A stretch of 64,000 bases of DNA from Fictibacillus arsenicus. GTDB taxonomy: Bacteria > Bacillota > Bacilli > Bacillales > Fictibacillaceae. Shown piece by piece: positions 1 to 64,000 of the stretch. The notes below the pieces were generated by a model, which worked only from the letters and a program-made list of their open reading frames with translations, had not been told where the DNA came from and did no database searches. Within the stretch, counting starts at the first letter, position 1; every line of letters begins with the position of its first letter. The position numbers and the translations under genes were made by a program. The stretch covers positions 2,976,001 through 3,040,000 of the forward strand of contig NZ_CP016761.1 in the NCBI RefSeq assembly GCF_001642935.1, in the 5' to 3' direction.

Positions 1-1940
1 TTTCTCAAGTTCTCTGGCAGCATTTCTATCGGCAGGTTAGCTCCTGTTATGGAAAGCTGCATGATTACTAGTCCTAGCGCAATAAAACGGCCTACGTTCC
101 CGCCAAAAGCAGCCAAGAAAAGAACAATTGCAGAAAAGGCGACGCTTGCAACAATAGCGAACACTATTAATCCGCCAGGGTTGCTTACGTTCACTTTTAA
201 TACGAATAGCACGACAATCAAAAGCAAGATCGCTTGTACAATCGCAAGTGAAGCCAGCTTTAAGAACTTTACCGCAAACCAGTTAAAACTTGAAACGAAT
301 GACGGTCTTTTAAAATCAATAAATAAAGACATGATCAAGATGCCAACAAATAATCCGAGTGTAAGAACATATGGTGCTGTTGAATCACGATAGTGCTCAT
401 ATTCATTTACTGATTTACTTTTCAGCTGAACGGGAGAAGCAAACATATTAACGTTATCCTTCTCTGTATTCAAACCGCCTGTCTTCTCAGCACCTGATTT
501 AAGACCGGTTGATAGTTTTTCACTTCCCGCATTAATTTTCCCTGCACCATCATTCAGTTTAGTTGCTCCTTGAGAAAGCTTTTTCCAGCCTTCGTCTACC
601 TTAGCATTTCCATCTGAAATCTGACCAGCTCCAGAATCTAATTTTGTTACACCAGTGATTAATTCATTCCAGCCTTTATCAACTTTAGCGTTGCCGTCTG
701 CAATCTGTGCAGCACCAGCTTCGAGTTTTCCGGCACCTTGATCAAGTTTTGTCTGTCCAGTCACAAGCTGATTAAGACCGTCATTTAAAGCGACAGTTCC
801 TGGCGCAATTTTGTAAGCGATTCCATCAGCGACCGAAACAGCTCCTTCATTCAAAGCGACGGATTTAGTGGATAAATTATCTAATCCACTAGAAATCTCT
901 TTTGCTCCATCAATAATTTGCTGATAATAAGGTCCAACATTTACTGTTGGATTTGCTTTCTTATATTCTTCCAATCCAGCGACCAATCTTTGAGCTCCAG
1001 CTGCAAGTTTGGCTGAACCGTCCTTTAATCTTCCCGTACCATCGGCGACCTTTCTGCTCCCTGGTACTAAACGTTCTGCAACACCATTCTTAAGCTCCTC
1101 ACTTCCTTGTTCAGCCTTTTGAAGTCCTGCAAGAATCTGAGAAGAACCATCCTTTAAGCTGACTGTTCCTTCGTGCAGCTGCTGAGAACCATCAGCCAGC
1201 TTATTAATATCACCAGATTTTTCGTTCAATTTATTTAATAAAAGTCCTGTTCCGTTTTTCAGTTCCTTCGTACCGTTAGCCAGTTTCGTGATATCTGGCT
1301 GCTTGGAAGTTACTGAAGTTAAGAGTTCATTTGTACCTTTATGCAGCTGGCTTGTCCCGTTTGCGAGCTGTGAAGAACCATCTGCAGCTTTCCCAAACCC
1401 TTCAGAGACTTCTCCTAAACTGGCAAACATGTTTGTCACATACTTTTGTGTAATCGTATCAGCCAGTTTTTCACGCATTCTTTGTGTAGCTGTTTCAGTA
1501 ACTTTTGAGGCCAAAAAGTTAAGCCCTTCATTCTGTATATATTCTAATTCAAGCTTTTTGGGATTTGGATCTAAGACAGTTGTGACTCTCTGTGAAAAAT
1601 CCTCTGGAATAATGATAGCCATGTAATAATCATTCTTTAGAAGTCCTTTCATGGCATCAGTTGAATTTACAAATTTCCAGCCTAAATCCTTCCCATCTTT
1701 CATATTGGCTACGAGATCATCCCCAACATTGATCGCCTGATCACCATTGAAAGCACCTTTATCATTATTGACTACTGCAACTGGCAAGTTAGAAAGATTG
1801 TCATACGGTCCCCAGGTAGCTGATAAAAGTATTCCGCCATATACTACAGGAACAAGCAAAGCTGCAATAACAGAAAAAAGAATGGCCTTATTTGCAGCGA
1901 GTTTGCCGAATTCTGCGGAAAGCAACTTAAAAGTATTCAT
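1..1940 (-). CDS. yhgE: YhgE/Pip family membrane protein (partial, C-terminus beyond window)
   Basis: About 646 codons are present, starting at ATG 1940 behind a GGAGGG site; the end lies outside the window. After a short cytoplasmic start comes a membrane segment (about residues 18-40), then a long extracellular part. From about residue 170 to 480 it is built of short repeats of the type LxxGxxxLxxG, with Ala, Asp, Asn and Lys, as in YhgE/Pip proteins. Further membrane segments begin near residue 525 and continue to the window edge. The family resembles phage-infection proteins and ABC-2 type exporters; the substrate is unknown. In relatives the gene is often next to a TetR-type regulator, which would fit the palindrome just upstream. 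Confidence 0.85.
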   Translation of the reverse strand, partial: MNTFKLLSAEFGKLAANKAILFSVIAALLVPVVYGGILLSATWGPYDNLSNLPVAVVNNDKGAFNGDQAINVGDDLVANMKDGKDLGWKFVNSTDAMKGLLKNDYYMAIIIPEDFSQRVTTVLDPNPKKLELEYIQNEGLNFLASKVTETATQRMREKLADTITQKYVTNMFASLGEVSEGFGKAADGSSQLANGTSQLHKGTNELLTSVTSKQPDITKLANGTKELKNGTGLLLNKLNEKSGDINKLADGSQQLHEGTVSLKDGSSQILAGLQKAEQGSEELKNGVAERLVPGSRKVADGTGRLKDGSAKLAAGAQRLVAGLEEYKKANPTVNVGPYYQQIIDGAKEISSGLDNLSTKSVALNEGAVSVADGIAYKIAPGTVALNDGLNQLVTGQTKLDQGAGKLEAGAAQIADGNAKVDKGWNELITGVTKLDSGAGQISDGNAKVDEGWKKLSQGATKLNDGAGKINAGSEKLSTGLKSGAEKTGGLNTEKDNVNMFASPVQLKSKSVNEYEHYRDSTAPYVLTLGLFVGILIMSLFIDFKRPSFVSSFNWFAVKFLKLASLAIVQAILLLIVVLFVLKVNVSNPGGLIVFAIVASVAFSAIVLFLAAFGGNVGRFIALGLVIMQLSITGANLPIEMLPENLR

Positions 1941-1975
1941 TTAGAATCCCTCCAAATGTATGTAAGACTTCAAAA

Positions 1976-1997
1976 AATGAATGGCGACTCATTCATT
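1976..1997. promoter_or_regulatory. palindromic operator candidate upstream of yhgE
   Basis: AATGAATG and CATTCATT form perfect 8-bp arms around the 6-bp spacer gcgact, 36 bp upstream of the yhgE start. The form suits a dimeric TetR-type repressor; YhgD, the TetR partner known from Bacillus, is not in the window. Confidence 0.5.
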
Positions 1998-2122
1998 TAA
2001 TTATCATAATATTCAAATAACGAGTGGAAATCTAGTCTATCTTTAAAAACACATATTCTTTACTAGTTATCCCTACACAAAAAGTAGTACTTTAATATAT
2101 TAAAAAATAGGTCCTAGTATAT

Positions 2123-2150
2123 AAAAAAGGATGACCTTTTTAGATCATCC
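2123..2150 (-). terminator. terminator after cotF-like pair
   Basis: On the minus strand a GGATGATC/GGTCATCC stem with a short loop is followed by six T, just after the stop of the 2166-2501 gene. Confidence 0.8.
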
Positions 2151-2165
2151 TACTGCTTAACTATT

Positions 2166-2501
2166 TTATTGTGCTGGCCCCTGATGTGGAAACTGATTCA
2201 TATAATTTGAAAATTGCTGATAAGTTTGCTGCATTTTTTGTGAATCCGCTGCCTCAAGTGCATACCAGCCCTTTTTAAACATCATGTTGTAAAGTTCTCT
2301 TTGCATATTTTGCGTCTCATTAAAAACGGCAAGCAAGTCTTGATAAAGAGCTTCATGGCTTGCTTCATTTAAAGCTACAGAATAAGAATCTGTCATATAC
2401 TTTTCATAAGACAAAATATCATTAATGAAATCCCGGTCATTCATCTCTGGCGTTTTAGGTACCGCCGATTCTGGATTTTGAATTTTATTAGGCTCATTCA
2501 T
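2166..2501 (-). CDS. CotF-family spore coat protein
   Basis: This 111-residue protein has a Pro/Gln-rich start, then an alpha-helical region (RDFINDILSYEKYMTDSYSV) and a Gln-rich C-terminus ending HQGPAQ. The helical segment with the conserved D-x-L-x-x-E/K-K-x-x-x-x-x-Y pattern is typical of the CotF/COG5577 coat family, thought to sit in the spore coat. It lies 17 nt downstream of a related Gln-rich protein, so the two are probably one operon. An AAAGGGG site precedes the ATG. The exact paralogue cannot be told. Confidence 0.75.
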   Translation of the reverse strand: MNEPNKIQNPESAVPKTPEMNDRDFINDILSYEKYMTDSYSVALNEASHEALYQDLLAVFNETQNMQRELYNMMFKKGWYALEAADSQKMQQTYQQFSNYMNQFPHQGPAQ

Positions 2502-2518
2502 TCTTTTTTTACCCCTTT

Positions 2519-2809
2519 CTAGTTTTGTAAATTAGCTTGTGTCTGATTCATAGCTGATTGTTGAGATGAGATATGCCCTATAATTCGTTTATAGTGGCTT
2601 TCATGCATTTGACAGGCTTTTTCTAGTGTTGCTTTAACTTCTGGATCCTGACATTGAGTTGCCATAAAATGTGCTTTCTTCATTCCAAGCAGATTCCATG
2701 AAAGCATGTCTCTGACATAATTAAGATCTTTTCCTGTTATTACTTGTGGCGGGTTTTGAAATACTGGCTGCTGCTGATTTTGCATCTGATTTTGATTTTG
2801 TTGCGGCAT
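2519..2809 (-). CDS. Gln-rich CotF-like coat-associated protein
   Basis: This 96-residue protein begins with a low-complexity Gln/Asn segment (residues 1-20) followed by two probable helices (about 27-52 and 56-80) with Met, Cys and His residues. It is the first gene of a two-gene unit with the CotF-type gene. The start ATG has a GGAGG site 9 nt upstream. Length, composition and pairing suggest a small spore coat protein of the CotF group; this rests on resemblance and context only. Confidence 0.6.
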   Translation of the reverse strand: MPQQNQNQMQNQQQPVFQNPPQVITGKDLNYVRDMLSWNLLGMKKAHFMATQCQDPEVKATLEKACQMHESHYKRIIGHISSQQSAMNQTQANLQN

Positions 2810-2890
2810 AAAGAATAGCCTCCTTCATATTTTTTCCATATTATCTTTCCTTACTCTTTGGGGTTTATTCATTTTTTCTTTTGCTGATAT

Positions 2891-2922
2891 AAAAAAACAA
2901 GCAGCAAATCACTGCTTGTTTT
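2891..2922 (-). terminator. terminator after M14 carboxypeptidase gene
   Basis: Perfect 11-bp stem AAAACAAGCAG/CTGCTTGTTTT with a 7-nt loop, followed on the minus strand by a T run. Confidence 0.8.
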
Positions 2923-2930
2923 AATCTTTT

Positions 2931-4121
2931 TTACTTTAAGATCCATTTAGGTCCAAGAATAGTTTGTATGCGATAAAAATTTCCAAATGACGCATTCACT
3001 TTATATGTTCCAGGATATAGACTCGCCGCTGCCATTTTATGTTTTGTATTGGGACGATCATGCAGTGGTACTTTTTGAGTCAAGGTTATTGTTTTGGTCA
3101 GAGGTGTTATTCGGTTTTCCCACCTCTTATCTCCTTCAATCGCCATGTAAAGTCCTGCTTTTTTATTTCTGTTCCATTCTTCTGAAAAAATGGAGATCGG
3201 CGGATTTGTTTCTCCTGCATATGGTGCAAGTTCAAAAGTAAAACCAGGACGTTTGAATGTTTGAATGAACCAGTCTTTATATCCGCCTCCACTGGATAAA
3301 TTCGTATCAGGAGGAATGAGCCTGTACCCTGTCATTCCAGATAGCGTAGTTCCTAGTGTCTTATCCCCCTCATAGGTGTTGGAGCCATAGTTAAAATGAT
3401 AATATAAAATTCTTCCTGCTGTATGATAAGAATTTGTTAGTTCTGGGTCGACTAAGTATGTAAGAGCAGCAACTGCTTTTGCTTCAGTCGTCTGAAGTGG
3501 TGCTTTTCCTTTATAGTCTTTATAATAGGGTGCTTTAGCGTTATTATCGATTTCTTCCCATCGGGCTGGATACTGGCGATTTAGGTCTATTCCTTGTGCA
3601 TTGGATTTCCATCTTTTAAAATCTTTGCTTCCGCCGTTCATTTTTATAAGGTTCGCATGTGCTGCAGATGGAAAAGCGGACAATCCTTTTTGCTGGAGAG
3701 TCACCCCATCTGGATTTGTCATGGGGATAAACCATATAGACGTATTATTCAGTACGTGTGCAACATTGTATCCGTCTATCGTTCCATTTACTACATATTT
3801 TCCACTGTATTGATCGATCATCTCCATCACGATATTCGTTGTGATCCATTCTCGGGCATGATGTGAGGCATTATAAAGCACAGTCGCATCACCTCTGCCA
3901 AGCTTTACTGCCCATATGTCTCTTCCATATGGTGTTTTCCCTAGAGAACGGTATTGGACTAGTCCCGGATATTTTTGCGCGAGAGTTTTAATGTTACTCG
4001 TCATCGTTTCATATGTATATGTTTGATTCGGATTTACATAGCTTGCCGCTTGAGTTTTATCGCTCATAGCTGATATCCCCACTAACATTAAAGTAAAAAA
4101 TAATATAAGTCCCTTTTTCAC
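2931..4121 (-). CDS. secreted M14-family zinc carboxypeptidase
   Basis: The start is GTG 4121: the site GGAAGGAG lies 8 nt upstream, and a longer TTG start would lie inside that site. The 396-residue product starts with a Sec signal peptide (VKKGLILFFTLMLVG, probable cleavage near TQA). The M14 fold follows: HHAREW (about residue 85) supplies the first His and Glu zinc ligands, SYHTAGRILYY the second His, and FTFELAPY the catalytic Glu. The last 60 residues look like an SH3-type binding tail (GTYKVNASFGNFYRIQ). It is probably an extracellular carboxypeptidase acting on peptides or cell-wall peptides. It is a single gene with its own terminator. Confidence 0.9.
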   Translation of the reverse strand: MKKGLILFFTLMLVGISAMSDKTQAASYVNPNQTYTYETMTSNIKTLAQKYPGLVQYRSLGKTPYGRDIWAVKLGRGDATVLYNASHHAREWITTNIVMEMIDQYSGKYVVNGTIDGYNVAHVLNNTSIWFIPMTNPDGVTLQQKGLSAFPSAAHANLIKMNGGSKDFKRWKSNAQGIDLNRQYPARWEEIDNNAKAPYYKDYKGKAPLQTTEAKAVAALTYLVDPELTNSYHTAGRILYYHFNYGSNTYEGDKTLGTTLSGMTGYRLIPPDTNLSSGGGYKDWFIQTFKRPGFTFELAPYAGETNPPISIFSEEWNRNKKAGLYMAIEGDKRWENRITPLTKTITLTQKVPLHDRPNTKHKMAAASLYPGTYKVNASFGNFYRIQTILGPKWILK

Positions 4122-4280
4122 CGCTGCATCTCCTTCCAAAAATTTTAATTATTTGAATATATTAAAATTATATAGAGGAGAAGAGATTTCTGCGCATGAG
4201 TATAGTAGTCTTTAATATTTCATTTTGTTTACTTAATCTAAGACAAATTTCATGTATATTTGGTAATCATCAACAAAAAT

Positions 4281-4304
4281 ATGAGAAACTCTGAAGTCTC
4301 TCAT
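4281..4304 (-). terminator. probable terminator of the capA-like gene at 4546
   Basis: ATGAGA/TCTCAT stem, followed on the minus strand by TATTTTTG. It lies beyond the repeat element 4326-4544, so the element appears to sit between the gene's stop codon and its terminator. Confidence 0.5.
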
Positions 4305-4325
4305 TATACATAAATATTTTATTTA

Positions 4326-4544
4326 AGCTCTTTTCTAACAGATTGTTGCTACAGAGAAATTTTTAATTCTTCATTGTATAGTTAATTGGAGCGGAAGGGC
4401 GAGACACCAGCAGGATGAGTGGGACAGGTGAGACCATTCAATGACGCAAAGCGACGAATGGGCTCACCGCACACCCTGCGGAAAGCGAGTCCAAAGAGCG
4501 GAAATTAGCCTCTTTCAATAACGACAAAGATTACGAAAACAGCC
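4326..4544. repeat. MITE-like inverted-repeat element, copy A
   Basis: This 219-bp element starts AGCTCTTTTCTAACAGATTG and ends GATTACGAAAACAGCC, which are imperfect inverted repeats of each other (about 30 bp). It is flanked by the exact 8-bp direct repeat TTTATTTA (4318-4325 and 4545-4552), as expected of a target-site duplication. The right copy overlaps the stop codon of the gene at 4546. The GC-rich core (from about 4384) contains GTTAATTGGAGCGG and GCGGAAATTAGC near its two ends and a GGTGAG/CTCACC stem in the middle. Confidence 0.75.
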
Positions 4545-4545
4545 T

Positions 4546-5589
4546 TTATTTAAAATCATACCCCGTTAATTTTATTTGATAGGAAAGCTCTTCTAATTTA
4601 GCCAGTATGCGTTTTTCCTCGTCTGGATCAAGTTTTATTATCGTGTCATTTTTAATGAAATAAGGTTTAAACTGCATGCCTATTTTTCCATTAATAATAT
4701 TAATTTTCAATAATCCCGTTTCTGCACTATTCCCCTTTACATAATCCGGAAATAAAAAGTTTCCTAAAGAATAAGCAATAGGCTTTCCTTTGTAATATTG
4801 AAAACCTTGCAGAACATGAGGGTGAGAACCAACAATAGCATCTGCCCCAGCATCTATCATGGTTCGTGCATAGTTAACTTGATAGGGTTCCGGATGCTTG
4901 CTTCTTTCTTTCCCCCAATGCATGTAAACCATTAAGTAATCGCACAATTTACTCTCTCGGCTGACGATCTCTTCCAAGAGATCTAAGTTGTATCCATTAG
5001 CCAGCCCAGGACTGCTTTCACCTGCTCCCCATGATGTACTCGGCAGTACCCTCGAAAACGCTAGAAACCTGAATTTCTTTCCTTTGATCACAACTTCTTT
5101 TGAATTGTATGCTTCTTTCGTGTCGTTTCCTGCTCCTATGTAAGACAAGCCATAAGTTTTAATATAATGCATTGTATCTAGCAGCCCTTCTGCCTCGTAA
5201 TCCATCGTGTGGTTGTTAGCAAGGGAGATAAGGTCAAACCCAGCATTTTTCAAACCCTGAAGAGCTATAGGATCTGACTTAAAGTTATATTCTTTTGAGA
5301 AAACCCCAGTATGGTTAGTAACTGCTGTTTCAAGGTTTACAACAGCATAATCGCTTGCTTCAATTTCTTCTTTCACATAACGGAAAGGATAATCCGGTCC
5401 CTTTGTTTTAACGGTGTCCTTTATTGACCAGTCCATCATTGTATCACCGGCAAACACAATGGATATTTCGGGATCTGTATGTTTATAAATCGCCTCTTTC
5501 CAGAAACTTCGAAATTGATCTGCTTCAAAAATAGACGTACTCGAAAGTAAGATCGTTGTAGAAAGTACTAAGTTTTGCAGTACGTTCAT
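4546..5589 (-). CDS. CapA-family metallophosphatase-like protein
   Basis: The start chosen is ATG 5589, with GGGGGA 8 nt upstream, giving 347 residues; an in-frame start at 5631 has no such site. A hydrophobic N-terminus (LVLSTTILLSS) suggests a signal or anchor. The CapA/calcineurin-like fold shows FAGDTMMDW near residue 50, VNLETAVTNH, LANNHTMDY, YMHWGKE and GSHPHVLQGF, all metal-site motifs of the PGA_cap family. In poly-gamma-glutamate operons CapA helps anchor or export polymer, but no capB or capC is near, so the substrate is unknown. A second CapA protein lies at 31966. Confidence 0.85.
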   Translation of the reverse strand: MNVLQNLVLSTTILLSSTSIFEADQFRSFWKEAIYKHTDPEISIVFAGDTMMDWSIKDTVKTKGPDYPFRYVKEEIEASDYAVVNLETAVTNHTGVFSKEYNFKSDPIALQGLKNAGFDLISLANNHTMDYEAEGLLDTMHYIKTYGLSYIGAGNDTKEAYNSKEVVIKGKKFRFLAFSRVLPSTSWGAGESSPGLANGYNLDLLEEIVSRESKLCDYLMVYMHWGKERSKHPEPYQVNYARTMIDAGADAIVGSHPHVLQGFQYYKGKPIAYSLGNFLFPDYVKGNSAETGLLKINIINGKIGMQFKPYFIKNDTIIKLDPDEEKRILAKLEELSYQIKLTGYDFK

Positions 5590-5818
5590 ATTTTCATCCC
5601 CCTGCACCCTCTTTGCTTGGAGATTATACATTTTTAAATGTAAGAAATCTGTCGGATTGGATTAAAAAATAACTCCAATTTTGTCGCATGCGAAATAACT
5701 GGAATAAAAAAAGAAAATAGTTATATATTTAATTAACAAATGTTATACAACATGTTTACAAAATGAGAAAATGTGGAATAAATGTTTGTAATCATATTAA
5801 AAATTTGGAGGTATTAGG

Positions 5819-6178
5819 ATGGCTAGTAAATTTGTAAAGGTTTTAGGAATCGTTTTTCTTATTCTTGGTGTTATAGGATTTGTGTTTCCAATGGAAGGAT
5901 TATTCCATCTAACTCCTATTCATAACGTGATTCATATCGTTTCTGGTATTGTTGCGTTGTTTATAAGTTCAAGTGAAGCAAAAAGTATTCTTTATGCGAA
6001 AATATTTGGAATCGTGTATCTGCTTGTAGCCATATTAGGATTATTCACTCATGAATTTGCAGGAATTATGTTTATGATCGCAACAAACATTCTGCATTTT
6101 GCAATCGCATTTTCATCTTTATATGTTGGGTTTAAATCTAATGCAACTGCAACGGCTGGACATACAGCATCCAGATAA
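5819..6178 (+). CDS. DUF4383-type four-helix membrane protein
   Basis: This 119-residue protein has four membrane segments (about 5-25, 37-52, 58-77, 83-105) and the motif HNVIHIVSGIVALF typical of DUF4383. The start has a GGAGG site 9 nt upstream. Function is unknown; in other bacteria such genes are often stress-induced. Upstream, GTTTAC and GGAATA at 5753-5779 resemble a SigB promoter, but the 15-nt spacing is one longer than usual. Confidence 0.7.
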   Translation: MASKFVKVLGIVFLILGVIGFVFPMEGLFHLTPIHNVIHIVSGIVALFISSSEAKSILYAKIFGIVYLLVAILGLFTHEFAGIMFMIATNILHFAIAFSSLYVGFKSNATATAGHTASR

Positions 6179-6192
6179 GTATTTTGTTTATG

Positions 6193-6232
6193 AAAAAAGA
6201 GCAATCCCCTTTTTTGGGGAATGCTCTTTTTT
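6193..6232. terminator. bidirectional terminator
   Basis: AAAAGAGCA-TCCCC/GGGGA-TGCTCTTTT stem with A and T runs on both sides, between convergent genes. Confidence 0.85.
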
Positions 6233-6255
6233 TCTTTATATGTCAAATAGCAAAT

Positions 6256-6441
6256 TCAGCGTTTCTTTTTGCCATTTTCAAATTCCTCTTCAAAGAAAAA
6301 AGTACTAGGATGTTCACTAACTTTATAACAATATTTCTTCATATGTTTAACATACTGAAATTTTGAGATGGTGACGCATTCACCTGTTTTTAAAACAGTT
6401 ACCGTATCTCCTTGATTAAAAATGTTCCCTGATCCTTTCAA
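6256..6441 (-). CDS. small hypothetical protein
   Basis: A 61-residue product is read from TTG 6441, which has GAGGAAGGG about 10 nt upstream; an ATG at 6480 would add 13 residues but has no ribosome site. The sequence is LKGSGNIFNQGDTVTVL, then KTGECVTISKFQYV, ending in a Glu/Lys-rich tail. The beta-rich GDTVTV-x-KTGE segment looks like a small barrel. I do not recognise a function. Confidence 0.55.
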   Translation of the reverse strand: MKGSGNIFNQGDTVTVLKTGECVTISKFQYVKHMKKYCYKVSEHPSTFFFEEEFENGKKKR

Positions 6442-6589
6442 GTGAGCACTTCCCTTCCTCTCTATTTTACCACAAATCATGAATGTGCATTAAATTACAT
6501 TTTAAATACTTTCTTCTTTATTTAGTTTCTATGCTTGTTGTTTTGGGAAGAGTATTAAAACAAGAATGATGAAACTTGAGGGACTATGA

Positions 6590-7474
6590 ATGGAAAAAAA
6601 CAAAAAAAAATCACCTGATGTACCTGATCGGCAGTATTTCTTTCCAGCACAAATTATTGAATACTTTATTGAAGAAGGAAAAGAATCCTTAAAGATTACT
6701 AACTTAGCACAATTTATTCTATCTTTTATGGCCGGTGCATTCATTGCATTTGGAGCGCTAGGTTCCGTTCTTTTATCAATGGAAGTTCATACACCAGGTC
6801 CATATAATTTGCTAGCAGGTGTTGGATTTGCCATTGGTTATGCCATGATATTCTTATCTGGTTCCATACTATTTACCGAGATCAATGTATTGCTCCCAAG
6901 TTATATTTTGCAGAGCAAGTATTGGATCAGCAAAAATGTTTTGCGTTTCTGGGGAATTTGTTATATTGGAAATTTCTTAGGTGCCCTTTTTGTTGGATTT
7001 TTACTGAATTTATCAGGTTCTCTTGATAGAGAGTTTTATGAAGGGCTGCTCAAATTCATGGAAAAAAAGATGGAGTTTACAGAGCGCGGAACTTGGGGAT
7101 GGTTTCAAGTTCTTTTTTCAGGAATTCTTGCAAACTGGCTTATTGGTATAGCTGCAGTTCTTGCTACAGCGGCTCGTGATGTAATGGGCAAAATCTTTGG
7201 TATTTTATTACCGGTAATTATATTCGAAGCCGGGAACTTCCAGCACGCAGTTGCAAATATGGGATATTTCAGTATTACAGTTTTAGAAGGCTTTGAATAC
7301 AGCTGGTATGAATTCATATTGCTTAACTTGATTCCAGCCTCCATCGGAAACCTAATCGGCGGCGGAATCCTTGTATCACTTCTGCTATCATTTGCTTTCA
7401 AAGATGATATAGATGAAGATATTGTAAAAGATGATGATGAAACTGATAAAATCTCTGATAAAGTCCATAAGTAG
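6590..7474 (+). CDS. formate/nitrite transporter (FNT) family channel
   Basis: The 294-residue protein has six probable membrane helices between about residues 40 and 270. It shows the FNT pattern: an N-terminal amphipathic stretch, LSFMAGAFIAFGALG in helix 1, LSGSILFTEINVLLPS in the broken helix region, and IPASIGNLIGGGILVSLLLS near the end. FNT proteins are pentameric channels for formate, nitrite or hydrosulfide; which one cannot be told here. The C-terminus is an acidic Asp/Glu/Lys tail (KDDIDEDIVKDDDETDK). It is monocistronic with its own terminator. Confidence 0.85.
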   Translation: MEKNKKKSPDVPDRQYFFPAQIIEYFIEEGKESLKITNLAQFILSFMAGAFIAFGALGSVLLSMEVHTPGPYNLLAGVGFAIGYAMIFLSGSILFTEINVLLPSYILQSKYWISKNVLRFWGICYIGNFLGALFVGFLLNLSGSLDREFYEGLLKFMEKKMEFTERGTWGWFQVLFSGILANWLIGIAAVLATAARDVMGKIFGILLPVIIFEAGNFQHAVANMGYFSITVLEGFEYSWYEFILLNLIPASIGNLIGGGILVSLLLSFAFKDDIDEDIVKDDDETDKISDKVHK

Positions 7475-7487
7475 AATACAAGATCAT

Positions 7488-7524
7488 CACCTTCATTGTC
7501 CTATACAGTGAAGGTGTTTTTTGT
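7488..7524 (+). terminator. terminator after FNT gene
   Basis: CACCTTCATTG/CAGTGAAGGTG stem followed by TTTTTTGTT. Confidence 0.8.
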
Positions 7525-7572
7525 TAGAGTTCAAATAGGAACAGATTTTCATCAAAACAAAGGATGTATACT

Positions 7573-8478
7573 ATGTCATATCAAACTAAAATCGCATTCC
7601 TATTTGTGGCGATCGGTGCGTCTTTTTGGGGAATAATCGGTTATTTCGTTAAAGAGCTGGCTTCAATCGGATACACACCTTTACAGATTGTTTTCTTAAG
7701 AGCCATTAGCGCGTTTATCTTCTTTTTCATATGGATCATTATTTACCGTCCAGGGCTTTTAAAAATAAAATTAAAAGACAGCTGGTATTTTTTCGGTACA
7801 GGCGTACTGAGTATTTCCTTCTTTAACTGGTGTTACTTTACAACTATCCAGCACTCCTCACTCGCTATCGCAGCTATCTTGTTATATACAGCACCTGTTT
7901 TTGTTTTGTTGATTTCTATCTTTGTTTTCAAGGAAAAATTAACTTGGCAGAAGCTTATGGCATTATTCATCACTTTTTTAGGCTGTATGTTTGTTTCGGG
8001 TATTTTTTCGGGAAATTTCTCCGAGCTGTCTTGGACAGGTTTAATTACTGGACTCGGAGCTGGATTCGGTTACTCCCTTTATAGTATTTTTGGCAAACTG
8101 GCATCAAAAAAGTACGAGACACTGACCATCAGCTTTTACACATTTTTGTTTGCTATGATCGTGTTATTTCCCATAAGCGGCATCAATTCTTCTGAAACGG
8201 CTGACTTCGGTGCGCATGCCATCGTGTATACAGCAGGACTTGGATTATTCCCAACTGTTCTGGCTTATTGGTTCTATACGCAGGGATTAAAACAAGTAGA
8301 AGCGAGTAAAGCGTCTATCGTTTCGACCGTAGAACCGGTTGTCGCAACCATTATGGGGCTATTATTATATAAGGAATCCGTATCTTTCATTCAGGTGACA
8401 GGTATTCTGCTTGTGCTGGGTGCAGTGCTGCTTATCCAAGAGCGAAAAACAAAGACAGTGATGGATGCTTCATTATAA
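7573..8478 (+). CDS. EamA/DMT-superfamily transporter
   Basis: The start taken is ATG 7573, with AAAGGA 8 nt upstream; an ATG at 7564 abuts that site. The 301-residue protein has ten hydrophobic helices in two EamA repeats (about 5-138 and 147-288). Typical features are FWGIIGYFVKEL in helix 1 and KASIVSTVEPVVATIMGLLL near the end. DMT proteins of this size export small metabolites such as amino acids; the substrate is unknown. No regulator is adjacent. Confidence 0.85.
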   Translation: MSYQTKIAFLFVAIGASFWGIIGYFVKELASIGYTPLQIVFLRAISAFIFFFIWIIIYRPGLLKIKLKDSWYFFGTGVLSISFFNWCYFTTIQHSSLAIAAILLYTAPVFVLLISIFVFKEKLTWQKLMALFITFLGCMFVSGIFSGNFSELSWTGLITGLGAGFGYSLYSIFGKLASKKYETLTISFYTFLFAMIVLFPISGINSSETADFGAHAIVYTAGLGLFPTVLAYWFYTQGLKQVEASKASIVSTVEPVVATIMGLLLYKESVSFIQVTGILLVLGAVLLIQERKTKTVMDASL

Positions 8479-8720
8479 GCTTCGTTGACAAGTTGATAGA
8501 AGCTTAATGTGCGAGACTCCTCCGTGCCAGCCACATGAATATACTTCGTGCAAGGCATGCGACGAGGAACATGCCTCGTTAGGATTTGCTTGTAGACGCA
8601 GGAGCACACAAACTTCCTTGAATGTGAGACCCCGCAATCGCATTTAGCTAGCTCACCTTACCCTCGCGGAAAGCGAGCATCCTGGAGCTGAAATCAACCA
8701 CTTCCAAGAGCCCTAAAAAA
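8479..8720. repeat. repeat element core, degraded copy B
   Basis: It begins directly after the EamA stop with AAGTTGATAGAAGC and ends GGAGCTGAAATCAACC. It holds GCGAGACTCC, GCGGAAAGCGAGCATCCTGG and an extra insert (GGCATGCGACGAGGAAC) also found in copy D. Neither terminal repeat is recognisable, so this copy looks truncated. Confidence 0.6.
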
Positions 8721-8725
8721 ACACA

Positions 8726-8756
8726 ATAAAAGGGTGCAGCATGATGCTGCACCCTT
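8726..8756 (-). terminator. terminator of amino-acid ABC operon
   Basis: AAGGGTGCAGCAT/ATGCTGCACCCTT stem; the minus strand continues TTTTATTGTG. Confidence 0.8.
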
Positions 8757-8761
8757 TATGA

Positions 8762-9496
8762 TTAAAGAATGGAACTTAAGAAATCCTTTGTTCGATCTTC
8801 TTTTGGATTATTAAACAACTCAGATGGTGTTCCTCTTTCCCAAATCTGCCCGTCATGCATATATACAACCTCATCTGCTACTTCTTTTGCAAAGCCCATC
8901 TCATGTGTAACAACGACCATCGTCATTCCTTCCTGGGCGAGCTCTTTCATTGTAGCTAATACTTCACCAACCAGTTCAGGATCTAGTGCTGAAGTGGGTT
9001 CATCAAATAGCATGATATCGGGTTTCATAGCGAGTGCTCTTGCGATTGCAACACGCTGCTTCTGACCCCCGGACAGCTTAGCTGGATATACATCTGCTTT
9101 ATCCGATAGACCTACCTTATCAAGCAAAATCCTCGCATCTTTTTCAGCTTCTTTTTTATTTTCATTTTTCACCATTACAGGTGCTTCCATTACGTTTTCA
9201 AGAACGGTTTTATGAGGAAAAAGATTAAAGTGCTGAAATACCATTCCAACTTTTTGGCGTACTTCATTTAAATTATGAGATTTAGGATCAACTTCTTCTC
9301 CCTCAATCACAATTTTCCCGCCATTCTTTATCTCCAGAAAATTAATACAGCGCAGCAACGTACTTTTTCCTGATCCGCTTGCACCGATTAATACTACAAC
9401 ATCACTTTCATTAACATTAAGATTTACTTCTTTTAATACCTCTAAATCACCGAAGCTCTTTTTCAGGTTTTCGATTCGAATCATTTCTCTTTTCAT
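8762..9496 (-). CDS. polar amino-acid ABC transporter, ATP-binding protein (GlnQ type)
   Basis: This 244-residue ATPase shows Walker [10 protein letters not shown] (about 37-45), Q-loop [10 protein letters not shown], signature [15 protein letters not shown], Walker [13 protein letters not shown] and the H-loop [14 protein letters not shown]. It energises import by the permease at 9508 and the lipoprotein at 10250. The start ATG has AGGAGG 7 nt upstream. It is the last gene of the operon. The family covers glutamine, cystine and arginine importers, so the substrate is open. Confidence 0.92.
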
Positions 9497-9507
9497 ATAA
9501 ACTCCTC

Positions 9508-10167
9508 CTATTCCCCAGCTGAAAGTTTCTTTTCCAACATATTAACGAGAAGAGTGAAAAGAAGGACTAGGATCAGATAATATAAGCCAACAATGATTAA
9601 ATAGGTCATCTCATCAAACGTTCTCGATCCTTGAGTGGTCGCAATACTGAAAAGCTCTGATAATGCGATAAAAGATGCCAATGAAGAATCTTTAAGCCCG
9701 ATGATGAATTGATTTCCAAGTGGAGGAAGTGCACGTTTGAACGCTTGCGGCAAAATAATTCTGCGCATCGTTAAGCCGTACGGCATTCCTAAAGAACGTC
9801 CTGCTTCCATCTGTCCTTTATCTACAGATTGAATGGATCCTCTGAAGATCTCTGCTATATAAGCACCATTATGCATAGCAAGACCAAATGCTGCAGACCA
9901 GAATGCTGAAATACCTAATTCAGCCAGACCAAAATAAAAGATAAAGATCTGAACGATTAGTGGTGTACCACGAATTAGTGCAATATATATATTAGCGATC
10001 CAGTTAAGGATTTTAATTCCTGATATTTTAAACAGAGCAAAAATAAGTCCGATTCCGGTTCCGATTAAAATGGAAACAACGGTTAGTTTTAAAGTAATCC
10101 AAAGGCCCTTCATGAAGAGCGGATAACTTTCTATTAATACATCTAGAATATGTGCTATATCAAACAT
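9508..10167 (-). CDS. polar amino-acid ABC transporter, permease
   Basis: The 219-residue membrane protein has four to five helices and the HisM/GlnP-type EAA loop [21 protein letters not shown] (about 121-141), which docks on the ATPase. It lies 11 nt upstream of the ATPase gene. It has one permease gene only, so a homodimeric channel is likely. Confidence 0.92.
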
Positions 10168-10209
10168 GCAGTTTTTCTCCCCTTTTCATCTCTATTCTCT
10201 GAAAAAGAA

Positions 10210-10241
10210 AGCCGCCCTGCACTTTTGTCATGCGGACGGCT
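10210..10241 (-). terminator. intercistronic hairpin between binding-protein and permease genes
   Basis: An imperfect AGCCGTCCGCA/TGCAGGGCGGCT stem followed on the minus strand by TTTCTTTTTC. At this place it may act as a partial terminator or 3' protector that raises binding-protein mRNA over permease mRNA, as often seen in ABC operons. Confidence 0.55.
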
Positions 10242-10249
10242 CACATAGG

Positions 10250-11035
10250 TTATTCAGGCTTTTTTGTGATATCAGCACCGACGTATTTTTCACTAAGCTT
10301 TTTAAGCTCTCCGCTGTCTTTGAGCTTCTTTAATGCTTTATTAATAGCTTTTAACAGTTCTTTATCTTCTTTTTTAACAGCAATCGCTTGTTCACTCGTA
10401 CCTAATTGCTCTTTCTCAACAATTTTGAAGCCTTTTTCAATCGCTTGTTTACCAGTGATCGCATCTGTAATAACAGCATCATGTTTTCCTTCACTTAATG
10501 CACGCAATGCTGTTGCATCACTGTCATAGTTTTTAATCTGATCTGTAAAATCCTGAGCAGATTTTTCATAGGTAGAACCTTTTGAAACAGCAACTTCTTT
10601 TCCTTTTAAATCTTCCTTCGTCTTAATATCACTGTCCGGTCTAGTAAAAATGACTGGACCTGAATAATAATATGGCTCGCTGAAATTCACTGCTTGTTTA
10701 CGGTCTTCAGTGATTGTATGGCTCGCCACTGCTGCGTCAAAACGATCTGCCTTTATTGCAGAAACTGCACCATGAAACTTGAACTTTTCTGGAACCGCCT
10801 TTAAGCCAAGTTCGTCTGCAATTGCTTTACCGACTGCTACATCATATCCTGTTAATTCACCATTCTTATCAACAGAACTGAAAGGAGGAAACTCCCCAGA
10901 AACAATAAAATTAAATTCCCCTTCTTTTTTCAACTCTGGTCCACCGTCACTTGATTCACTGCTGCCGCATGCAGCCAGTACCATCATTGAAAAAATGACT
11001 GTTAAAATACTAATCTTCTTCTTGAAATCCTTCAT
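10250..11035 (-). CDS. amino-acid ABC transporter, substrate-binding lipoprotein
   Basis: The start taken is ATG 11035, preceded by AAGGAGGA, giving 261 residues. The N-terminus MKDFKKKISILTVIFSMMVL is a lipoprotein signal with lipobox LAAC, so the protein would be tethered by lipid outside the membrane. The rest is an SBP_bac_3 fold (FPPFSSVDKNGELTGYDVAV near the start, AAVASHTITEDRKQAVNFSEPYY, KGSTYEKSAQDF). It is the first gene of the importer operon. A sigma-A-like promoter and a CodY-like box lie just upstream. Confidence 0.92.
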   Translation of the reverse strand: MKDFKKKISILTVIFSMMVLAACGSSESSDGGPELKKEGEFNFIVSGEFPPFSSVDKNGELTGYDVAVGKAIADELGLKAVPEKFKFHGAVSAIKADRFDAAVASHTITEDRKQAVNFSEPYYYSGPVIFTRPDSDIKTKEDLKGKEVAVSKGSTYEKSAQDFTDQIKNYDSDATALRALSEGKHDAVITDAITGKQAIEKGFKIVEKEQLGTSEQAIAVKKEDKELLKAINKALKKLKDSGELKKLSEKYVGADITKKPE

Positions 11036-11082
11036 TCTTATCCTCCTTGAAATCCCATTTAGCAGGTCACACCCACATGACA

Positions 11083-11124
11083 ATGGTAGCATGAATCGTA
11101 ATCTTTCTCAATTTTCCGCAAATT
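11083..11124 (-). promoter_or_regulatory. sigma-A promoter with overlapping CodY-like box
   Basis: On the minus strand TTGAGA, 17 nt, TACCAT form a promoter (11111 to 11083). AATTTTCCGCAAATT at 11110-11124 differs from the CodY consensus AATTTTCWGAAAATT at two positions and overlaps the -35 edge, so repression under amino-acid sufficiency is plausible. Confidence 0.55.
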
Positions 11125-11207
11125 TACAGCTTTAAAAAAGGTGATTTCCTCCATTCTCCTATGCATTATTTACCCATTTTTAAAATAATTGAAACACCTA
11201 GTAAGCA

Positions 11208-11246
11208 AGCAAAAAACGCTCTTCAGCCAGAGGCTAAAAAGCGTTT
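11208..11246 (-). terminator. terminator after histidine kinase gene
   Basis: AAACGCT/AGCGTTT outer stem with an inner AGCC/GGCT stem and a T run on the minus strand. Confidence 0.75.
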
Positions 11247-11259
11247 GATATTTTTATAT

Positions 11260-13092
11260 CTATGGTAAAAGTTTAGTAGGCAGCAAAACCGTGACTGTTG
11301 TTCCAACGTCTAAAATACTTTCAAATGTTATATTTCCGTGGTGGTTTTCAATAATTTTCAAGCTCACCATAAGTCCTAAGCCGATTCCTTTTTCTTTGTT
11401 TGAATAAAACGGTTCTCCTAATCGTGCAAGGCGTTCTTCACTGATTCCAGATCCCTGGTCTGTCACTTTTATAAACACATAGCTCTCATCAAAAGTACCG
11501 GTTTCAACAGTGATTGTTCCTCCGCACAGCATGGATTCTATCGCATTTTTAATGACATTTATAATGACCTGTTTAATTTGATTACCTTCACAAAGTATTT
11601 GAGGTACATCCCTGAGTATTGTTTCAAATTGTACATTGTTAAGATTAGCTTCTGAATCTAATAGAGTAATCGTCTGTTTAATAAAATCATTTACGTTTCG
11701 ATGCTGGAAAACCGTATCTTGATGTGGTTTAGCTAAAACTAAAAATTCAGTTATGATCGACTCGATCCTATCCATTTCTGACAATATAATTTCGCTGTGC
11801 AATTCATCCATATCCTGTTTCATCAGTTGCACAAACCCTTTTATACTCGTAAGCGGATTCCTGATTTCATGAGCGATTCCTGCTGCCAGTTCACCAACGA
11901 CAGTAAGTTTGTCAGATTTTCTGAGCAGCTCTTCTTTTTCCTTCAAATCGGTAATATCCTCAGAGATACCGGCAATCCTATAAATTTCGCCTTCATCATT
12001 TGTTATTGGGAATGCTCTCGTTCTTATCCAGCGGACTTTTTTATTTTTACTTTGAATGCGGTACTCAATTTGTGACTCTCCGCCTGCAATTTTATTGATA
12101 AACCCTTGAACTTCTTGCTGATCATCCGGACAAATCTGAGTGAAAACCGATGAAAAAGTCTCTGTATCTTCTATATCCCATATTTTTTGATATGCCTTTG
12201 ATACATAGATAAGTTTTCGTGTTTGATAATCTTCCATCCAAAAAACATCTTTTGCATTTTCAGCAAATTGCCGGAATCTCTCTTCACTTTCAAGAAGACC
12301 GATCTCCATCCTTTTATTTTCTGATATATCCCTTGAAACACCAACAATACCTTCTACTTGCCCTTGCTCATTTTTAATAGGAGAGAGTATGGCTTGATAA
12401 TATAATCGTTCTCCGTTTCGGACATTGCTCCATTCATAGATCTGTGACTTCCCTTTTAAAACAAGCTGGCATACTTTCTTCTGACCATCAGCGATAGTCT
12501 CACCGAAAACTTCTTTTAGCGATTTACCTAAAAAATAGTCAGGTGTAATATTATGTTTTTTCATCCATTTTCCGTAGATTCCTGTATGTACAAAATTCCT
12601 ATCTAAAGTAAAAACGGTATCTTCCATAGAATCAACAAGCGAAAGAAATCTTTCTTGACTGTGACTTAATGCCTGTTCGGTTTGTTTCCTAGCGGTAATA
12701 TCTACTAGCGTAATAACTACCTGATCCACTTTGCTCTCTGTCAGGAAAATAGGCTTTGTACTTACTAGAATCCAGCGAATACCATTAAATCCTTTTCCTG
12801 TTATGCCTAGTTCACATTCATTCATTTCTGTGCCGGTTTGAATGGTAGTCTGCGATGGCAGTTCTTCAAAAGAAACCTTATTTTTCAGCTGATCCATTAC
12901 TTCAAATGGCATGTTATATAAAAAGGAACCTTCCATTTCTGATTTGGAATGCCCTAGTATTTCACAAGCTTTCTTGTTTGCAAGCAGAATACGATTTGAT
13001 CGCTCCAACACGATAATTCCACTGGAAACTGCCTCGTATAACGTATACATTATTTGATTATTGTTCTGTAATGTGGCTGGAGTTTTTTTCAT
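11260..13092 (-). CDS. cytoplasmic PAS-domain sensor histidine kinase (sporulation Kin-like)
   Basis: The 610-residue protein has no membrane segment. Three PAS domains with PAC tails occupy about residues 10-135, 142-262 and 268-388. The HisKA helix follows with the phospho-accepting His in ELAAGIAHEIRNPLTSIKGF (about 400), then an ATPase domain with NVIKNAIESM (N box), DQGSGI (G1) and GIGLGLMVSLKIIE (G2). The H-box wording is very close to KinA-KinE of Bacillus, which feed the Spo0F/Spo0A phosphorelay. No response regulator is adjacent, which fits an orphan phosphorelay kinase. Which Kin it corresponds to is uncertain. Confidence 0.88.
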   Translation of the reverse strand: MKKTPATLQNNNQIMYTLYEAVSSGIIVLERSNRILLANKKACEILGHSKSEMEGSFLYNMPFEVMDQLKNKVSFEELPSQTTIQTGTEMNECELGITGKGFNGIRWILVSTKPIFLTESKVDQVVITLVDITARKQTEQALSHSQERFLSLVDSMEDTVFTLDRNFVHTGIYGKWMKKHNITPDYFLGKSLKEVFGETIADGQKKVCQLVLKGKSQIYEWSNVRNGERLYYQAILSPIKNEQGQVEGIVGVSRDISENKRMEIGLLESEERFRQFAENAKDVFWMEDYQTRKLIYVSKAYQKIWDIEDTETFSSVFTQICPDDQQEVQGFINKIAGGESQIEYRIQSKNKKVRWIRTRAFPITNDEGEIYRIAGISEDITDLKEKEELLRKSDKLTVVGELAAGIAHEIRNPLTSIKGFVQLMKQDMDELHSEIILSEMDRIESIITEFLVLAKPHQDTVFQHRNVNDFIKQTITLLDSEANLNNVQFETILRDVPQILCEGNQIKQVIINVIKNAIESMLCGGTITVETGTFDESYVFIKVTDQGSGISEERLARLGEPFYSNKEKGIGLGLMVSLKIIENHHGNITFESILDVGTTVTVLLPTKLLP

Positions 13093-13313
13093 TAAGCTAC
13101 ATCCCTGTTGAATTATTTTGAAGTTATTTTACAAGAATTGTCTTTTCTCTATTTTTCTATTAAATACAAAAAATTACAAGTCTTATTTTTATGAATGGGA
13201 TTTATTTTATCGTTTTAGAGGTAAAAGAAAGTATATTGATTTTCAGAGGAAAGAGCATGAAATACATAGTGGATTAATAGTTTAATAAAAACAACATAAC
13301 GGAGGTTTTATGA

Positions 13314-13664
13314 ATGTTCCCTTTTACCATGGTATGTATAGCAGCTTTTTATCTATTAACAAAAAAGGATTCATTGCGATTTAAACAAATCGCCTGGCCA
13401 GTCTATGGGGTCATTGCTGTAACGTTTATAATAGGTTTTCTTTCTTTAAAACCAGACACAACAACTTATGTTTTCTGGGTGCAGTTATTCTTTCTTCTTC
13501 TCCTCCTGCCAGTCTTTATTCTTGTAATCCGGAAGCTTTGGCAGCTTAGTAAAAACATGCCGGCATGGGTAAAATATTCTGTTTCGATACCCGTATCCTT
13601 ACTATTTGTTTTAACCCTTTGGATTTGCTGGAACATGTTTCCGATTGTAATGTACATTTTTTGA
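13314..13664 (+). CDS. hypothetical four-helix membrane protein
   Basis: The 116-residue product has hydrophobic segments at about 1-14, 26-44, 52-74 and 87-113, with KKDSLRFKQ and RKLWQLSKN as cationic loops. The start ATG 13314 is 8 nt after GGAGG. I do not recognise the family. It lies alone between the kinase and mstX, with a terminator downstream. Confidence 0.65.
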   Translation: MFPFTMVCIAAFYLLTKKDSLRFKQIAWPVYGVIAVTFIIGFLSLKPDTTTYVFWVQLFFLLLLLPVFILVIRKLWQLSKNMPAWVKYSVSIPVSLLFVLTLWICWNMFPIVMYIF

Positions 13665-13694
13665 TACTTCTCAGTTTGATTACAAGACCACAAC

Positions 13695-13733
13695 AAAAAA
13701 CGCCTTATGGGTAACCATAAAGCGTTTTTTTGT
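13695..13733. terminator. bidirectional terminator
   Basis: AAAACGC-CTTATGG/CCATAA-AGCGTTTT stem with T runs on both strands, between convergent genes. Confidence 0.8.
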
Positions 13734-13787
13734 TGTTTCTGCTATCGTGTTGTCATTGAAATTGTGTGCTCCAAAAAGACAAAACTG

Positions 13788-14099
13788 CTATTTGTCCTTG
13801 TCTGGGGTCTGTCCCCGGGACTGTCCCCCCTGCATCAGTGAGAGAACTTCTTTGACGATGGTATTGATCTTTTGATCGATGAAGTCGTTCCCGAAGGTTT
13901 CTTTCGCTCGTTTAATAGCAGAAATAACCTCTTCCTCATATTGAATAAGATCTTCATCATCTTCTGCCTCGTTATATAAATCAATCATGCTGTCCAGACC
14001 TTCTTGCATACGATCGATGGCATCACTGTATTTTTCACGGTCTTCTTTATTATATTTCACGTTTATCACCCACTCATCAGTTTCTCCATGTCTTTTCAC
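13788..14099 (-). CDS. mstX: Mistic-like protein
   Basis: The residues SDAIDRMQEGLDSMIDLYNE and QKINTIVKEVLSL match my memory of B. subtilis Mistic, a small acidic helical-bundle protein that associates with membranes without a signal and precedes the K+ channel gene yugO. Two starts are possible: GTG 14099 (103 residues, AGGAAG upstream) and GTG 14060 (90 residues, GGTGAT upstream), the latter matching the short Mistic forms. Here the gene is divergent from, not joined to, the channel gene at 16307. The last residues (QGGQSRGQTPDKDK) are encoded by a GC-rich GGGGTCTGTCCCC repeat, which may be a later addition. Confidence 0.82.
   Translation of the reverse strand: MKRHGETDEWVINVKYNKEDREKYSDAIDRMQEGLDSMIDLYNEAEDDEDLIQYEEEVISAIKRAKETFGNDFIDQKINTIVKEVLSLMQGGQSRGQTPDKDK
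13804..13830. repeat. GGGGxCxGTCCCC-type short palindromic repeat
   Basis: GGGGTCTGTCCCC is followed at once by GGGACTGTCCCCC, inside the 3' end of mstX. Such GGGGACAGTCCCC-like words recur in many bacterial genomes; only this copy is seen here. Confidence 0.5.
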
Positions 14100-14123
14100 T
14101 ATCAAACTTCCTAACATTCGAGA

Positions 14124-14169
14124 GGCGTGACTTTTTTCACTATTTTTTCACGCCAAAGTATACTATAAT
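14124..14169 (+). promoter_or_regulatory. inverted repeat and promoter region between mstX and sigI-C gene
   Basis: GGCGTGA (14124-14130) and TCACGCC (14148-14154) are perfect 7-bp arms in the divergent gap. TATAAT at 14164-14169 may be a -10, with only a weak TATTTT at the -35 distance. No clear SigI-type promoter was found. The repeat could be an operator for either gene. Confidence 0.4.
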
Positions 14170-14238
14170 AATTTGGTTATTATTATCTTGAAATATATTA
14201 TTTTACATATGTGAATTATGAAGAAAGGAGGGGTAAAG

Positions 14239-14667
14239 TTGATTCGCCGATGGTTTAACAGAAAACACAAATCCATGCAGCCTGTGCATGAAACTCAGTC
14301 CGCAGAAACAGCGGCAGGTCTGTGTAAGAAAGCTGCAGATCCAGACCCTGTTAGAGAGATATCTCATTTTAAGAGCCGACTAAAGGATTTCGGAATTGAA
14401 TTTAGCCAGTTGGCAGCCAGTACACCTAAAGAACTCGAAAATAGACTTCAAGCGATTCAAGTTGCGGAAGAAATTGCGGCAGATCCTGAAATGAGAAACT
14501 ACTTTTTAACATGGAAACGCTTGCCCCTTCTTCATGATGAAAAATCACAGCCTCAAAAACTCACCATGAAAAGGCAGCGTGAATACATAACCGCACTAAC
14601 ATTAATTTTTATAGAAAATTATCAAGTGTTGATGCAATATGTGCCGGGCACGGGAGGAAAACACTAA
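14239..14667 (+). CDS. SigI C-terminal-domain protein lacking sigma region 2
   Basis: TTG 14239 is preferred: AAAGGAGGGG ends 5 nt upstream and would overlap an ATG start at 14218. The 142-residue product has a basic start (LIRRWFNRKHK), a linker, then REISHFKSRLKDFGIEFSQL, STPKELENRLQAIQVAEEIA and KRQREYITALTLIFIENYQV, which match the C-terminal half of SigI. The N-terminal half of SigI, with sigma region 2 that binds RNA polymerase and the -10, is missing, and there is no room for it upstream. The helix-turn-helix part also looks degenerate. The downstream rsgI gene overlaps by 1 nt, as in sigI-rsgI pairs. It may be a relic or a repurposed partner of RsgI. Confidence 0.72.
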   Translation: MIRRWFNRKHKSMQPVHETQSAETAAGLCKKAADPDPVREISHFKSRLKDFGIEFSQLAASTPKELENRLQAIQVAEEIAADPEMRNYFLTWKRLPLLHDEKSQPQKLTMKRQREYITALTLIFIENYQVLMQYVPGTGGKH

Positions 14668-16199
14668 TGAACAAAGCGATTATTGTAGAAGTGAACAGCC
14701 GTCACCTCATCGTTCTGGCTGAAGGCGGAGAATTTAAGAAGATAAAAAATACGAATCCTGCTTATACGGTTGGACAAGAAATATCAATTCCTGTTCTTAA
14801 AGAAAAGAAAGATTCTATCTTCTCTGTATTTATTAACTGGAAAACGGGAACCGCTGGAGCATTAGCTATTTTTCTATTGTTCTTTCAAGTATTATCTCCA
14901 ATGTCAGGAGATGGAGTTTATGCTTATGTCGGTATGGATATGGATCCAAGCCTGGAATTAAATATCAACGAAGACATGCAGGTGCTCGCAATCGTATCTT
15001 TCAATGAGCAAGGCAATACTGTACTTGAACATATGGGTGAATGGAAGGAAAAAGAGATTGGATATGTGACCAATCTTATATTTGAAGCTTGTGAAGATCT
15101 TGGGTATTTAAAATCTAAAGAGGAAGTACTAATTACTACAACTCTTTCTGAAGATATCCCGGAGAATCAAGAGAAAGCAATGAAGGAAAAGATCAATGAG
15201 GTCATGACCGAGACTGCAAAAAAGAAATCCGTTGAAATGACAACAATCGTTATGAGTTCTAAAGAGCGGGAAAAAGCTAAAAAAATGAATATATCACCTG
15301 GACATTATGCCATTTATACAGCAGCCAAAAGATCCGGCATTAAAATCAGCCCAAAAGAGGTTGCTGGTCAAACCATTGAAGAAATTTCTGAAAAGGTTGG
15401 ACCGATTAAAGAACTTTTAGAAGAAAATGATGAAAAAATTTCTGCTTCGACTAAAAAAGAGGGGGGAAATCAAGTATACGAGCCTCCGCTTCCAATCCTG
15501 GATGATAAGGGAGAAGAAGAAAAAACAGAAAAAGAAAAACCAGCTGTTCCAGTGCAAGAAAAAGTAAAGAACACTCGTAAAGAAAGGTCAGCGAAACCTC
15601 AGAATACTCATTCTGTTATTGCCGCAGAACCTAAAAAAGAAGAAAAAGCTCCAGTTTTCGTTAAAAAAGAGACGGACAAGCCAAAAAATCCGCCTTTAAC
15701 AGCAGCGGTACCTGAAAAGGATAATGCAGTACAGTCTCCTGCTAAAGAAGTACCGGCTGTAACACATCCAAAAGAGGATAAACCAAAGGAAGAAAAACCG
15801 AAAGAGGAAAAGCCTAAAGAAGAGAAACCGAAAGAAGAAAAGCCCAAAGCTGATCCTCCTCCGTCTGATTCAGAGGAACCCGTTCATTCAGAACCTGATC
15901 CTTCTGAAGAACCCGAAACAAGAGAATGGATTTACATTGAAATCATTATTGATAACTTGATTATTACAGTGAAAATCGAAAGTGATTCAAATTTATTAAA
16001 AGAAGATTTAAAGAAACAAGCGTTAGCAATTATAAATCAAAATCATTTATTACTACAAAACCAGCCTTTGATTGCTTCTACTGAAGAATTGAAAGGTGCA
16101 GCGATAAAAGACCAAACAATTACTAAGAACACCAATTGTGAAAAAGAAGTTGATTCAGCTGAAAACCATGCTGATATCGACACACAAAAAGCTTCATAA
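14667..16199 (+). CDS. rsgI: RsgI-family membrane anti-sigma factor
   Basis: Its 510 residues begin with the RsgI N-terminal cytoplasmic domain (1-50, AIIVEVNSRHLIVLAEGGEF), then one membrane helix (about 58-78). The extracellular RsgI-type domain contains VGMDMDPSLELNINEDM, where the family normally has D-x-N-P-S at a self-cleavage site; here Asn is Asp. Residues about 270-410 are a Lys/Glu/Pro-rich wall-spanning linker with a KPKEE repeat in tandem (15775-15850). A short beta-rich domain (EWIYIEIIIDNLIITVKIE) and a polar tail follow. It should bind the SigI C-domain made by the gene it overlaps. A terminator follows. Confidence 0.82.
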   Translation: MNKAIIVEVNSRHLIVLAEGGEFKKIKNTNPAYTVGQEISIPVLKEKKDSIFSVFINWKTGTAGALAIFLLFFQVLSPMSGDGVYAYVGMDMDPSLELNINEDMQVLAIVSFNEQGNTVLEHMGEWKEKEIGYVTNLIFEACEDLGYLKSKEEVLITTTLSEDIPENQEKAMKEKINEVMTETAKKKSVEMTTIVMSSKEREKAKKMNISPGHYAIYTAAKRSGIKISPKEVAGQTIEEISEKVGPIKELLEENDEKISASTKKEGGNQVYEPPLPILDDKGEEEKTEKEKPAVPVQEKVKNTRKERSAKPQNTHSVIAAEPKKEEKAPVFVKKETDKPKNPPLTAAVPEKDNAVQSPAKEVPAVTHPKEDKPKEEKPKEEKPKEEKPKEEKPKADPPPSDSEEPVHSEPDPSEEPETREWIYIEIIIDNLIITVKIESDSNLLKEDLKKQALAIINQNHLLLQNQPLIASTEELKGAAIKDQTITKNTNCEKEVDSAENHADIDTQKAS

Positions 16200-16205
16200 T
16201 GCTTG

Positions 16206-16238
16206 AAACTCCGGAGATTATCCGGAGTTTTCTTTTGT
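16206..16238 (+). terminator. terminator after rsgI
   Basis: AAACTCCGGA/TCCGGAGTTT stem with a 5-nt loop and T run; it separates rsgI from yugO. Confidence 0.85.
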
Positions 16239-16306
16239 TTTCCTAAGCATAATCCGTATAATTCCCTATCTGTTTTGGCAATAGTGATAATAGGAGGAGA
16301 GTGCAT

Positions 16307-17080
16307 ATGCTCAGAATTTATCATACCTATTTAAGGCTGCCTATGCTGGTTAGACTGGGCATCATTCTAATTCTTATCTTGTATTCGAGCGCTGTTTTAG
16401 CACACTTCTTTGAAAAAAAGACATTCCCGACTATTTTTGAAGCTTTTTATTGGGCAGTCATTACTGCTGGAACTGTAGGTTATGGTGATTATGCCCCTTA
16501 CACATTTGAGGTTAGATTGCTCGCAATCCTCCTTGTATTTTTAGGCGGGTCTTTTTTAGCTTTTTCAACAATACATTTTGCGAGTGCTGTAGTAAAGAAA
16601 GAAAATCGCTTTTTTGAGGGGAAAAATATGTACAAAAATAAAGATCATTTTATCATTGTTGGATGGAACGAACGTGCGCGCAACACAATTTATGCCATCA
16701 TGGAAAGTATAGAAACTTCTGAAATTGTTCTTATTGATGATTCGCTAAAATCGAATCCGCTATATCAAGAGGGCGTCCATTTTGTTCAAGGAAAAGCGAG
16801 TGAGGATCAAATATGGATAAAAGCGAATATTCAAAAAGCACAAATTGTACTAATTACAGCTGATGACAACTTAAAAGAATCTAATGCTGACATGAATACA
16901 ATTATATCAATACTAACTGCCAGGGGACTTAATGAACGAGTTCTGATACACGCTGAAATACTTACTTCCGAACAAACAACAAATGCAATTCGGGCGGGAG
17001 CAAATTATATTATTCAAACTTCAAGCCTGGCAGCTAATGAAATGGTCAATAGCTTATATAATAAACTTATACAAAAATAG
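16307..17080 (+). CDS. yugO: K+ channel with RCK domain (YugO-like)
   Basis: ATG 16307 lies 9 nt after AGGAGG; a GTG at 16301 is too close. The 257 residues start with two membrane helices around a pore loop with the selectivity filter TVGYGD (about 60-65). A cytoplasmic RCK/TrkA-N domain follows (HFIIVGWNERARNTIYAIME, ILIDDS-type strand, LITADDNLKESN). YugO of B. subtilis releases K+ in biofilm electrical signalling and is co-transcribed with mstX; here mstX is 2.2 kb away on the other strand. The neighbouring yugN, pgi and yugJ keep the B. subtilis order. Confidence 0.88.
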   Translation: MLRIYHTYLRLPMLVRLGIILILILYSSAVLAHFFEKKTFPTIFEAFYWAVITAGTVGYGDYAPYTFEVRLLAILLVFLGGSFLAFSTIHFASAVVKKENRFFEGKNMYKNKDHFIIVGWNERARNTIYAIMESIETSEIVLIDDSLKSNPLYQEGVHFVQGKASEDQIWIKANIQKAQIVLITADDNLKESNADMNTIISILTARGLNERVLIHAEILTSEQTTNAIRAGANYIIQTSSLAANEMVNSLYNKLIQK

Positions 17081-17108
17081 ATAGGCAAATATTGCCCATC
17101 TATTTTTA
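17077..17108. terminator. bidirectional terminator
   Basis: ATAGAT-GGCAA/TTGCC-ATCTAT stem with T-rich flanks between convergent yugO and yugN. Confidence 0.75.
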
Positions 17109-17510
17109 TTTTAGTAACTGTGCTTCAGCTTTTTGAACGAGTTCTTTAGCTATGCCGATCCACTTTTTATCAATAATAGCATCCGGGTCCTGCGGCTCTG
17201 AAAATTGATTTACACTCCCGGATAAGTTCCCCGCTCCTGCATGATCATCAAGACCAATCTGATATTTATGTGCTAATAAAAAAGGCTCACCCATTTGAAC
17301 AGTAGTATCTCTTTTATCAAGCTCTCCTTCAACAGCCTTAAATGGGATTCTTAAAAATGTGTACCCTTCTTCATCATCAAGTTTATAATCAAAATAGCCA
17401 TGGTCATAATCCCAATTGCCTCCGTAAGAAAAACCCATGCTCTTGAGAACATCTTCCGCTTCATTCAATGCAATCATTTCGTTTTCAAGTTTGCTTTTTA
17501 TCGGTTTCAT
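17106..17510 (-). CDS. yugN: YugN-family protein
   Basis: The start is ATG 17510 behind GTAGGAGGGTG; the product has 134 residues. SMGFSYGGNWDYDHGYFDYK and FLRIPFKAVEGELD are typical of the YugN-like family, whose role is unknown. It is soluble and acidic. It lies between yugO and pgi, as in B. subtilis. Confidence 0.85.
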   Translation of the reverse strand: MKPIKSKLENEMIALNEAEDVLKSMGFSYGGNWDYDHGYFDYKLDDEEGYTFLRIPFKAVEGELDKRDTTVQMGEPFLLAHKYQIGLDDHAGAGNLSGSVNQFSEPQDPDAIIDKKWIGIAKELVQKAEAQLLK

Positions 17511-17601
17511 GTTCACCCTCCTACTTTTTCTATTGTTTAGCCTTTCCAAATAATAGATAGATTATAAGATCCTTCGTTAATTCTGCTCGCTCAGCCCAAA
17601 C

Positions 17602-17630
17602 AAAAAAGCCTGGCCGTTTGACCAGACTTT
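17602..17630 (-). terminator. terminator after pgi
   Basis: AGTCTGG/CCAGGCT stem and a TTTTTTG run on the minus strand, 6 nt past the pgi stop. Confidence 0.8.
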
Positions 17631-17635
17631 CTTTC

Positions 17636-18985
17636 TTATAAACGCTTCTCTAGCTCTTCTTTTTCTTTTTCAAATCCAGGTTTGCCTAAAAGGGCAAACA
17701 TATTCTTCTTGTATGCTTCTACACCTGGCTGATCAAATGGATTCACTCCTAAAAGATATCCGCTGACCGCACATGCTTTTTCAAAGAAATAAACCATATA
17801 GCCAAAATGGTATGGTGACATTTCTGGAATGTTCACGATTAAGTTAGGAACTCCGCCGTCTGTATGCGCAAGAAGTGTGCCTTGGAAAGCTTTCTTATTA
17901 ACAAAATCCATTGTTTGACCAGCTAAGAAGTTCAGCTTGTCCAAGTTTTGATCATCTTCTTCGATCGTTAACTCTTCACGTGCTGAATCCACATAAAGTA
18001 CTGTTTCAAAAAGGTCACGGCGTCCTTCTTGAACGTATTGTCCCATTGAATGCAGATCAGTTGTAAAGTCTACAGAAGCAGGATAAATTCCTTTGTAGTC
18101 CTTACCTTCACTTTCGCCATAAAGCTGTTTCCACCATTCAGAAACGTAGTGGAGACCTGGTTCATAGTTCACCATGAGCTCAATCGTCTTGCCTTTGTTA
18201 TATAATGCATTTCGAACAGCAGCATACTGGTAAGCGATGTTTTCTGCAAGGTTTGGATTGTTAAAATCAACGGAAGCATCTTTAGCACCATTCATCATTT
18301 CCTCAATGTTAACTCCGCTTACAGCGATCGGTAAAAGTCCAACAGCTGTTAAAACAGAATAACGTCCACCAACATCGTCAGGAATAACGAATGACTCATA
18401 GCCTTCTTCGTTAGCTAATGTTTTTAATGCACCTTGCGCTTTGTCTGTTGTTGCATAGATACGCTTGCGTGCTTCTTCTTTTCCGTATTTTTCTTCTAAG
18501 AACTTTCTAAAGATACGGAACGCGATTGCCGGTTCTGTTGTAGTACCAGATTTAGAGATAACATTTACAGAAACATCTCTATCCTTTAATACATCAAAAA
18601 GCTCTTTTACATACGTTGATGAGATGTTTTGTCCAGCAAAGAAAACTTGCGGAGTCTTACGGTCTTCTTTGGATAACAGGTTGTAGAAAGAATGATTTAA
18701 CATTTCAATCGCTGCTCGCGCTCCTAAATATGAGCCTCCGATTCCAACAACAATCAAAACATCAGAATCACTTTTAATCTTTTCAGCACTTTTAACGATT
18801 CGGCTGAACTCTTCGCGGTCATAATTTTCAGGCAGATCTACCCAGCCTAAAAAATCATTGCCTGCACCTGTTTTTTCGTGGATTGCCTCATGTGCTGTTT
18901 TAACAGCTCCCGTAAGGTAATCAACTTCATGCTGCCCAATAAAAGAAAGGGCTTTGCTATAATCAAAACTCAGCTTTTTTGTCAT
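17636..18985 (-). CDS. pgi: glucose-6-phosphate isomerase
   Basis: The start is ATG 18985 with AGGAGG 8 nt upstream, giving 449 residues, the usual Bacillus length. It interconverts glucose 6-phosphate and fructose 6-phosphate in the cytoplasm. Family motifs are [34 protein letters not shown] (sugar-phosphate site), [14 protein letters not shown] and [14 protein letters not shown] near the C-terminus. A good match to a CcpA cre site lies upstream at 19060. Confidence 0.97.
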
Positions 18986-19059
18986 ATGTAAGCCTCCTAA
19001 CAATCATTTATTCTTTCACTTTATACAATGGAACTCAGCAAATCAAGAAACCTCATCCA

Positions 19060-19073
19060 TGTAAACGGTTTCG
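19060..19073. promoter_or_regulatory. cre-like site upstream of pgi
   Basis: TGTAAACGGTTTCG differs from the cre consensus TGWAANCGNTNNCA only at the last base. It lies 75 bp upstream of the pgi start, so CcpA control is possible. Confidence 0.4.
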
Positions 19074-19108
19074 TTTGAATAGACGAAATATTCTTTACTA
19101 TTTCATAA

Positions 19109-19331
19109 AGCTCTTTTTCTAAGGGTTGCTGCTAATAGGAGACTTTCAAGTAGTTCTTCATTGAAAAGTTAATTGGAGTGGAAGGGCGAGACTCCTGCGG
19201 GACGAGCGGGACAGGTGAGACCACTCAATGGCGCAAAGCGCAGAGGGGGCTCACCGCACGCCCCGCGGAAAGCGAGCCACTGCAACGGAAATTAACCTCA
19301 TTCAAAAGCAACAAAGTTTGCTAAAACAGCC
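19109..19331. repeat. MITE-like inverted-repeat element, copy C
   Basis: The ends AGCTCTTTTTCTAAGGGTTG and CAAAGTTTGCTAAAACAGCC are imperfect inverted repeats. Core ends are GTTAATTGG and GGAAATTAACC; the pairing bases differ from other copies in a compensated way (GTTGATT/AATCAAC elsewhere). Flanks TTTCATAA and TTTATAAA are similar but not equal. Confidence 0.7.
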
Positions 19332-19336
19332 TTTAT

Positions 19337-19364
19337 AAAAAAAGAAGGGGAAGCCCCCTCTTTT
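19337..19364 (-). terminator. terminator after yugJ
   Basis: AAGAGGGG/CCCCTTCTT stem ending in seven T on the minus strand, overlapping the stop codon region. Confidence 0.7.
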
Positions 19365-20526
19365 ATAATGACATTTTTAAAATGTTTAATACGTCTTCTT
19401 TATTTTGCTTGCTAAAGTTGCCAAACTCACCTCTAGCCATTGCTTTATCGGCTATCAAATCAAGTTTCGAACTGTCAATATCATAATCCGCTAAGGCATT
19501 TGGTGCACCTAGTGATGTCCAAAATGCTGATAAACGGTCAATACCTTCCAACGCGGCTTCTTTATCTGATTTCCCTTCTGTTTCTACACCAAATACTCGA
19601 ACAGCAAGCTGTTTAAACCTGTCTACATTTGTGTCTACGTTATGTCTCATCCAATTTGGAAAAAGAATAGCTAAGCCGCCAGCGTGAGGAATGTCATATA
19701 CAGCAGAAACAGCATGCTCTATATTATGGCTTCCCCAGTCACCGCGAAGACCCATTTGGAGGGTTCCATTAAGAGCCATCGTTCCATTGTAAAGAATAGT
19801 TTCACGCAGTTCATAATTTTCTAGATCCTCTAGCAGCTTAGGTGCCGTTTCCATAACCGTTAATAAAATCGATTCGGCAAAACGGTCTTGCAAAGGAGTA
19901 TTTTCTGCATTATGAAAGTATTGTTCTAATACGTGGGACATCATATCTACAATTCCGTAAATCGTTTGATCTTTTGGAACAGAGAAAGTATAGGTTGGAT
20001 CCAAAATGGAGAATTTCGGGAATACTAATGGGCTTCCCCAGCCATATTTCTCTTGTGTCTCCCAATTCGTGATTACTGATCCGGAGTTCATCTCTGATCC
20101 AGTAGCAGCTAATGTGAGAACTGTACCAAAAGGAAGAGCTTCTTGAGGCTGAGCTTTTAGAGTGATTAGGTCCCAAACATCTCCATCATATTTTGCTCCC
20201 GCTGCAATCGCTTTTGTACAATCGATCACACTTCCGCCGCCTACTGCCAATAAGCATTCAATATTGTTTTCTTTACAGAGGTCTACCCCTCTTTTTACAG
20301 TAGTCAGCCGCGGATTAGGTTCTACTCCAGAAAGCTCGCTTACTTCCATCCCCATCTTATTTAACTCATTCATCACTTCATCATATAATCCGTTGCGTTT
20401 AATGCTTCCTCCGCCATAGACAACGAGTACTTTTTTACCGTAACGGCCAAGTTCATCTTTAAGAGTCTTAATCTGATTTTTGCCGAATACTAAACGGGTC
20501 GGGTTGTAATATATATATTCATTCAT
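19363..20526 (-). CDS. yugJ: iron-containing alcohol dehydrogenase (YugJ/BdhA type)
   Basis: The 387-residue protein is a group III, Fe-dependent alcohol dehydrogenase that reduces aldehydes such as butanal with [19 protein letters not shown] (about 95-109) is the nucleotide-binding loop, and [28 protein letters not shown] supply the metal-binding His residues. The ATG follows AAGGAGGAG. It lies between pgi and yuzA, as in B. subtilis, where yugJ and yugK are duplicates; only one copy is here. Confidence 0.9.
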
Positions 20527-20630
20527 TGCAATTACTCCTCCTTACATCATTTAAACCGTATTATGTGGGACTCATCCTTAAAAAGTAAAGTAATCAGCTT
20601 ACCGAACCTTAGGATGCGTCAGTAAATGTT

Positions 20631-20655
20631 GTTTCATCCTGCAGAAGTCGGGAAT
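20631..20655 (+). promoter_or_regulatory. SigB-like promoter upstream of yuzA
   Basis: GTTTCA, a 13-nt spacer and GGGAAT match the general-stress consensus GTTTAA-N12-14-GGGWAW, 70 bp upstream of the yuzA start. Confidence 0.5.
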
Positions 20656-20724
20656 GTATACATACAGTTAAAATTTGGCACTATAAGAGAGCATTTTTAT
20701 TAAAAAAATAGGAGGAATTATCAA

Positions 20725-20961
20725 ATGAGTGGATTACAGCGATTTGCGCTGGCATTAGTAATTGTAGGAGCAATCAATTGGGGACTAATCGGATTTTTTC
20801 AGTTTGATCTTGTTGCAGCCATTTTCGGCGGGCAGGACACTGCTTTAGCTCGTATCGTATACGGACTTGTTGGTTTATCCGGCTTGTACTGTTTAACATT
20901 ATTATTTAAGCCTTCTGAAGAATTAAGCGGTGAAAGAACTCCTGAACATAATCGGGTTTGA
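20725..20961 (+). CDS. yuzA: DUF378 membrane protein YuzA
   Basis: This 78-residue protein has two membrane helices (about 5-28 and 40-60) with the DUF378 signature IVGAINWGLIGFFQFDLVAA and ALARIVYGLVGLSGLYCL. Its function is unknown. The start ATG has AGGAGG 9 nt upstream. Its place between yugJ and yugI is the same as in B. subtilis. Confidence 0.9.
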   Translation: MSGLQRFALALVIVGAINWGLIGFFQFDLVAAIFGGQDTALARIVYGLVGLSGLYCLTLLFKPSEELSGERTPEHNRV

Positions 20962-20980
20962 TACAATCATTTTTGTGTAC

Positions 20981-21010
20981 AAAAAAACCTCTCGAAATGA
21001 GAGGTATTTT
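20981..21010. terminator. bidirectional terminator
   Basis: ACCTCTC/GAGAGGT stem with A and T runs on both sides, between yuzA and yugI. Confidence 0.8.
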
Positions 21011-21012
21011 TA

Positions 21013-21432
21013 TTATTTTTTAAGGCGCTTATTAAGTTGAGCCTGACGATCAGTTGACTCTTTCAACCAGTCTTTAAGCTTTGCTTCAAGAGTGTTGAAA
21101 CCTTTGTTAGCGTCTTGATTGTTATTGCTGCTGCTTTTCTTGTTGTTGTTGAAACCACCAGGACGGCGCTCTTTTTTCGGTGCTGGCGCTGGTGCTTCTT
21201 GTGTTTGTCGGATGGAAAGTGAAATTTTCTTGCTGTCTTCGTCAACAGAAAGAATCTTTACTGACACAACGTCGCCAACACTTAAAGCGTCATTAATATC
21301 TTTAACGAAGCCATGGGAAACTTCAGAAATATGCACAAGACCTTGTACATTATCATTTAATGCAACAAACGCACCAAAAGGCTTAATGCCTGTAACTTTA
21401 CCTTCAACAATGCTACCTACTTCAAAATTCAT
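21013..21432 (-). CDS. yugI: S1-domain RNA-binding protein (general stress protein 13 type)
   Basis: Residues 1-72 form one S1 RNA-binding domain (VGSIVEGKVTGIKPFGAFVA, VQGLVHISEVSHGFVKDIND, VKILSVDEDSKKISLSIR). A low-complexity Asn/Lys/Pro linker follows (about 75-110), then a helical tail. The whole is 139 residues. YugI and its relative YabR are known to bind the ribosome or RNA; GSP13 is induced by stress. A SigB-like promoter lies on the opposite side of yuzA. Confidence 0.9.
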   Translation of the reverse strand: MNFEVGSIVEGKVTGIKPFGAFVALNDNVQGLVHISEVSHGFVKDINDALSVGDVVSVKILSVDEDSKKISLSIRQTQEAPAPAPKKERRPGGFNNNKKSSSNNNQDANKGFNTLEAKLKDWLKESTDRQAQLNKRLKK

Positions 21433-21510
21433 GAAAACACTCCTAACTATTTTTTAACCTGTTAAGTATAACATAACTATACAGTACAAGCAAAATTAAT
21501 AAATGGAGTG

Positions 21511-23427
21511 TTAACGGCCGGTTAGTGTTAATTCCTGTCCTATACTAGGATTGTACATTTCGTTCTTCCCGAAATTGTATCTTTTCTCAATATTTATCTG
21601 ATGCCATAGCATGAACATCAGTACCGTCCATATCTTCCTGCTGTAATCTCCTCTTCCAGCACGGTGTCCTTCAAGTAGGTGAAGTACTGTATCCTTATTT
21701 AAATATTGATCCGTATCACTCGATAAAATCAGTTGTTTAGCCCAATCATACATTTCATTTTTCAGCCAGTGCCTGATCGGAACAGGAAATCCTAACTTTC
21801 TGCGGTGAAGAACGCTATCAGGTACAATACCTTGCATAGCCTCTCTTAAGGCATATTTAGTAGTTCCGTTTGTTACTGTAAGATTAGGATGCAGACTTGA
21901 AGCAATCTTAAACACTTCTTTATCTAAGAACGGTACTCGCAGTTCCAATGAATGAGCCATTGTCATCTTATCTGCTTTTACGAGTATATCTCCTCGCATC
22001 CATGTATGAAGGTCGATATACTGCATTTTGTGTACATCATGAAACGCTGCAGCTTGATCATATAAAGGTTTTGTCACATTTTTATAATTATAAGCTGACC
22101 GATAATCTTTCAGCAGTTTACTTTTTTCATATTCTGAAAACATCTTAGCGTTTCCAATATAACGCTCTTCAATCGTCATGCTTCCCCGCTCCAAGAAGCT
22201 TTTGCCTTTAAGCCCCTCAGGAAGTACGTTTGCAATTGCAGCAAGTCCTTTCGTTATTCCTTTTGGCATGGAAGACAAATGACGTAAAGAGTGTGGTTCA
22301 TGGTAGATGTTATATCCACCAAAAAGCTCATCTGCTCCCTCACCTGATAATACTACCGTCACATGCTTTGCAGCTTCGCGAGCCACAAAATACAATGGAA
22401 CCGCCGCTGGATCTGCAACTGGATCATCCATATGCCAGATTATCTTCGGAAGCTCCCTAATAAACTCTTCAGGTTTTACCAAGTAATGAATGTTTTCAAC
22501 GTTCAATGCAGCAGCTGTTTGCACTGCAACATCGATCTCACTGAAACCTTCTCTTTCAAATCCTACAGTAAAAGTTTTAAGTGAGGGATGAAGTTCACTT
22601 GCCATTGCCACAATTGCACTGGAATCTATCCCGCCAGATAAGAATGCGCCTACAGGAACATCTGAACGCATGTGAATCTTTACGGAGTCACGCATTACAG
22701 ATCGAATTTCATCTTTTGCTTCTTCAAGAGTCATATCTTTTGTTGTGAAATTAGGCTTCCAATATGACTTGATTTTTAAAGGTCTGCCTGCTTTTTTTAC
22801 AAAATAATGCCCTGGTTCGAGTTTCTTGATTCCTTTTGTTAAAGTCATCGGCTCAGGAACAAATTGATAAGTTAAATAGTGATGCAGTGCTTCAGCATCT
22901 ACTTGCTGATCTTGTTTTGCCAGGGTGATGCTTTTCTTTTCGGAAGCACAGTACAAGCCTTCTTCATCCTCTAAATAAAAGAACGGTTTAATTCCAAATG
23001 GATCCCGCGCACCAAAAAGCTCTTTTGTTTCTTTATCCCAGATTAAAAATCCGAACATACCTCGAAGTTCTTTCATTGCCTCTTCCCGTCTTTCGCTAAA
23101 AAGAGCAAGTATAACTTCAGTATCAGAGTGTGTTTTAAACTCAAATCCTTTTTCTTCAAGATCTTTCCTTATTTCAACATAATTATAGATTTCTCCATTA
23201 AAAATGATCCAATAACGATCATCTTCATATGATAAAGGCTGTTTACCGCTTTCTAGGTCGATGATGCTTAAGCGGCGAAATCCAAAGCGGACATATTGAT
23301 CAACAAAGTGTCCACTATCATCCGGACCTCTGTGTGTAATGATGTTTGTCATCTCAATTAATTTTTCAGTTTCCTGCTGCTCAGCAGTGTCAGGTGTATT
23401 TAACATATATCCAATAAAGCCGCACAT
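21511..23427 (-). CDS. asnB: asparagine synthase (glutamine-hydrolysing)
   Basis: The 638-residue enzyme amidates aspartate to asparagine with glutamine and ATP. Cys2 (MCGFIGYML) is the N-terminal nucleophile of the glutaminase domain, with IITHRGPDDSG and FNGEIYNY. The C-terminal synthetase has the PP-loop VPVGAFLSGGIDSSAIVA (about 255-272) and LSGEGADELFGGYNIY. The C-terminal 60 residues are as in AsnB/AsnO of Bacillus. GGGAGG precedes the ATG. An aspartase-type gene is the next unit, so two aspartate-using enzymes are neighbours. Which Bacillus paralogue it equals is not certain. Confidence 0.93.
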   Translation of the reverse strand: MCGFIGYMLNTPDTAEQQETEKLIEMTNIITHRGPDDSGHFVDQYVRFGFRRLSIIDLESGKQPLSYEDDRYWIIFNGEIYNYVEIRKDLEEKGFEFKTHSDTEVILALFSERREEAMKELRGMFGFLIWDKETKELFGARDPFGIKPFFYLEDEEGLYCASEKKSITLAKQDQQVDAEALHHYLTYQFVPEPMTLTKGIKKLEPGHYFVKKAGRPLKIKSYWKPNFTTKDMTLEEAKDEIRSVMRDSVKIHMRSDVPVGAFLSGGIDSSAIVAMASELHPSLKTFTVGFEREGFSEIDVAVQTAAALNVENIHYLVKPEEFIRELPKIIWHMDDPVADPAAVPLYFVAREAAKHVTVVLSGEGADELFGGYNIYHEPHSLRHLSSMPKGITKGLAAIANVLPEGLKGKSFLERGSMTIEERYIGNAKMFSEYEKSKLLKDYRSAYNYKNVTKPLYDQAAAFHDVHKMQYIDLHTWMRGDILVKADKMTMAHSLELRVPFLDKEVFKIASSLHPNLTVTNGTTKYALREAMQGIVPDSVLHRRKLGFPVPIRHWLKNEMYDWAKQLILSSDTDQYLNKDTVLHLLEGHRAGRGDYSRKIWTVLMFMLWHQINIEKRYNFGKNEMYNPSIGQELTLTGR

Positions 23428-23654
23428 TTTAAAGTTCCTCCCAAAAAAAGCAGTTCAAATATCAAGTTTTTCACGTATTTCATCACTTAAAGGTTTTCCA
23501 ATATATTAAATCGTTACCTTTATTTGAGAAATACCTCTTAATTATAACGCTTATTTTTAACTATTCACTACATTTTTGTTAAAAAAATGAAAAACAAGGA
23601 ATCTGTACTATATTTGTCGAGAAAAACAAAAAAAAGTTACAACATTTTATTAAT

Positions 23655-23956
23655 GGCTCATTGCTTTTGAACATTTTTATGGAGTACGCTTCTTTGACTA
23701 GTTGATTGGAGCGCAAGGTGCGAGACTCCTGCGGGAGCAGCGTGCCAGCTACCTGAGTATTCTTCTCGTAAGGCATGCGACGAGGAACACCCTTCGTCAG
23801 AATTTACTTGTTGACGCAGGAGCACACCAACTTCTTTGAAGGTGAGACTCCTAATGGTGCAAAGCGCCGAGGAGGCTCACCGCACGCCCCGCGGAAAGCG
23901 AGCACCTGGAGCGGAAATCAATATCTTCTAATCACAACAATGTTTACGAAACAGCC
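23655..23956. repeat. MITE-like inverted-repeat element, copy D
   Basis: It begins GGCTCATTGCTTTTGAAC and ends ATGTTTACGAAACAGCC. The core runs from GTTGATTGGAGCGCAAGG to GGAGCGGAAATCAA and contains GGTGAG and GGCTCACC. An extra insert of about 85 bp (with AAGGCATGCGACGAGGAAC) is shared with copy B. TATTAA occurs on both flanks, hinting at a duplicated target. The right end touches the stop codon of the lyase gene. Confidence 0.65.
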
Positions 23957-23958
23957 TA

Positions 23959-25350
23959 TTAAATCATTGAGTTCGGATCTAAAATACGTTCTGCTTCCTC
24001 CGGTGTGAATAATTTTTTTTCAATCAAAAGTTCTTTCAAAGTTTTCCCTGTTTCAAAGCTTTCTTTTGCCAATGCAGCTGCCTTTTCATATCCGATATGA
24101 GGATTTAGTGCTGTTACCAGTGAAAGACTTTGATCCAGCCACTCTTTAATTCTCTCTTTATTCGCGCTGATTCCTTTCAAGCATTTATCCGTAAATACAT
24201 TCATACCATTGCTTATGATCGTAATAGATTGTAAAACGTTATAGCCAATTACAGGCATCATTGGATTGATTTCAAGCTGGCTTCCGATGGCAGCAGTTGT
24301 TACACATGAATCATTTCCAATTACCTGTGAGCAAATCATATATAAATTTTCTAGAATGACTGGATTGATTTTGCCTGGCATTATAGAGGAACCTGGCTGG
24401 ACCGCTGGCAGGGTTATTTCTGCAAGTCCAGTTCTTGGCCCGCTGCTCAATAGACGCAGATCACTTGAGATCTTTATAAGATGAACCGCTAGTTCTCTCA
24501 GGTGGCCGCTGATTCGGATCGCAGCATTGGTATTTTGCATAAACATATACGTGTTTTCACTTTGTGTGAATGGAAGCTTCGTCCGTTTCGCAATCTCTTT
24601 AATAGCTAAAACTGCATACTTTTCATGGGCATTAATTCCGGTTCCTACTGCATTTCCGCCTAATCCTAAGTCAAATAAATACTTTTCTGCCTCTTTTAAA
24701 GCGTTTTTTACAGATAGAACAGCTCCTTTATATCCTTTAAATTCACTCCCCAGCCTGATAGGAACCGCGTCCTGCAAATGTGTACGGCCTGCTTTAACAA
24801 CTGAATGAAATTCCTTTTCTTTTTCTTCCAAGACTTCTAGTAAATGATCTATAGCAGGATACAGTGTTTCATAAAGCTGACCCGCAATTGAGATATGTAT
24901 AGCAGTTGGAATTGTGTCGTTTGTAGACTGTGACATATTCACATCATCGTTTGGATGAACGAGACTAAAATCTCCTTTTTTGCCTCCTAGTATTTCAGCT
25001 GCTCGTGATGCGATGACTTCATTCACATTCATATTTTGTGAAGTACCTGCACCCGCCTGGTACACATCTACAACGAATTGTTCATTCCATTTTCCATTGA
25101 TGATCTCTTCAGCTGCCTGAATAATACAGTCCGCTTTTTTAGCGTTTAATACACCGCATTCTTTATTGGCCGCGGCAGCACTGGCTTTGATGATCGCTTG
25201 TGCTTTAATAAAAGAAAAAGGCAGTCTGAGACCGCTTATCGGAAAATTATTTACCGCTCTTTGGGTCTGGGCACCATAATAAACATCTTCAGGTACTTTA
25301 ACTTCACCTAACGTGTCCTTAGCAATTCGAAATTTATCCACTTCATTCAC
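23959..25350 (-). CDS. ansB: aspartate ammonia-lyase (class II fumarase/aspartase superfamily)
   Basis: The 463-residue protein has the superfamily signature GSSIMPGKINPV (about 318-329). I chose aspartase over fumarase because active-site words follow aspartases: YQAGAGTSQNMN rather than GSGTQSN, MSQSTNDT rather than SQSSND, and RTHLQDAVPIRLG. The C-terminus (CLKGISANKERIKEW, ALNPHIGYEKAA) also resembles Bacillus aspartase. It would deaminate aspartate to fumarate and ammonia. LGGNAVGTGINAHEKY is shared with both groups, so fumarase is not fully excluded. It is monocistronic. Confidence 0.78.
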   Translation of the reverse strand: MNEVDKFRIAKDTLGEVKVPEDVYYGAQTQRAVNNFPISGLRLPFSFIKAQAIIKASAAAANKECGVLNAKKADCIIQAAEEIINGKWNEQFVVDVYQAGAGTSQNMNVNEVIASRAAEILGGKKGDFSLVHPNDDVNMSQSTNDTIPTAIHISIAGQLYETLYPAIDHLLEVLEEKEKEFHSVVKAGRTHLQDAVPIRLGSEFKGYKGAVLSVKNALKEAEKYLFDLGLGGNAVGTGINAHEKYAVLAIKEIAKRTKLPFTQSENTYMFMQNTNAAIRISGHLRELAVHLIKISSDLRLLSSGPRTGLAEITLPAVQPGSSIMPGKINPVILENLYMICSQVIGNDSCVTTAAIGSQLEINPMMPVIGYNVLQSITIISNGMNVFTDKCLKGISANKERIKEWLDQSLSLVTALNPHIGYEKAAALAKESFETGKTLKELLIEKKLFTPEEAERILDPNSMI

Positions 25351-25426
25351 TCCTTAAAAAAGCTTTCTTATGACTTGTATTCCCAACCGCTGAATATATG
25401 TAATCCTTTTTTCTAATATTTGCTTA

Positions 25427-25644
25427 GGCTTTATCCATGATCTCCTGTCCTTTGTTTATGAAATTTCACGGTACGTGTTCTTATATTTATTACACGTTCG
25501 CTCAGATTCATTGAGTTTCGCTCAAAAACGCCGACTTACGCTCAAGATCCTCTCGTTTCGCTCAAAATACCTCTAGTTTCGCTCCAAAACTTCCTTTTTC
25601 GCTCAAAGCGCCTCTTCTAATAGCAGCATTTTACAAAAACAGCC
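25427..25644. repeat. element with header I and TTTCGCTCA 20-21 nt array
   Basis: The left end GGCTTTATCCATGATC and right end CATTTTACAAAAACAGCC resemble the ends of the MITE-like copies. Inside are the header ACGGTACGTG...ACACGTTCGC (25468-25501) and six units starting TTTCGCTCA or a near variant, spaced 20-21 nt, up to about 25618. The text between the motifs is not conserved. Confidence 0.7.
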
Positions 25645-25655
25645 TTTTGAACAGA

Positions 25656-25684
25656 ACAAAACCGCCATGGATAAGGCGGTTTTA
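25656..25684 (-). terminator. terminator overlapping the end of the 79-residue gene
   Basis: Perfect AAAACCGCC/GGCGGTTTT stem; it includes the stop codon of the gene at 25682. Confidence 0.65.
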
Positions 25685-25921
25685 CAATTGAGGCAACGCT
25701 ATGACCACAGCAGGTTCTTTTTTAATAAACTTATGCTCTGTCTTATAGCCCGCTTTTTTTTGTTTTATAAAGGTTTTCTTAGAAATTGGACGGGGCCTTG
25801 ACCAGGAAAGGGAGTCAAGATTTTTCCAATTATCATGTGTAATAATTTCACTTTTGTAATAATAACAGTTTCCGCTAGTATACTCTTCACAAATATAGCG
25901 AACTGTTTGACGACTGTGCAT
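25682..25921 (-). CDS. small hypothetical protein
   Basis: The 79-residue product starts at an ATG with GGAGAG 8 nt upstream. It is basic and rich in Tyr and Lys, with two Cys (CEEYTSGNCYYYKSEIITHD) and a Trp-containing middle. I do not recognise it. A terminator follows directly, which supports a real gene. Confidence 0.55.
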   Translation of the reverse strand: MHSRQTVRYICEEYTSGNCYYYKSEIITHDNWKNLDSLSWSRPRPISKKTFIKQKKAGYKTEHKFIKKEPAVVIALPQL

Positions 25922-25980
25922 ATCATCTCTCCATTTTTTACTTCATTATCCCCGCATGACGTTTCATTCATACTTTAAGC

Positions 25981-26016
25981 AAAAAAAGGCCTGAAGACCC
26001 TACCTCCAAGCCTTAA
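25981..26016 (-). terminator. terminator after small YjcZ-like gene
   Basis: AAGGC/GCCTT outer stem with imperfect inner pairing, and a T run on the minus strand. Confidence 0.55.
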
Positions 26017-26020
26017 TCTG

Positions 26021-26173
26021 TTAATCTCTGGTGTTCCACCACCACCAGCCACCAAATATCAAGATGAGAATAAACAAGATTATTATTACAGCCCAGATCC
26101 AACCGTAGCCATAGCCGCCATAACCGTAGCCACCTGCATACGGGTAATAGTAAGGATAATATGGAAATGCCAT
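26021..26173 (-). CDS. small Tyr/Gly-rich one-helix protein (YjcZ-like)
   Basis: A 50-residue product from ATG 26173 with AGGAGG 7 nt upstream. The first half is Tyr/Gly/Pro-rich (YPYAGGYGYGGYGYGW), followed by a single membrane helix (AVIIILFILILIFGG) and a WWWW-N tail. The layout is like YjcZ-type small sporulation or spore-surface proteins of Bacillus, though the Trp-rich end is unusual. Function unknown. Confidence 0.65.
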   Translation of the reverse strand: MAFPYYPYYYPYAGGYGYGGYGYGWIWAVIIILFILILIFGGWWWWNTRD

Positions 26174-26398
26174 CCTGCTACCTCCTTCATTTCTTTTCTT
26201 TATGCGTTCTTACTCCTTATTAAAATATGTACGAAGCATGTAAAGAGGAATAGAGACAAACGCACAAATTTTGATTGGACTGCTGGAATTCCGGGATGAA
26301 ACAACCTTTATGAGTATAGGAAATAATTGCACCTTGTATCTTTAGACAGGTTTGGTAAAACTACGTATAAGATTTTTGCGGACGGAGGGTAAAAATTC

Positions 26399-27271
26399 AT
26401 GGCCGTAAATAAAGAGCATCCATTTGTTCCTGGATATCGGTTAAATGTAAACAATGTGGAGATTTATTACGAATACTTCGATCATGAAAACCCGGATGCA
26501 AAAGTAATTGTGCTCGTTCATGGGTTTTTATCATCTACAATCAGTTTCAGAAAATTACTTCCCTATCTTACAAAAGAATATAAAGTGATCGCTCTTGACC
26601 TGCCTGGGTTCGGTCAGAGTGAAAAATCTACAAGTTTTATCTATAAGCTTAGTAACTATGGACAATTAATCATTGATTTTTTAGACAAGCTTAACATTCA
26701 AGATGTGATATTAATCGGTCATTCTATGGGCGGTCAGATTTGCATGCATGCTGCAAGAAAAGCACCTAAACGGATTAAAAAACTTATTCTTCTTGGCTGC
26801 TGTTCCTATGTAAAACGAGCCAGCCGTTCATTGATCGCATGCTCTTATTTACCTTTGTTTACATGGGGAATGAAAAGCTGGATTCAAAAAAAAGATGTGA
26901 AACAAAACCTATTGGCAGTTTTGCATGATTCAAAATTAGTCACACAAGAAATGATTGACGGATACAGCAAACCAATAAGTGAAGCAGCTTTTATCAATTG
27001 TTTAATCAGACTTTTAAGACATCGCGAAGGCGATATGAGTTCAGAAGAGTTAAAAGAGGTAACTCAGCCAGTATTGATGATCTGGGGTAAGGAGGACAAA
27101 GTTATTCCTTTGAAGATCGGCTATAAGCTTAAACACGATCTCCCAAACGCAGAACTGATTGTCTATGAAAAATGCGGCCATCTTGTCATGGAAGAAAAAC
27201 CAGAAGAGATCACAAAAGAAATTCTTCGTTTTATCGAACAGCCAAATGGGGTCAGCCATGAGATTCTTTAA
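26399..27271 (+). CDS. alpha/beta hydrolase
   Basis: A 290-residue alpha/beta hydrolase: oxyanion motif LVHGFLSST (about 41-49), LDLPGFGQSEKS, nucleophile elbow IGHSMGGQ with Ser near 109, acid in WGKEDKVIP and the catalytic His in CGHLVMEEKP (about 269). No signal peptide is present. The substrate is unknown. GGAGGG precedes the ATG. Its last 14 nt overlap the gerA remnant, so they were probably co-transcribed. Confidence 0.88.
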   Translation: MAVNKEHPFVPGYRLNVNNVEIYYEYFDHENPDAKVIVLVHGFLSSTISFRKLLPYLTKEYKVIALDLPGFGQSEKSTSFIYKLSNYGQLIIDFLDKLNIQDVILIGHSMGGQICMHAARKAPKRIKKLILLGCCSYVKRASRSLIACSYLPLFTWGMKSWIQKKDVKQNLLAVLHDSKLVTQEMIDGYSKPISEAAFINCLIRLLRHREGDMSSEELKEVTQPVLMIWGKEDKVIPLKIGYKLKHDLPNAELIVYEKCGHLVMEEKPEEITKEILRFIEQPNGVSHEIL

Positions 27272-27964
27272 AACAGGAAAGTCAATAAAATCCAACCCCA
27301 TTGCAGAAAAAAAAGAAAATAAACAGTTAGATAATAATATCCTTTGGCAAGAAACTGGTATTTCGGATTGGGAATCTGGTTATATCGAGTCTTTGATCTC
27401 ACAAGAACGCTTTAATAAAGAGGTGCTTCGTTTCTTACAAGACCATAAGAAGCTTTCGAGCAAAGAAATGTATGAGCAGCTTCCATTTGGAAATAAACAT
27501 TGGAATGAAAACCCTGATAAAAAAACGATTAATGCCATGATTCTGCAGGGATGTGTTGCACTAAAGAAACGTTCATCTACAGGGATGATTTTCGTTCACC
27601 TAATGAAGGAACAAACTGTCAGAGCCATAAATGTACCTGAAGTAGAATTTAGTGTAGTCGGTCCAAAAGAAGCTTTTAATGAGGATCTAGAAACAAACTT
27701 GGTATTGATTCAAAAAGGGTTAATGCGGGTGATCCAAAAGTAGTAAAAGGGATTGAAAAAAACATAAAAAACGAACTCGAACATAAAGCTCGAGAGTTAA
27801 CCCGTAAATTTCAAGAATTAAATATAGATCCACTCGGTGTTGGTGAACATGTGCGTTCACAAACAAGGGGATTCAATTCTAAAAAGTGGCTTGATCAATA
27901 CCAAGATACGGATATTCAGGTTGTGTATAATCTTAAAATTTCAGAATCCGGGATATCTCAATAA
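27258..27964 (+). pseudogene. gerXA-gerXC deletion remnant (germinant receptor operon)
   Basis: The first part (ATG 27258 to a stop at 27743, 161 residues) ends in INVPEVEFSVVGPKEAFNED and LETNLVLIQKGLMR, which match the N-terminal cytoplasmic domain of GerA-type A subunits. Directly after, in another frame (27722-27964), the text DPKVVKGIEKNIKNELEHKA and ELNIDPLGVGEHVRSQ matches the C-terminal end of Ger(x)C lipoproteins. The rest of gerXA, all gerXB and most of gerXC (about 3 kb in intact operons) are missing, so an internal deletion fused the two ends near 27722-27730. The first part could still make a truncated protein. Confidence 0.75.
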
Positions 27965-27965
27965 T

Positions 27966-28012
27966 GGGCTGTTCCAAAAGTCAGGTAAACTGACTTTTGG
28001 CAGCCCGGATTA
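27966..28012 (+). terminator. terminator of the former ger operon
   Basis: Long stem GGGCTG..CCAAAAGTCAG/CTGACTTTTGG.CAGCCC, followed by ATTATTTTAT. Confidence 0.75.
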
Positions 28013-28024
28013 TTTTATGTTTCA

Positions 28025-28080
28025 AATAAAAAGAGGCTGACTTCATAAGTTATTTACTTTAGAGTCAGCCCCTTTACTTT
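28025..28080 (-). terminator. terminator after ypgR
   Basis: GGCTGACT/AGTCAGCC stem, followed on the minus strand by CTCTTTTTATTT. Confidence 0.7.
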
Positions 28081-28089
28081 TATAGAAAT

Positions 28090-29223
28090 TTATTGTTCAC
28101 GGCTCTTTGTCATCTGCTGCCAAACCGTTCCTGCTGCTTCCTCACCGCTTTGAATACGCTCTAAAGCTATTTTAACTTGTAAAGCTACTTCAAATTCCGG
28201 GTCATCTTGGGCAGCTTTTAATGCCGGAACTGCTGTTTCATCACCAACTTCAAAAAGAAAACGTGCTGCACGCCATCTTACTAATTTGTTTTTATCAGAG
28301 AGTGCATCACACATTACTGGAATGGCCTTTGGATTGCCCAGGTCTGACAAGGCATCACCTGCTGTACGTCTTACAGACACATTTTTGTCCTGCAAGGCAA
28401 GATACAATAATGGGAGAACAGCTTCATCTTCAATCATTCCTAAATAGACAACTGCTAGACGTCTGATGGATGGCTTTTCATCCTTTAAAGCTTGTTTCAA
28501 TATCATTACATCATCAAGTGTCGGATTCATTCTTTCGAGTGCCGCATACCGAGTTTGCCAATCGCTGTCACGGAGCTGCTCAGCTACTTCCGAAGTTGAT
28601 ACGTTCTCTTCCTCAATTTCTTTTTCGCCATTCGAGCTATACGCCTGTTCCACTAACTGATCAAGACGTTCTTGAGGATAAACAGCTGACAATTCTTCTG
28701 CTACTTCATTTCCTACTTGCTCAAATGTTCCATAACGAACACCTTGTTCTTCCCATTTACGCTCCATTACAAGGTTGTCTGAAGAATCCTGCGCTTTAAG
28801 TGCTGCTTTTGCAAAACGTTCCGGCAGTCCAACACGTTTTTCTTCTTTTTCCGTTTTAAGCTTAATCTGCATCGGCAAGCCGCGGAACATTTGAATAAGA
28901 ACTGTAATTTCAGTAATTTCTTCATCCTTGTCCTCATTTTGTTCAGCTGCAGATTCTTCTTCTTGTCCAAATACTTTTCGTACTCCCGCTAAAATATCTT
29001 CCCATTTCGAACGGGGATTCCGGTCCAGAGCCATAAAGTCGGCAACATGATAGATGCTCTTTACCCCTTCTACTCTAAATACCTCCTGAATAAACTCCGG
29101 TGCGTTCTGAGCATTGTCTTTTGTATAATTGTGGCGCTCTGTTCCTGGCAATGTCTCATCTAAATTTATTTTCATGGAGTTCGGGCTCGGAGTTGGTTCA
29201 ATTCCTGTGATCTTCAATATCAT
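28090..29223 (-). CDS. ypgR: YpgR: Nfu N-terminal domain plus HEAT repeats (CvfC-like)
   Basis: The 377-residue protein starts with a Nfu/NifU N-terminal scaffold domain (1-85: TPSPNSMKINLDETLPG, IYHVADFMALDRNP). A charged middle follows, then HEAT-like repeats (about 215-360: DWQTRYAALERM, SIRRLAVVYLGMIEDEAVLP, VSVRRTAGDALSDLGNPKAI, LVRWRAARFLFEVGDETAVP). This layout is that of B. subtilis YpgR and S. aureus conserved virulence factor C. Molecular role unproved. It starts right after the stop of the upstream gene. Confidence 0.88.
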   Translation of the reverse strand: MILKITGIEPTPSPNSMKINLDETLPGTERHNYTKDNAQNAPEFIQEVFRVEGVKSIYHVADFMALDRNPRSKWEDILAGVRKVFGQEEESAAEQNEDKDEEITEITVLIQMFRGLPMQIKLKTEKEEKRVGLPERFAKAALKAQDSSDNLVMERKWEEQGVRYGTFEQVGNEVAEELSAVYPQERLDQLVEQAYSSNGEKEIEEENVSTSEVAEQLRDSDWQTRYAALERMNPTLDDVMILKQALKDEKPSIRRLAVVYLGMIEDEAVLPLLYLALQDKNVSVRRTAGDALSDLGNPKAIPVMCDALSDKNKLVRWRAARFLFEVGDETAVPALKAAQDDPEFEVALQVKIALERIQSGEEAAGTVWQQMTKSREQ

Positions 29224-29529
29224 TCACTCCCCTTTTATTAACTGTTTTTCATTTATTGATTGTAAATAGCTTGTAATCTGCTCTTTTTCTTTATCCGTAA
29301 ACTTGTACTCACAATCCACACCTTCATCATGCGCAATGATTTCCTGAAGCTCGCCGTCTTTATCATATACTGCAAGTGCACTTGGATCGTTTAATCCCTC
29401 AGGCAGAATTTCCACATTTTCAATATCAAATGAAATATAAACATTTAACCATGGGCCTACCTGATTAATTTCATAGCCAATGAAGTTTAGTTTTCCTTCA
29501 AAATAATTTGTAAAACCATACTTGAACAT
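29224..29529 (-). CDS. hypothetical protein co-transcribed with ypgR
   Basis: ATG 29529 with TTGGAGGAG upstream gives 101 residues. It is acidic, mixed alpha/beta (MFKYGFTNYFEGKLNFIGYE, VYISFDIENVEILPEG) and ends KQLIKGE. The stop codon is immediately followed by the ypgR ATG, which implies translational coupling. I do not recognise the family. Confidence 0.7.
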   Translation of the reverse strand: MFKYGFTNYFEGKLNFIGYEINQVGPWLNVYISFDIENVEILPEGLNDPSALAVYDKDGELQEIIAHDEGVDCEYKFTDKEKEQITSYLQSINEKQLIKGE

Positions 29530-29606
29530 AGTTCTCCTCCAATAAGCATCTCTTTTTCTATTATAAGGAACATCCATCTAAATCTCAAAAAATGCTGTTT
29601 AACGTA

Positions 29607-29640
29607 AAAAAACAAACACATAAAGATGTGCTTGTTTTTA
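29607..29640 (-). terminator. terminator of kynU-kynB, beyond repeat element E
   Basis: AAACAAACACAT/ATGTGCTTGTTTTT stem with a T run on the minus strand; element E lies between it and the kynB stop codon. Confidence 0.7.
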
Positions 29641-29645
29641 AAGAA

Positions 29646-29937
29646 GGCTTTTTTCACAAACTTTGTTGCTATTGGAAGTGGAAGCCGTTGATTTCCGCTC
29701 CAGGATGCTCGCTTTCCGCGGGGCGTGCGGTGAGCCCCCTAGGCTAAACAAGCCTGCCGGGGTCTCACCTGTCCCGCTAATCCCGCAGGACAAGGAAGGC
29801 TCCGGCAGCTTTAAATCGCACGAAGAAAATGTGAAGTTCATTTTCGAGGAGTCTCGCACCTTGCACTCCAATCAACTTATCAATGAAGAGAATGAACAAA
29901 GTGAGCCAAAAGCAACATTTTTCTTGAGAGAAGAGCC
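29646..29937. repeat. MITE-like inverted-repeat element, copy E (inverted orientation)
   Basis: This 292-bp copy starts GGCTTTTTTCACAAACTTTG and ends ACATTTTTCTTGAGAGAAGAGCC, inverted repeats of each other. Flanks TTAAAGAA (29638-29645) and TTAAAGAT (29938-29945) match at 7 of 8 positions, like a target duplication. The core is read on the minus strand: GTTGATTGGAGTGCAAGG to GGAGCGGAAATCAACGG. It sits between the kynB stop and its terminator. Confidence 0.75.
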
Positions 29938-29944
29938 TTAAAGA

Positions 29945-30568
29945 TTAACTCATTTCTTTGAGAATGGCGCGAACAGGGCTGCCATCTCCATCTTGTAACG
30001 GAAGGGGCAACGCCATCAGTTCATACTCCCCTTCTGAAACTTCATCAAGCACCAATCCTTCTAAAATATGAATGTTATGCTGATGAAGCGCATGATGTGC
30101 CTGCAGTTCCTTGCTGTCGAGGGGATCGACTGACGGCATGTCCACCCCGATCAAACCTACTCCATGTTGTTTTAAAAAAGGAACCACTTCGGGAGATACA
30201 GGTACGATTTTTTCCGGGAAAATGTTACGGTCACTCCAGCATTTCGTTTTAAAAATCACACGTTTTGTGCCGTTTTTTATTTTCCCCTCTATACTTTCAA
30301 TTGTAATCTCCAAAGCACCTGTCACATCAATCACCAAAGAGGGACCTGTGTATAGATCAAGAGGCAGGTCGGTGACTCTTTTCCCTTCATTGTCAAAATG
30401 AAAAGGAGCATCGATATGTGTCCCAGTATGAGTACTCATCTCAAGTCTGCCGACGTTAACAGAACCCGATTGTTCCTTCGTCCAAGCCAGGTCAAATGCA
30501 TAAGGAGTGTCTCCTGGCCAACCAGGAACACCATTATATAACGGCATAGAAATATCAAATATCTTCAC
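29945..30568 (-). CDS. kynB: kynurenine formamidase
   Basis: GTG 30568, with AAGGAG 9 nt upstream, gives 207 residues, the usual KynB length; an ATG at 30625 would fall inside kynU. It hydrolyses N-formylkynurenine to kynurenine. Motifs of the metal-dependent cyclase/formamidase family are present: FDISMPLYNGVPGWPGDTP and STHTGTHIDAPFHF (about 50-63, metal-binding His and Asp). It follows kynU by 13 nt. Confidence 0.92.
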   Translation of the reverse strand: MKIFDISMPLYNGVPGWPGDTPYAFDLAWTKEQSGSVNVGRLEMSTHTGTHIDAPFHFDNEGKRVTDLPLDLYTGPSLVIDVTGALEITIESIEGKIKNGTKRVIFKTKCWSDRNIFPEKIVPVSPEVVPFLKQHGVGLIGVDMPSVDPLDSKELQAHHALHQHNIHILEGLVLDEVSEGEYELMALPLPLQDGDGSPVRAILKEMS

Positions 30569-30581
30569 TGTCCCTAACTCC

Positions 30582-31853
30582 TTATGCAATGACTTCCCGT
30601 TTATTTTCATATTTCTCATATTCACGTGTGTTCATTATTTTAGCTAAAATGTGCACAGCATCATATACATCACGGAATGAATTATAAAGAGCTACTGGAG
30701 CTAGACGGATCACATTAGGAGCACGGAAGTCAGGCACGATGCCATTATCTTTCAAAGCTTTACAGATTCTAGCTGCATCGTTATGCATTAATGCAACATG
30801 TCCGCCTCGTCTTGCATCATCTAATGGATTTACTACTTTAAATACATCTTTTAGCTCTTGGTCCAGCAGATCCATTAACAATGTTGTAAGTTTTAATGAT
30901 TTACTTCTGATCCTTTCAATCTTCGCTTCTTCGAAAATAGAAAGCGAGCCGATTAATGGAGCTGTACTGAGCATATGCGGAGTACCGATTTGAAATCCGC
31001 CAGCAGATTCTTCAGCGTCAAATGTATGGTCCATATCAAACTGTGATTCTTTTTTACTTCCGAACCATCCGGAAAGTCCAGGTGTTTTTGTGAAATGCTT
31101 TTTGTTTACATAAATACCGCCTACTCCCCCAGGTCCTGCATTTACATATTTGTAGTTGCACCATAAAGCGAAATCAACGCCCCATTTAGAAAGTTCATGA
31201 GGGACCGCACCAATTGAATGACAAAGATCAAATCCAATCGGTATATTTCGTTTGTGCGCCTCTTTAGTCAAACGTTCCATATCAAGCAGTTGCCCGCTGC
31301 GGTATAGAACGGAAGGCAACACGATTAGGGCAACGTCATCTGTCATCGCATCAATGATATCCTGCTCATCCAAAGTCATCCAGTTCTTGCTCTTAACTTG
31401 AACCAGTTCTGTTTCAGGGTTAAGACCTTTCAGCTTCAACTGGCTTTGAAGTGCATAAATATCTGAGGGAAAAGTCAGCTCATCTGCTAAAATCTTCGTC
31501 TTGCCTGGTTTCGGCTCGAAAAATGTGGCTGCAAGCTGATGCAGGTTTACTGTTGTTGATCCTGTAACGATCACTTCATTCGCTTCGGCACCTACTAGTA
31601 CTGCTAACTTTTCAGCTAACTGTTCACTCAGTGTGAACCAAGGGTATTTACCACCCATCCAGCCGTCGATCCCTTGCTCTTTCCAATCGTTAAGAACATC
31701 CAATAAAGATTGTTCAGCACGTCTTGATAAAAGCCCTAAGGAATTCCCATCTAAGTATATCGAATCATTTTTTACATAAAACTCGTTTTTAAAAGAAGCC
31801 AGTTCATCATTCTGATCTAAAAGTTCTACTGTTTCCGCTGTAATTTGGGTCAT
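30582..31853 (-). CDS. kynU: kynureninase
   Basis: The 423-residue PLP enzyme cleaves kynurenine to anthranilate and alanine. [50 protein letters not shown] and the PLP-lysine segment [20 protein letters not shown] (about 228-247) are typical. It is the first gene of a kynU-kynB unit. Tryptophan 2,3-dioxygenase (kynA), often in the same operon, is not in the window. A perfect cre-type site lies upstream. Confidence 0.95.
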
Positions 31854-31881
31854 CTCGTTAATTCCTCCTGCGACTAGTTCT

Positions 31882-31895
31882 TGTAACCGTTTTCA
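31882..31895. promoter_or_regulatory. cre site candidate upstream of kynU
   Basis: TGAAAACGGTTACA on the minus strand fits TGWAANCGNTNNCA at every defined position, 29 bp upstream of the kynU start and well placed for CcpA repression. Confidence 0.5.
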
Positions 31896-31965
31896 ACACA
31901 AGGCAAAAAGACATATACTTTTCCCCTCATCTTACATTATTATAGAGCCAAGGGGGGTGTTGCTT

Positions 31966-33135
31966 GTGAAACGTTATTTGTGGTTTTCTGGAATAATTTC
32001 CGTTTTCTTTATTACCATTGCACTCTTATATATGTATAATAACGCAGATTTACAGGCGATAGAAGAGAAAAAGGCACCTAAACAAGAAAATACAGCCGTT
32101 CCGAAACAAACAGAACCTGAACCAGAACCAGCAGTTGAAAAGCCCGTCGAAAAAACAACAAGCCTTACACTCACAGCTGTCGGTGATATATTAATTCATG
32201 ACACCGTTTATAATAAAGCCAAACAGCAATCAGGCGCATATAATTTCAATCCAAACTTTGTACCGGTAAAACCTTATCTGACACAGCCTGATATAACAAT
32301 GGCTAACCAGGAGACAATGATTGGCGGTACTCAATTTGGTTTATCTTCTTACCCATCTTTTAACTCTCCTCATGAAGTTGGTGATGCATTAAAAGAAAAT
32401 GGTGTTGATCTTGTAACACTAGCAAACAACCATACACTTGACCGCGGGGAAAAAATTATTCTAAGCGCGTTAAATTATTGGAACGAAATTGATGTGATGT
32501 ATACAGGAGCATATGTTTCACAGGACGATCAGCAGAACATCAGACTCATGAAAAAGAACGATATTACGGTTTCCTTTTTAAGCTATACATATGGGACTAA
32601 CGGAATACCTGTCCCTGCTGGGAAGGATCATCTTGTGAATTTAATCGAAGTAGAAAAAATTAAAAATGACATACAAAGAGCCAAGGATTTGTCTGATGTA
32701 TCTGTGGTATCTTTGCACTTTGGCAACGAGTATGAAAGAATGCCGAATAATTTTCAAAAAGAAATTGTTAAAGTTGTCACAGAAGCAGGCGGTGACATTA
32801 TCATTGGACATCATCCTCATGTCCTTCAGCCAGTTAAATGGGAAACAGCAAGTGACGGCTCAAAAACGTTTGTTGCCTATTCATTAGGGAATTTCCTATC
32901 TGGACAAAGAAGGAGTTATAAAGATATAGGCGGCATTGTTCAACTCACTATCACAAAACATGTAAAAGGAGAAGAAACAACAATCGGTCTGGCGGAACCT
33001 AAATTCCTGCCGACTTATGTAGATCGTTCTTTCGTTATCCACCCCATGAAAAATCTGCCTGAAATGAAAAAATCATATGACGAGATTAAGGCACACATGA
33101 AGCAATGGGTACCGGAACTGAATTTCTTTGAATAA
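31966..33135 (+). CDS. membrane-anchored CapA-family protein
   Basis: GTG 31966, with AAGGGGGG 8 nt upstream, gives 389 residues. One N-terminal membrane helix (about 4-24) and a Pro/Glu/Lys linker (30-60) precede the CapA domain: LTAVGDILIHDTVYN, MANQETMIGG, VTLANNHTLDRGE, VVSLHFGNEYERMP, IIGHHPHVLQPVKW and AYSLGNFLSGQ. The metal-site pattern is intact. As with the 4546 gene, no poly-glutamate synthesis genes are near. A bidirectional terminator follows. Confidence 0.87.
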   Translation: MKRYLWFSGIISVFFITIALLYMYNNADLQAIEEKKAPKQENTAVPKQTEPEPEPAVEKPVEKTTSLTLTAVGDILIHDTVYNKAKQQSGAYNFNPNFVPVKPYLTQPDITMANQETMIGGTQFGLSSYPSFNSPHEVGDALKENGVDLVTLANNHTLDRGEKIILSALNYWNEIDVMYTGAYVSQDDQQNIRLMKKNDITVSFLSYTYGTNGIPVPAGKDHLVNLIEVEKIKNDIQRAKDLSDVSVVSLHFGNEYERMPNNFQKEIVKVVTEAGGDIIIGHHPHVLQPVKWETASDGSKTFVAYSLGNFLSGQRRSYKDIGGIVQLTITKHVKGEETTIGLAEPKFLPTYVDRSFVIHPMKNLPEMKKSYDEIKAHMKQWVPELNFFE

Positions 33136-33142
33136 AAAGCAG

Positions 33143-33174
33143 AAAAGCTGGCTCAGTTGTGAGCCAGCTTTTTA
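33143..33174. terminator. bidirectional terminator
   Basis: AAAAGCTGGCTCA/TGAGCCAGCTTTTT stem between convergent genes. Confidence 0.85.
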
Positions 33175-33175
33175 C

Positions 33176-33325
33176 TTATTTTCCTTTAGAACGCGGACTT
33201 TGTGTATCTCTTTTTGGTATTTCGTCAGCAAATTTTTCATCTGAAAACTCTACGTTTGTCATACTTTCTGTCGGTGTTTGATTATTTTTTACCGCTGCAT
33301 CTAAAGCATGTTTTCTTTTCGCCAT
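33176..33325 (-). CDS. small hydrophilic protein
   Basis: A 49-residue product, ATG 33325, with AAGGAGGG 7 nt upstream. It is charged and probably disordered: MAKRKHALDAAVKNNQTP, then NVEFSDEKFADE and a basic end. The VEFSxExxAD wording recalls YfhD-type and small acid-soluble spore proteins, but the match is short. Function unknown. Confidence 0.6.
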   Translation of the reverse strand: MAKRKHALDAAVKNNQTPTESMTNVEFSDEKFADEIPKRDTQSPRSKGK

Positions 33326-33395
33326 GATAACATCCCTCCTTATCAGTAGGATGTGTACTTTCTGAAAAATTAAAAGGTGACACCTATATTATTGA

Positions 33396-33799
33396 GGCTT
33401 TTTATAATCATTGTTTTTTTTACGGTACGTGATCTTTTTACTATTACACGTTCGCCAGATGCGAAAGGGTTTTAACCCAATTGAGTCCTTGTTTCGCCCC
33501 AACAACCGCTCGTTGCACTCCGAAATCCACAAGTTTCACCCGATGACTACTCATCTTCACCCCATAAGTGTTCTTGCAGCTGAAAAAACTCGTTCGCAAG
33601 ACATGCTTATTTGTGTGAGAACACTCGTTGATAAGTTGATTGGAGCGCAAGGTGCGAGACTCCTGCGGGAGCAGCGGGACAGGTGAGACCCCACAGGCGC
33701 TATGCGGCGAGGAGGCTCACCGCACGCCCCGAGGAAAGCGAGCATCCTGGAGCGGAAATCAACCACTTCCGATAGCAACAATGGTTTGCGAAAATAGCC
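33396..33799. repeat. composite element: inverted-repeat ends, header I array and core, copy F
   Basis: Left end GGCTTTTTATAATCATTG and right end ATGGTTTGCGAAAATAGCC are imperfect inverted repeats. From left to right it holds header I (ACGGTACGTG...ACACGTTCGCC, 33422-33455), an array of units exactly 21 nt apart (TTTCGCCCC, TTGCACTCC, TTTCACCCG, CTTCACCCC) and the GC-rich core (GTTGATTGGAGCGCAAGG to GGAGCGGAAATCAACC, about 33635-33765). It joins the two kinds of interior in one element. Confidence 0.7.
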
Positions 33800-33803
33800 T
33801 CAT

Positions 33804-33861
33804 AAAAAAAGAAAAGCTGATTCCATAAAGACTTTTTATGCCTTTTTGGATCAGCTTTTTT
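33804..33861 (-). terminator. terminator after yuiF
   Basis: AAAAGCTGAT-CCA/TGG-ATCAGCTTTT stem with a T run on the minus strand. Confidence 0.65.
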
Positions 33862-33864
33862 GAG

Positions 33865-35184
33865 TTATAACACCATTGCGGCAATGAATCCAAATGCGAT
33901 CAATGGCAAGTTGTAATGGAGAAAAGTTGGAACACATGTATCCCAAATATGATTATGCTGATTATCTACATTCAAACCAGATGTTGGTCCAAGCGTACTG
34001 TCTGAAGCTGGTGAACCTGCATCTCCTAGTGCTGCAGCTGTCCCAATCAAAGCGATGGTCGCCATTACACTAAGACCCAATTCACCTGCAAGCGGAACAA
34101 AAATCGTAGTAATAATAGGGATAGTTGAGAATGAAGAACCAATCCCCATTGTCACAAGCAGACCGATCACTAACATTAACAACACGCCGAGAGCGGTAGA
34201 GTTGCCAATAAATGCAGCACTGTCTTTTACCAATGTCTCAACTTCACCTGTTTCACGCATAACCGCAGCAAAACCAGCTGCAGAAATCATTACGAATCCG
34301 ATGTATGACATCATTTTCATACCTTCCGTTAGGACGGCATCTGAAGATTTTAATTTTAATTGACCGCTAAAATATAGCAATACAATACCTGAAAGAGCAC
34401 CGAAGATCATCGAATCAGTTTGCAATTGTACGAAAAGAGTTGCAGCGATTGCAAGAACTGCGGTTAGGATTGATCTTTTTGTATAAACTGCTTCTTCTGA
34501 ATTGGAAGTGCCGACAACTTTATTTTCATAACTGCGAGGCTTTCGATACGTAATGAAAACAGCTATCAACAGACCTGCGATCATACCTAGCGAAGGAATC
34601 GTCATCGCTGTTGGAATTTGATCCATGTTTACTGTTAATCCGCTATCCTTCATATTTGTCTGAAGAATTTCATGAAAAATGCCTCCAAATCCTACAGGGA
34701 ACCACATGTATGGTGTTATTAAACCAAATGTGATAACTGTAGCCACTAGACGTCTGTCTAGCTGAAGTTCATTCAATACATGCAGAAGCGGCGGAATGAA
34801 GATCGGAATAATGGCGATATGAACCGGGATCAGGTTTTGAGAAAAAGATGAAATCATTAATATGACAAAAAGAATAAGAACTTTTGATAGAGATTTTTTT
34901 CTCGTTTCTCCTTCTTTCCCAACAAGCAAGATGGCTTTGTTAACCATTAAAGCTGGAAGTCCCGTTCGTGACAGAGCCACAGCAAAACTTCCTAATAACG
35001 CATAACTTAGTGCAATCACTGCATTGGATCCTAATCCTTCGGTAAATACGGTTATCGTTTCAGTAAGACCCATTCCGGCGATAACACCGCCCGTAAGTGC
35101 ACCTACTAGTAAAGCAACAACTACATGTATACGTAAAAGGCTTAGTACCAGCATTACTGCTACTGCTAATACCACAGCATTCAT
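33865..35184 (-). CDS. yuiF: Na+/H+ antiporter family protein YuiF
   Basis: This 439-residue protein has about 11-12 membrane helices. VVVALLVGALTGGVIAGMGL, ISSFSQNLIPVHIAIIPIFI and AALGDAGSPASDSTLGPTSG are typical of the NhaC-like antiporter group to which YuiF belongs. It probably exchanges Na+ (or an organic substrate) for H+ across the plasma membrane. It lies downstream of yuiE in the same orientation, as in B. subtilis. Confidence 0.85.
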   Translation of the reverse strand: MNAVVLAVAVMLVLSLLRIHVVVALLVGALTGGVIAGMGLTETITVFTEGLGSNAVIALSYALLGSFAVALSRTGLPALMVNKAILLVGKEGETRKKSLSKVLILFVILMISSFSQNLIPVHIAIIPIFIPPLLHVLNELQLDRRLVATVITFGLITPYMWFPVGFGGIFHEILQTNMKDSGLTVNMDQIPTAMTIPSLGMIAGLLIAVFITYRKPRSYENKVVGTSNSEEAVYTKRSILTAVLAIAATLFVQLQTDSMIFGALSGIVLLYFSGQLKLKSSDAVLTEGMKMMSYIGFVMISAAGFAAVMRETGEVETLVKDSAAFIGNSTALGVLLMLVIGLLVTMGIGSSFSTIPIITTIFVPLAGELGLSVMATIALIGTAAALGDAGSPASDSTLGPTSGLNVDNQHNHIWDTCVPTFLHYNLPLIAFGFIAAMVL

Positions 35185-35283
35185 TATTATTTCCTCCTTG
35201 AAAGCTTTATTGCTTTATTTCGCTAAATCGCTAATTTGTTAAACCTTTAACAAGTTAACATGTTTGTCGTACTGTGTCAATGA

Positions 35284-35325
35284 AAAAAAGGGAGACTGAA
35301 TCACAAAAGATTCAGCTCCCTTTTT
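35284..35325 (-). terminator. terminator after yuiE
   Basis: AAAGGGAG-CTGAATC/GATTCAG-CTCCCTTT stem. Confidence 0.8.
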
Positions 35326-35328
35326 ATT

Positions 35329-36816
35329 TTATGCTTTAAAGTTTCTTACAAAAGTCGTCAACGTGCGGACCATTACTCCTGTTGCACCCTTTGGTCCAAG
35401 TTCTGATGCTTTTGATGAGTATGCTGTTCCAGCGATATCTAAATGTACCCAAGGTGTTTTTTCTGCAAATTCTCCTACAAATAATCCGCCTGTAATCGCA
35501 TGCCCGAGTCTTCCGGTAGCGTTATTCAGATCAGCGACATCACTTGACTTCAGCATATCTTTAAATGGCTGGAAACTAGGAAGGAGCCATAATAGTTCTG
35601 CTTCATCTGATGCTGATTGTTTAATATGCTCATAGAAGTTTTCATCATTCGTTAAGGCACCTGTTGTACAATCTCCGAGAGCTACCAATACTCCCCCTGT
35701 TAATGTTGCAACGTCAACGATGAATGCTGCCCCTTGTTCTTTTGCGTATGTAATCGCATCGGCAAGAATGAGGCGTCCTTCTGCATCAGTGTTACGCACT
35801 TCGATTGTTTTTCCGCTTAATGAAGTTATAACGTCACCTGGTTTCATGGCAGATCCGTTTACAAGGTTTTCTGATGATGGAATCACAAACATTACATTAA
35901 TCTCAGGCTTTAATCGGCCAATAGCTTCCATCGCACCTAGCACAGCAGCACTTCCGCCCATATCACTTTTCATCTCGTGCATGTTTAATGCAGGTTTGAT
36001 CGAGTATCCGCCAGCATCAAACGTTAATCCTTTACCAACTAATGCCACAACGGAATCCCAAGTCTTTCGCCCTTGGTATTTTACTGTAATTAACTTAGGA
36101 GGCTGATCGGATCCTTGGCTTACTGCAAGAATACCTCCCATCCCCAGCTTTTCCATGTCTTCTTTTTCTAAAATTTCGTATTCCATACCGTATTCCAGTG
36201 CTACGTCGATGGCTTCAGCAGCAAGGTCTGTTGGTGTCAGCAAGTTAGCTGGCGTGTTAACTAAATCACGGGCCAGATTAATACCTTTCGCATAAGCATA
36301 TCCACTTGTTAAGCCCGCTTCTGCTTCACTATTTTCCGTATAAACCGTAACTTGCTCCAACCTTTTTTGAGGTTCATTAGACTTCTTTTTATAGTTCTCA
36401 AATTGATATGCAGAAGTCCCCACCGCTTCACTAAAAGCATGTGCAAGTTTTTCCATTGATACTTGATCGCTTTTAAAGGTATCCAGCAGGATTGAAAAAT
36501 GCGTTCTTTTCTCTTTTGAAATTTCTTGAACTGCTCTACCAAAGGTATTTCTCACTCTGTCATACGTAAGTTCATCTCGTTTTCCTAAACCAGCAAAATA
36601 AATACGTTTCGTACCAATCTGATTCAGCGTATTTAATTTTTTTACACTTTTTAATTTATTCGAAAGGTCTCCGTCTTTAATTAGCTCGGTAATATGACCT
36701 TGAAGTTGTTCATCTATAACAGCCATTACTCCTGAAAGTTTAGGTTCTTGAAATAAACCGACCAGTAGGACTTCTTCTTGTTCTATAGCATTCCATGGAT
36801 GTTTTATTGTAAACAC
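35329..36816 (-). CDS. yuiE: leucyl aminopeptidase (M17)
   Basis: The 495-residue cytoplasmic exopeptidase removes N-terminal residues from peptides. The variable N-domain (1-165) is followed by the dizinc catalytic domain: VGKGLTFDAGGYSIKP (about 260-275), the hallmark NTDAEGRLILADAI (about 344-357) and GRLGHAITGGLFVGEF. The active-site Lys and Arg of the family are in place. Order yuiF-yuiE matches B. subtilis. Confidence 0.95.
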   Translation of the reverse strand: MFTIKHPWNAIEQEEVLLVGLFQEPKLSGVMAVIDEQLQGHITELIKDGDLSNKLKSVKKLNTLNQIGTKRIYFAGLGKRDELTYDRVRNTFGRAVQEISKEKRTHFSILLDTFKSDQVSMEKLAHAFSEAVGTSAYQFENYKKKSNEPQKRLEQVTVYTENSEAEAGLTSGYAYAKGINLARDLVNTPANLLTPTDLAAEAIDVALEYGMEYEILEKEDMEKLGMGGILAVSQGSDQPPKLITVKYQGRKTWDSVVALVGKGLTFDAGGYSIKPALNMHEMKSDMGGSAAVLGAMEAIGRLKPEINVMFVIPSSENLVNGSAMKPGDVITSLSGKTIEVRNTDAEGRLILADAITYAKEQGAAFIVDVATLTGGVLVALGDCTTGALTNDENFYEHIKQSASDEAELLWLLPSFQPFKDMLKSSDVADLNNATGRLGHAITGGLFVGEFAEKTPWVHLDIAGTAYSSKASELGPKGATGVMVRTLTTFVRNFKA

Positions 36817-36893
36817 GTTAAAGTTCCCCCTTATAAATATACTTACTCACTCATTATACTCTTTCTTTTAGAATATTTCGAATTCACATTGTT

Positions 36894-37271
36894 TTATTCT
36901 GTTAAATTAATATAGTGTTTCGGAAGAACAGGCAAAGTGTGTGATGCCGTGAATGGTACTTTATCAATATGTAAAGGCATTAAATCTAGACATTGTCCAA
37001 TAAAAAGAAGTACAGGATCTAAATCTAAATTCCAGAAATGAGGTTTGTAAGGTGTCAGGTAGAGTTTTGCGGCTTTCATCATCTCACGTGCACCTTTTAC
37101 ATTGCCGTACTCATAATGATATAAGGCAACTGTCATCTGCAGCAGGCCTTTAATAAACAAGTTGCTGCGGTCTGTAAGCCATATCGCCTCTAATAGATCA
37201 TGCCCTGTATAATAGTCTCCTTCATTATATACAACAAAAAACTCGTAATACTCCTGAGGAAAAAAGTCCAT
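36894..37271 (-). CDS. DUF309 family protein
   Basis: ATG 37271 with a GGGGG site upstream gives 125 residues. The N-terminal half has the DUF309 pattern FFVVYNEGDYYTGHDLLEAI and FIKGLLQMTVALYHYEYGN. The fold is helical and may be tetratricopeptide-like; the role is unknown. It is divergent from yuiD. Confidence 0.82.
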   Translation of the reverse strand: MDFFPQEYYEFFVVYNEGDYYTGHDLLEAIWLTDRSNLFIKGLLQMTVALYHYEYGNVKGAREMMKAAKLYLTPYKPHFWNLDLDPVLLFIGQCLDLMPLHIDKVPFTASHTLPVLPKHYINLTE

Positions 37272-37385
37272 CTTTAAAACCCCCATCCATGATTCATGTT
37301 ACCAGAGATTGAACGCCATTCAAATCGGGTAACAACTATCTAAAATAGCCATACTATAAACCACCACAATGAGAGGGAGCCAATT

Positions 37386-37868
37386 ATGTCTGATTTATTT
37401 TTCAACTTTCCATTAATCGCAGCATTATTAGGCGTTTTTTCTGCACAATTCTTAAAAATCCCGATCCACTTCTTTCAAACAAAAAAAATCAAATGGGATC
37501 TATTTATAAGTACCGGTGGAATGCCGAGTTCGCATTCAGCTTCTGTAACATCGCTAGCGACTGCAATAGGAGCCATGCATGGTATTGGTTCTTCTCTTTT
37601 TGCTATTGCAGCAATGTTTGCCATTATTGTAATGTATGATGCAAAAGGTATACGATGGCATGCAGGAGAACAAGCTGCCGTATTGAATGATTTAGTAGAA
37701 GAATTCAGGGATCACGTTAAGAAGTCTAATAAAAAATTTGAACAGAAAGATGTTGAAGAGCAAAGAAAAGAGTTAAAAGAGCTTTTAGGACATAGCCCTA
37801 AAGAAGTGTTCTTTGGCGGGCTGCTAGGAATAACACAAACATTAATTCTATCGTGGCTCTTTTTATAA
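37386..37868 (+). CDS. yuiD: divergent PAP2-family membrane protein YuiD
   Basis: The 160-residue protein has four hydrophobic segments and the motif GGMPSSHSASVTSLATAIG, the phosphatase-like signature of the divergent PAP2 (DUF212) family. YDAKGIRWHAGEQA supplies a further conserved patch. It is probably a membrane protein with phosphatase-type fold, activity unproved. The next gene starts 16 nt downstream. Confidence 0.9.
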   Translation: MSDLFFNFPLIAALLGVFSAQFLKIPIHFFQTKKIKWDLFISTGGMPSSHSASVTSLATAIGAMHGIGSSLFAIAAMFAIIVMYDAKGIRWHAGEQAAVLNDLVEEFRDHVKKSNKKFEQKDVEEQRKELKELLGHSPKEVFFGGLLGITQTLILSWLFL

Positions 37869-37884
37869 TAGGAGGTACTTTGTT

Positions 37885-38718
37885 TTGAAACTGGTCTCAA
37901 TTTGCCCGAGTAATACAGAGCTTCTTCATTTCTTAGGAGCAGCTCCCGATCTGATCGGAATCGACGACTTTTCGGACTGGCCATCAGAGGTGGAGCGACT
38001 GCCCCGATTAGGTCCTGACTTATCAATTGATATGAACAAGCTTGAAGCTTTAGAGCCAGATTTAGTTTTAGCTAGTTTAAGTGTACCCGGAATGGAAAAA
38101 AACATAGAAGAATTGATCAAGCGAAACATTCCACACGTCATTTACGATCCTCAGTCTCTAACAGACATCCAGAACGACTTGCTGGATTTAGGAAAAAGGA
38201 TTAACAGATTATATGAGGCTGAGCGAATAGTGAATTGGATGAAAGATGAAATAAATGAATATATGAGAATAAGCGATTCTTTAAATGAACGTAAAAAAGT
38301 CTATTTTGAATGGTGGCCAAAACCTGTTTTCACACCAGGAAAGATAAATTGGCTAACTGAGATCTCACGTCTTGCAGGCGGTATGAATGTTTTTGAAGAT
38401 GTAGAACTCGCAAGTGTCCAAACAACATGGGAAGATGTTGTAGACCGCAAACCTGATCTGATTGGCATGGTATGGGTTGGTGTAAAGACGGATAAAATGC
38501 ATCCTTCTCATATAATGAAGAGAGAAGGATGGGATATATTGAACGCTCATCAAACTGAAATTGTCAAGCTTGAGGAATCCCTATTTTGCCGTCCTTCACC
38601 GCGTTTAATCTTCGGTCTAAAAAGACTTGCTGCACTTATTCATCCTGAAGAATATCCTGCTTTTTTACCTGAGCAAGAAGAAAATGATATGAAAGAGCTT
38701 CAAGTTATCATTAGATGA
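37885..38718 (+). CDS. BtuF-like cobalamin/iron-chelate binding-fold protein without signal peptide
   Basis: TTG 37885, with AGGAGG 9 nt upstream, gives 277 residues. The fold is the class III periplasmic binding type (SICPSNTELLHFLGAAPDLI, ALEPDLVLASLSVPG, TPGKINWLTEISRLAGGMNV), as in BtuF. No signal peptide or lipobox exists, since the first beta strand begins at residue 2, so the protein is probably cytoplasmic. No permease or ATPase is near. It may bind a cobalamin-like ligand inside the cell. It follows yuiD closely. Confidence 0.75.
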   Translation: MKLVSICPSNTELLHFLGAAPDLIGIDDFSDWPSEVERLPRLGPDLSIDMNKLEALEPDLVLASLSVPGMEKNIEELIKRNIPHVIYDPQSLTDIQNDLLDLGKRINRLYEAERIVNWMKDEINEYMRISDSLNERKKVYFEWWPKPVFTPGKINWLTEISRLAGGMNVFEDVELASVQTTWEDVVDRKPDLIGMVWVGVKTDKMHPSHIMKREGWDILNAHQTEIVKLEESLFCRPSPRLIFGLKRLAALIHPEEYPAFLPEQEENDMKELQVIIR

Positions 38719-38734
38719 CCTGAAGCTCTTTTTT
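38693..38734 (+). terminator. terminator overlapping end of BtuF-like gene
   Basis: AAGAGCTTCA/TGAAGCTCTT stem followed by a T run; the left arm is inside the coding region. Confidence 0.7.
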
Positions 38735-38762
38735 GGTTATGTAGCTTATATTAATATTAATA

Positions 38763-39446
38763 TTAATATATAAGCTGCTGTCTGAACACTTGCATCGACT
38801 TTTCTTCGTTCAATGCCTTAAGTTCTGTTTCGGTTATATCGCCATCACCGCGCTGCACTACATACACATTAATGGTTTTCTTGCCCCATTTTTCATATAC
38901 TTCTTCTATTGTATTGTAATAGAGATCAATTCTATGCCCTTTAATAGCAGATCCAGTATCAGCAACAACACCATAGCCGTACCCTGGAACCCATAGAACG
39001 GTGCCTATCGGAAAAACTTTTGTATCCGCGGCAATTGTTGAATATAAATCCCTTTTTACCTTTACTCCAGATTTCGTTATTCCATATGCAGGATGTGTCT
39101 TTTCTTTACCTGTACTTTCTTTACCAGCAGTATAACCCGTCGCAGTTACACTTACCGCCGGATATTTCGTGAAATCAATCGTATCCTCTATCGACTTTGG
39201 AGGTTTTACCTCAGCAGAAGAAAGCATCATGTTTGGAGCATAAAATGACGGCATTGATTTTAAGGTTTGTGACAAAGTTTTTAAAGCAGCATCTACGATT
39301 GGGATGTCACTAGCCTGCTTTTCATCCAGCCAGCTAGCGATATCGTCTGCTTGAACCCCGGAAACAGAACGAAACGTGGTAAAAATAGCACAAACAAATA
39401 AAATAGTCAGCATTGTTCTTTTTGCAATTTTTCTTAATTTAAGCAA
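38763..39446 (-). CDS. yuiC: YuiC: 3D-domain protein, probable cell-wall lytic enzyme
   Basis: TTG 39446, about 9 nt after AGGAGAGGAG, is the likeliest start (227 residues); 39482 gives 239. A membrane or signal segment (about 10-27 from TTG) is followed by a linker. The C-terminal 3D domain has [33 protein letters not shown] and KGHRIDLYY, with the three conserved Asp. YuiC belongs to stationary-phase muralytic factors (Sps) related to Rpf. The stop codon overlaps an AT-rich near-palindrome (TATTAA repeats, 38749-38772). Confidence 0.85.
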
Positions 39447-39599
39447 AAAATGTCCACTCCTCTCCTTTCTATTCCTTCCCATTCATGAAAAAATGTATAC
39501 GGATTAGTTGTTTTGTTAGAAACAAGAAGAGATTACGATGGACAGATCTGCAGCAGATAAGATAATGTCATTTTCGGTGAACGAAACTATCTTTTTTCC

Positions 39600-39823
39600 G
39601 ATACCCCTCAAGGTATTAAAGAGAAAATTCCCACGGTAAATGGAATTAATCGCACGTTAATTAACTTTTTTCTCACGTTAATTGAAATAATCCCACGTTA
39701 ATTAAAAAATAACCACGAGTCGACAAACATGGACAATTTTCGCCACGCGGATACCCCTCCCACAAAAAAAGCTCCGGGGAAAGCAGCCACATCCAATAGC
39801 AACTAAGTTTGCGCAAACAGCCC
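39600..39823. repeat. element with CACGTTAAT 21-nt array (family II) and MITE-type right end
   Basis: Header ATACCCCTCAAGGTATT (39601-39617) is followed by CACGGTAAA and three CACGTTAAT units spaced 21, 21, 21 and 20 nt, then the tail CCACGAGTCGACAAACATGG (39713-39732). A remnant of the GC-rich core (CCGGGGAAAGCAGCCAC) and a right end AAGTTTGCGCAAACAGCC close the element. The left end could not be placed. Confidence 0.65.
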
Positions 39824-39824
39824 A

Positions 39825-39855
39825 AAAAAAGACTCCCCAGAGGAGAGTCTTTTAA
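39825..39855 (-). terminator. terminator after yuiB
   Basis: AAAAGACTC/GAGTCTTTT stem with a T run on the minus strand. Confidence 0.8.
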
Positions 39856-40175
39856 AACATCTGATAACCGCGGACACGAAGCATCTTGATCGCAATACCT
39901 GCTAAAATAGCACCGATCAGTCCGAAAGTTAATATTGTTATATCTGAAGGAGATAAGTTTACTAAATCATTCCCAAGCTTTTGAAAACTTGAACCTGGCT
40001 TAGTAAAATACTCAAAAAATCTTATATCATCCACAATCATAACGACGACTAGAGGATAAAGAATAACCATAAACCATGTAGCGCGTAGAAGCATATTAAA
40101 CAAAAAGCCTATTCCAAAAAAGAGAACCATGAAAAGCAGCATTGAAATAAAAAACTGTGGTAAAAGCAAATCCAT
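39852..40175 (-). CDS. yuiB: YuiB-family membrane protein
   Basis: The 107-residue protein has three membrane segments (about 5-27, 32-48, 78-98). RATWFMVILYPLVVVMIVDD and the following FFEYFTKPG are as in YuiB. Function unknown. It follows yuiA in the same orientation, as in B. subtilis. Confidence 0.85.
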   Translation of the reverse strand: MDLLLPQFFISMLLFMVLFFGIGFLFNMLLRATWFMVILYPLVVVMIVDDIRFFEYFTKPGSSFQKLGNDLVNLSPSDITILTFGLIGAILAGIAIKMLRVRGYQMF

Positions 40176-40255
40176 GATGTTGACACCCCCATATATCTGT
40201 CGTTAGTTTACTAAATGGGGGGATTTACGTCAATTACATTGAGAGCGTTACCTCG

Positions 40256-40387
40256 TTAAGCTCTTTTCTTTCCGCTTCCGCAGCATTCTACACACGTTTC
40301 AGAACCTCCAAGCAACAGCTGGAAATATCCTTTACCATCACAATATTGACATTGATCATGTTTTTTCTGAACCGCATGTTTTCTCAT
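40256..40387 (-). CDS. yuiA: YuiA-like small zinc-ribbon protein
   Basis: A 43-residue product, ATG 40387, with AAGGGAG upstream. Two CxxC-type pairs (CQYCDGKGYF and CVECCGSG) give a DnaJ-like zinc ribbon with CxxCxGxG repeats around LLLGGSET. This is the YuiA pattern. Function unknown; perhaps a small Zn-binding adaptor. Confidence 0.85.
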   Translation of the reverse strand: MRKHAVQKKHDQCQYCDGKGYFQLLLGGSETCVECCGSGKKRA

Positions 40388-40536
40388 GTTGTAACACTCC
40401 CTTGTTTTTAGTTTAAATTTTCAGATAATAATAACAAGGAATCAAGGGATTGAAAAACCTGTTTTAAGGCTAAATAACCTGATGTAAGCGTAAACATTGA
40501 GCACAATCTTAAATTATCAGAATATTTCGTACATTT

Positions 40537-41016
40537 TTATCTACAATCAAAAATTTTATATGAAGTGTATCCAAATATATCCCCTGGATTAATTTTATCC
40601 TCGAGATGCTTAGTTTTTTGATTCATAAAATAATGAACCATTAAGGAAGTGGCTGGGTCTTCCTTGAGCTCTTCAGGGGTCAAAAATGCAGCTCTTTCTA
40701 TTTCATTTTCATCAGCAATTACAGCCCCGCTCTTCTTTTTCAATAAAAAAACAATCATATTATCACTGATGGTTTCTTTGATTACGCCTGAACGAATGCC
40801 TAGTACTGAAACCACTTCTCCCAAAATACCAGTCTCTTCAAAGACTTCTCTTACTGCTGCTTCATCAACGGTTTCTCCTGCATCAACAAATCCTGCCGGA
40901 ATGGACCATTTGCCTTTTAATCCGCCATATTTCTTCTTCACGACGAGCCATTTCCCATCATCTATTAAAAGGCCAGCAGCTGCAAGCCAAATCTTTCCTC
41001 TATCTTTTTTAGTCAT
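40537..41016 (-). CDS. NUDIX hydrolase
   Basis: The 159-residue protein has the Nudix box GFVDAGETVDEAAVREVF with EETGI (about 42-64), including the metal-binding REVFEE. The N-terminal strand is IWLAAAGLLIDDGKWLVVKK. It hydrolyses a nucleoside diphosphate linked to another group; the substrate cannot be told. It lies between yuiA and ndh as a single gene. Confidence 0.9.
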   Translation of the reverse strand: MTKKDRGKIWLAAAGLLIDDGKWLVVKKKYGGLKGKWSIPAGFVDAGETVDEAAVREVFEETGILGEVVSVLGIRSGVIKETISDNMIVFLLKKKSGAVIADENEIERAAFLTPEELKEDPATSLMVHYFMNQKTKHLEDKINPGDIFGYTSYKIFDCR

Positions 41017-41040
41017 CAGCTTGATCGCCCTTTCTTTTTA

Positions 41041-41258
41041 AGCTGTATTCTTAAGAATTTTTTCTTTTCATTTGAATTTGCCTTCATTGATAAGTTGATA
41101 GGAGTGCAAGGTGCGAGACTCCAGCGGGATCAGCGTGCCAGGTGAGATTCCTAATGGCGCATAGCGCTGAGGAGGCTCACCGCACACCCCGCGGAAAGCG
41201 AGCATCCTGTAACGGAAATCAACCACTTTCAAAAGCATCAAAGATTTTGAAAACAGTT
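41041..41258. repeat. MITE-like inverted-repeat element, copy G
   Basis: Left end AGCTGTATTCTTAAGAATTT and right end CAAAGATTTTGAAAACAGTT are imperfect inverted repeats. The core runs from GTTGATAGGAGTGCAAGG to GTAACGGAAATCAACC with GGTGAG and GGCTCACC inside. T-rich flanks make a target duplication hard to judge. Confidence 0.65.
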
Positions 41259-41270
41259 TTTTTATTATAT

Positions 41271-41302
41271 AAAAAAGAACAGAAGCATTAGCTCCTGTTC
41301 TT
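41271..41302 (-). terminator. terminator after ndh
   Basis: AAGAACAGG/CTGTTCTT stem with six T on the minus strand. Confidence 0.75.
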
Positions 41303-41319
41303 AGTTTACACGATTCGAT

Positions 41320-42519
41320 TTAGAAAAGTTTTAATTTACCTTTTTTAATAACCATTGGTACCCCGCCAAGTAAAAATAGGTAACGGTTATCGATTACTTT
41401 TTTCATTGCAGATGCAGTAGCACCGAACAATTTCTTGTTTCCTACTTTACCGATCGCTTCACCTTTACCAAGTGATGCAACCGTACCTTTAATGTCAGGT
41501 TTGAATTCTTCAAGCTTTCCGCCATTCATCAACGCTTTGATGTTGCGGCCGATTGTATAAGCTTGCTGAATTGCGATTTGTGCAGTTGGAGGATATGGAC
41601 GGTTTGCTTCTTCGTCAATGATAAGCGCGCAATCCCCTGCAACGAAGATGTAATCAAACCCTGGCATACGAAGATCCTTATCAACTTTCACACGTCCGCG
41701 CATTGTTTCGAATCCAGCTTCTTCTACTAGATGGTTACCGCGAACTCCGCCTGTCCAAACGATTGTGTTTGCTTTGATCTCTTCACCATTCGCAAGAACA
41801 ACTCCGTCTGTATTACACTCTTTAATCGGAGTGTTAACAAGGAATTCAATTCCGCGGCGCTCAAGGTTGTTGATTGCATACTCAACAAGCTCTTCATCAA
41901 ATCCAGGAAGTACTGTTGGAGCAGCCTCGATATTTACGATACGCACTTTTTCACGAGGAATATCATACTCACGGCAAAGTTCAGGAACACGGTCAGCAAG
42001 TTCACCTACGAATTCAATACCTGTAAATCCAGCTCCACCTACTACGATTGTAATAAGCTCGTCTTTTTGACCTTCGTTATTATAACGAGCAAAAGAATAA
42101 TCGATATGCTCACGGATTTTACGTACTGAGTTAATGCTGCGGATGCTGAATGCATTTTCTTTAAGACCTTGGATTCCGAAAGTTTCTGGATCTGATCCTA
42201 GAGCAATAACTAAATAGTCATATGTTAACTCTTGGTTTTCTAGAATAACACGCTTTTCATCTTTTTTAATTTCTACAACAGTATCTTGTACAAAGTTCAC
42301 TTTGTTCATATCAATGATGTTGTCGATCATGATACGCGTTTTATCGTGATGCAAAGTACCTGCTGCATTTTCGTGAAGCCATGTTGTTTGGTAATGATAG
42401 TTATGTTTGTTTACCAGTGTTACTTCTGCTTCATCTGATCCTAATTCTTTCTGTAAACGAACAGCTGACATGATTCCGCCATATCCGCCGCCTAGAATAA
42501 GTATTTTTGGCTTACTCAT
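41320..42519 (-). CDS. yumB: type II NADH dehydrogenase (NDH-2)
   Basis: ATG 42519 has GGAAG about 8 nt upstream; a GTG at 42528 abuts that site. The 399-residue flavoprotein feeds electrons from NADH to menaquinone without pumping protons. It has the FAD motif [14 protein letters not shown] (about 5-18), the NADH motif [20 protein letters not shown] (about 155-174), [20 protein letters not shown] and [12 protein letters not shown] for the FAD ribityl end and quinone side. The C-terminus has the amphipathic stretch for membrane contact. A Rex-like site lies upstream. Confidence 0.92.
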
Positions 42520-42591
42520 AAATTTCACTTCCAGTTCTCATTTTTTTTAGTTTGACCTTTTCATTCATTAAATATGAAGAAAAGGAATAGA

Positions 42592-42609
42592 TTGTGATAT
42601 ATTTCACGT
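42592..42609. promoter_or_regulatory. Rex-like redox operator upstream of NDH-2 gene
   Basis: TTGTGATATATTTCACGT resembles the Rex consensus TTGTGAANNNNTTCACAA with three mismatches, 73 bp upstream of the start. Rex senses NADH/NAD+ and controls ndh in B. subtilis. Confidence 0.45.
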
Positions 42610-42842
42610 AATAAGACATAAATAAATCCAAAAAAAAATGTTCGAAATATCGACATCTTTTATTCATACAAACTCATCTTATTCCTTTTTTCTTGTTTTT
42701 TCAACCTTTTTTTCGTTATGATTAATATTCAATTCTATTGTGGATTGTTGTCTTTTTGAGTATCATTCAATGCCAAAATATACTAGTAAAAAAAGAGGAC
42801 TTTTTGCCTTCATAAAGAATGTTTAGTGGGAGATAGCAAAAA

Positions 42843-42869
42843 GTTCTGGTCAGAACATATTACATGTTC
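42843..42869. promoter_or_regulatory. nested inverted repeats upstream of yumC
   Basis: GTTCTG/CAGAAC (2-nt spacer) overlaps GAACAT/ATGTTC (5-nt spacer) 33 bp upstream of the yumC start. They may be an operator or an mRNA hairpin. I know no regulator with this site. Confidence 0.4.
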
Positions 42870-42901
42870 ATCAGTCATAGAAAACAGAAGAGGTGAAAGT
42901 G

Positions 42902-43882
42902 ATGGCAAAAGAAATTTACGATATTACGATTATTGGTGGAGGTCCATCTGGATTATTTGCTGCATTCTACGGCGGCATGCGTCAAATGAAAGTTAAGATT
43001 ATTGAAAGTATGCCGCAGCTCGGCGGACAGCTTTCTGCATTATACCCTGAAAAATACATATACGATGTTGCCGGTTTCCCAAAAGTTCTGGCTCAAGACC
43101 TTGTTAACAACTTAAAAGAGCAGGCTATGCAATTTAATCCTGAAGTTGTCTTAGAAGAGTCTGTTCAGAACGTTGAAAAAAATGAAGAAGAGATTTTTGA
43201 ATTAACTACCGATAAAACGGTTCATTATAGTAAAGCAGTTCTGATTACAGCCGGTGTTGGTGCTTTCCAGCCACGCCGATTAGAGTTAGCTTCTGCACAA
43301 CAATATGAAGGTAAAAACCTGCACTATTTCGTGGATGATCTCCAAGCATTTGCAGGCAAGAGAGTTCTGGTTTGCGGCGGCGGAGATTCAGCTCTGGACT
43401 GGTCGTTAATGCTCGAGCCAATCTCACCAGAAGTGACACTGACTCACAGACGTGACAAGTTCCGAGCACATGAGCACAGTGTTGAACAATTAATGAATTC
43501 TAAGGTTGTTGTTAAGACTCCATATCAAATAACCGAATTGATTGGTGACGGTGAAAACATTTCAGCAGTCGTTTTAGAAAACGGAGACTTAAAAGAAACA
43601 ATTGATGTGGATGCAGTTATCGTTAACTACGGATTCATTTCTTCTCTCGGTCCAATTAAAACTTGGGGTCTCGATATCCAAAAGAATTCGATTGTGGTTA
43701 ATTCTAAGATGGAAACAAACATTAAAGGAATTTATGCTGCGGGTGATGTATGTACGTATAACGGCAAAGTAAAGCTGATCGCTTCTGGTTTCGGGGAAGC
43801 GCCAACTGCAGTAAACAACGCGAAAACATATATCGATCCTAATGCAAAAACACAGCCTATGCACAGCACAAGTTTATTTTAA
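42902..43882 (+). CDS. yumC: ferredoxin/flavodoxin-NADP+ reductase (YumC type)
   Basis: ATG 42902 follows AGAGGTGA; the product has 326 residues. It is a thioredoxin-reductase-like FNR: FAD motif [20 protein letters not shown] (about 10-29), [25 protein letters not shown] motif [14 protein letters not shown] (about 158-171) and [20 protein letters not shown]. The redox CxxC pair of thioredoxin reductase is absent, as expected for YumC, which reduces flavodoxin or ferredoxin. It is divergent from the NDH-2 gene. Confidence 0.93.
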
Positions 43883-43888
43883 AAATCC

Positions 43889-43916
43889 GAAAGGCGCCAG
43901 GTTCTGGTGCCTTTTC
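43889..43916 (+). terminator. terminator after yumC
   Basis: AAAGGC-CCAG/CTGG-GCCTTTT stem and T run. Confidence 0.8.
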
Positions 43917-43944
43917 TACATATGTAATGAAGGAGTGAAATTAA

Positions 43945-44118
43945 TTGAATAGACAATTCACTGAAGAAGAGATGCATGCTGCTGATTGTTTGCAGGAAAT
44001 TCAAAGAATTATAAGCCAGCTTCACATAACTGATGAATCCTTTTTAGAGGAAACGAAAGTTCAAGTCCCTCGTTTAAAAGGACTTTTAAGCGAACTGGAA
44101 AAATACACCTTGGAATAA
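43945..44118 (+). CDS. small hypothetical protein
   Basis: TTG 43945 with AAGGAG 9 nt upstream gives 57 residues: an acidic, helical protein (FTEEEMHAADCLQEIQRI, ESFLEETKVQVPRLKGLL). It looks like a two-helix hairpin. I do not recognise it. A terminator-like hairpin lies about 80 nt downstream. Confidence 0.5.
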   Translation: MNRQFTEEEMHAADCLQEIQRIISQLHITDESFLEETKVQVPRLKGLLSELEKYTLE

Positions 44119-44198
44119 TTTCCTTCTGGATTAAGGAGTCATTCTTTGTTATTATAGTTTGTGAGGCGGACAAGTGCCGCTGACCAATCAGTTTTTTC

Positions 44199-44226
44199 AC
44201 CCGGTGTTGGCGCGCCGGGTTTTCTT
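44199..44226 (+). terminator. terminator-like GC-rich hairpin
   Basis: ACCCGG/CCGGGT stem followed by TTTTCTT, between two small genes. Confidence 0.6.
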
Positions 44227-44256
44227 ATACCCTTTTTTAGATAAGGAGATAAATCC

Positions 44257-44418
44257 ATGGAAATGAACTTGATTTTCGGTATCGTGTTCTTTATTTTAGG
44301 AACTGTTTTAATGCCCCTTGGTTTAAAACAGACAAGCAAGCAAAACAAAATGCTGCTTATAGGTGCATCCGTTTTTTCGGATTTAATAGGTCTCGCGTTA
44401 ATATTTAAACTTGTATAA
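44257..44418 (+). CDS. small two-helix membrane protein
   Basis: ATG 44257 after AAGGAG gives 53 residues with two membrane helices (about 4-22 and 32-52) joined by a basic loop (LKQTSKQNKM). Function unknown; followed by a strong terminator. Confidence 0.6.
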   Translation: MEMNLIFGIVFFILGTVLMPLGLKQTSKQNKMLLIGASVFSDLIGLALIFKLV

Positions 44419-44428
44419 AAATACATAA

Positions 44429-44463
44429 CAAAACCTCCTGAACAAAATGTTCAGGAGGTTTTG
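44429..44463. terminator. strong bidirectional terminator
   Basis: AAAACCTCCTGAACA/TGTTCAGGAGGTTTT perfect 15-bp stem with a 3-nt loop, between convergent genes. Confidence 0.9.
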
Positions 44464-44471
44464 TCGTATTG

Positions 44472-44828
44472 TTAGCATTCCTCAGGACTACCGGCATTTG
44501 TTGCTGTACGGAATGATGATCCGCAGCCGCACGAAGCGATGGCATTTGGATTTGTAATCGTAAATCCTCCGCCCATCATATTTTGTTTAAAATCAATAAC
44601 AGTGCCTTTTAACACTTTGGCACTTTCTTCATCTACAACGACGCGGATACCTTCAATCATTTCTTCTTGGTCGGAGTCGGCAAGGTCACTATCGAATCCC
44701 ATTCCGTATGATAGCCCTGTACATCCTCCGCCTTTTACAGCAACACGAAGAAATTGGTTTTTATCTTCTTCATCAGCCAGCATTTCCTTGATTCTGCTTG
44801 CTGCACTTTCAGTAATTTCAATGATCAT
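44472..44828 (-). CDS. yutM: HesB/IscA-type iron-sulfur carrier (YutM)
   Basis: The 118-residue A-type carrier holds a nascent Fe-S cluster. Its three ligands are Cys in VKGGGCTGLSYGM (about 35) and the CGCG pair near the C-terminus (ASCGCGSSF). The C-terminal extension ends SPEEC. It is monocistronic. YutM is the Bacillus member of the ErpA/SufA group. Confidence 0.92.
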   Translation of the reverse strand: MIIEITESAASRIKEMLADEEDKNQFLRVAVKGGGCTGLSYGMGFDSDLADSDQEEMIEGIRVVVDEESAKVLKGTVIDFKQNMMGGGFTITNPNAIASCGCGSSFRTATNAGSPEEC

Positions 44829-44907
44829 TCATTTTCACTCCTTTTAAAAGGATTATGACTTTAGTATACCGTTTCCGATATAAGCTCTCAAGGTATCGGC
44901 TTTGGTA

Positions 44908-45087
44908 CTATTTTTCGTTAAGCTGCAACTGCATAATTTTATTATGAGTTTCATCAATTTTTTTACTATATTTTAAAACCATAGGATGCTGTATTCCAAA
45001 AGTATTTGCTGTTTGTATCATCTTATTTCGCAGACTTTCTAATTGTTCTATTTTTTCTAGTCTAGCGGCAGCTGATGTGGCTTTCAT
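44908..45087 (-). CDS. Spo0E-like aspartyl-phosphate phosphatase
   Basis: ATG 45087, with GGAG 8 nt upstream, gives 59 residues. The two-helix hairpin has the family pattern ESLRNKMIQTANTFGIQHPM and VLKYSKKIDETHNKI. The core SQELD motif of Spo0E is SKKID here: Asp kept, Gln and Glu-Leu changed. Spo0E proteins remove phosphate from Spo0A-P and delay sporulation; with the altered motif its activity is uncertain. Confidence 0.7.
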   Translation of the reverse strand: MKATSAAARLEKIEQLESLRNKMIQTANTFGIQHPMVLKYSKKIDETHNKIMQLQLNEK

Positions 45088-45220
45088 TTTCGTCACTCCA
45101 CTCTTATATTTAAGACAAGTAAGGTATATCTATTTTACAGTTATTTCAATTAATAGACAATAAACCCTTAATAAAAAAACTATTTTTTTGTATTGGAAAG
45201 TTTTTATAAAAGTGACTTCC

Positions 45221-45419
45221 TTGTCCAAATGTATGATTAGGCTTATAATGAAAAAAGCATCTTAATGCCTGAATAGGCTTGTTTTTTAGATTATCTTTTA
45301 ATTCCTTATTTTACATAGTATTCGTAAAGTCTTTGTAAAAGGAGAGCATAGTCTCTGCGAAGATCCAAAAATTTAAAAATCATCCGAACATTTCGCTAGA
45401 AAATTAGGGGGATAAAAAC
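45221..45419 (+). promoter_or_regulatory. promoter and long leader of mqnE
   Basis: TTGTCC, 17 nt, TATAAT (45221-45249) is a sigma-A promoter. It leaves a leader of about 165 nt before the mqnE ATG. The leader has a small hairpin (GCCTGAATAGGC) followed by TTGTTTTTT near 45268-45287 that could be an attenuator, then GGAGAGCATAGTCTCT. I do not recognise a known riboswitch. The rest of the 45097-45220 gap is AT-rich without visible features. Confidence 0.45.
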
Positions 45420-46517
45420 ATGGCAAATATTTTAACGTTCGATACTCGAATGGAAGCAATTGCAGAGAAAGTTAAACATGGTGAACGTCTTACAATAGAA
45501 GATGGTTTGTATCTATATGAAACTGACGATTTGTTATCTGTAGCGTCACTCGCAAATGAAGTGAACCGTCAAAAAAACGGAGATCATGTCTATTTCATCG
45601 AAAACCTTTATATCAATCCAACAAACGTTTGTGAAGCGACTTGCAGCTTCTGCGGATTCAAACGCAAGCCTGGAGAAGAAGGCGCCTATACAATGAATGA
45701 TGAACAACTTTTAGAGTATGTTCAAAAACGCTGGAATGACAATATCCGTGAGTTCCACATCGTTGGCGGACACAATCACGAAGTTCCATTTGATTACTAT
45801 TTAAATACGGTCAGCACATTGAAAAAGCACTATCCTCAAGTAACTGTAAAAGCATATACTGGGGCTGAAATTGAATTCTTCTCTAGAATTGCTGGTATTT
45901 CAATGAAAGAAGCATTGCAGGAGCTTATCAAAGCCGGCCTTGATACGATGCCAGGCGGAGGAGCTGAAATCCTTACTGAACGATATCGTCTGAAAATGAG
46001 TCCTGACAAAGCTTCAACTGATCAATGGCTTGAAGCCCATGAAATTGCACATGGATTAGGACTGAAGACACACGCAACTATGTTATACGGTTCTATTGAA
46101 ACAAAAGAAGAGCGCCTGATTCATATGGATCGCCTGCGCCAGCTTCAAGACGTAACGAACGGTTTCATGGTATTCATTCCGCTTGCTATGCAGCCTCGTA
46201 CACAATCGATGGGCTTAACGAGAAGAACATCTGCTTTTGATGATATGAGAACGATGGCAATTAGCCGTCTCATGCTGGATAACTTTGACCACATTAAAGC
46301 GTATTGGATCAATATCGGCGTACAGCTTACACAAATGGCTCTTACCTTTGGATCAGATGATATCCATGGAACACTGATCGAAGAACGCATCTCACATGCT
46401 GTTGGTGCTTTAACATCGGCTGGTATTACTCGTAAAGAACTCGTTCACTTAATAAAAACGGCAAATAAAGTGCCAGTTGAACGTGATACATTCTATAACA
46501 TCATCCAAAAATATTAA
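45420..46517 (+). CDS. mqnE: aminofutalosine synthase
   Basis: The 365-residue radical-SAM enzyme joins 3-[(1-carboxyvinyl)oxy]benzoate and SAM to make aminofutalosine in the futalosine route to menaquinone. The 4Fe-4S motif CEATCSFCGF (about 70-79) is the CxxxCxxC signature; HIVGGHNHEVPFDYY and IPLAMQPRTQSMGL are typical of MqnE rather than MqnC. The start has a GGGGGA site upstream. No other mqn gene is in the window. Most Bacillus use the men route; use of the futalosine route is patchy in the family. Confidence 0.92.
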   Translation: MANILTFDTRMEAIAEKVKHGERLTIEDGLYLYETDDLLSVASLANEVNRQKNGDHVYFIENLYINPTNVCEATCSFCGFKRKPGEEGAYTMNDEQLLEYVQKRWNDNIREFHIVGGHNHEVPFDYYLNTVSTLKKHYPQVTVKAYTGAEIEFFSRIAGISMKEALQELIKAGLDTMPGGGAEILTERYRLKMSPDKASTDQWLEAHEIAHGLGLKTHATMLYGSIETKEERLIHMDRLRQLQDVTNGFMVFIPLAMQPRTQSMGLTRRTSAFDDMRTMAISRLMLDNFDHIKAYWINIGVQLTQMALTFGSDDIHGTLIEERISHAVGALTSAGITRKELVHLIKTANKVPVERDTFYNIIQKY

Positions 46518-46527
46518 TTAATGAAGA

Positions 46528-46562
46528 AAGCCCGACTACATTTATTTGTAGTCGGGCTTATT
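46528..46562. terminator. bidirectional terminator
   Basis: AAGCCCGACTACA/TGTAGTCGGGCTT stem; serves mqnE and, through the array, probably dapF. Confidence 0.85.
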
Positions 46563-46572
46563 ATTTAGCATT

Positions 46573-46733
46573 AGCTGTCTTTTACGGTACGTGTTTTTTT
46601 ATTTATTACACGTTTGCTCATTGTTGGCCGGTTTTCGCTCAAAATATACGATCTTCGCTCAGACTATGCGGATTATCGCTCAAAATTTTCGTTCTACGCT
46701 CAAACAAGGTCTATTTTCGCTCAGACTGTCATT
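46573..46733. repeat. header I plus TTTCGCTCA array between mqnE and dapF
   Basis: Header ACGGTACGTG...ACACGTTTGC (46584-46617) is followed by six units with CGCTCA (TTTCGCTCA, CTTCGCTCA, TATCGCTCA, CTACGCTCA) spaced about 20 nt. It ends 4 nt from the dapF stop. Clear terminal inverted repeats are not seen; AGCTGTCTTTTACGG may be a left-end remnant. Confidence 0.65.
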
Positions 46734-46736
46734 GTC

Positions 46737-47600
46737 CTATTTTAAAAGGTATTCACCTGTACAGATGACTTCTGCTGGACCTGTCATTAACACATCCCCG
46801 TCATTCTGCCAATTAATAATTAGGTCACCACCAGCCAAATGAACGGTAATATCAGTATTTTTTTCAGATTTCCCGTTTAAAATAGCTGCTACTGCAGCTG
46901 CACATGCTCCTGTGCCACAAGCTTGTGTGATTCCGGAACCTCTTTCCCAAACTCTAAAGTGCATCTCATTTTCGGAAATGCTCTCTACGAACTCTGCATT
47001 TACCCAATCAGGAAACATGGCATCCTTCTCAATTACTGGACCGAGCGAGTGTAATGGCGCTTCATTTATGTTATCAACAAAGAAAATTGCATGGGGATTT
47101 CCCATGGATACGGCTGTCATATACATTGTATGATCACTAAAAGTAACACGCTCATTTATTACGTGGTCTTTTCCAGAAAATCCTTTTACGGGAATTTGCT
47201 CCGGCTGGAGAATCGGATTTCCCATGTTAACTGTAACTAAAGATACATTATTTTGATCATTTAAGGAGACCTTCGCTGTGACGAGTCCCCCAAGCGTTTC
47301 AATTTGGAATTCCTCTTCCTCAACAATGCCATTTTCATAAGCATATTTAGCCACACAGCGGAGACCGTTACCGCAGTTTTTTGCTTCTGAACCATCGTTA
47401 TTAAATATCCTCATTTTAACCGGTGCTTTTTCACTCGGACAAATTAAAATCATCCCGTCTGACCCGATTCCTGTATAAGGATTTGATACCGCAACAGCAA
47501 GATCTGCCAGGTCAGCTTCTGCAATTGTTTCCTCAAACATGTTCACATAGATATAATTATTTCCGAGTCCATGCATTTTTGTGAATTTCAGCTTCTTCAT
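46737..47600 (-). CDS. dapF: diaminopimelate epimerase
   Basis: The 287-residue enzyme turns LL- into meso-diaminopimelate for lysine and peptidoglycan. The two catalytic Cys are in [17 protein letters not shown] (about 76) and [16 protein letters not shown] (about 229), the pair expected for this PLP-free racemase. It starts [21 protein letters not shown] small Cys-rich protein gene lies 17 nt upstream. Confidence 0.96.
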
Positions 47601-47617
47601 GATTTATTTAAAGCTCC

Positions 47618-47860
47618 TTATTGTTGACCTCTTAATTTTTCATCTGTATAAAAATAATCGTCATCAGCATTAAGTATTGTAAGCTTTCCGTGACAGCACG
47701 GCATGATCAACCGCTGCTTTACGCCTTCTTTTGCAAGCTCCATCTGCTCTTCTTTAAAACTTGTAAGCACGTTGTCACTTTTACAAAAAGGACACTCGGC
47801 GATATAGATGTCATTCATCATTCGTTCATAAGGCCATGTATATTCAAAGGTTATTTTCAT
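47618..47860 (-). CDS. small Cys-containing protein upstream of dapF
   Basis: ATG 47860, with AGAGGA 8 nt upstream, gives 80 residues. CPFCKSDNVL and MPCCHGKLTI could bind zinc. A basic-acidic middle (KEEQMELAKEGVKQRL) joins them. The 17-nt gap to dapF implies one operon. Function unknown. Confidence 0.7.
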   Translation of the reverse strand: MKITFEYTWPYERMMNDIYIAECPFCKSDNVLTSFKEEQMELAKEGVKQRLIMPCCHGKLTILNADDDYFYTDEKLRGQQ

Positions 47861-47961
47861 GTGATTCATCCTCTATTTGGAAGGTGTGATAATTGCATTA
47901 TCATTCACAATTAACATTTTTTAAAGTATAATAGGTCATGTAACAAAATACAATAGCGATC

Positions 47962-48110
47962 CATCTTCGGGGCAGGGTGAAATTCCCGACCGGCGGTAAT
48001 TGAAGATTCCCTCTTCATCAGCCCGTGAGCGGAAAAATTCAGCAATGAATTTTTCATGCTGATCTGGTGTAACTCCAGAGCCGACAGTATAGTCTGGATG
48101 GGAGAAGATG
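47962..48110 (+). ncRNA. FMN riboswitch (RFN element)
   Basis: All signature blocks are present: ATCTTCGGGGCAGGGTGAAA, TTCCCGACCGGCGGTAAT, AGCCCGTGAGC, GATCTGGTGTAACTCCAGA, GCCGACAGTATAGTCTGG and closing GGGAGAAGAT. It should bind FMN and lower ribU expression when FMN is plentiful. A terminator lies between it and ribU. Confidence 0.96.
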
Positions 48111-48213
48111 TTGGTACAGCGGTTCATTTTATAAAATTGAACCCTTTGTTTAAGTACGCATTTTAAACTCTAAAATGCTTCTTTCTCATGCTGTTCTTCA
48201 TACACTAACTCCC

Positions 48214-48245
48214 TTAGACCATTTTTTTGGCTAAGGTTTTTTTGT
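48214..48245 (+). terminator. riboswitch-controlled terminator
   Basis: CCTTAGACC/GGCTAAGG stem followed by seven or more T, upstream of ribU; the expected expression platform of the FMN riboswitch. Confidence 0.8.
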
Positions 48246-48310
48246 GTGATACAGGCTGTGCTGCATTTGAAATCATTAGATGGCGCAAGACAAAAAGAGG
48301 AGAGATTTCA

Positions 48311-48889
48311 ATGCAAAAGGGAAAAATCAAACAAATGGTAGCTGTATCAATGCTCAGCACAATTGCATATCTGCTGATGATGCTCGACTTTCCATTTCCG
48401 GGGCTTCCACCATTCTTAAAAATCGACTTTAGTGAAGTTCCCGCACTGCTGGCGGCCATAATCTTTGGGCCAATTGCTGGTATCATGGTTGAAGGAATCA
48501 AAAACACGCTGCACTATGGTATTGTAGGAAGCTTTACGGGTGTTCCAGTCGGACAGCTCGCTAATTTTATTGCAGGTGTACTGTTTATTCTTCCAGTTTC
48601 GTACTTATTCCGTAAAAAACATACGGTTAAACGTCTTTCAGGCGGGTTGATTTTAGGAACAGCTTTAATGACATTAACGATGGGATTCCTTAATTATATT
48701 ATTATCCTGCCGGCATATACCTGGTTCCTTGGTGCTGAGCCGATGTCCAGTCAGATGATGATGGACCTGATCATCAAAGGGATCACACCATTTAACCTAA
48801 TAAAGGGTACGATCATTACTTTATTGTTTTTAGCTTTATACAATAGAATGAAGCCTTGGGTGATGAAACAAATTGCTCAGCAGGCTTAA
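48311..48889 (+). CDS. ribU: riboflavin ECF transporter S component
   Basis: ATG 48311 after GAGGAGAG gives 192 residues with six membrane helices. FPGLPPFLKIDFSEVPALLA is the conserved RibU stretch, followed by GPIAGIMVEGIKNTLHYGI. RibU captures riboflavin outside and works with the shared EcfAA'T module encoded elsewhere. The FMN riboswitch upstream confirms the vitamin. Confidence 0.95.
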   Translation: MQKGKIKQMVAVSMLSTIAYLLMMLDFPFPGLPPFLKIDFSEVPALLAAIIFGPIAGIMVEGIKNTLHYGIVGSFTGVPVGQLANFIAGVLFILPVSYLFRKKHTVKRLSGGLILGTALMTLTMGFLNYIIILPAYTWFLGAEPMSSQMMMDLIIKGITPFNLIKGTIITLLFLALYNRMKPWVMKQIAQQA

Positions 48890-48900
48890 TATAATAGATA

Positions 48901-48937
48901 AAACCGTTGCGTTCATTAGTTACGCAGCGGTTTTTTT
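48901..48937. terminator. terminator after ribU
   Basis: AAACCG-TGCGT/ACGCA-CGGTTTTTTT stem. Confidence 0.8.
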
Positions 48938-48949
48938 GGTTTGAGGAAG

Positions 48950-49075
48950 AGCTGTCGATATTTGTCCAGGAAAGTCGACTCGTGGATAAACAGCCCAAAC
49001 TTTTGGATTCGAACCTAAAACTTTTGGATTCAAGGTCAAAATTTCTGGATTCCTGCTTTTCTGCACCTTATCACT
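48950..49075 (-). repeat. family II-type element with GGATTC 21-nt array (inverted)
   Basis: On the minus strand three GAATCCAAAA-type units exactly 21 nt apart are followed by ATCCACGAGTCGACTTTCCT and GGACAAATATCGAC, the same tail as at 39713 and 63414. It lies between the terminators of ribU and nupC. Confidence 0.6.
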
Positions 49076-49089
49076 CAATCCATTAAACC

Positions 49090-49122
49090 AAAAAAAAGAC
49101 GCTCAAGCATGCGCTTGAGCAT
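49090..49122 (-). terminator. terminator after nupC
   Basis: GCTCAAGC/GCTTGAGC stem with a T run on the minus strand. Confidence 0.75.
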
Positions 49123-49136
49123 CATTATAAAAAATT

Positions 49137-50351
49137 TTATAGAATGAACATACCAGCGATTGCACCGCTTAGTAAGTTTGCAATTGTAGCTGCAATTACT
49201 GCACGCATTCCTAATCTTGCGATGTCTGGACGACGGCTTGGTGCCATTGCTCCAAGTCCACCCAAAAGAATTGCGATAGATGAAAGGTTTGCGAAACCAC
49301 AAAGTGCAAAGCTGACAACTGCTACTGTTTTTTCCTTAAGTTCAGGAATCTGTGGTGCGAATTCAGAGTAAGCAACAAACTCATTCAATACAATCTTTTG
49401 ACCAATAAAAGTACCGGCTTTAACTGCTTCGTCCCATGGTACACCGATTACAAATGCGATTGGTGCAAATAGGTAGCCTAAGATTTGCTGAAGTGTTATA
49501 TCATAACCGAACCATCCGCCGATACCGCCAAGGATTCCGTTCACAAGAGCGATCAATGCGATGAAAGCAAGTAGCATTGCCCCGACGTTTAATGCGATTT
49601 GAAGCCCATCTCCAGCACCCTTTGCTGCAGCGTCGATTACATTTACTGTATCTTTATCACGTTCAAGCTTAATTTCACCCATTGTTTCTGGCTCTTCTGT
49701 TTCTGGAACAATGATTTTAGCAATCGCAAGTCCAGCTGGAGCACACATAAAGCTTGCTGCGATCAAGTACTCTAGTGGTACACCTAAAAGGTAGTATCCA
49801 ATTAGAACAGAACCTGCTACTGATGCTAGTCCACCAACCATAACTGCGAAAAGCTCAGATTGAGTTAAACGGTTCATATATGGACGAATTACTAGAGGTG
49901 CTTCAGTCTGACCTAAGAAAATGTTTGCAGTAGCACTCATAGATTCGGCTTTACTTGTTCTTAGAAGCTTAGATAAAGCTCCACCTAAAATTCTTACAAC
50001 CCATTGCATGATACCTAGATAGTAAAGAACTGAGATTAAAGAAGAGAAGAAAATGATTACTGTTAACACTTGAAATGCAAAAATGAATCCTTTTCCTTCT
50101 GCTGGAATCATGCTTCCAAACAAGAAAGTAATTCCTTCGTTCGCATAAGCAACAACGTTAGAAACTTTTTCCGACACGCCTTGCAATGCTTTTTTTCCAG
50201 CATCCCATTTTAATACGATCAATGCGAATGCAACTTGAATAGCTAAAGCACCTAGTACTGTTCTCCAGTTAATCGCTTTCTTATTTTGAGAAAGTAAGAA
50301 TGCGATTACAAGAAGTACTAGCATACCGCCTAATCCCCATAAAATTTGCAT
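49137..50351 (-). CDS. nupC: CNT-family nucleoside:cation symporter
   Basis: ATG 50351, with AAAGGGG 9 nt upstream, gives 404 residues. About nine helices are visible. LGQTEAPLVIRPYMNRLTQS and AGSVLIGYYLLGVPLEYLIA carry the CNT nucleoside-binding motifs, with EFVAYSEFAPQIPELKEKT in the second half and FALCGFANLSSIAILLGGLG near the end. It imports nucleosides with H+ or Na+. A cre-like site overlaps the leader. Confidence 0.92.
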   Translation of the reverse strand: MQILWGLGGMLVLLVIAFLLSQNKKAINWRTVLGALAIQVAFALIVLKWDAGKKALQGVSEKVSNVVAYANEGITFLFGSMIPAEGKGFIFAFQVLTVIIFFSSLISVLYYLGIMQWVVRILGGALSKLLRTSKAESMSATANIFLGQTEAPLVIRPYMNRLTQSELFAVMVGGLASVAGSVLIGYYLLGVPLEYLIAASFMCAPAGLAIAKIIVPETEEPETMGEIKLERDKDTVNVIDAAAKGAGDGLQIALNVGAMLLAFIALIALVNGILGGIGGWFGYDITLQQILGYLFAPIAFVIGVPWDEAVKAGTFIGQKIVLNEFVAYSEFAPQIPELKEKTVAVVSFALCGFANLSSIAILLGGLGAMAPSRRPDIARLGMRAVIAATIANLLSGAIAGMFIL

Positions 50352-50380
50352 ATTGTTGTACACCCCTTTTGTAAGTTAGA

Positions 50381-50396
50381 AGAAAACGCTTTCTTT
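50381..50396. promoter_or_regulatory. cre-like site upstream of nupC
   Basis: AGAAAACGCTTTCTTT is close to the palindromic cre form TGAAAACGCTTTCA, 30 bp upstream of the start; CcpA control of nucleoside uptake is plausible. Confidence 0.45.
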
Positions 50397-50524
50397 TCAT
50401 GTAGTAGTTGTCAGACATCGAATGACTGACCCTTTAATAATGTAACAAATTTCGACAAAATTGCAATCCCTTTTTAAATATTTACACCTTAGATATTTTT
50501 CCCAATAAATAATGCCCTATCCAA

Positions 50525-50563
50525 TAAAAAAACAGCTTCTTCATCTAAATATGAGAAGCTGTT
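50525..50563 (-). terminator. terminator after yuzB
   Basis: AACAGCTTCT/AGAAGCTGTT stem with TTTTTTTA on the minus strand. Confidence 0.8.
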
Positions 50564-50564
50564 C

Positions 50565-50801
50565 CTAAAACATAAAGTTTTCATCTATATGATTGTAAAT
50601 ATTCTTTACGAGTTCTTCTGGAGACTCTCCATGGACAATATCCCCATTTACGAGAGCAAAAAGTGATTTTGCACATTGTCCGCAATAACCAAGACATCCA
50701 TATTCGATCACATCTAAATCATAATCTTTTTCTAATTCTTCAAGTGCTTTTTGAGCACCACTTGCTAAATTACTGACACAAAACTCAACAATCGGTCTCA
50801 T
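50565..50801 (-). CDS. yuzB: DUF1450 protein YuzB
   Basis: The 78-residue protein has Cys8 and the CLGYCGQC cluster (about 36-43), a small thioredoxin-like or [2Fe-2S]-like pattern of the DUF1450 family. [20 protein letters not shown] is the conserved start. Function unknown. It is divergent from yutJ, as in B. subtilis. Confidence 0.9.
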
Positions 50802-51029
50802 CTTTCATTTCACCTCTTAATGAATCCATCCTAACGGTTTATTGAAGACTAGTCAATGTAAACACATTGATTTTTCCACAAAAATAGTTGTGAATTTATA
50901 GCAAAGTGCTATACTTAAACATGTCAAAAACGTGAAATCGTTTACTTAAAGTATTTTAAGGTTATTGGTTAATATACACTACTATAAAAATAGATAAGAA
51001 TTGTCTTGAAAGAAAAGGGGAAATGACAA

Positions 51030-52094
51030 ATGAAGCACCTCGTTTTACTTGGCGGAGGATATGGAAATATGCGTGTGTTGAAGAGGCTTCTTAATTCCTC
51101 AGACCTCCCTGAAAACATTCAGCTTACACTCATTGACCGTGTGCCATATCATTGTTTAAAAACTGAATATTATGCACTGGCTGCCGGAACAATATCTGAT
51201 CACCATGTTCGTGTAACGTTTCCTGAGCACCCTCGCCTAAACATAAAATATGGTGAGGTAACAGGAATCGATATTAATGAGAAAAAAGTGCTTTTAAAAG
51301 ATCAGGACGATGTATCCTATGATGATCTTGTTATCGGACTTGGTTGTGAAGACAAGTATCATAATGTGCCAGGGGCCGATCAATTCACATTGAGTATTCA
51401 AACGATTGATAAGTCCCGCCACACATATCAAGTACTTAACAACTTACATGCTAATGCCGTTGTTGGTGTTGTTGGAGCAGGACTTTCTGGTGTTGAGCTA
51501 GCATCAGAACTTCGCGAAAGCCGCCCAGATTTATCAATTAAGCTGTTTGACCGTGGAGATATCATTCTTTCAGGATACAAAAAGAGATTAAGTAACTATG
51601 TTCAAAACTGGTTTGTAGAACATGGTGTTGAAGTAGTCAATAATTCTAATGTGACTAAAGTCGAAGAAGGCGCACTTTATAACCATGACGAGAAGGTAGA
51701 ATGTGATGCTATCGTATGGACAGCAGGCATTCAGCCAAGCCATATTGTTCGCGAACTAGATGTTGAAAAAGACAGTCAGGGCCGCGTCGTTTTAACGGAA
51801 CATCATCACCTTCCTTCTGAAGAACATGTTTATGTAGTTGGCGATTGCGCGAGTCTTCCTTATGCACCAAGCGCACAGCTGGCGGAGGAACAAGCAGAAC
51901 AGATCTCCCAAGTTCTATTAGCACGCTGGAACAATCAGCCGCTTCCTGAAATGAACGAGATCAAACTAAAAGGTGTTATGGGATCCCTTGGCAAAAAAAG
52001 CGGATTCGGCACGATGGGAAGCGCCGCGTTAATTGGCCGCGTACCACGCTTATTAAAGTCAGGTATCTTATGGCTATATAAATATCAGGTATAA
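51030..52094 (+). CDS. yutJ: NDH-2-like FAD oxidoreductase YutJ
   Basis: The 354-residue protein is a second member of the NDH-2 family: FAD motif LVLLGGGYGNMRVLKRLL (about 4-21), NADH motif VGVVGAGLSGVELASELRES (about 147-166), VYVVGDCASLPYAPSAQLAE. The usual quinone-side C-terminus is shorter than in YumB. Its electron acceptor is not known. The gap from 50802 to 51029 holds its promoter, without a clear operator. Confidence 0.88.
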   Translation: MKHLVLLGGGYGNMRVLKRLLNSSDLPENIQLTLIDRVPYHCLKTEYYALAAGTISDHHVRVTFPEHPRLNIKYGEVTGIDINEKKVLLKDQDDVSYDDLVIGLGCEDKYHNVPGADQFTLSIQTIDKSRHTYQVLNNLHANAVVGVVGAGLSGVELASELRESRPDLSIKLFDRGDIILSGYKKRLSNYVQNWFVEHGVEVVNNSNVTKVEEGALYNHDEKVECDAIVWTAGIQPSHIVRELDVEKDSQGRVVLTEHHHLPSEEHVYVVGDCASLPYAPSAQLAEEQAEQISQVLLARWNNQPLPEMNEIKLKGVMGSLGKKSGFGTMGSAALIGRVPRLLKSGILWLYKYQV

Positions 52095-52099
52095 ATGAT

Positions 52100-52136
52100 A
52101 AGCCGGCTAACAAATAGGTTAGCCGGCCTATTTTTG
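52100..52136. terminator. bidirectional terminator
   Basis: AGCCGGCTAAC/GTTAGCCGGC stem and T run after yutJ. Confidence 0.85.
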
Positions 52137-52151
52137 TTCGTACTTAAATTA

Positions 52152-52285
52152 TTTACGGTACGTGTTTTTATTTTTATTACACGTTCACGCAAGAATGATA
52201 AAGTTTCACGCGAACGAGTCCTCCTTTCACGCCAAACACCTTCTGTTTCACTCAGTAACCCCATCTTTTCGCGCTCCATGACGGT
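52152..52285. repeat. header I plus TTTCACGC 21-nt array
   Basis: Header ACGGTACGTG...ACACGTTCACGC is followed by TTTCACGCG, TTTCACGCC, TTTCACTCA and TTTTCGCGC, spaced exactly 21 nt. The array lies between the terminators at 52100 and 52343. It codes in one frame on the minus strand but has no ribosome site, so I treat it as a repeat. Confidence 0.65.
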
Positions 52286-52342
52286 TTTTTCATCTTGAAG
52301 TTCCCTATAGTGAGCTCGCAATTTTTCTAAATTCATAAAAAA

Positions 52343-52384
52343 ACAAAAAAAACACTAACGAACATTATTGGTGTACGTTAGTGT
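52343..52384 (-). terminator. terminator after Sm-like gene
   Basis: ACACTAACG/CGTTAGTGT stem with a long T run on the minus strand. Confidence 0.8.
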
Positions 52385-52399
52385 CAGCTTTCTTTATAA

Positions 52400-52711
52400 T
52401 TACCACCAAAAAGGGCGGAAACGGCGAATCCGGAAAAATGGAAATCCAAATATTCCAAAGCCCGGAAAGAATGGACCAACAAAGATGATACGGCTGTCAC
52501 GCTGTTCACTTTCACCAGGCATGATCATATACATATTATCCTGATCATAACTGTGAAGCTTACCATGATACACATTGCCATCATTCAATTCGATCGTAAC
52601 GTTCTGTCCCATATATTTTAGACAAAGATCATGATAATGATGGTGATAATGCCCCGCATGTGAAGATTCATCTTTAAACTGTTTACCTTTTGAAGGGTTC
52701 AACAATGGCAT
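52400..52711 (-). CDS. Sm-like domain protein with aromatic/Arg tail
   Basis: ATG 52711 (103 residues) follows AAAGGAGG by only 3 nt; an in-frame TTG at 52705 would have better spacing. A His-rich segment (HAGHYHHHYHDLC) is followed by an Sm/LSm-like stretch (MGQNVTIELNDGNVYHGKLH) and the tail FFPGFGIFGFPFFRIRRFRP with a WW end. The middle resembles short Hfq-type strands; RNA binding or spore-coat function are both possible. Not firmly recognised. Confidence 0.6.
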   Translation of the reverse strand: MPLLNPSKGKQFKDESSHAGHYHHHYHDLCLKYMGQNVTIELNDGNVYHGKLHSYDQDNMYMIMPGESEQRDSRIIFVGPFFPGFGIFGFPFFRIRRFRPFWW

Positions 52712-52794
52712 TTGCCTCCTTTTTTTCCATAACATCATATTCTAAAAAAAGTGACAAAGTATGTGTACAAACCCAATTCATAAAAAATAGGCGC

Positions 52795-53118
52795 TTAACT
52801 TACAGCGCCATATCCATTTTGTTCTATTATGCTATAGATAGTCTTTAAATTTGGGTTGCCTTCTGCAACTACCTCTCCGTCAATCACAACAACGGGATAA
52901 AAAAGGTCTTCTTCAATAATTCTTACTGAAAATGCTTGGTCTGCTTCATTTTCCGGCTTTTCCATATCTATATATAGCACTTGAAATACAGTGTTCGGAA
53001 ATTTTCTGGAGATTGCAGCTTCCAGCCATTCAGCAGTTTCTTTAGCTGATGGAAGGTGTACACAGCTCGCACATTTCTGCTCAGCACCATATACTTTAAT
53101 AATAAGTGAATTTTTCAT
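52795..53118 (-). CDS. yuzD: DUF1462 thioredoxin-like protein YuzD
   Basis: The 107-residue protein begins SLIIKVYGAEQKCASCVHLP with a CxxC motif (about 16-19) and ends with a Trx-like cis-Pro strand FYPVVVIDGEVVAEGNP. It belongs to DUF1462. Redox activity is likely but unproved. It is divergent from yutI, a conserved pair in Bacillus. Confidence 0.9.
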   Translation of the reverse strand: MKNSLIIKVYGAEQKCASCVHLPSAKETAEWLEAAISRKFPNTVFQVLYIDMEKPENEADQAFSVRIIEEDLFYPVVVIDGEVVAEGNPNLKTIYSIIEQNGYGAVS

Positions 53119-53276
53119 GAAGAATCACCTCAATGTATGCGCTTATTTGCTTCCATCATACCTTATTTTGTTAAAAAGAAAAAGGAGCAAATATCATGAT
53201 GCTTGCTCATGGATTTTTTATTCCATATCCCGTATACTAAAGGTAAGTTCTTTTTAAGAAAGGAGCCTTGATAGTT

Positions 53277-53522
53277 ATGGCTGAAACTCAAAACTTAGAG
53301 ATGCGTGAACAAGTAGAAGAAGTTCTTGATAAATTGCGTCCGTTCCTTCTTCGTGACGGAGGAGACGTGGAATTAGTGGATATTGAAGAAGGTGTAGTTA
53401 AAGTACGCCTTATGGGTGCTTGCGGAAGCTGCCCAAGTTCAACAATCACACTAAAAGCTGGTATCGAACGTGCACTTTTAGAAGAAGTTCCTGGTGTAGT
53501 TGAATTAGAACAAGTATTTTAA
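53277..53522 (+). CDS. yutI: NifU C-terminal-domain Fe-S scaffold (YutI/Nfu)
   Basis: ATG 53277 gives 81 residues; a TTG at 53268 lies only 2 nt after AAAGGAG. The Nfu domain is complete: [20 protein letters not shown] and [20 protein letters not shown] with the CxxC cluster ligands (about 50-53). It carries or repairs Fe-S clusters. With yutM this gives two Fe-S carriers in the window. B. subtilis YutI is longer, as I recall. Confidence 0.92.
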
Positions 53523-53529
53523 TTTTTAT

Positions 53530-53563
53530 GAAGAAGCCGCTTATCTAGCGGCTTCTTTTTTTT
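53530..53563. terminator. terminator after yutI, probably also of argF
   Basis: GAAGCCGCT/AGCGGCTTC perfect stem with eight T; on the minus strand it would end argF transcripts after they cross repeat H. Confidence 0.8.
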
Positions 53564-53731
53564 GGCTGTTTTCGCAAAGCTATGTTGCTCTTGAAAGTAG
53601 TTGATTTCCGTTTCAGGATGCTCGCTTTCCGGGAGGCATGTACCCTGAAGCGGAGATCACCGCACCAAATATTTTGTTTAAGTACTTTTACAGTCACCAC
53701 CCTTAAAGCAACACTCTTTTTGAAACAGTCC
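53564..53731. repeat. MITE-like inverted-repeat element, degraded copy H
   Basis: Left end GGCTGTTTTCGCAAAGCTAT and right end ACTCTTTTTGAAACAGTCC are imperfect inverted repeats. The core is mostly eroded: GTTGATTTCCG, CAGGATGCTCGCTTTCCGG and ATCACCGCACC remain. It sits between argF and the terminator at 53530. Confidence 0.6.
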
Positions 53732-53739
53732 TTTAAGTA

Positions 53740-54687
53740 TCAAGACATCAAATGAACAAGCAATGCTTTTTGTGCGTGAAGACGGTTTTCTGCTTCCGGA
53801 AACACAACTGAATGATGACCATCAATGATTTCTGCTGTCACTTCCTCCCCGCGATGAGCAGGCAGACAGTGCATGAAAATATAATCTTTTTTTGCATGTG
53901 ACACAAGCTCCTGATTTACTTGATAAGGTTCAAAATGAGCCATTCGTTCTTCAGCTTCGCTCTCCTGCCCCATACTTGCCCATACATCTGTATAGATGAC
54001 ATCACTGTTCTTAATGCCGCTTACTGGATCATTCGTAACTTCCACAGTAGATCCTGATTGCTTAGCGATTTCTTTTGCATAAGAGACGATTTCTTCTTTC
54101 GGTTCATAATTATTTGGCGTAATAATGGTACAATCCATCCCGACTTTAGCTGAAGCAATCAGCAGAGAATGAGCAACATTATTGCCATCACCAATATAAG
54201 CAACTTTTTTTCCTTTAAATGATCCCTTATATTCTAAAATTGTTAATAGATCAGCGAGTGCCTGGCATGGGTGGAAATCATCTGTCAGTCCATTAATAAC
54301 TGGGATGGTACTGTTATGAGCCAGCTCTTCTACAGTCGACTGGTGGAAAGTACGGATCATAAGACCGTCCAGATAGCCAGATAATACCTTAGCTGTATCT
54401 GAAACGGTTTCTCCTCTTCCCATTTGTATATCGCGAGTACTTAAATGGATTGCATGACCTCCAAGCTTAAGCATAGCGGCTTCGAATGACACTCGGGTGC
54501 GTGTGGATGACTTTTCAAATATCATACCAAGGATTTTGCCTTTTAATAAAGGCGGTGCGGAAGGTCCCTGCTTCTTTAAGTCTTTAGCCAGATTCAGCAA
54601 ATCAATGATTTCATTTGGAGAATAATCGAGCAGTGTCAGGAAATCTTTCTTAGTTCTCGTTGTGCGTAAAGGATGAACGATTGACAT
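53740..54687 (-). CDS. argF: ornithine carbamoyltransferase
   Basis: The 315-residue enzyme makes citrulline from ornithine and carbamoyl phosphate. The carbamoyl-phosphate loop is [10 protein letters not shown] (about 55-64), [11 protein letters not shown] and [13 protein letters not shown] carry further substrate residues. It is the last gene of the arginine operon and overlaps carB by 1 nt (TGATG). Confidence 0.97.
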
Positions 54688-57600
54688 CAGATCAACACTT
54701 CCTTTCTTGAGTTCTTTAATAAAACAGCTGCTTGCAAATAAGCTTGTGCGGTCTCTTTTCGAGTAAAAACATGCAGCCTCTCCAGCACCGCTTTTTTTGC
54801 AGAAAAGCTGTTTGTTTCATCTGTAAAATTTATATAAGCAGCTTTATTGTCCGTTTTTATCCATTCATAAAATGGCATATCCTCTTTCGTAACGATCTCA
54901 AATCCAAGGTCAGCCCAGGCTTCCAAATCATTTTTAGCTGAATCACCTTCTATAAAAATGCTCCCTTTAAAATCCCAAAAATGATTTAATTGAAGACCCG
55001 ATCCTTTCAAAGCTTTGAGCAGTGCTGACGTAAAATCGTTGTCTGTTCCGATCACTTCACCGGTTGAGGTCATGACCGGAGAGAGCACTGGTGAAACTCC
55101 TGACAGTTTAATCGTTGAATAAACAGGTGCTTTTACTGTAATAAACGGTTGGCCATTATGCCCATCTTCAAGCTTTAATTGGTTTAAAGGTGTTCCAAGC
55201 ATCAGTTCTGTTGCTTTTTGTACTAAGTTCACATCTGTAATTTTACTCATGATTGGAGCTGTCCTTGAAGCCCTTGGATTTACTTCAATCACATAAACTT
55301 CTTCACCTTTTACTGCAAATTGTATATTGAATAATCCTTTATAATTTATATTTATTGCAATTTTTCTTGAGTAGCTTATTAAGCTGTTTTGAACACTTTC
55401 GGTAAGGGATTGCGGCGGTGTTACGGTTAAGCTGTCGCCAGAATGTACGCCTGTTCCTTCGATATGTTCAAAAATTCCCGGTATAAAAATGTCCGTTCCA
55501 TCTGTCAGCACATCTACTTCTGCTTCTTTTCCTTCAAGGAATGTATCGATTAAGATGGGATAGACAACATCTTCATTCAGTAAAAAGTCATTAAGCTCTT
55601 TTGCCGAGTAAAACACCTTCATCCCGCTTCCCCCAATTACATACGAAGGACGGACAAGTATAGGAAACCCTAATCTTTCAGCGAAGGTTTTTGTTTCTTC
55701 TTTATTGTGAGCCGTGAATCCATCTAATTTTGGAATATCAATTTCATCTAAAAATTGATAAAAACGATCTCGATCTTCCATTTGATCGACAGTATCCGCT
55801 GGAGTTCCTAGAACATGGAATCCAGCATTCTCTAATTCTTCAGCTAAGTTGATTGAAGTTTGACCGCCAAACTGCAAAATAACATCTGTTATTCCTTCAA
55901 ACTGCAAAACGTTATAAATATCCTCAAACGTTAATGGTTCGAAGTATAATGAGTCGGATACTTCATAATCCGTACTTACCGTTTCTGGATTGTTGTTGAT
56001 TAATATGGCTTCATAGCCCAATCTGTTTAGAGCTAACGCACTGTGCACACAGCAATAATCAAATTCAACACCTTGCCCTATTCGTATGGGGCCTGAACCG
56101 ATAACAGCGACTTTTTTCTTTTGTTCAGGTTTCTTATCACTTACTCCGCTCCAGCTGGAATAAAAGTAAGTTGTCTTTGCTTCAAATTCAGCAGCGCACG
56201 TATCAACCATTTTGTATGAAGGTGTGATCTTCCACTCTTCCCGTTTGCTTCTAACCTCTTTTTCAGAAACAGACCACTTTTTAGAAAGGTCGTGATCTGA
56301 AAAGCCAAACTTTTTTGCCATCTTCAGCTGTGATTCATCTATGGTATCTAAGCTTAATTTCTGCATCATCTGATTCATCTGAACCATTTGGCTGAACACC
56401 GATAAGAAATAAGGCGTAATCTTGGTTACCTCATGAATTTTTTCAGCAGAAATACCTCTTTTAAGTAGTTCAAGAACGACAAAGAAACGGCGGTCGTCTG
56501 CATGAGCTGCGAGTTTGAATAACACCTCTATTTCTAAAACAGCAAGTTCTTTTAAAAACATGCCTTCTGTTTTTAGCTCGAGTGAACGAATCGCCTTTTG
56601 GAAAGCTGAAGCCATGTTTCGTTCTAAAGCCATTACTTCTCCTGTTGCTTTCATCTGTGTGCCAAGCTTTCGGTCGGCGTCAGTAAATTTATCAAATGGC
56701 CAGCGAGGCATTTTCACTGCAACATAATCCAGAGCCGGCTCGAAACTTGCAAATGTCGTTCCTGTAACAGGATTCTTCAGCTCGTGAAGGTTGTATCCCA
56801 GTGCAAGCTTAGCCGCGATTTTTGCTATAGGATATCCAGTAGCTTTGGACGCAAGTGCTGATGAACGGCTCACTCGCGGATTAACTTCGATTAAGTAATA
56901 TTCAGAAGTATGCGGATGAAGAGCAAACTGTATATTGCAGCCTCCAACGATTTCCAGTGCATTAATAATCGTAAGAGACGCTTTTCTTAATGACTGGTAC
57001 TCGTCATCTGTCAGCGTCTGACTTGGTGCAACAACTACAGAATCACCAGTATGGACACCCACTGGATCAACGTTTTCCATATTGCAGACTGTTATGCATG
57101 TGCCATTCTCATCCCGCATTACTTCATACTCGATCTCTTTAAAGCCTGCGATACTTTTTTCAATCAGACACTGATTGATAGGACTTGCCGAAAGACCTTG
57201 TTTGACGAGGTTTGTGAGCTCTTGTTTCGAACCTGCAATTCCTCCTCCAAATCCGCCAAGCGTATAGGCTGGACGTACAATAACGGGGTAGCCTGTTTTA
57301 TCTGCAAATCCAATGGCTTCTTCAACGGAAAATACGATTTCACTTTCTGGTACAGGTTCACCAAGCTTGTGCATAAGGGCACGAAACTCTTCTCGGTCTT
57401 CTGCTTTTTTTATGGATTGTATATCTGTACCTAAAAGCTTCACTCCGTATTTTTGAAGAATGCCATTTTCATAGAGATCCATCGCTAGGTTTAATCCCGT
57501 TTGACCTCCTACAGTTGCTAACAGTCCGTCAGGCTTTTCTTTTTGAATAATTTGTTCTGCATATTCAACGGTTAATGGTTCAAAATAAATCTCGTCTGCA

Positions 57601-57779
57601 AAAGTCTTATCCGTCATGATGGTTGCAGGATTGTTGTTGATTAAGACGACTTGAATTTCCTCTTCTTTAAGAGCTTTGCACGCTTGTGTCCCTGAATAAT
57701 CAAATTCTGCTGCTTGCCCTATTACGATAGGTCCTGAGCCTATCACTAGGACTTTCTTGATGCCGGATACTTTAGGCAT
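54687..57779 (-). CDS. carB: carbamoyl-phosphate synthase, large subunit (arginine-specific)
   Basis: The 1030-residue protein has two ATP-grasp halves, each opened by [20 protein letters not shown]-like words (residues about 10 and 555) with [28 protein letters not shown] and [11 protein letters not shown] are the grasp loops. Carboxyphosphate is made in the first half and carbamoyl phosphate in the second. It is about 40 residues shorter than pyrimidine-type PyrAB, as is usual for the arginine enzyme. Operon position supports the arginine role. Confidence 0.96.
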
Positions 57780-58824
57780 AGCTTCTCACCTTCTCTTTAT
57801 GCTTTACAGTCTGGATGAAATCTTGAAAAATTTGCGCGTGTTCTTGCGGTCCAGGTGCTGCTTCAGGATGAAATTGAACACTTAAAATAGCGTATTGGCT
57901 GTGCCAGAGCCCTTCCACACTTTTATCGTTCACGTTCTCAAACCAAATGTTAAATCCGGTTGAATGTAAACTCTCTTTTTTCACAACATAACTATGATTT
58001 TGTGAACTCATCGATACTTTTCCTGTTTTCATATTCATAACAGGGTGATTAGCTCCTCGATGACCAAATTTCAGTTTCATTGTTTCCCCGCCAAATGCGA
58101 GTGCCAGTATTTGATGACCAAGGCAGATTCCCAGCACCGGGTAGCGAACCGCAATATTTTTATAACGGTGAAAATACTTTGAAAATCTCATAGGGTCGCC
58201 TGCACCATTTGAGAACACGAAACCATCTGGATTCAATTTTTCTATTTCATCAGTCTCATAGTTATATGGAACAACAGTGACTGTACAGCCTTGAGCTACA
58301 AGAGAATCAGCAATCGATTTTTTATAGCCAAAATCAATAAGAACAATGTGTGTTTTACCTGTACCGAATTTTTCTAGTGCTGTTTGCGGCCAGCATTCTT
58401 GTAATTGAAAGGAATCGGAAGGTATAGTGCTTGTATGCATAACAGCAGGGACTGAACCTTTTTCACGAATCTGTTGAATAAGAGCTCTTGTATCGACATT
58501 TGTTAAAGCAGGAATATGATGATGGTTAAGATACTCTGTCAATGAGAGTCGTTCTCCTTCTAGCTGAAAAGGATAGCACTCTGCCATAATGACACCTGAA
58601 ACTTGAATAAGAGCTGATTCCATACTTTCCGGCTTGAAGCCATAGTTACCGATAAAAGGGTAAGAAAATACAACGATTTGTCCTTGGTAAGATGGATCTG
58701 TCAACACTTGTTCATATCCAGTCATTCCTGTATAAAATACAACTTCACCCGAACAATATTGATGATCACCGAGCCAGTCTCCTGCAAATGAAGTCCCATT
58801 TGCTAATGTAATAGAGCCTTTCAT
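57772..58824 (-). CDS. carA: carbamoyl-phosphate synthase, small subunit (arginine-specific)
   Basis: The 350-residue glutaminase supplies ammonia to CarB. The class I amidotransferase triad is visible: Cys in VLGICLGHQILALAFGG (about 225), and His-Glu in VQFHPEAAPGP (about 318). It overlaps carB by 8 nt. The 86-nt gap from argD holds an ARG-box-like site. Confidence 0.96.
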   Translation of the reverse strand: MKGSITLANGTSFAGDWLGDHQYCSGEVVFYTGMTGYEQVLTDPSYQGQIVVFSYPFIGNYGFKPESMESALIQVSGVIMAECYPFQLEGERLSLTEYLNHHHIPALTNVDTRALIQQIREKGSVPAVMHTSTIPSDSFQLQECWPQTALEKFGTGKTHIVLIDFGYKKSIADSLVAQGCTVTVVPYNYETDEIEKLNPDGFVFSNGAGDPMRFSKYFHRYKNIAVRYPVLGICLGHQILALAFGGETMKLKFGHRGANHPVMNMKTGKVSMSSQNHSYVVKKESLHSTGFNIWFENVNDKSVEGLWHSQYAILSVQFHPEAAPGPQEHAQIFQDFIQTVKHKEKVRSYA

Positions 58825-58860
58825 AGTAAATTCCTCTCCTTGTATAAAACCTATATCTAT

Positions 58861-58877
58861 TCGTATTTTTATTCATT
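58861..58877. promoter_or_regulatory. ARG-box-like site between argD and carA
   Basis: On the minus strand AATGAATAAAAATACGA is close to the Bacillus ARG box CATGAATAAAAATTCAAG as I recall it. It suggests extra AhrC/ArgR control inside the operon, possibly of a second promoter. Confidence 0.45.
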
Positions 58878-58910
58878 TATACGTATAAAAAATAAGGATT
58901 ATTCGTCCTT

Positions 58911-60068
58911 TTAATTGGATACCGTATGATACTGTTTAAACAATTGATTTATAATCGCTGCAGCTGTTTCTAATTCTTCATCAGAAACGGTTAATGGCGG
59001 GAGCAATCTAATTACGTTCTCTCCTGCCGGAACGGTTAATAGACCATGCTCTTCAAGCCACTCTATCAAACTGCCCGCAGGTCGCTCACATTCTATCCCG
59101 ATCAATAAACCCTTGCCTCTGACTTCTTTTACGAGTGGATGTGATTGCAGCGAGTCTGCAAGAATTCCCTTAAATTCATTTCCTTTACGTTCAACTTCTT
59201 GTAAAAATTCATCCTGGAAAATTATATTTAGAACCGACTGACTCACTGCACAGGCTAAGGGGCTTCCACCAAATGTCGTCCCATGGCTTCCTGGTCCAAA
59301 AGCAGTTTTCAATTTATCTTTACCAAGCATAGCTCCAATCGGGAATCCATTTCCCAACCCTTTTGCAAGTGTAACGATGTCTGGGTTTAAAACGAAATGT
59401 TCAAATGCATACCTTTTCCCTGTTCTTCCGATCCCCGTTTGCACTTCATCTATAATTAGCAGGATATGATTCTCATCGCAGATCTTTTGAATTTCATTAA
59501 AAAATGAGAGCTCAGCCATACGTACTCCGCCTTCACCTTGAAAAACTTCCATCATTATAGCAGCGGTATCATCATCTGCGATTTTTTTTAGCTGTTCTGT
59601 TTCACCCCATGGCACGTGCACAAATTCAGAAACAAGGGGGCCGTAGCCATCTTTGATCTTTTGCTGACCTGTTGCGGACATAGAGCCGAATGTACGCCCA
59701 TGAAAAGAATCTTTAAACGTTATGATTTTATTTTTTCCAGTAAACTTTTTTGCAAGTTTAATTGCCGCCTCATTGGCTTCAGCACCGCTGTTGCAAAAAA
59801 AGGCTAAATCTAATGGTGTGTTTTTCACAAGTGTTTCAGCAAGAACTTCCTGTTGTTCGATTTTAAATAGATTAGATGTATGCCATATTTTCTCACTTTG
59901 ATTCTTGATTGCCGAGACGATTTCCGGATGACAATGACCAAGGCTCGTTACGGCAATTCCGCTTGTAAAATCTAAATAGCGTTTGTTGTTTTCATCATAC
60001 ACATATGTCCCGCTTCCCTTTTGAAGCTGAAACTCTTTTCTTTTATACGTTGGGAATAAAGAACTCAT
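58911..60068 (-). CDS. argD: acetylornithine aminotransferase
   Basis: The 385-residue class III PLP aminotransferase makes N-acetylornithine from the semialdehyde. FTSGIAVTSLGHCHPEIVSA, FCNSGAEANEAAIKLAKKFT, LLIIDEVQTGIGRTGK and the PLP-lysine segment VTLAKGLGNGFPIGAM (about 235-250) are present. It overlaps argB by 4 nt. Confidence 0.96.
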   Translation of the reverse strand: MSSLFPTYKRKEFQLQKGSGTYVYDENNKRYLDFTSGIAVTSLGHCHPEIVSAIKNQSEKIWHTSNLFKIEQQEVLAETLVKNTPLDLAFFCNSGAEANEAAIKLAKKFTGKNKIITFKDSFHGRTFGSMSATGQQKIKDGYGPLVSEFVHVPWGETEQLKKIADDDTAAIMMEVFQGEGGVRMAELSFFNEIQKICDENHILLIIDEVQTGIGRTGKRYAFEHFVLNPDIVTLAKGLGNGFPIGAMLGKDKLKTAFGPGSHGTTFGGSPLACAVSQSVLNIIFQDEFLQEVERKGNEFKGILADSLQSHPLVKEVRGKGLLIGIECERPAGSLIEWLEEHGLLTVPAGENVIRLLPPLTVSDEELETAAAIINQLFKQYHTVSN

Positions 60069-60817
60069 ATCGCAAGTACCTCCTTATAGCAGCATGTACC
60101 TGATAATGTTTGGTCCGTTATTAGCACTTCATCGATATTCAGGTTTAGACATTTCATAGCTGCTTCCACTTTCGGTATCATCCCGCCGTAAATGTGCCCG
60201 TCATTTATGCATTGCTTTAATTGAGTAACGGTTAACCGATCAGCCTTCTGTCCTTCTACTTGAATTCCTGATATATCTGTAACGAAGCAGACTGATACGG
60301 CTGAAAGTGCTGCTGCTGTTTCACCAGCTGCGGTGTCTGCATTGATATTTACTTCATCCCCGTTTTCGGTGACACCTAGAGAAGCAATAACAGGAACTTT
60401 CCCCGATTCTAATATTTTTTCTAAAAGCTCTGTGTTCACTTTTTTAACTTTGCCGACACATCCATACTTCTCTTCGTCTAAAAACTCACACTGAATAAGT
60501 GTATTGTCTGATCCGCATAAGCCGGCAGCTTGAATTCCTTCTTTGTTTAATCTCTTTACCAGCTTCGTATTTGCTATATCCTTTAATGCTTCTTTTACGC
60601 ATGATAGCGTATCTGGTGATGTGATTCTTATTCCGTCCTCCATTTGAACCGGCAAACCCTTCTCTTGCAGCTTTTTATTAATTTCAGGTCCCCCGCCATG
60701 AACAATGACTATTTTTTCACCATTACGAATCTTGTTTCGCAGACTGTTAAAAAAGGCAGGCTGTAAGTTTTCTAATGTGCTTCCTCCAATTTTTAATACA
60801 GACAACAAATTTTCCAC
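60065..60817 (-). CDS. argB: acetylglutamate kinase
   Basis: The 250-residue amino-acid kinase phosphorylates N-acetylglutamate. Motifs are VLKIGGSTLENL (about 8), IVIVHGGGPEINKKL (about 37) and NINADTAAGETAAALSA (about 153). The protein lacks the N-terminal helix of arginine-sensitive kinases, as in organisms with the cyclic ArgJ route. It lies 6 nt after argJ. Confidence 0.96.
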   Translation of the reverse strand: MENLLSVLKIGGSTLENLQPAFFNSLRNKIRNGEKIVIVHGGGPEINKKLQEKGLPVQMEDGIRITSPDTLSCVKEALKDIANTKLVKRLNKEGIQAAGLCGSDNTLIQCEFLDEEKYGCVGKVKKVNTELLEKILESGKVPVIASLGVTENGDEVNINADTAAGETAAALSAVSVCFVTDISGIQVEGQKADRLTVTQLKQCINDGHIYGGMIPKVEAAMKCLNLNIDEVLITDQTLSGTCCYKEVLAI

Positions 60818-60823
60818 ATCCTT

Positions 60824-62050
60824 TTACGTTCGGTAACTGGCATTAATTTGCACGTAATCATAGGTTAGGTCGCATCCCCAGGCTCTTCCGTTTCCGAAGC
60901 CTTCTGATAAGATGACGGTGATATGAATTTCCTGGCCTTTTAAGTAGTTTCGAAGTTCTTCTTCTGAGAAGACAACAGGCTCTCCATCTGCCACTACTTC
61001 ATGATCGCCAATCAGTATTTTAATTTGGTCTGGGTTAAAAGCCACTCCGCTATATCCTGCAGCTGCAAGGATCCTCCCCCAGTTCGCGTCACATCCAAAG
61101 ACAGCCGTTTTAACAAGAGGTGATCCTACAACCGTTTTGGCTATGATTCTAGCTTCCTTCTCTGTTCTCGCTCCTCTTACGTTTACTTCAATAAGTTTGC
61201 TCGCCCCTTCACCGTCTTTAGCTATAAGTTTGCCTAAATCTTCACAAACAAGGACAAGAGCATCCAAGAATAAATCCCATTCCGGGTGATTTTTGTTCAG
61301 CTCCTCATTCTCGGCCATACCATTAGCAAGCATAAGGACCATATCATTCGTTGAAGTATCACCATCTACAGTAATGCAGTTAAATGTTCGTTCTACAGCA
61401 TAGGACAGCGCTTCGTGAAGATCATCCTGATGAATATTAGCGTCTGTTGTAACAAATCCAAGCATCGTTGCCATGTTGGGGTGAATCATCCCTGAACCTT
61501 TTGCAGTACCTGCGATCGTAATCGTTTTATCATTGATCTTAAAAGAGTAAGTCGTATTTTTTGATACCGTATCTGTAGTTAGAATGGCTTGAGAAAAATC
61601 AATGGAACCTTTCAACTCGGAATCCAGCTTAAGATTTTGAATGCCTTCCGTTATTTTATCCATCGGCAGGTGTTCACCGATTACTCCGGTAGATGCAACT
61701 CCAACAAGGTGTGGAGGAATTCCAAGCTTATTCGCAGTTTGCAGCTGCATTTCCTTTGCATCTTCCTGGCCTTTTTTACCGGTACATGCATTGGCGTTTC
61801 CAGAGTTCACGATAACCGCCTGAAGCTTTCCCTCTTGTTTAATGCTCTCCTGTGTCACTTTTAGCGGAGCCGCCTGGACTTGATTTGTCGTGTAAACTCC
61901 TGCAGCGTTTGCTGGTACCAGGCTGTATATCAGCCCTAAATCCAGCTTCTTATGTTTTACTCCGCAATGCAGTCCGCTTGCGTAAAAGCCTTTTGGTGTA
62001 GCAATGTTTATACCTGTTACCTTGTGTATGGATGGTTTTGTAGCCTGCAT
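60824..62050 (-). CDS. argJ: glutamate N-acetyltransferase/amino-acid N-acetyltransferase
   Basis: The 408-residue ArgJ moves acetyl groups from acetylornithine to glutamate. It cleaves itself before Thr in KGSGMIHPNMATML (about 183-196), giving two chains. AKDGEGASKLIEVNV and FGCDANWGRILAAAGYSG are family motifs. Whether it is mono- or bifunctional cannot be read here, but no argA is seen. Confidence 0.96.
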   Translation of the reverse strand: MQATKPSIHKVTGINIATPKGFYASGLHCGVKHKKLDLGLIYSLVPANAAGVYTTNQVQAAPLKVTQESIKQEGKLQAVIVNSGNANACTGKKGQEDAKEMQLQTANKLGIPPHLVGVASTGVIGEHLPMDKITEGIQNLKLDSELKGSIDFSQAILTTDTVSKNTTYSFKINDKTITIAGTAKGSGMIHPNMATMLGFVTTDANIHQDDLHEALSYAVERTFNCITVDGDTSTNDMVLMLANGMAENEELNKNHPEWDLFLDALVLVCEDLGKLIAKDGEGASKLIEVNVRGARTEKEARIIAKTVVGSPLVKTAVFGCDANWGRILAAAGYSGVAFNPDQIKILIGDHEVVADGEPVVFSEEELRNYLKGQEIHITVILSEGFGNGRAWGCDLTYDYVQINASYRT

Positions 62051-62068
62051 CTATCCTGCCTCCTCTTT

Positions 62069-63103
62069 TTATGGGAACAATGGTGATTGTTGCAGTCCCT
62101 CTGATTCGTTTAAGCCGACCATGATATTCATATTTTGTACTGCTTGCCCGGCAGCACCTTTGATTAGATTGTCAATTACAGATACAACAGTGATTCGATT
62201 TGTCCGTTCATCAATCGCAAATGTTAAATCACAATAGTTTGAACCGTACACCTGTTTTGTAAAAAGATCTGTATTTTCCTTAAAAACACGGACAAAAGGT
62301 TTTGATTTATAGGATTCATTGAAAATCTCACTGACAGTATGAGATTGGATATCGTCCGCCAGCTCTGCATACATAGTAGCCATTATCCCTCTAGTCATCG
62401 GTACAAGATGAGTCGTAAAGGTAATGTTAACTTCTGTATCAGCAAGGGTTTTCAACGTTTGTTCTATCTCTGGTATATGCTGATGTTTGTTCATCTTATA
62501 AACACTCAGACTATCATTTGCTTTCGTAAAATGAGATGCTTTTTGAGGCGAAGCCCCAGCACCTGATAGTCCGCTTTTCGCATCAATGATCAGTGTTTTC
62601 GGGTTTATCAGTTTTGTTTTTACTAAAGGTAATATTCCGAGCAGCGCTGCTGTAGGGTAACAACCCGGATTTGCGATTAAAGCCGCTTCTTTTATTTCCT
62701 TCTTGTTCCATTCCGATAAGCCGTATACCGCTTTATTTACAAAAGAAGTGTTCGGAGGCTTCTTTCCATACCATTTTCGATATGTATCTGCCTCTTTTAA
62801 TCGAAAATCTCCTGCCAAATCTATCACGCGCATCTTCCGGTCAAGGAGCGGAGGAAGAAGTTCTGATGATACCCCGCTTGGAGCTGAACAAAACAGAACA
62901 TCGAGTTCATCCGTCTCTAACTGCTCAAACGAGCGAAGTTTATTTTCGTTAATCCCAAGCAAGTGAGGTGCTTCATCAGAAAGTAATTGACCTTGTTTTG
63001 AGGATGAATAGAGAAATACCTCTTTGATTTCTGGATGTGCGGTTAACAGCCGGAACAATTCTAATCCACCATATCCGGTTACTCCAATAATTCCAGCTCT
63101 CAA
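62069..63103 (-). CDS. argC: N-acetyl-gamma-glutamyl-phosphate reductase
   Basis: The start is TTG 63103, 9 nt after AAAGGAG, giving 344 residues. The NADP motif GIIGVTGYGGLELFRLL opens the protein; the catalytic Cys is in IANPGCYPTAALLGILP (about 147). FTTHLVPMTRGIMATMYAEL is the substrate helix. It is the first gene of argCJBD-carAB-argF. Confidence 0.96.
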   Translation of the reverse strand: MRAGIIGVTGYGGLELFRLLTAHPEIKEVFLYSSSKQGQLLSDEAPHLLGINENKLRSFEQLETDELDVLFCSAPSGVSSELLPPLLDRKMRVIDLAGDFRLKEADTYRKWYGKKPPNTSFVNKAVYGLSEWNKKEIKEAALIANPGCYPTAALLGILPLVKTKLINPKTLIIDAKSGLSGAGASPQKASHFTKANDSLSVYKMNKHQHIPEIEQTLKTLADTEVNITFTTHLVPMTRGIMATMYAELADDIQSHTVSEIFNESYKSKPFVRVFKENTDLFTKQVYGSNYCDLTFAIDERTNRITVVSVIDNLIKGAAGQAVQNMNIMVGLNESEGLQQSPLFP

Positions 63104-63134
63104 ACCACATCACTCCTTTAATAAGTTAAGGTTC

Positions 63135-63163
63135 ATTATAGAACTGTATAAAAATTAATTCAA
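63135..63163 (-). promoter_or_regulatory. arg operon promoter with ARG-box-like overlap
   Basis: TTGAAT, 17 nt, TATAAT on the minus strand is a near-consensus sigma-A promoter 32 bp upstream of argC. CTTGAATTAATTTTTATACA over the -35 and spacer resembles an ARG box with a 3-nt insertion, so AhrC repression is likely. Confidence 0.6.
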
Positions 63164-63205
63164 GAGTATATTTATTAATTTTTTATTTCTTACAAAATTC
63201 GTTCG

Positions 63206-63246
63206 TTTTTAATAAAAAAAGAATGCACCCGCCATTTCGGGTTCAT
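63206..63246 (-). terminator. terminator upstream of the arg promoter
   Basis: GGATG-ACCCG/CGGGT-CATTC stem followed by seven T on the minus strand. No gene ends here; it closes off whatever is transcribed through the array at 63301-63462. Confidence 0.7.
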
Positions 63247-63300
63247 CCTTTTATTTTGCTTGATCTCGTAGTAGTTTCAGTTAAAAAACTGCCCCTTAAG

Positions 63301-63462
63301 AAATACCTCACCAGGTATTGGAGCAAGAATTCCCGTGGTAAATCGTATTAATCCCACGTTAGCCAGTATTTTTCTCACGTTAAATTAGATAATCGCACGT
63401 TATTTGTAAAATAACCACGAGTCGACACACATGGACAAATTTCGCAACTCACATACCCCTAT
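63301..63462. repeat. family II element with CACGTTA array
   Basis: Header AATACCTCACCAGGTATTGG is followed by CCGTGGTAAA and three CACGTTA units spaced 21, 21, 20 and 20 nt, then the tail CCACGAGTCGACACACATGG and GACAAATTTCGC. It is collinear with the copy at 39600. It lies between two terminators. Confidence 0.65.
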
Positions 63463-63473
63463 ACCCAATCACG

Positions 63474-63532
63474 AAAAAAGCTTACTTGTTTTTGACGGCT
63501 TTTATAAACCATCTCACAAGTAAGCTTTTAGC
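63474..63532 (-). terminator. terminator after SDR gene
   Basis: AAAAGCTTACTTG/CAAGTAAGCTTTTTT stem with a long loop on the minus strand. Confidence 0.7.
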
Positions 63533-63540
63533 AAGTTATA

Positions 63541-63999
63541 TTATTGTCTTAAAAATCCGCCTTCAGAATGGATGATTTGTCCTGTAATCCACTCGGCTTC
63601 TGGTGAAGCTAAAAACGCGATCAACCTTGCTGCATCTTCAGGTTTGCCGATTCTTCCTAAAGGAAACTTCGGCAATAATACTTCTTTAAGAACTTCTGTC
63701 ATCCATCCGGTATCGGTCGGTCCAGGATTTACAGCATTAACTGTAATCCCTTTATGACCTAGTTCCGCAGCCATCGTTACCGTTAAAGCGTCAATCGCAC
63801 CTTTTGTAGCGGCATAAGCCATTTCACCTGTCATCGGACCTTTTGACTGGCCAGAAGTCAGATGAATGATGCTTCCCTTTGATCCTTTAAAACGTTTTGC
63901 GAATTCCACACTTAAAAGAGCAGTCGCGCGAAGATTTATGGCGTAATGCTTGTCCAGCATCTCGCTTGTTGTTTCTTCCCAAGTGTGGTTTTGTGAAAA
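63541..63999 (-). CDS. SDR-family oxidoreductase (partial, N-terminus beyond window)
   Basis: The frame is open to the window edge; 152 residues of the C-terminal part are seen. Ser in IIHLTSGQSKG and the YxxxK motif MAYAATKGAIDAL are the SDR catalytic residues; VNAVNPGPTDTGWM and EWITGQIIHSEGGF are typical of the classical 3-oxoacyl-reductase-like group. The NAD(P) Rossmann start is outside. Substrate unknown. Confidence 0.88.
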   Translation of the reverse strand, partial: FSQNHTWEETTSEMLDKHYAINLRATALLSVEFAKRFKGSKGSIIHLTSGQSKGPMTGEMAYAATKGAIDALTVTMAAELGHKGITVNAVNPGPTDTGWMTEVLKEVLLPKFPLGRIGKPEDAARLIAFLASPEAEWITGQIIHSEGGFLRQ

Positions 64000-64000
64000 A

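What the first reader, a model, noticed from the sequence alone, without database searches (positions are those of the whole stretch)
25427..25644. Phased 20-21 nt arrays with a locus-specific key word (family I)
Four loci (25.5, 33.4, 46.6, 52.2 kb) share the header ACGGTACGTG...ACACGTT and then units that start with a short word (TTTCGCTCA, or TTTCACGC at 52.2 kb) at a fixed 20-21 nt step, while the rest of each unit is free. The step is two DNA turns, or seven codons. It is not a CRISPR: the repeated part is only 8-9 nt. A phased protein-binding platform, a structured RNA, or a recombination device are all possible. I know no description.
Basis: partly seen in the sequence, partly recalled or inferred. 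Interest (0 to 1): 0.82.

Follow-up and report, generated by a model that had tools for sequence, protein, structure and literature searches.

The report
Helically phased short-word DNA arrays
Scattered between genes of this Fictibacillus-type bacterium are about 55 copies of a 150-letter DNA element, a fixed header followed by about six two-turn units, whose pattern suggests DNA built to be bent or wrapped around a protein, and whose repeated word is often swapped as a set between related species.

Summary
The 10-mer ACGGTACGTG occurs 65 times in the 4.06-Mb genome; 55 copies are elements: a conserved ~31-nt header, then an array that spans six units in 41 of 55, stepping 20 or 21 nt. Letter autocorrelation at lags 20-21 is 0.42 against 0.26 in shuffles. 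The header pattern is in 16 of 18 Fictibacillus genomes and 0 of 23 others searched.

New here: (1) the stretch between words is not free: G/C-rich and A/T-rich blocks alternate once per helical turn (period 10.25 nt, z 38, against 8 at 20.5). (2) Units of one locus mostly share one key; at orthologous loci the header stays while the whole array, with its key, is often different. (3) Elements lie at gene 3' ends, mostly beyond terminators, and are oriented with replication in 45 of 55. (4) Arrays of the same step with the same or other words occur in other Bacillales.

Best reading: double-stranded DNA shaped to be bent or wrapped by an oligomeric protein (gyrase, RemA or Lrp type; unidentified). 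Structured RNA, CRISPR, REP/RAYT and coding are not supported. Function is inferred; there are no binding data.

The parts
25464..25498 (+). Element 1 header TTTC-ACGGTACGTG...ACACGTT (imperfect dyad ACGTGT / ACACGT)
25497..25605 (+). Element 1 array, six units, key TCA (TTTCGCTCA / TTACGCTCA); member of a subfamily of near-identical copies
33418..33452 (+). Element 2 header
33451..33563 (+). Element 2 array, step 21, key CCC (TTTCGCCC / TTTCACCC with variants)
46580..46614 (+). Element 3 header, between convergent genes, after the terminator of the + gene
46613..46723 (+). Element 3 array, six units, key TCA; full, shortened or missing in relatives
52151..52185 (+). Element 4 header
52184..52276 (+). 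Element 4 array, key GCA (TTTCACGC), five recognised words; not found at this site in the six relatives examined, one of which keeps a header remnant

Best explanation
Each element is a double-stranded DNA module of about 150 bp, a header plus about twelve helical turns, in which a G/C-rich block and an A/T-rich block alternate once per turn, so that the DNA is bent or easily wrapped in one direction. I infer that an oligomeric DNA-wrapping protein binds it, reading the word (TTTCRC plus key) every second turn and taking the A/T blocks where the minor groove faces the protein; the header dyad would be the entry or anchoring site. Placed behind terminators at gene 3' ends, the module would act as a local topological or architectural site, for example where positive supercoils pushed ahead of RNA polymerase or of the replication fork are met. 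Candidate wrappers are DNA gyrase, a RemA-type ring and an Lrp-type octamer. Shown: the copies, the phasing, the composition alternation, the positions, the orientation bias and the array differences between species. Inferred: that a protein wraps it, which protein, and what for.
For: Power of the G/C indicator over the 118 nt after the header in 55 arrays: z 38.1 at 10.25 nt, 7.8 at 20.5 (dinucleotide shuffles). By key over the loci held: TCA z 56 at 10.25 (n 92), CCC 29 at 10.5 (n 16), GCA 33 at 10.5 (n 18), CACC-NN-TAAA 23 at 10.5 (n 23), all with mononucleotide shuffles. So the alternation is kept while the letters change. Predicted bend 79 degrees against 42 in shuffles, z 12 (wedge table recalled). 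A word-blind scan of the window for this alternation ranks elements 3 and 1 first and second and element 2 sixth; peaks 3 and 11 are a second family with another word, which itself gives z 32 at 10.25 (n 20). A headerless array of another word in G007, at the site orthologous to element 4, gives z 11.5 at 10.25 and about 0 at 20.5. In 15 of 17 arrays from other genera the best z at 10-10.5 is 4.7 or more, in 11 of 17 above that at 20-21. Elements lie beyond terminators in 20 of 28 and 28 of 43 cases tested, 0 in shuffles. Precedents: E. coli gyrase has a 130-bp motif of phased G/C variation (PMC6379681, passages); RemA of Bacillales forms octameric rings proposed to wrap DNA over poorly conserved repeats with 7-bp protected and 3-bp unprotected stretches (PMC8481266, passages); two RemA-like genes are in 18 of 18 Fictibacillus genomes.
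Against: Wrapping alone does not explain why the word letters are almost fixed (C, R-C and T-C positions 91-99%) and why all units of a locus tend to share a key. Any 20-21-nt repeat has some power at half its step, so part of the signal is harmonic; the argument rests on the half-step outweighing the step. The word-blind scan is not specific: of its 15 best peaks 5 are arrays, and element 4 is not among them (top 0.6% of positions). The CATAAA arrays of the same genome are 20-21-periodic in 9 of 9, as are 4 of the 17 from other genera with larger power at 20. Steps of 20 nt give 10.0 bp per turn, and step variations are not compensated along the array, which speaks against strict facial alignment. 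The sense strand has more C than G in 55 of 55 arrays, which double-stranded wrapping does not need. The gyrase cleavage consensus is no better met in the header than in 25% of random 44-mers (496 of 2000). RemA-like genes are also present in G007 and G017, which lack family I. No binding or expression data exist.
Confidence: 0.48

Rival explanations
1. A non-autonomous mobile or self-copying repeat without host function: a header that is its recognition site and an array copied as a module; the phasing is inherited from an ancestral tandem repeat.
For: Near-identical copies at many loci (35 of 55 arrays have a paralogue at 0.75 identity or more); presence and absence between species, shortened arrays and a header remnant; different array at the same site with retained header; orientation with replication in 45 of 55, as known to me for elements that move through lagging-strand DNA; 2 inverted cases.
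Against: Words and half-unit G/C blocks persist while the letters between them diverge, across all four key groups, which decay of a tandem repeat would not give; no transposase was tied to the header: the shared Y1 transposase has other palindromes around it and no full header in 12 of 12 loci, and a reverse transcriptase is in only 4 of 18 genomes; no target duplication or terminal repeat was seen in the loci read.
Confidence: 0.22
2. A Rho-dependent termination zone acting at the RNA level: the transcript of the sense strand is C-rich, G-poor and has YC words at even steps, and would stop antisense transcription from entering the 3' end of the gene at the array end.
For: Sense-strand C exceeds G in 55 of 55 arrays (median ratio 2.0; flanks 1.07, 31 of 55); C/G is 1.94 in the middle of the units; the gene at the array end faces the element in 45 of 55.
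Against: Outside the words C/G is only 1.38 (TCA), 1.30 (CCC), 1.12 (GCA) and 1.17 (CACC class), near the flanks; sense RNA is not notably unstructured against shuffles; a helical-turn period is not expected of an RNA signal; many elements already sit between intrinsic terminators; orientation follows replication also in 5 of 8 regions between tandem lagging-strand genes (tallied by hand).
Confidence: 0.15
3. An array of sites for a set of paralogous sequence-specific regulators, one per key, with phasing only placing the sites on one face of the DNA.
For: Key triplets agree within arrays in 0.69 of comparisons against 0.45 when unit positions are shuffled among arrays (129 arrays). The word CGCTCA recurs in 20-21-nt arrays of other genera: 635 hits in 25 genomes outside Fictibacillus against 57 in 16 genomes for the reversed string (tallied by hand).
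Against: The key at one locus differs between species while the flanking genes stay; no paralogue set was looked for or identified; within Fictibacillus four key groups share one header.
Confidence: 0.1

Closest known systems
Strong gyrase sites and the E. coli gyrase motif (Mu SGS, BIME-2)
   Same: About 130-bp DNA with phased G/C content; extragenic BIME-2 elements hold gyrase sites; gyrase gathers downstream of transcription units (PMC6379681, passages)
   Different: The known motif has two 47-bp periodic arms around a 36-bp centre and is degenerate; here the array is one-sided behind a fixed header and made of near-fixed words; gyrase binding untested; in E. coli downstream regions do not score higher for the motif (same paper)
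RemA binding regions of Bacillus subtilis
   Same: Bacillales; a 107-159-bp region with at least six 7-bp protected stretches spaced by 3 bp, weakly conserved AT-rich direct repeats, proposed wrapping around an octameric ring (PMC8481266, passages)
   Different: Known sites lie upstream of activated promoters; here the elements lie at gene 3' ends and have strongly conserved words and a header; binding untested
REP elements with RAYT transposases (GTAG and CGTC REPs)
   Same: Small, extragenic, dispersed in tens of copies; a Y1 transposase is in 18 of 18 genomes (G003 and G009 have extra matches)
   Different: No full header near that gene in 12 of 12 loci read (one 7-nt partial string); it is flanked by GGGGACAGTCCCC-type palindromes; REPs are 20-40-bp palindromes (PMC3733652, abstract and passages)
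Plasmid iterons and parC-type partition arrays (recalled)
   Same: Direct repeats of about two helical turns read by a protein
   Different: Those are near-identical repeats at one locus beside their own gene; here 55 chromosomal copies with units that share only a word
STAR and other small interspersed repeats of Firmicutes (recalled)
   Same: Short conserved words with variable spacers between genes
   Different: No header with fixed two-turn step and locus-specific key is known to me

Membership tests
CRISPR array | Repeats of about 20 nt or more separated by spacers of similar length | tested here: not met
   Shared word about 9 nt, step 20-21 nt
Strong gyrase site | Phased G/C variation over about 130 bp | tested here: met
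   z 38 at 10.25 nt over 118 nt in 55 arrays; the published matrix itself was not available to score
Strong gyrase site | Cleavage consensus in the centre | tested here: inconclusive
   Header reaches 10 or 11 of 13 in 42 of 55 copies, but 496 of 2000 random 44-mers do as well; consensus recalled
Strong gyrase site | Gyrase binding or cleavage in vivo or in vitro | not testable with these tools
   Needs Topo-Seq or EMSA
RemA-bound region | RemA present in the organism | tested here: met
   Two RemA-like matches in each of 18 of 18 genomes, also in those without family I
RemA-bound region | Footprint by RemA with 10-bp period | not testable with these tools
   Needs footprinting
REP / REPIN with RAYT | Elements flank the RAYT gene | tested here: not met
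   0 full headers in 12 loci of about 6 kb around the Y1 transposase
REP / REPIN with RAYT | Element is a 20-40-bp palindrome | tested here: not met
   Header is an imperfect 6-bp dyad with a 13-nt loop followed by about 110 nt of array
MITE | Terminal inverted repeats and target duplication | tested here: inconclusive
   None seen by eye in the ortholog comparisons of two window loci; not searched systematically
Structured RNA or riboswitch | Match to a known family or folding beyond shuffles | tested here: not met
   Rfam on the window: only an FMN riboswitch elsewhere; mean MFE z +0.25 and +0.22
Rho utilisation site | C-rich, G-poor sense RNA | tested here: inconclusive
   C>G in 55 of 55 arrays, but weak outside words
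Rho utilisation site | Rho-dependent transcript ends | not testable with these tools
   Needs RNA 3'-end mapping
Protein-coding repeat | Step a multiple of three | tested here: not met
   In the TCA class 228 steps are 20 nt and 219 are 21 nt; the 21-nt classes were not examined for frames

The most novel reading that the evidence does not exclude
A genus-wide system of DNA wrap cassettes: one fixed header with exchangeable six-unit arrays, each written in one of several word dialects, exchanged as whole modules at fixed chromosomal slots by a copying process linked to the lagging strand, and read by a wrapping protein whose word preference shifts between lineages; the same design with other headers and words recurs across Bacillales.
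Probability: 0.3. Interest if true: 0.9.

Novelty: new variant of a known kind. Interest (0 to 1): 0.7.

Why it matters
If the module is a natural wrapping site, it is a sequence-encoded set of architectural or topological sites in a Gram-positive genome, ready for ChIP or Topo-Seq, and would show how such sites are placed at gene ends. Array and word replacement behind a retained header is an unusual way for a non-coding element to evolve and makes the copying mechanism a testable question. Because the design recurs with different words, repeat finders that look for sequence identity can miss it, whereas a scan for helical G/C phasing recovered three of four family I elements and two copies of another family among its 15 best peaks in this window.

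Tried and rejected
RAYT as mobiliser: the Y1 transposase is in 18 of 18 genomes, also in those without elements, and has other palindromes around it. Retron-like origin: RVT_1 matches in 4 of 18 genomes. Gyrase cleavage consensus in the header: not above chance. Family I in phages: 11 stretches of viral contigs match the header pattern; 7 were read and none has an array; the 90 CGCTCA-triple stretches were not read. Records outside Fictibacillus in the genome-contig scan: 31 of the 120 stretches by hand count of the listing, each with one match, taken as chance; three were read (L095, L074, L105) and none has an array. Compensation between 20- and 21-nt steps was looked for and not found. The first class split missed the CACC class through a faulty pattern and was redone. 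Literature: the eight answered searches listed nothing whose title or shown abstract describes these arrays; the library holds open-licence papers only, and four papers were opened in passages (of PMC8481266 also the outline with abstract), so absence from print is not shown.

Rows dropped: 10 of 65 exact 10-mers (two header fragments joined to other sequence, five ACGGTACGTGAAAT, three without the rest of the header). In one search, 129 of 173 parsed elements passed the word-score threshold; the 44 left out were printed, and 23 loci of the CACC class were analysed. In one search, six of 44 ortholog pairs have array identity below 0.3 because the array is short or my extraction clipped it, so '20 switched, 24 same' is approximate. 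One search used 17 replaced and 16 similar pairs chosen by hand; in some of the similar pairs the immediate flanks are not alike (for example up25 0.04 and 0.08), so their likeness may come from separate copies of one subfamily rather than descent. Terminators were tested in 28 of 29 and 43 of 45 cases, those with a region of suitable length, against five mononucleotide shuffles each. Gene calls are simple ORF picks, not an annotation. Header conservation counted is partly built in, because headers were found with a pattern that fixes CGGTACGT and a short list of second halves.

Full report
What is there. The window is G000:C1:2976001-3040000 of a single-contig genome of 4,055,461 bp. ACGGTACGTG occurs 65 times (32 +, 33 -) against 3 for the string read backwards. 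After dropping 10 matches without the rest of the header, 55 elements remain. The usual form is TTTT-ACGGTACGTGTTCTTWTATTTATTACACGTTCGCTCA.

Phasing. Letter autocorrelation over 55 arrays is 0.422 at lag 20 and 0.417 at lag 21 (shuffled 0.26, z about 24) and 0.413 at lag 41. The span from first to last recognised word is six units in 41 of 55; the others span 1 to 5 units in 13 and 9 in one. In the 129 elements that passed the parser (of 173), the CCC and GCA classes step 21 nt (42 of 45 and 85 of 95 steps) and the TCA class is split (228 of 20 nt, 219 of 21 nt); in the TCA class TAC goes with 20-nt steps (119 against 7) and TTC more with 21 (199 against 76). A frame of seven codons is thus excluded for the main class.

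The key. The unit core is TTTCRC followed by a 3-4-nt key. Key triplets agree between units of one array in 0.69 of comparisons against 0.45 when unit positions are shuffled among arrays; in G000 alone 0.68 against 0.44 (50 arrays). Arrays with mixed keys exist (for example L135). Key groups seen: TCA, GCA, CCC, and CACC-NN-TAAA in loci of several other Fictibacillus genomes.

The stretch between words. The indicator of G or C over the 118 nt after the header peaks at period 10.25 nt, z 38.1, against 7.8 at 20.5 (dinucleotide shuffles). By class over the loci held, with mononucleotide shuffles: TCA z 56 at 10.25, CCC 29 at 10.5, GCA 33 at 10.5, CACC 23 at 10.5. Within the unit the word (positions 3-7) and a block at about positions 13-17 are G/C-rich with A/T between. 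Predicted bend is 79 degrees against 42 in shuffles (wedge table recalled). A scan of the window for this property that ignores words (12,777 positions) ranks element 3 and element 1 first and second and element 2 sixth among separate peaks; element 4 lies in the top 0.6% of positions but not among the 15 best peaks, and 10 of those 15 are not arrays. The scan also gave two copies of a second family with the word CACGTTA (39.6 and 63.3 kb). That family has 21 word pairs in G000 and occurs in 7 of 13 Fictibacillus genomes searched and 0 of 8 others; G007 and G010, with no and one family I header, have it. It shows z 32 at 10.25 and 13.5 at 20.5 (20 loci). By eye, the family I header holds the CACGT of that word on both strands, about 19 nt apart.

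Distribution. The header pattern is in 16 of 18 Fictibacillus genomes (none in G007 and G017, one in G010) and in 0 of 23 others. Triple CGCTCA arrays at this spacing are in 15 of 18 Fictibacillus and 0 of 16 other members of the family; in a few genomes the reversed-string control is not small (G013 17 against 21, G016 22 against 71, G001 5 against 6, G003 5 against 7). In the order they are in 33 of 299 genomes and 19 of 116 genera; outside Fictibacillus that is 635 hits in 25 genomes against 57 in 16 for the control (hand tally). Of 17 arrays from other genera analysed, 15 have z 4.7 or more at 10-10.5 nt, in 11 of the 17 above the value at 20-21; L298 and L299 have none, and I take these two for chance matches, unchecked. 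The CATAAA arrays of G000 (65 triples, control 0) are dominated by 20-21 nt in 9 of 9. So helical alternation is common in the wider class but not universal.

Position. Around the 55 elements the neighbouring genes, in element orientation, are (-,-) 23, (+,-) 22, (+,+) 7 and (-,+) 3, so the gene at the array end faces the element in 45. Intrinsic terminators separate gene and element in 20 of 28 (header side) and 28 of 43 (array side) cases tested, 0 in shuffles. dnaA is at 4.04 Mb; GC skew in the stretches held is positive in 8 of 9 bins up to 2.25 Mb and negative in 7 of 7 beyond. Elements are - in 24 of 29 on the first arm and + in 21 of 26 on the second, that is 45 of 55 with the sense strand on the lagging side. 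Tallied by hand this holds for convergent genes (17 of 22), tandem leading-strand genes (20 of 22), tandem lagging-strand genes (5 of 8) and divergent genes (3 of 3); no formal test was made. Family II shows no such bias (7 of 12 by hand), and CATAAA arrays sit in the other sense relative to the nearer gene (upstream gene + in 9 of 10).

Comparison between species. At orthologous loci the arrays are either similar (identity 0.77-0.95 in 16 hand-picked pairs) or unlike, often with another key, between flanks that are 75-95% identical (44 pairs with a header, 24 same class and 20 switched, approximate; 2 inverted; 13 further sites without a recognised header). Examples read: 3749247 against BK138 (L143; flanks 95%, header identical with its unusual loop, TCA against GCA), 3517077 and 3515876 against L086, 3509233 against L153, 984118 against L077, 245925 against L161. 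For 17 replaced pairs the 25 nt before the header and the 100 nt after the array are more alike (0.59, 0.57) than between unrelated elements (0.42, 0.27) while the arrays are not (0.53 against 0.53); in the 16 similar pairs these values are 0.56, 0.69 and 0.85, so the upstream flank does not separate the two groups. At 46.6 kb other genomes show the full array (G009), two units (G014), a decayed header with one unit (G006) or nothing (G012, G007, G010); at 52.2 kb G014 keeps a header remnant, G007 has a headerless array of another word, and G006, G009, G012 and G010 have no element. A subfamily of near-identical copies, to which element 1 belongs, points to recent spread.

Interpretation. Alternation of G/C and A/T blocks once per turn over about 120 bp, with G and C interchangeable at the half-unit, in DNA mostly outside transcripts, is what one expects of DNA to be bent around a protein and is not needed by an RNA. 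E. coli gyrase has a 130-bp motif of phased G/C variation with a 36-bp centre and 47-bp arms (PMC6379681, passages; PMC12393610, passages), and RemA of Bacillales forms octameric rings proposed to wrap DNA (PMC8481266, passages); an Lrp-type octamer is compared with it there. I cannot choose between these and an unknown protein. The near-fixed word letters, the shared key and the C excess of the sense strand are not explained by wrapping alone; I take them as sequence-specific reading added to it, or as marks of how arrays are copied. A functionless mobile repeat and a Rho-dependent zone remain possible.

Noticed in passing
window 39600-39768 and 63300-63460: A second dispersed family of like design: word CACGTTA at 20-21 nt, its own header (AGGTATT...ATTCCC..GGTAAAT) and a conserved tail (AACCACGAGTCGACA..CATGGACAA..TTTCGC); 21 word pairs in the genome.
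   Followed up: partly
G000:C1:3051710-3052055, 374493-374638, 781275-781440, 3854731-3854856: CATAAA arrays that are nearly perfect 20-nt tandem repeats, up to about 17 units; they may show how phased arrays are born.
   Followed up: partly
window 33630-33770, and after several elements (e.g. L009, L024): A G/C-rich dispersed repeat (GAGACTCCTGCGGGAGC...GAGCGGAAATCAACCAC) often lies beside elements; at L024 and L041 a header fragment runs straight into other sequence.
   Followed up: no
L038, L039, L040 and L045, around 1.9-2.6 Mb of G000: Five copies of ACGGTACGTGAAAT without an array, all in the terminus half, - at the two lower and + at the three higher positions; a terminus-related site is conceivable.
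   Followed up: no
L346-L357 (Y1 transposase loci): A Y1 transposase flanked by GGGGACAGTCCCC-type palindromes in the loci read (GGGGTACGGTACC in G017): looks like a RAYT/REP pair of Fictibacillus.
   Followed up: partly
G006 small contigs C5-C8 (e.g. L121, L132, L137, L147): Family I elements also lie on small contigs of 44-60 kb, perhaps plasmids, and look dense there; not counted.
   Followed up: no
window 47959-48113: FMN riboswitch (Rfam RF00050, 119.5 bits).
   Followed up: no
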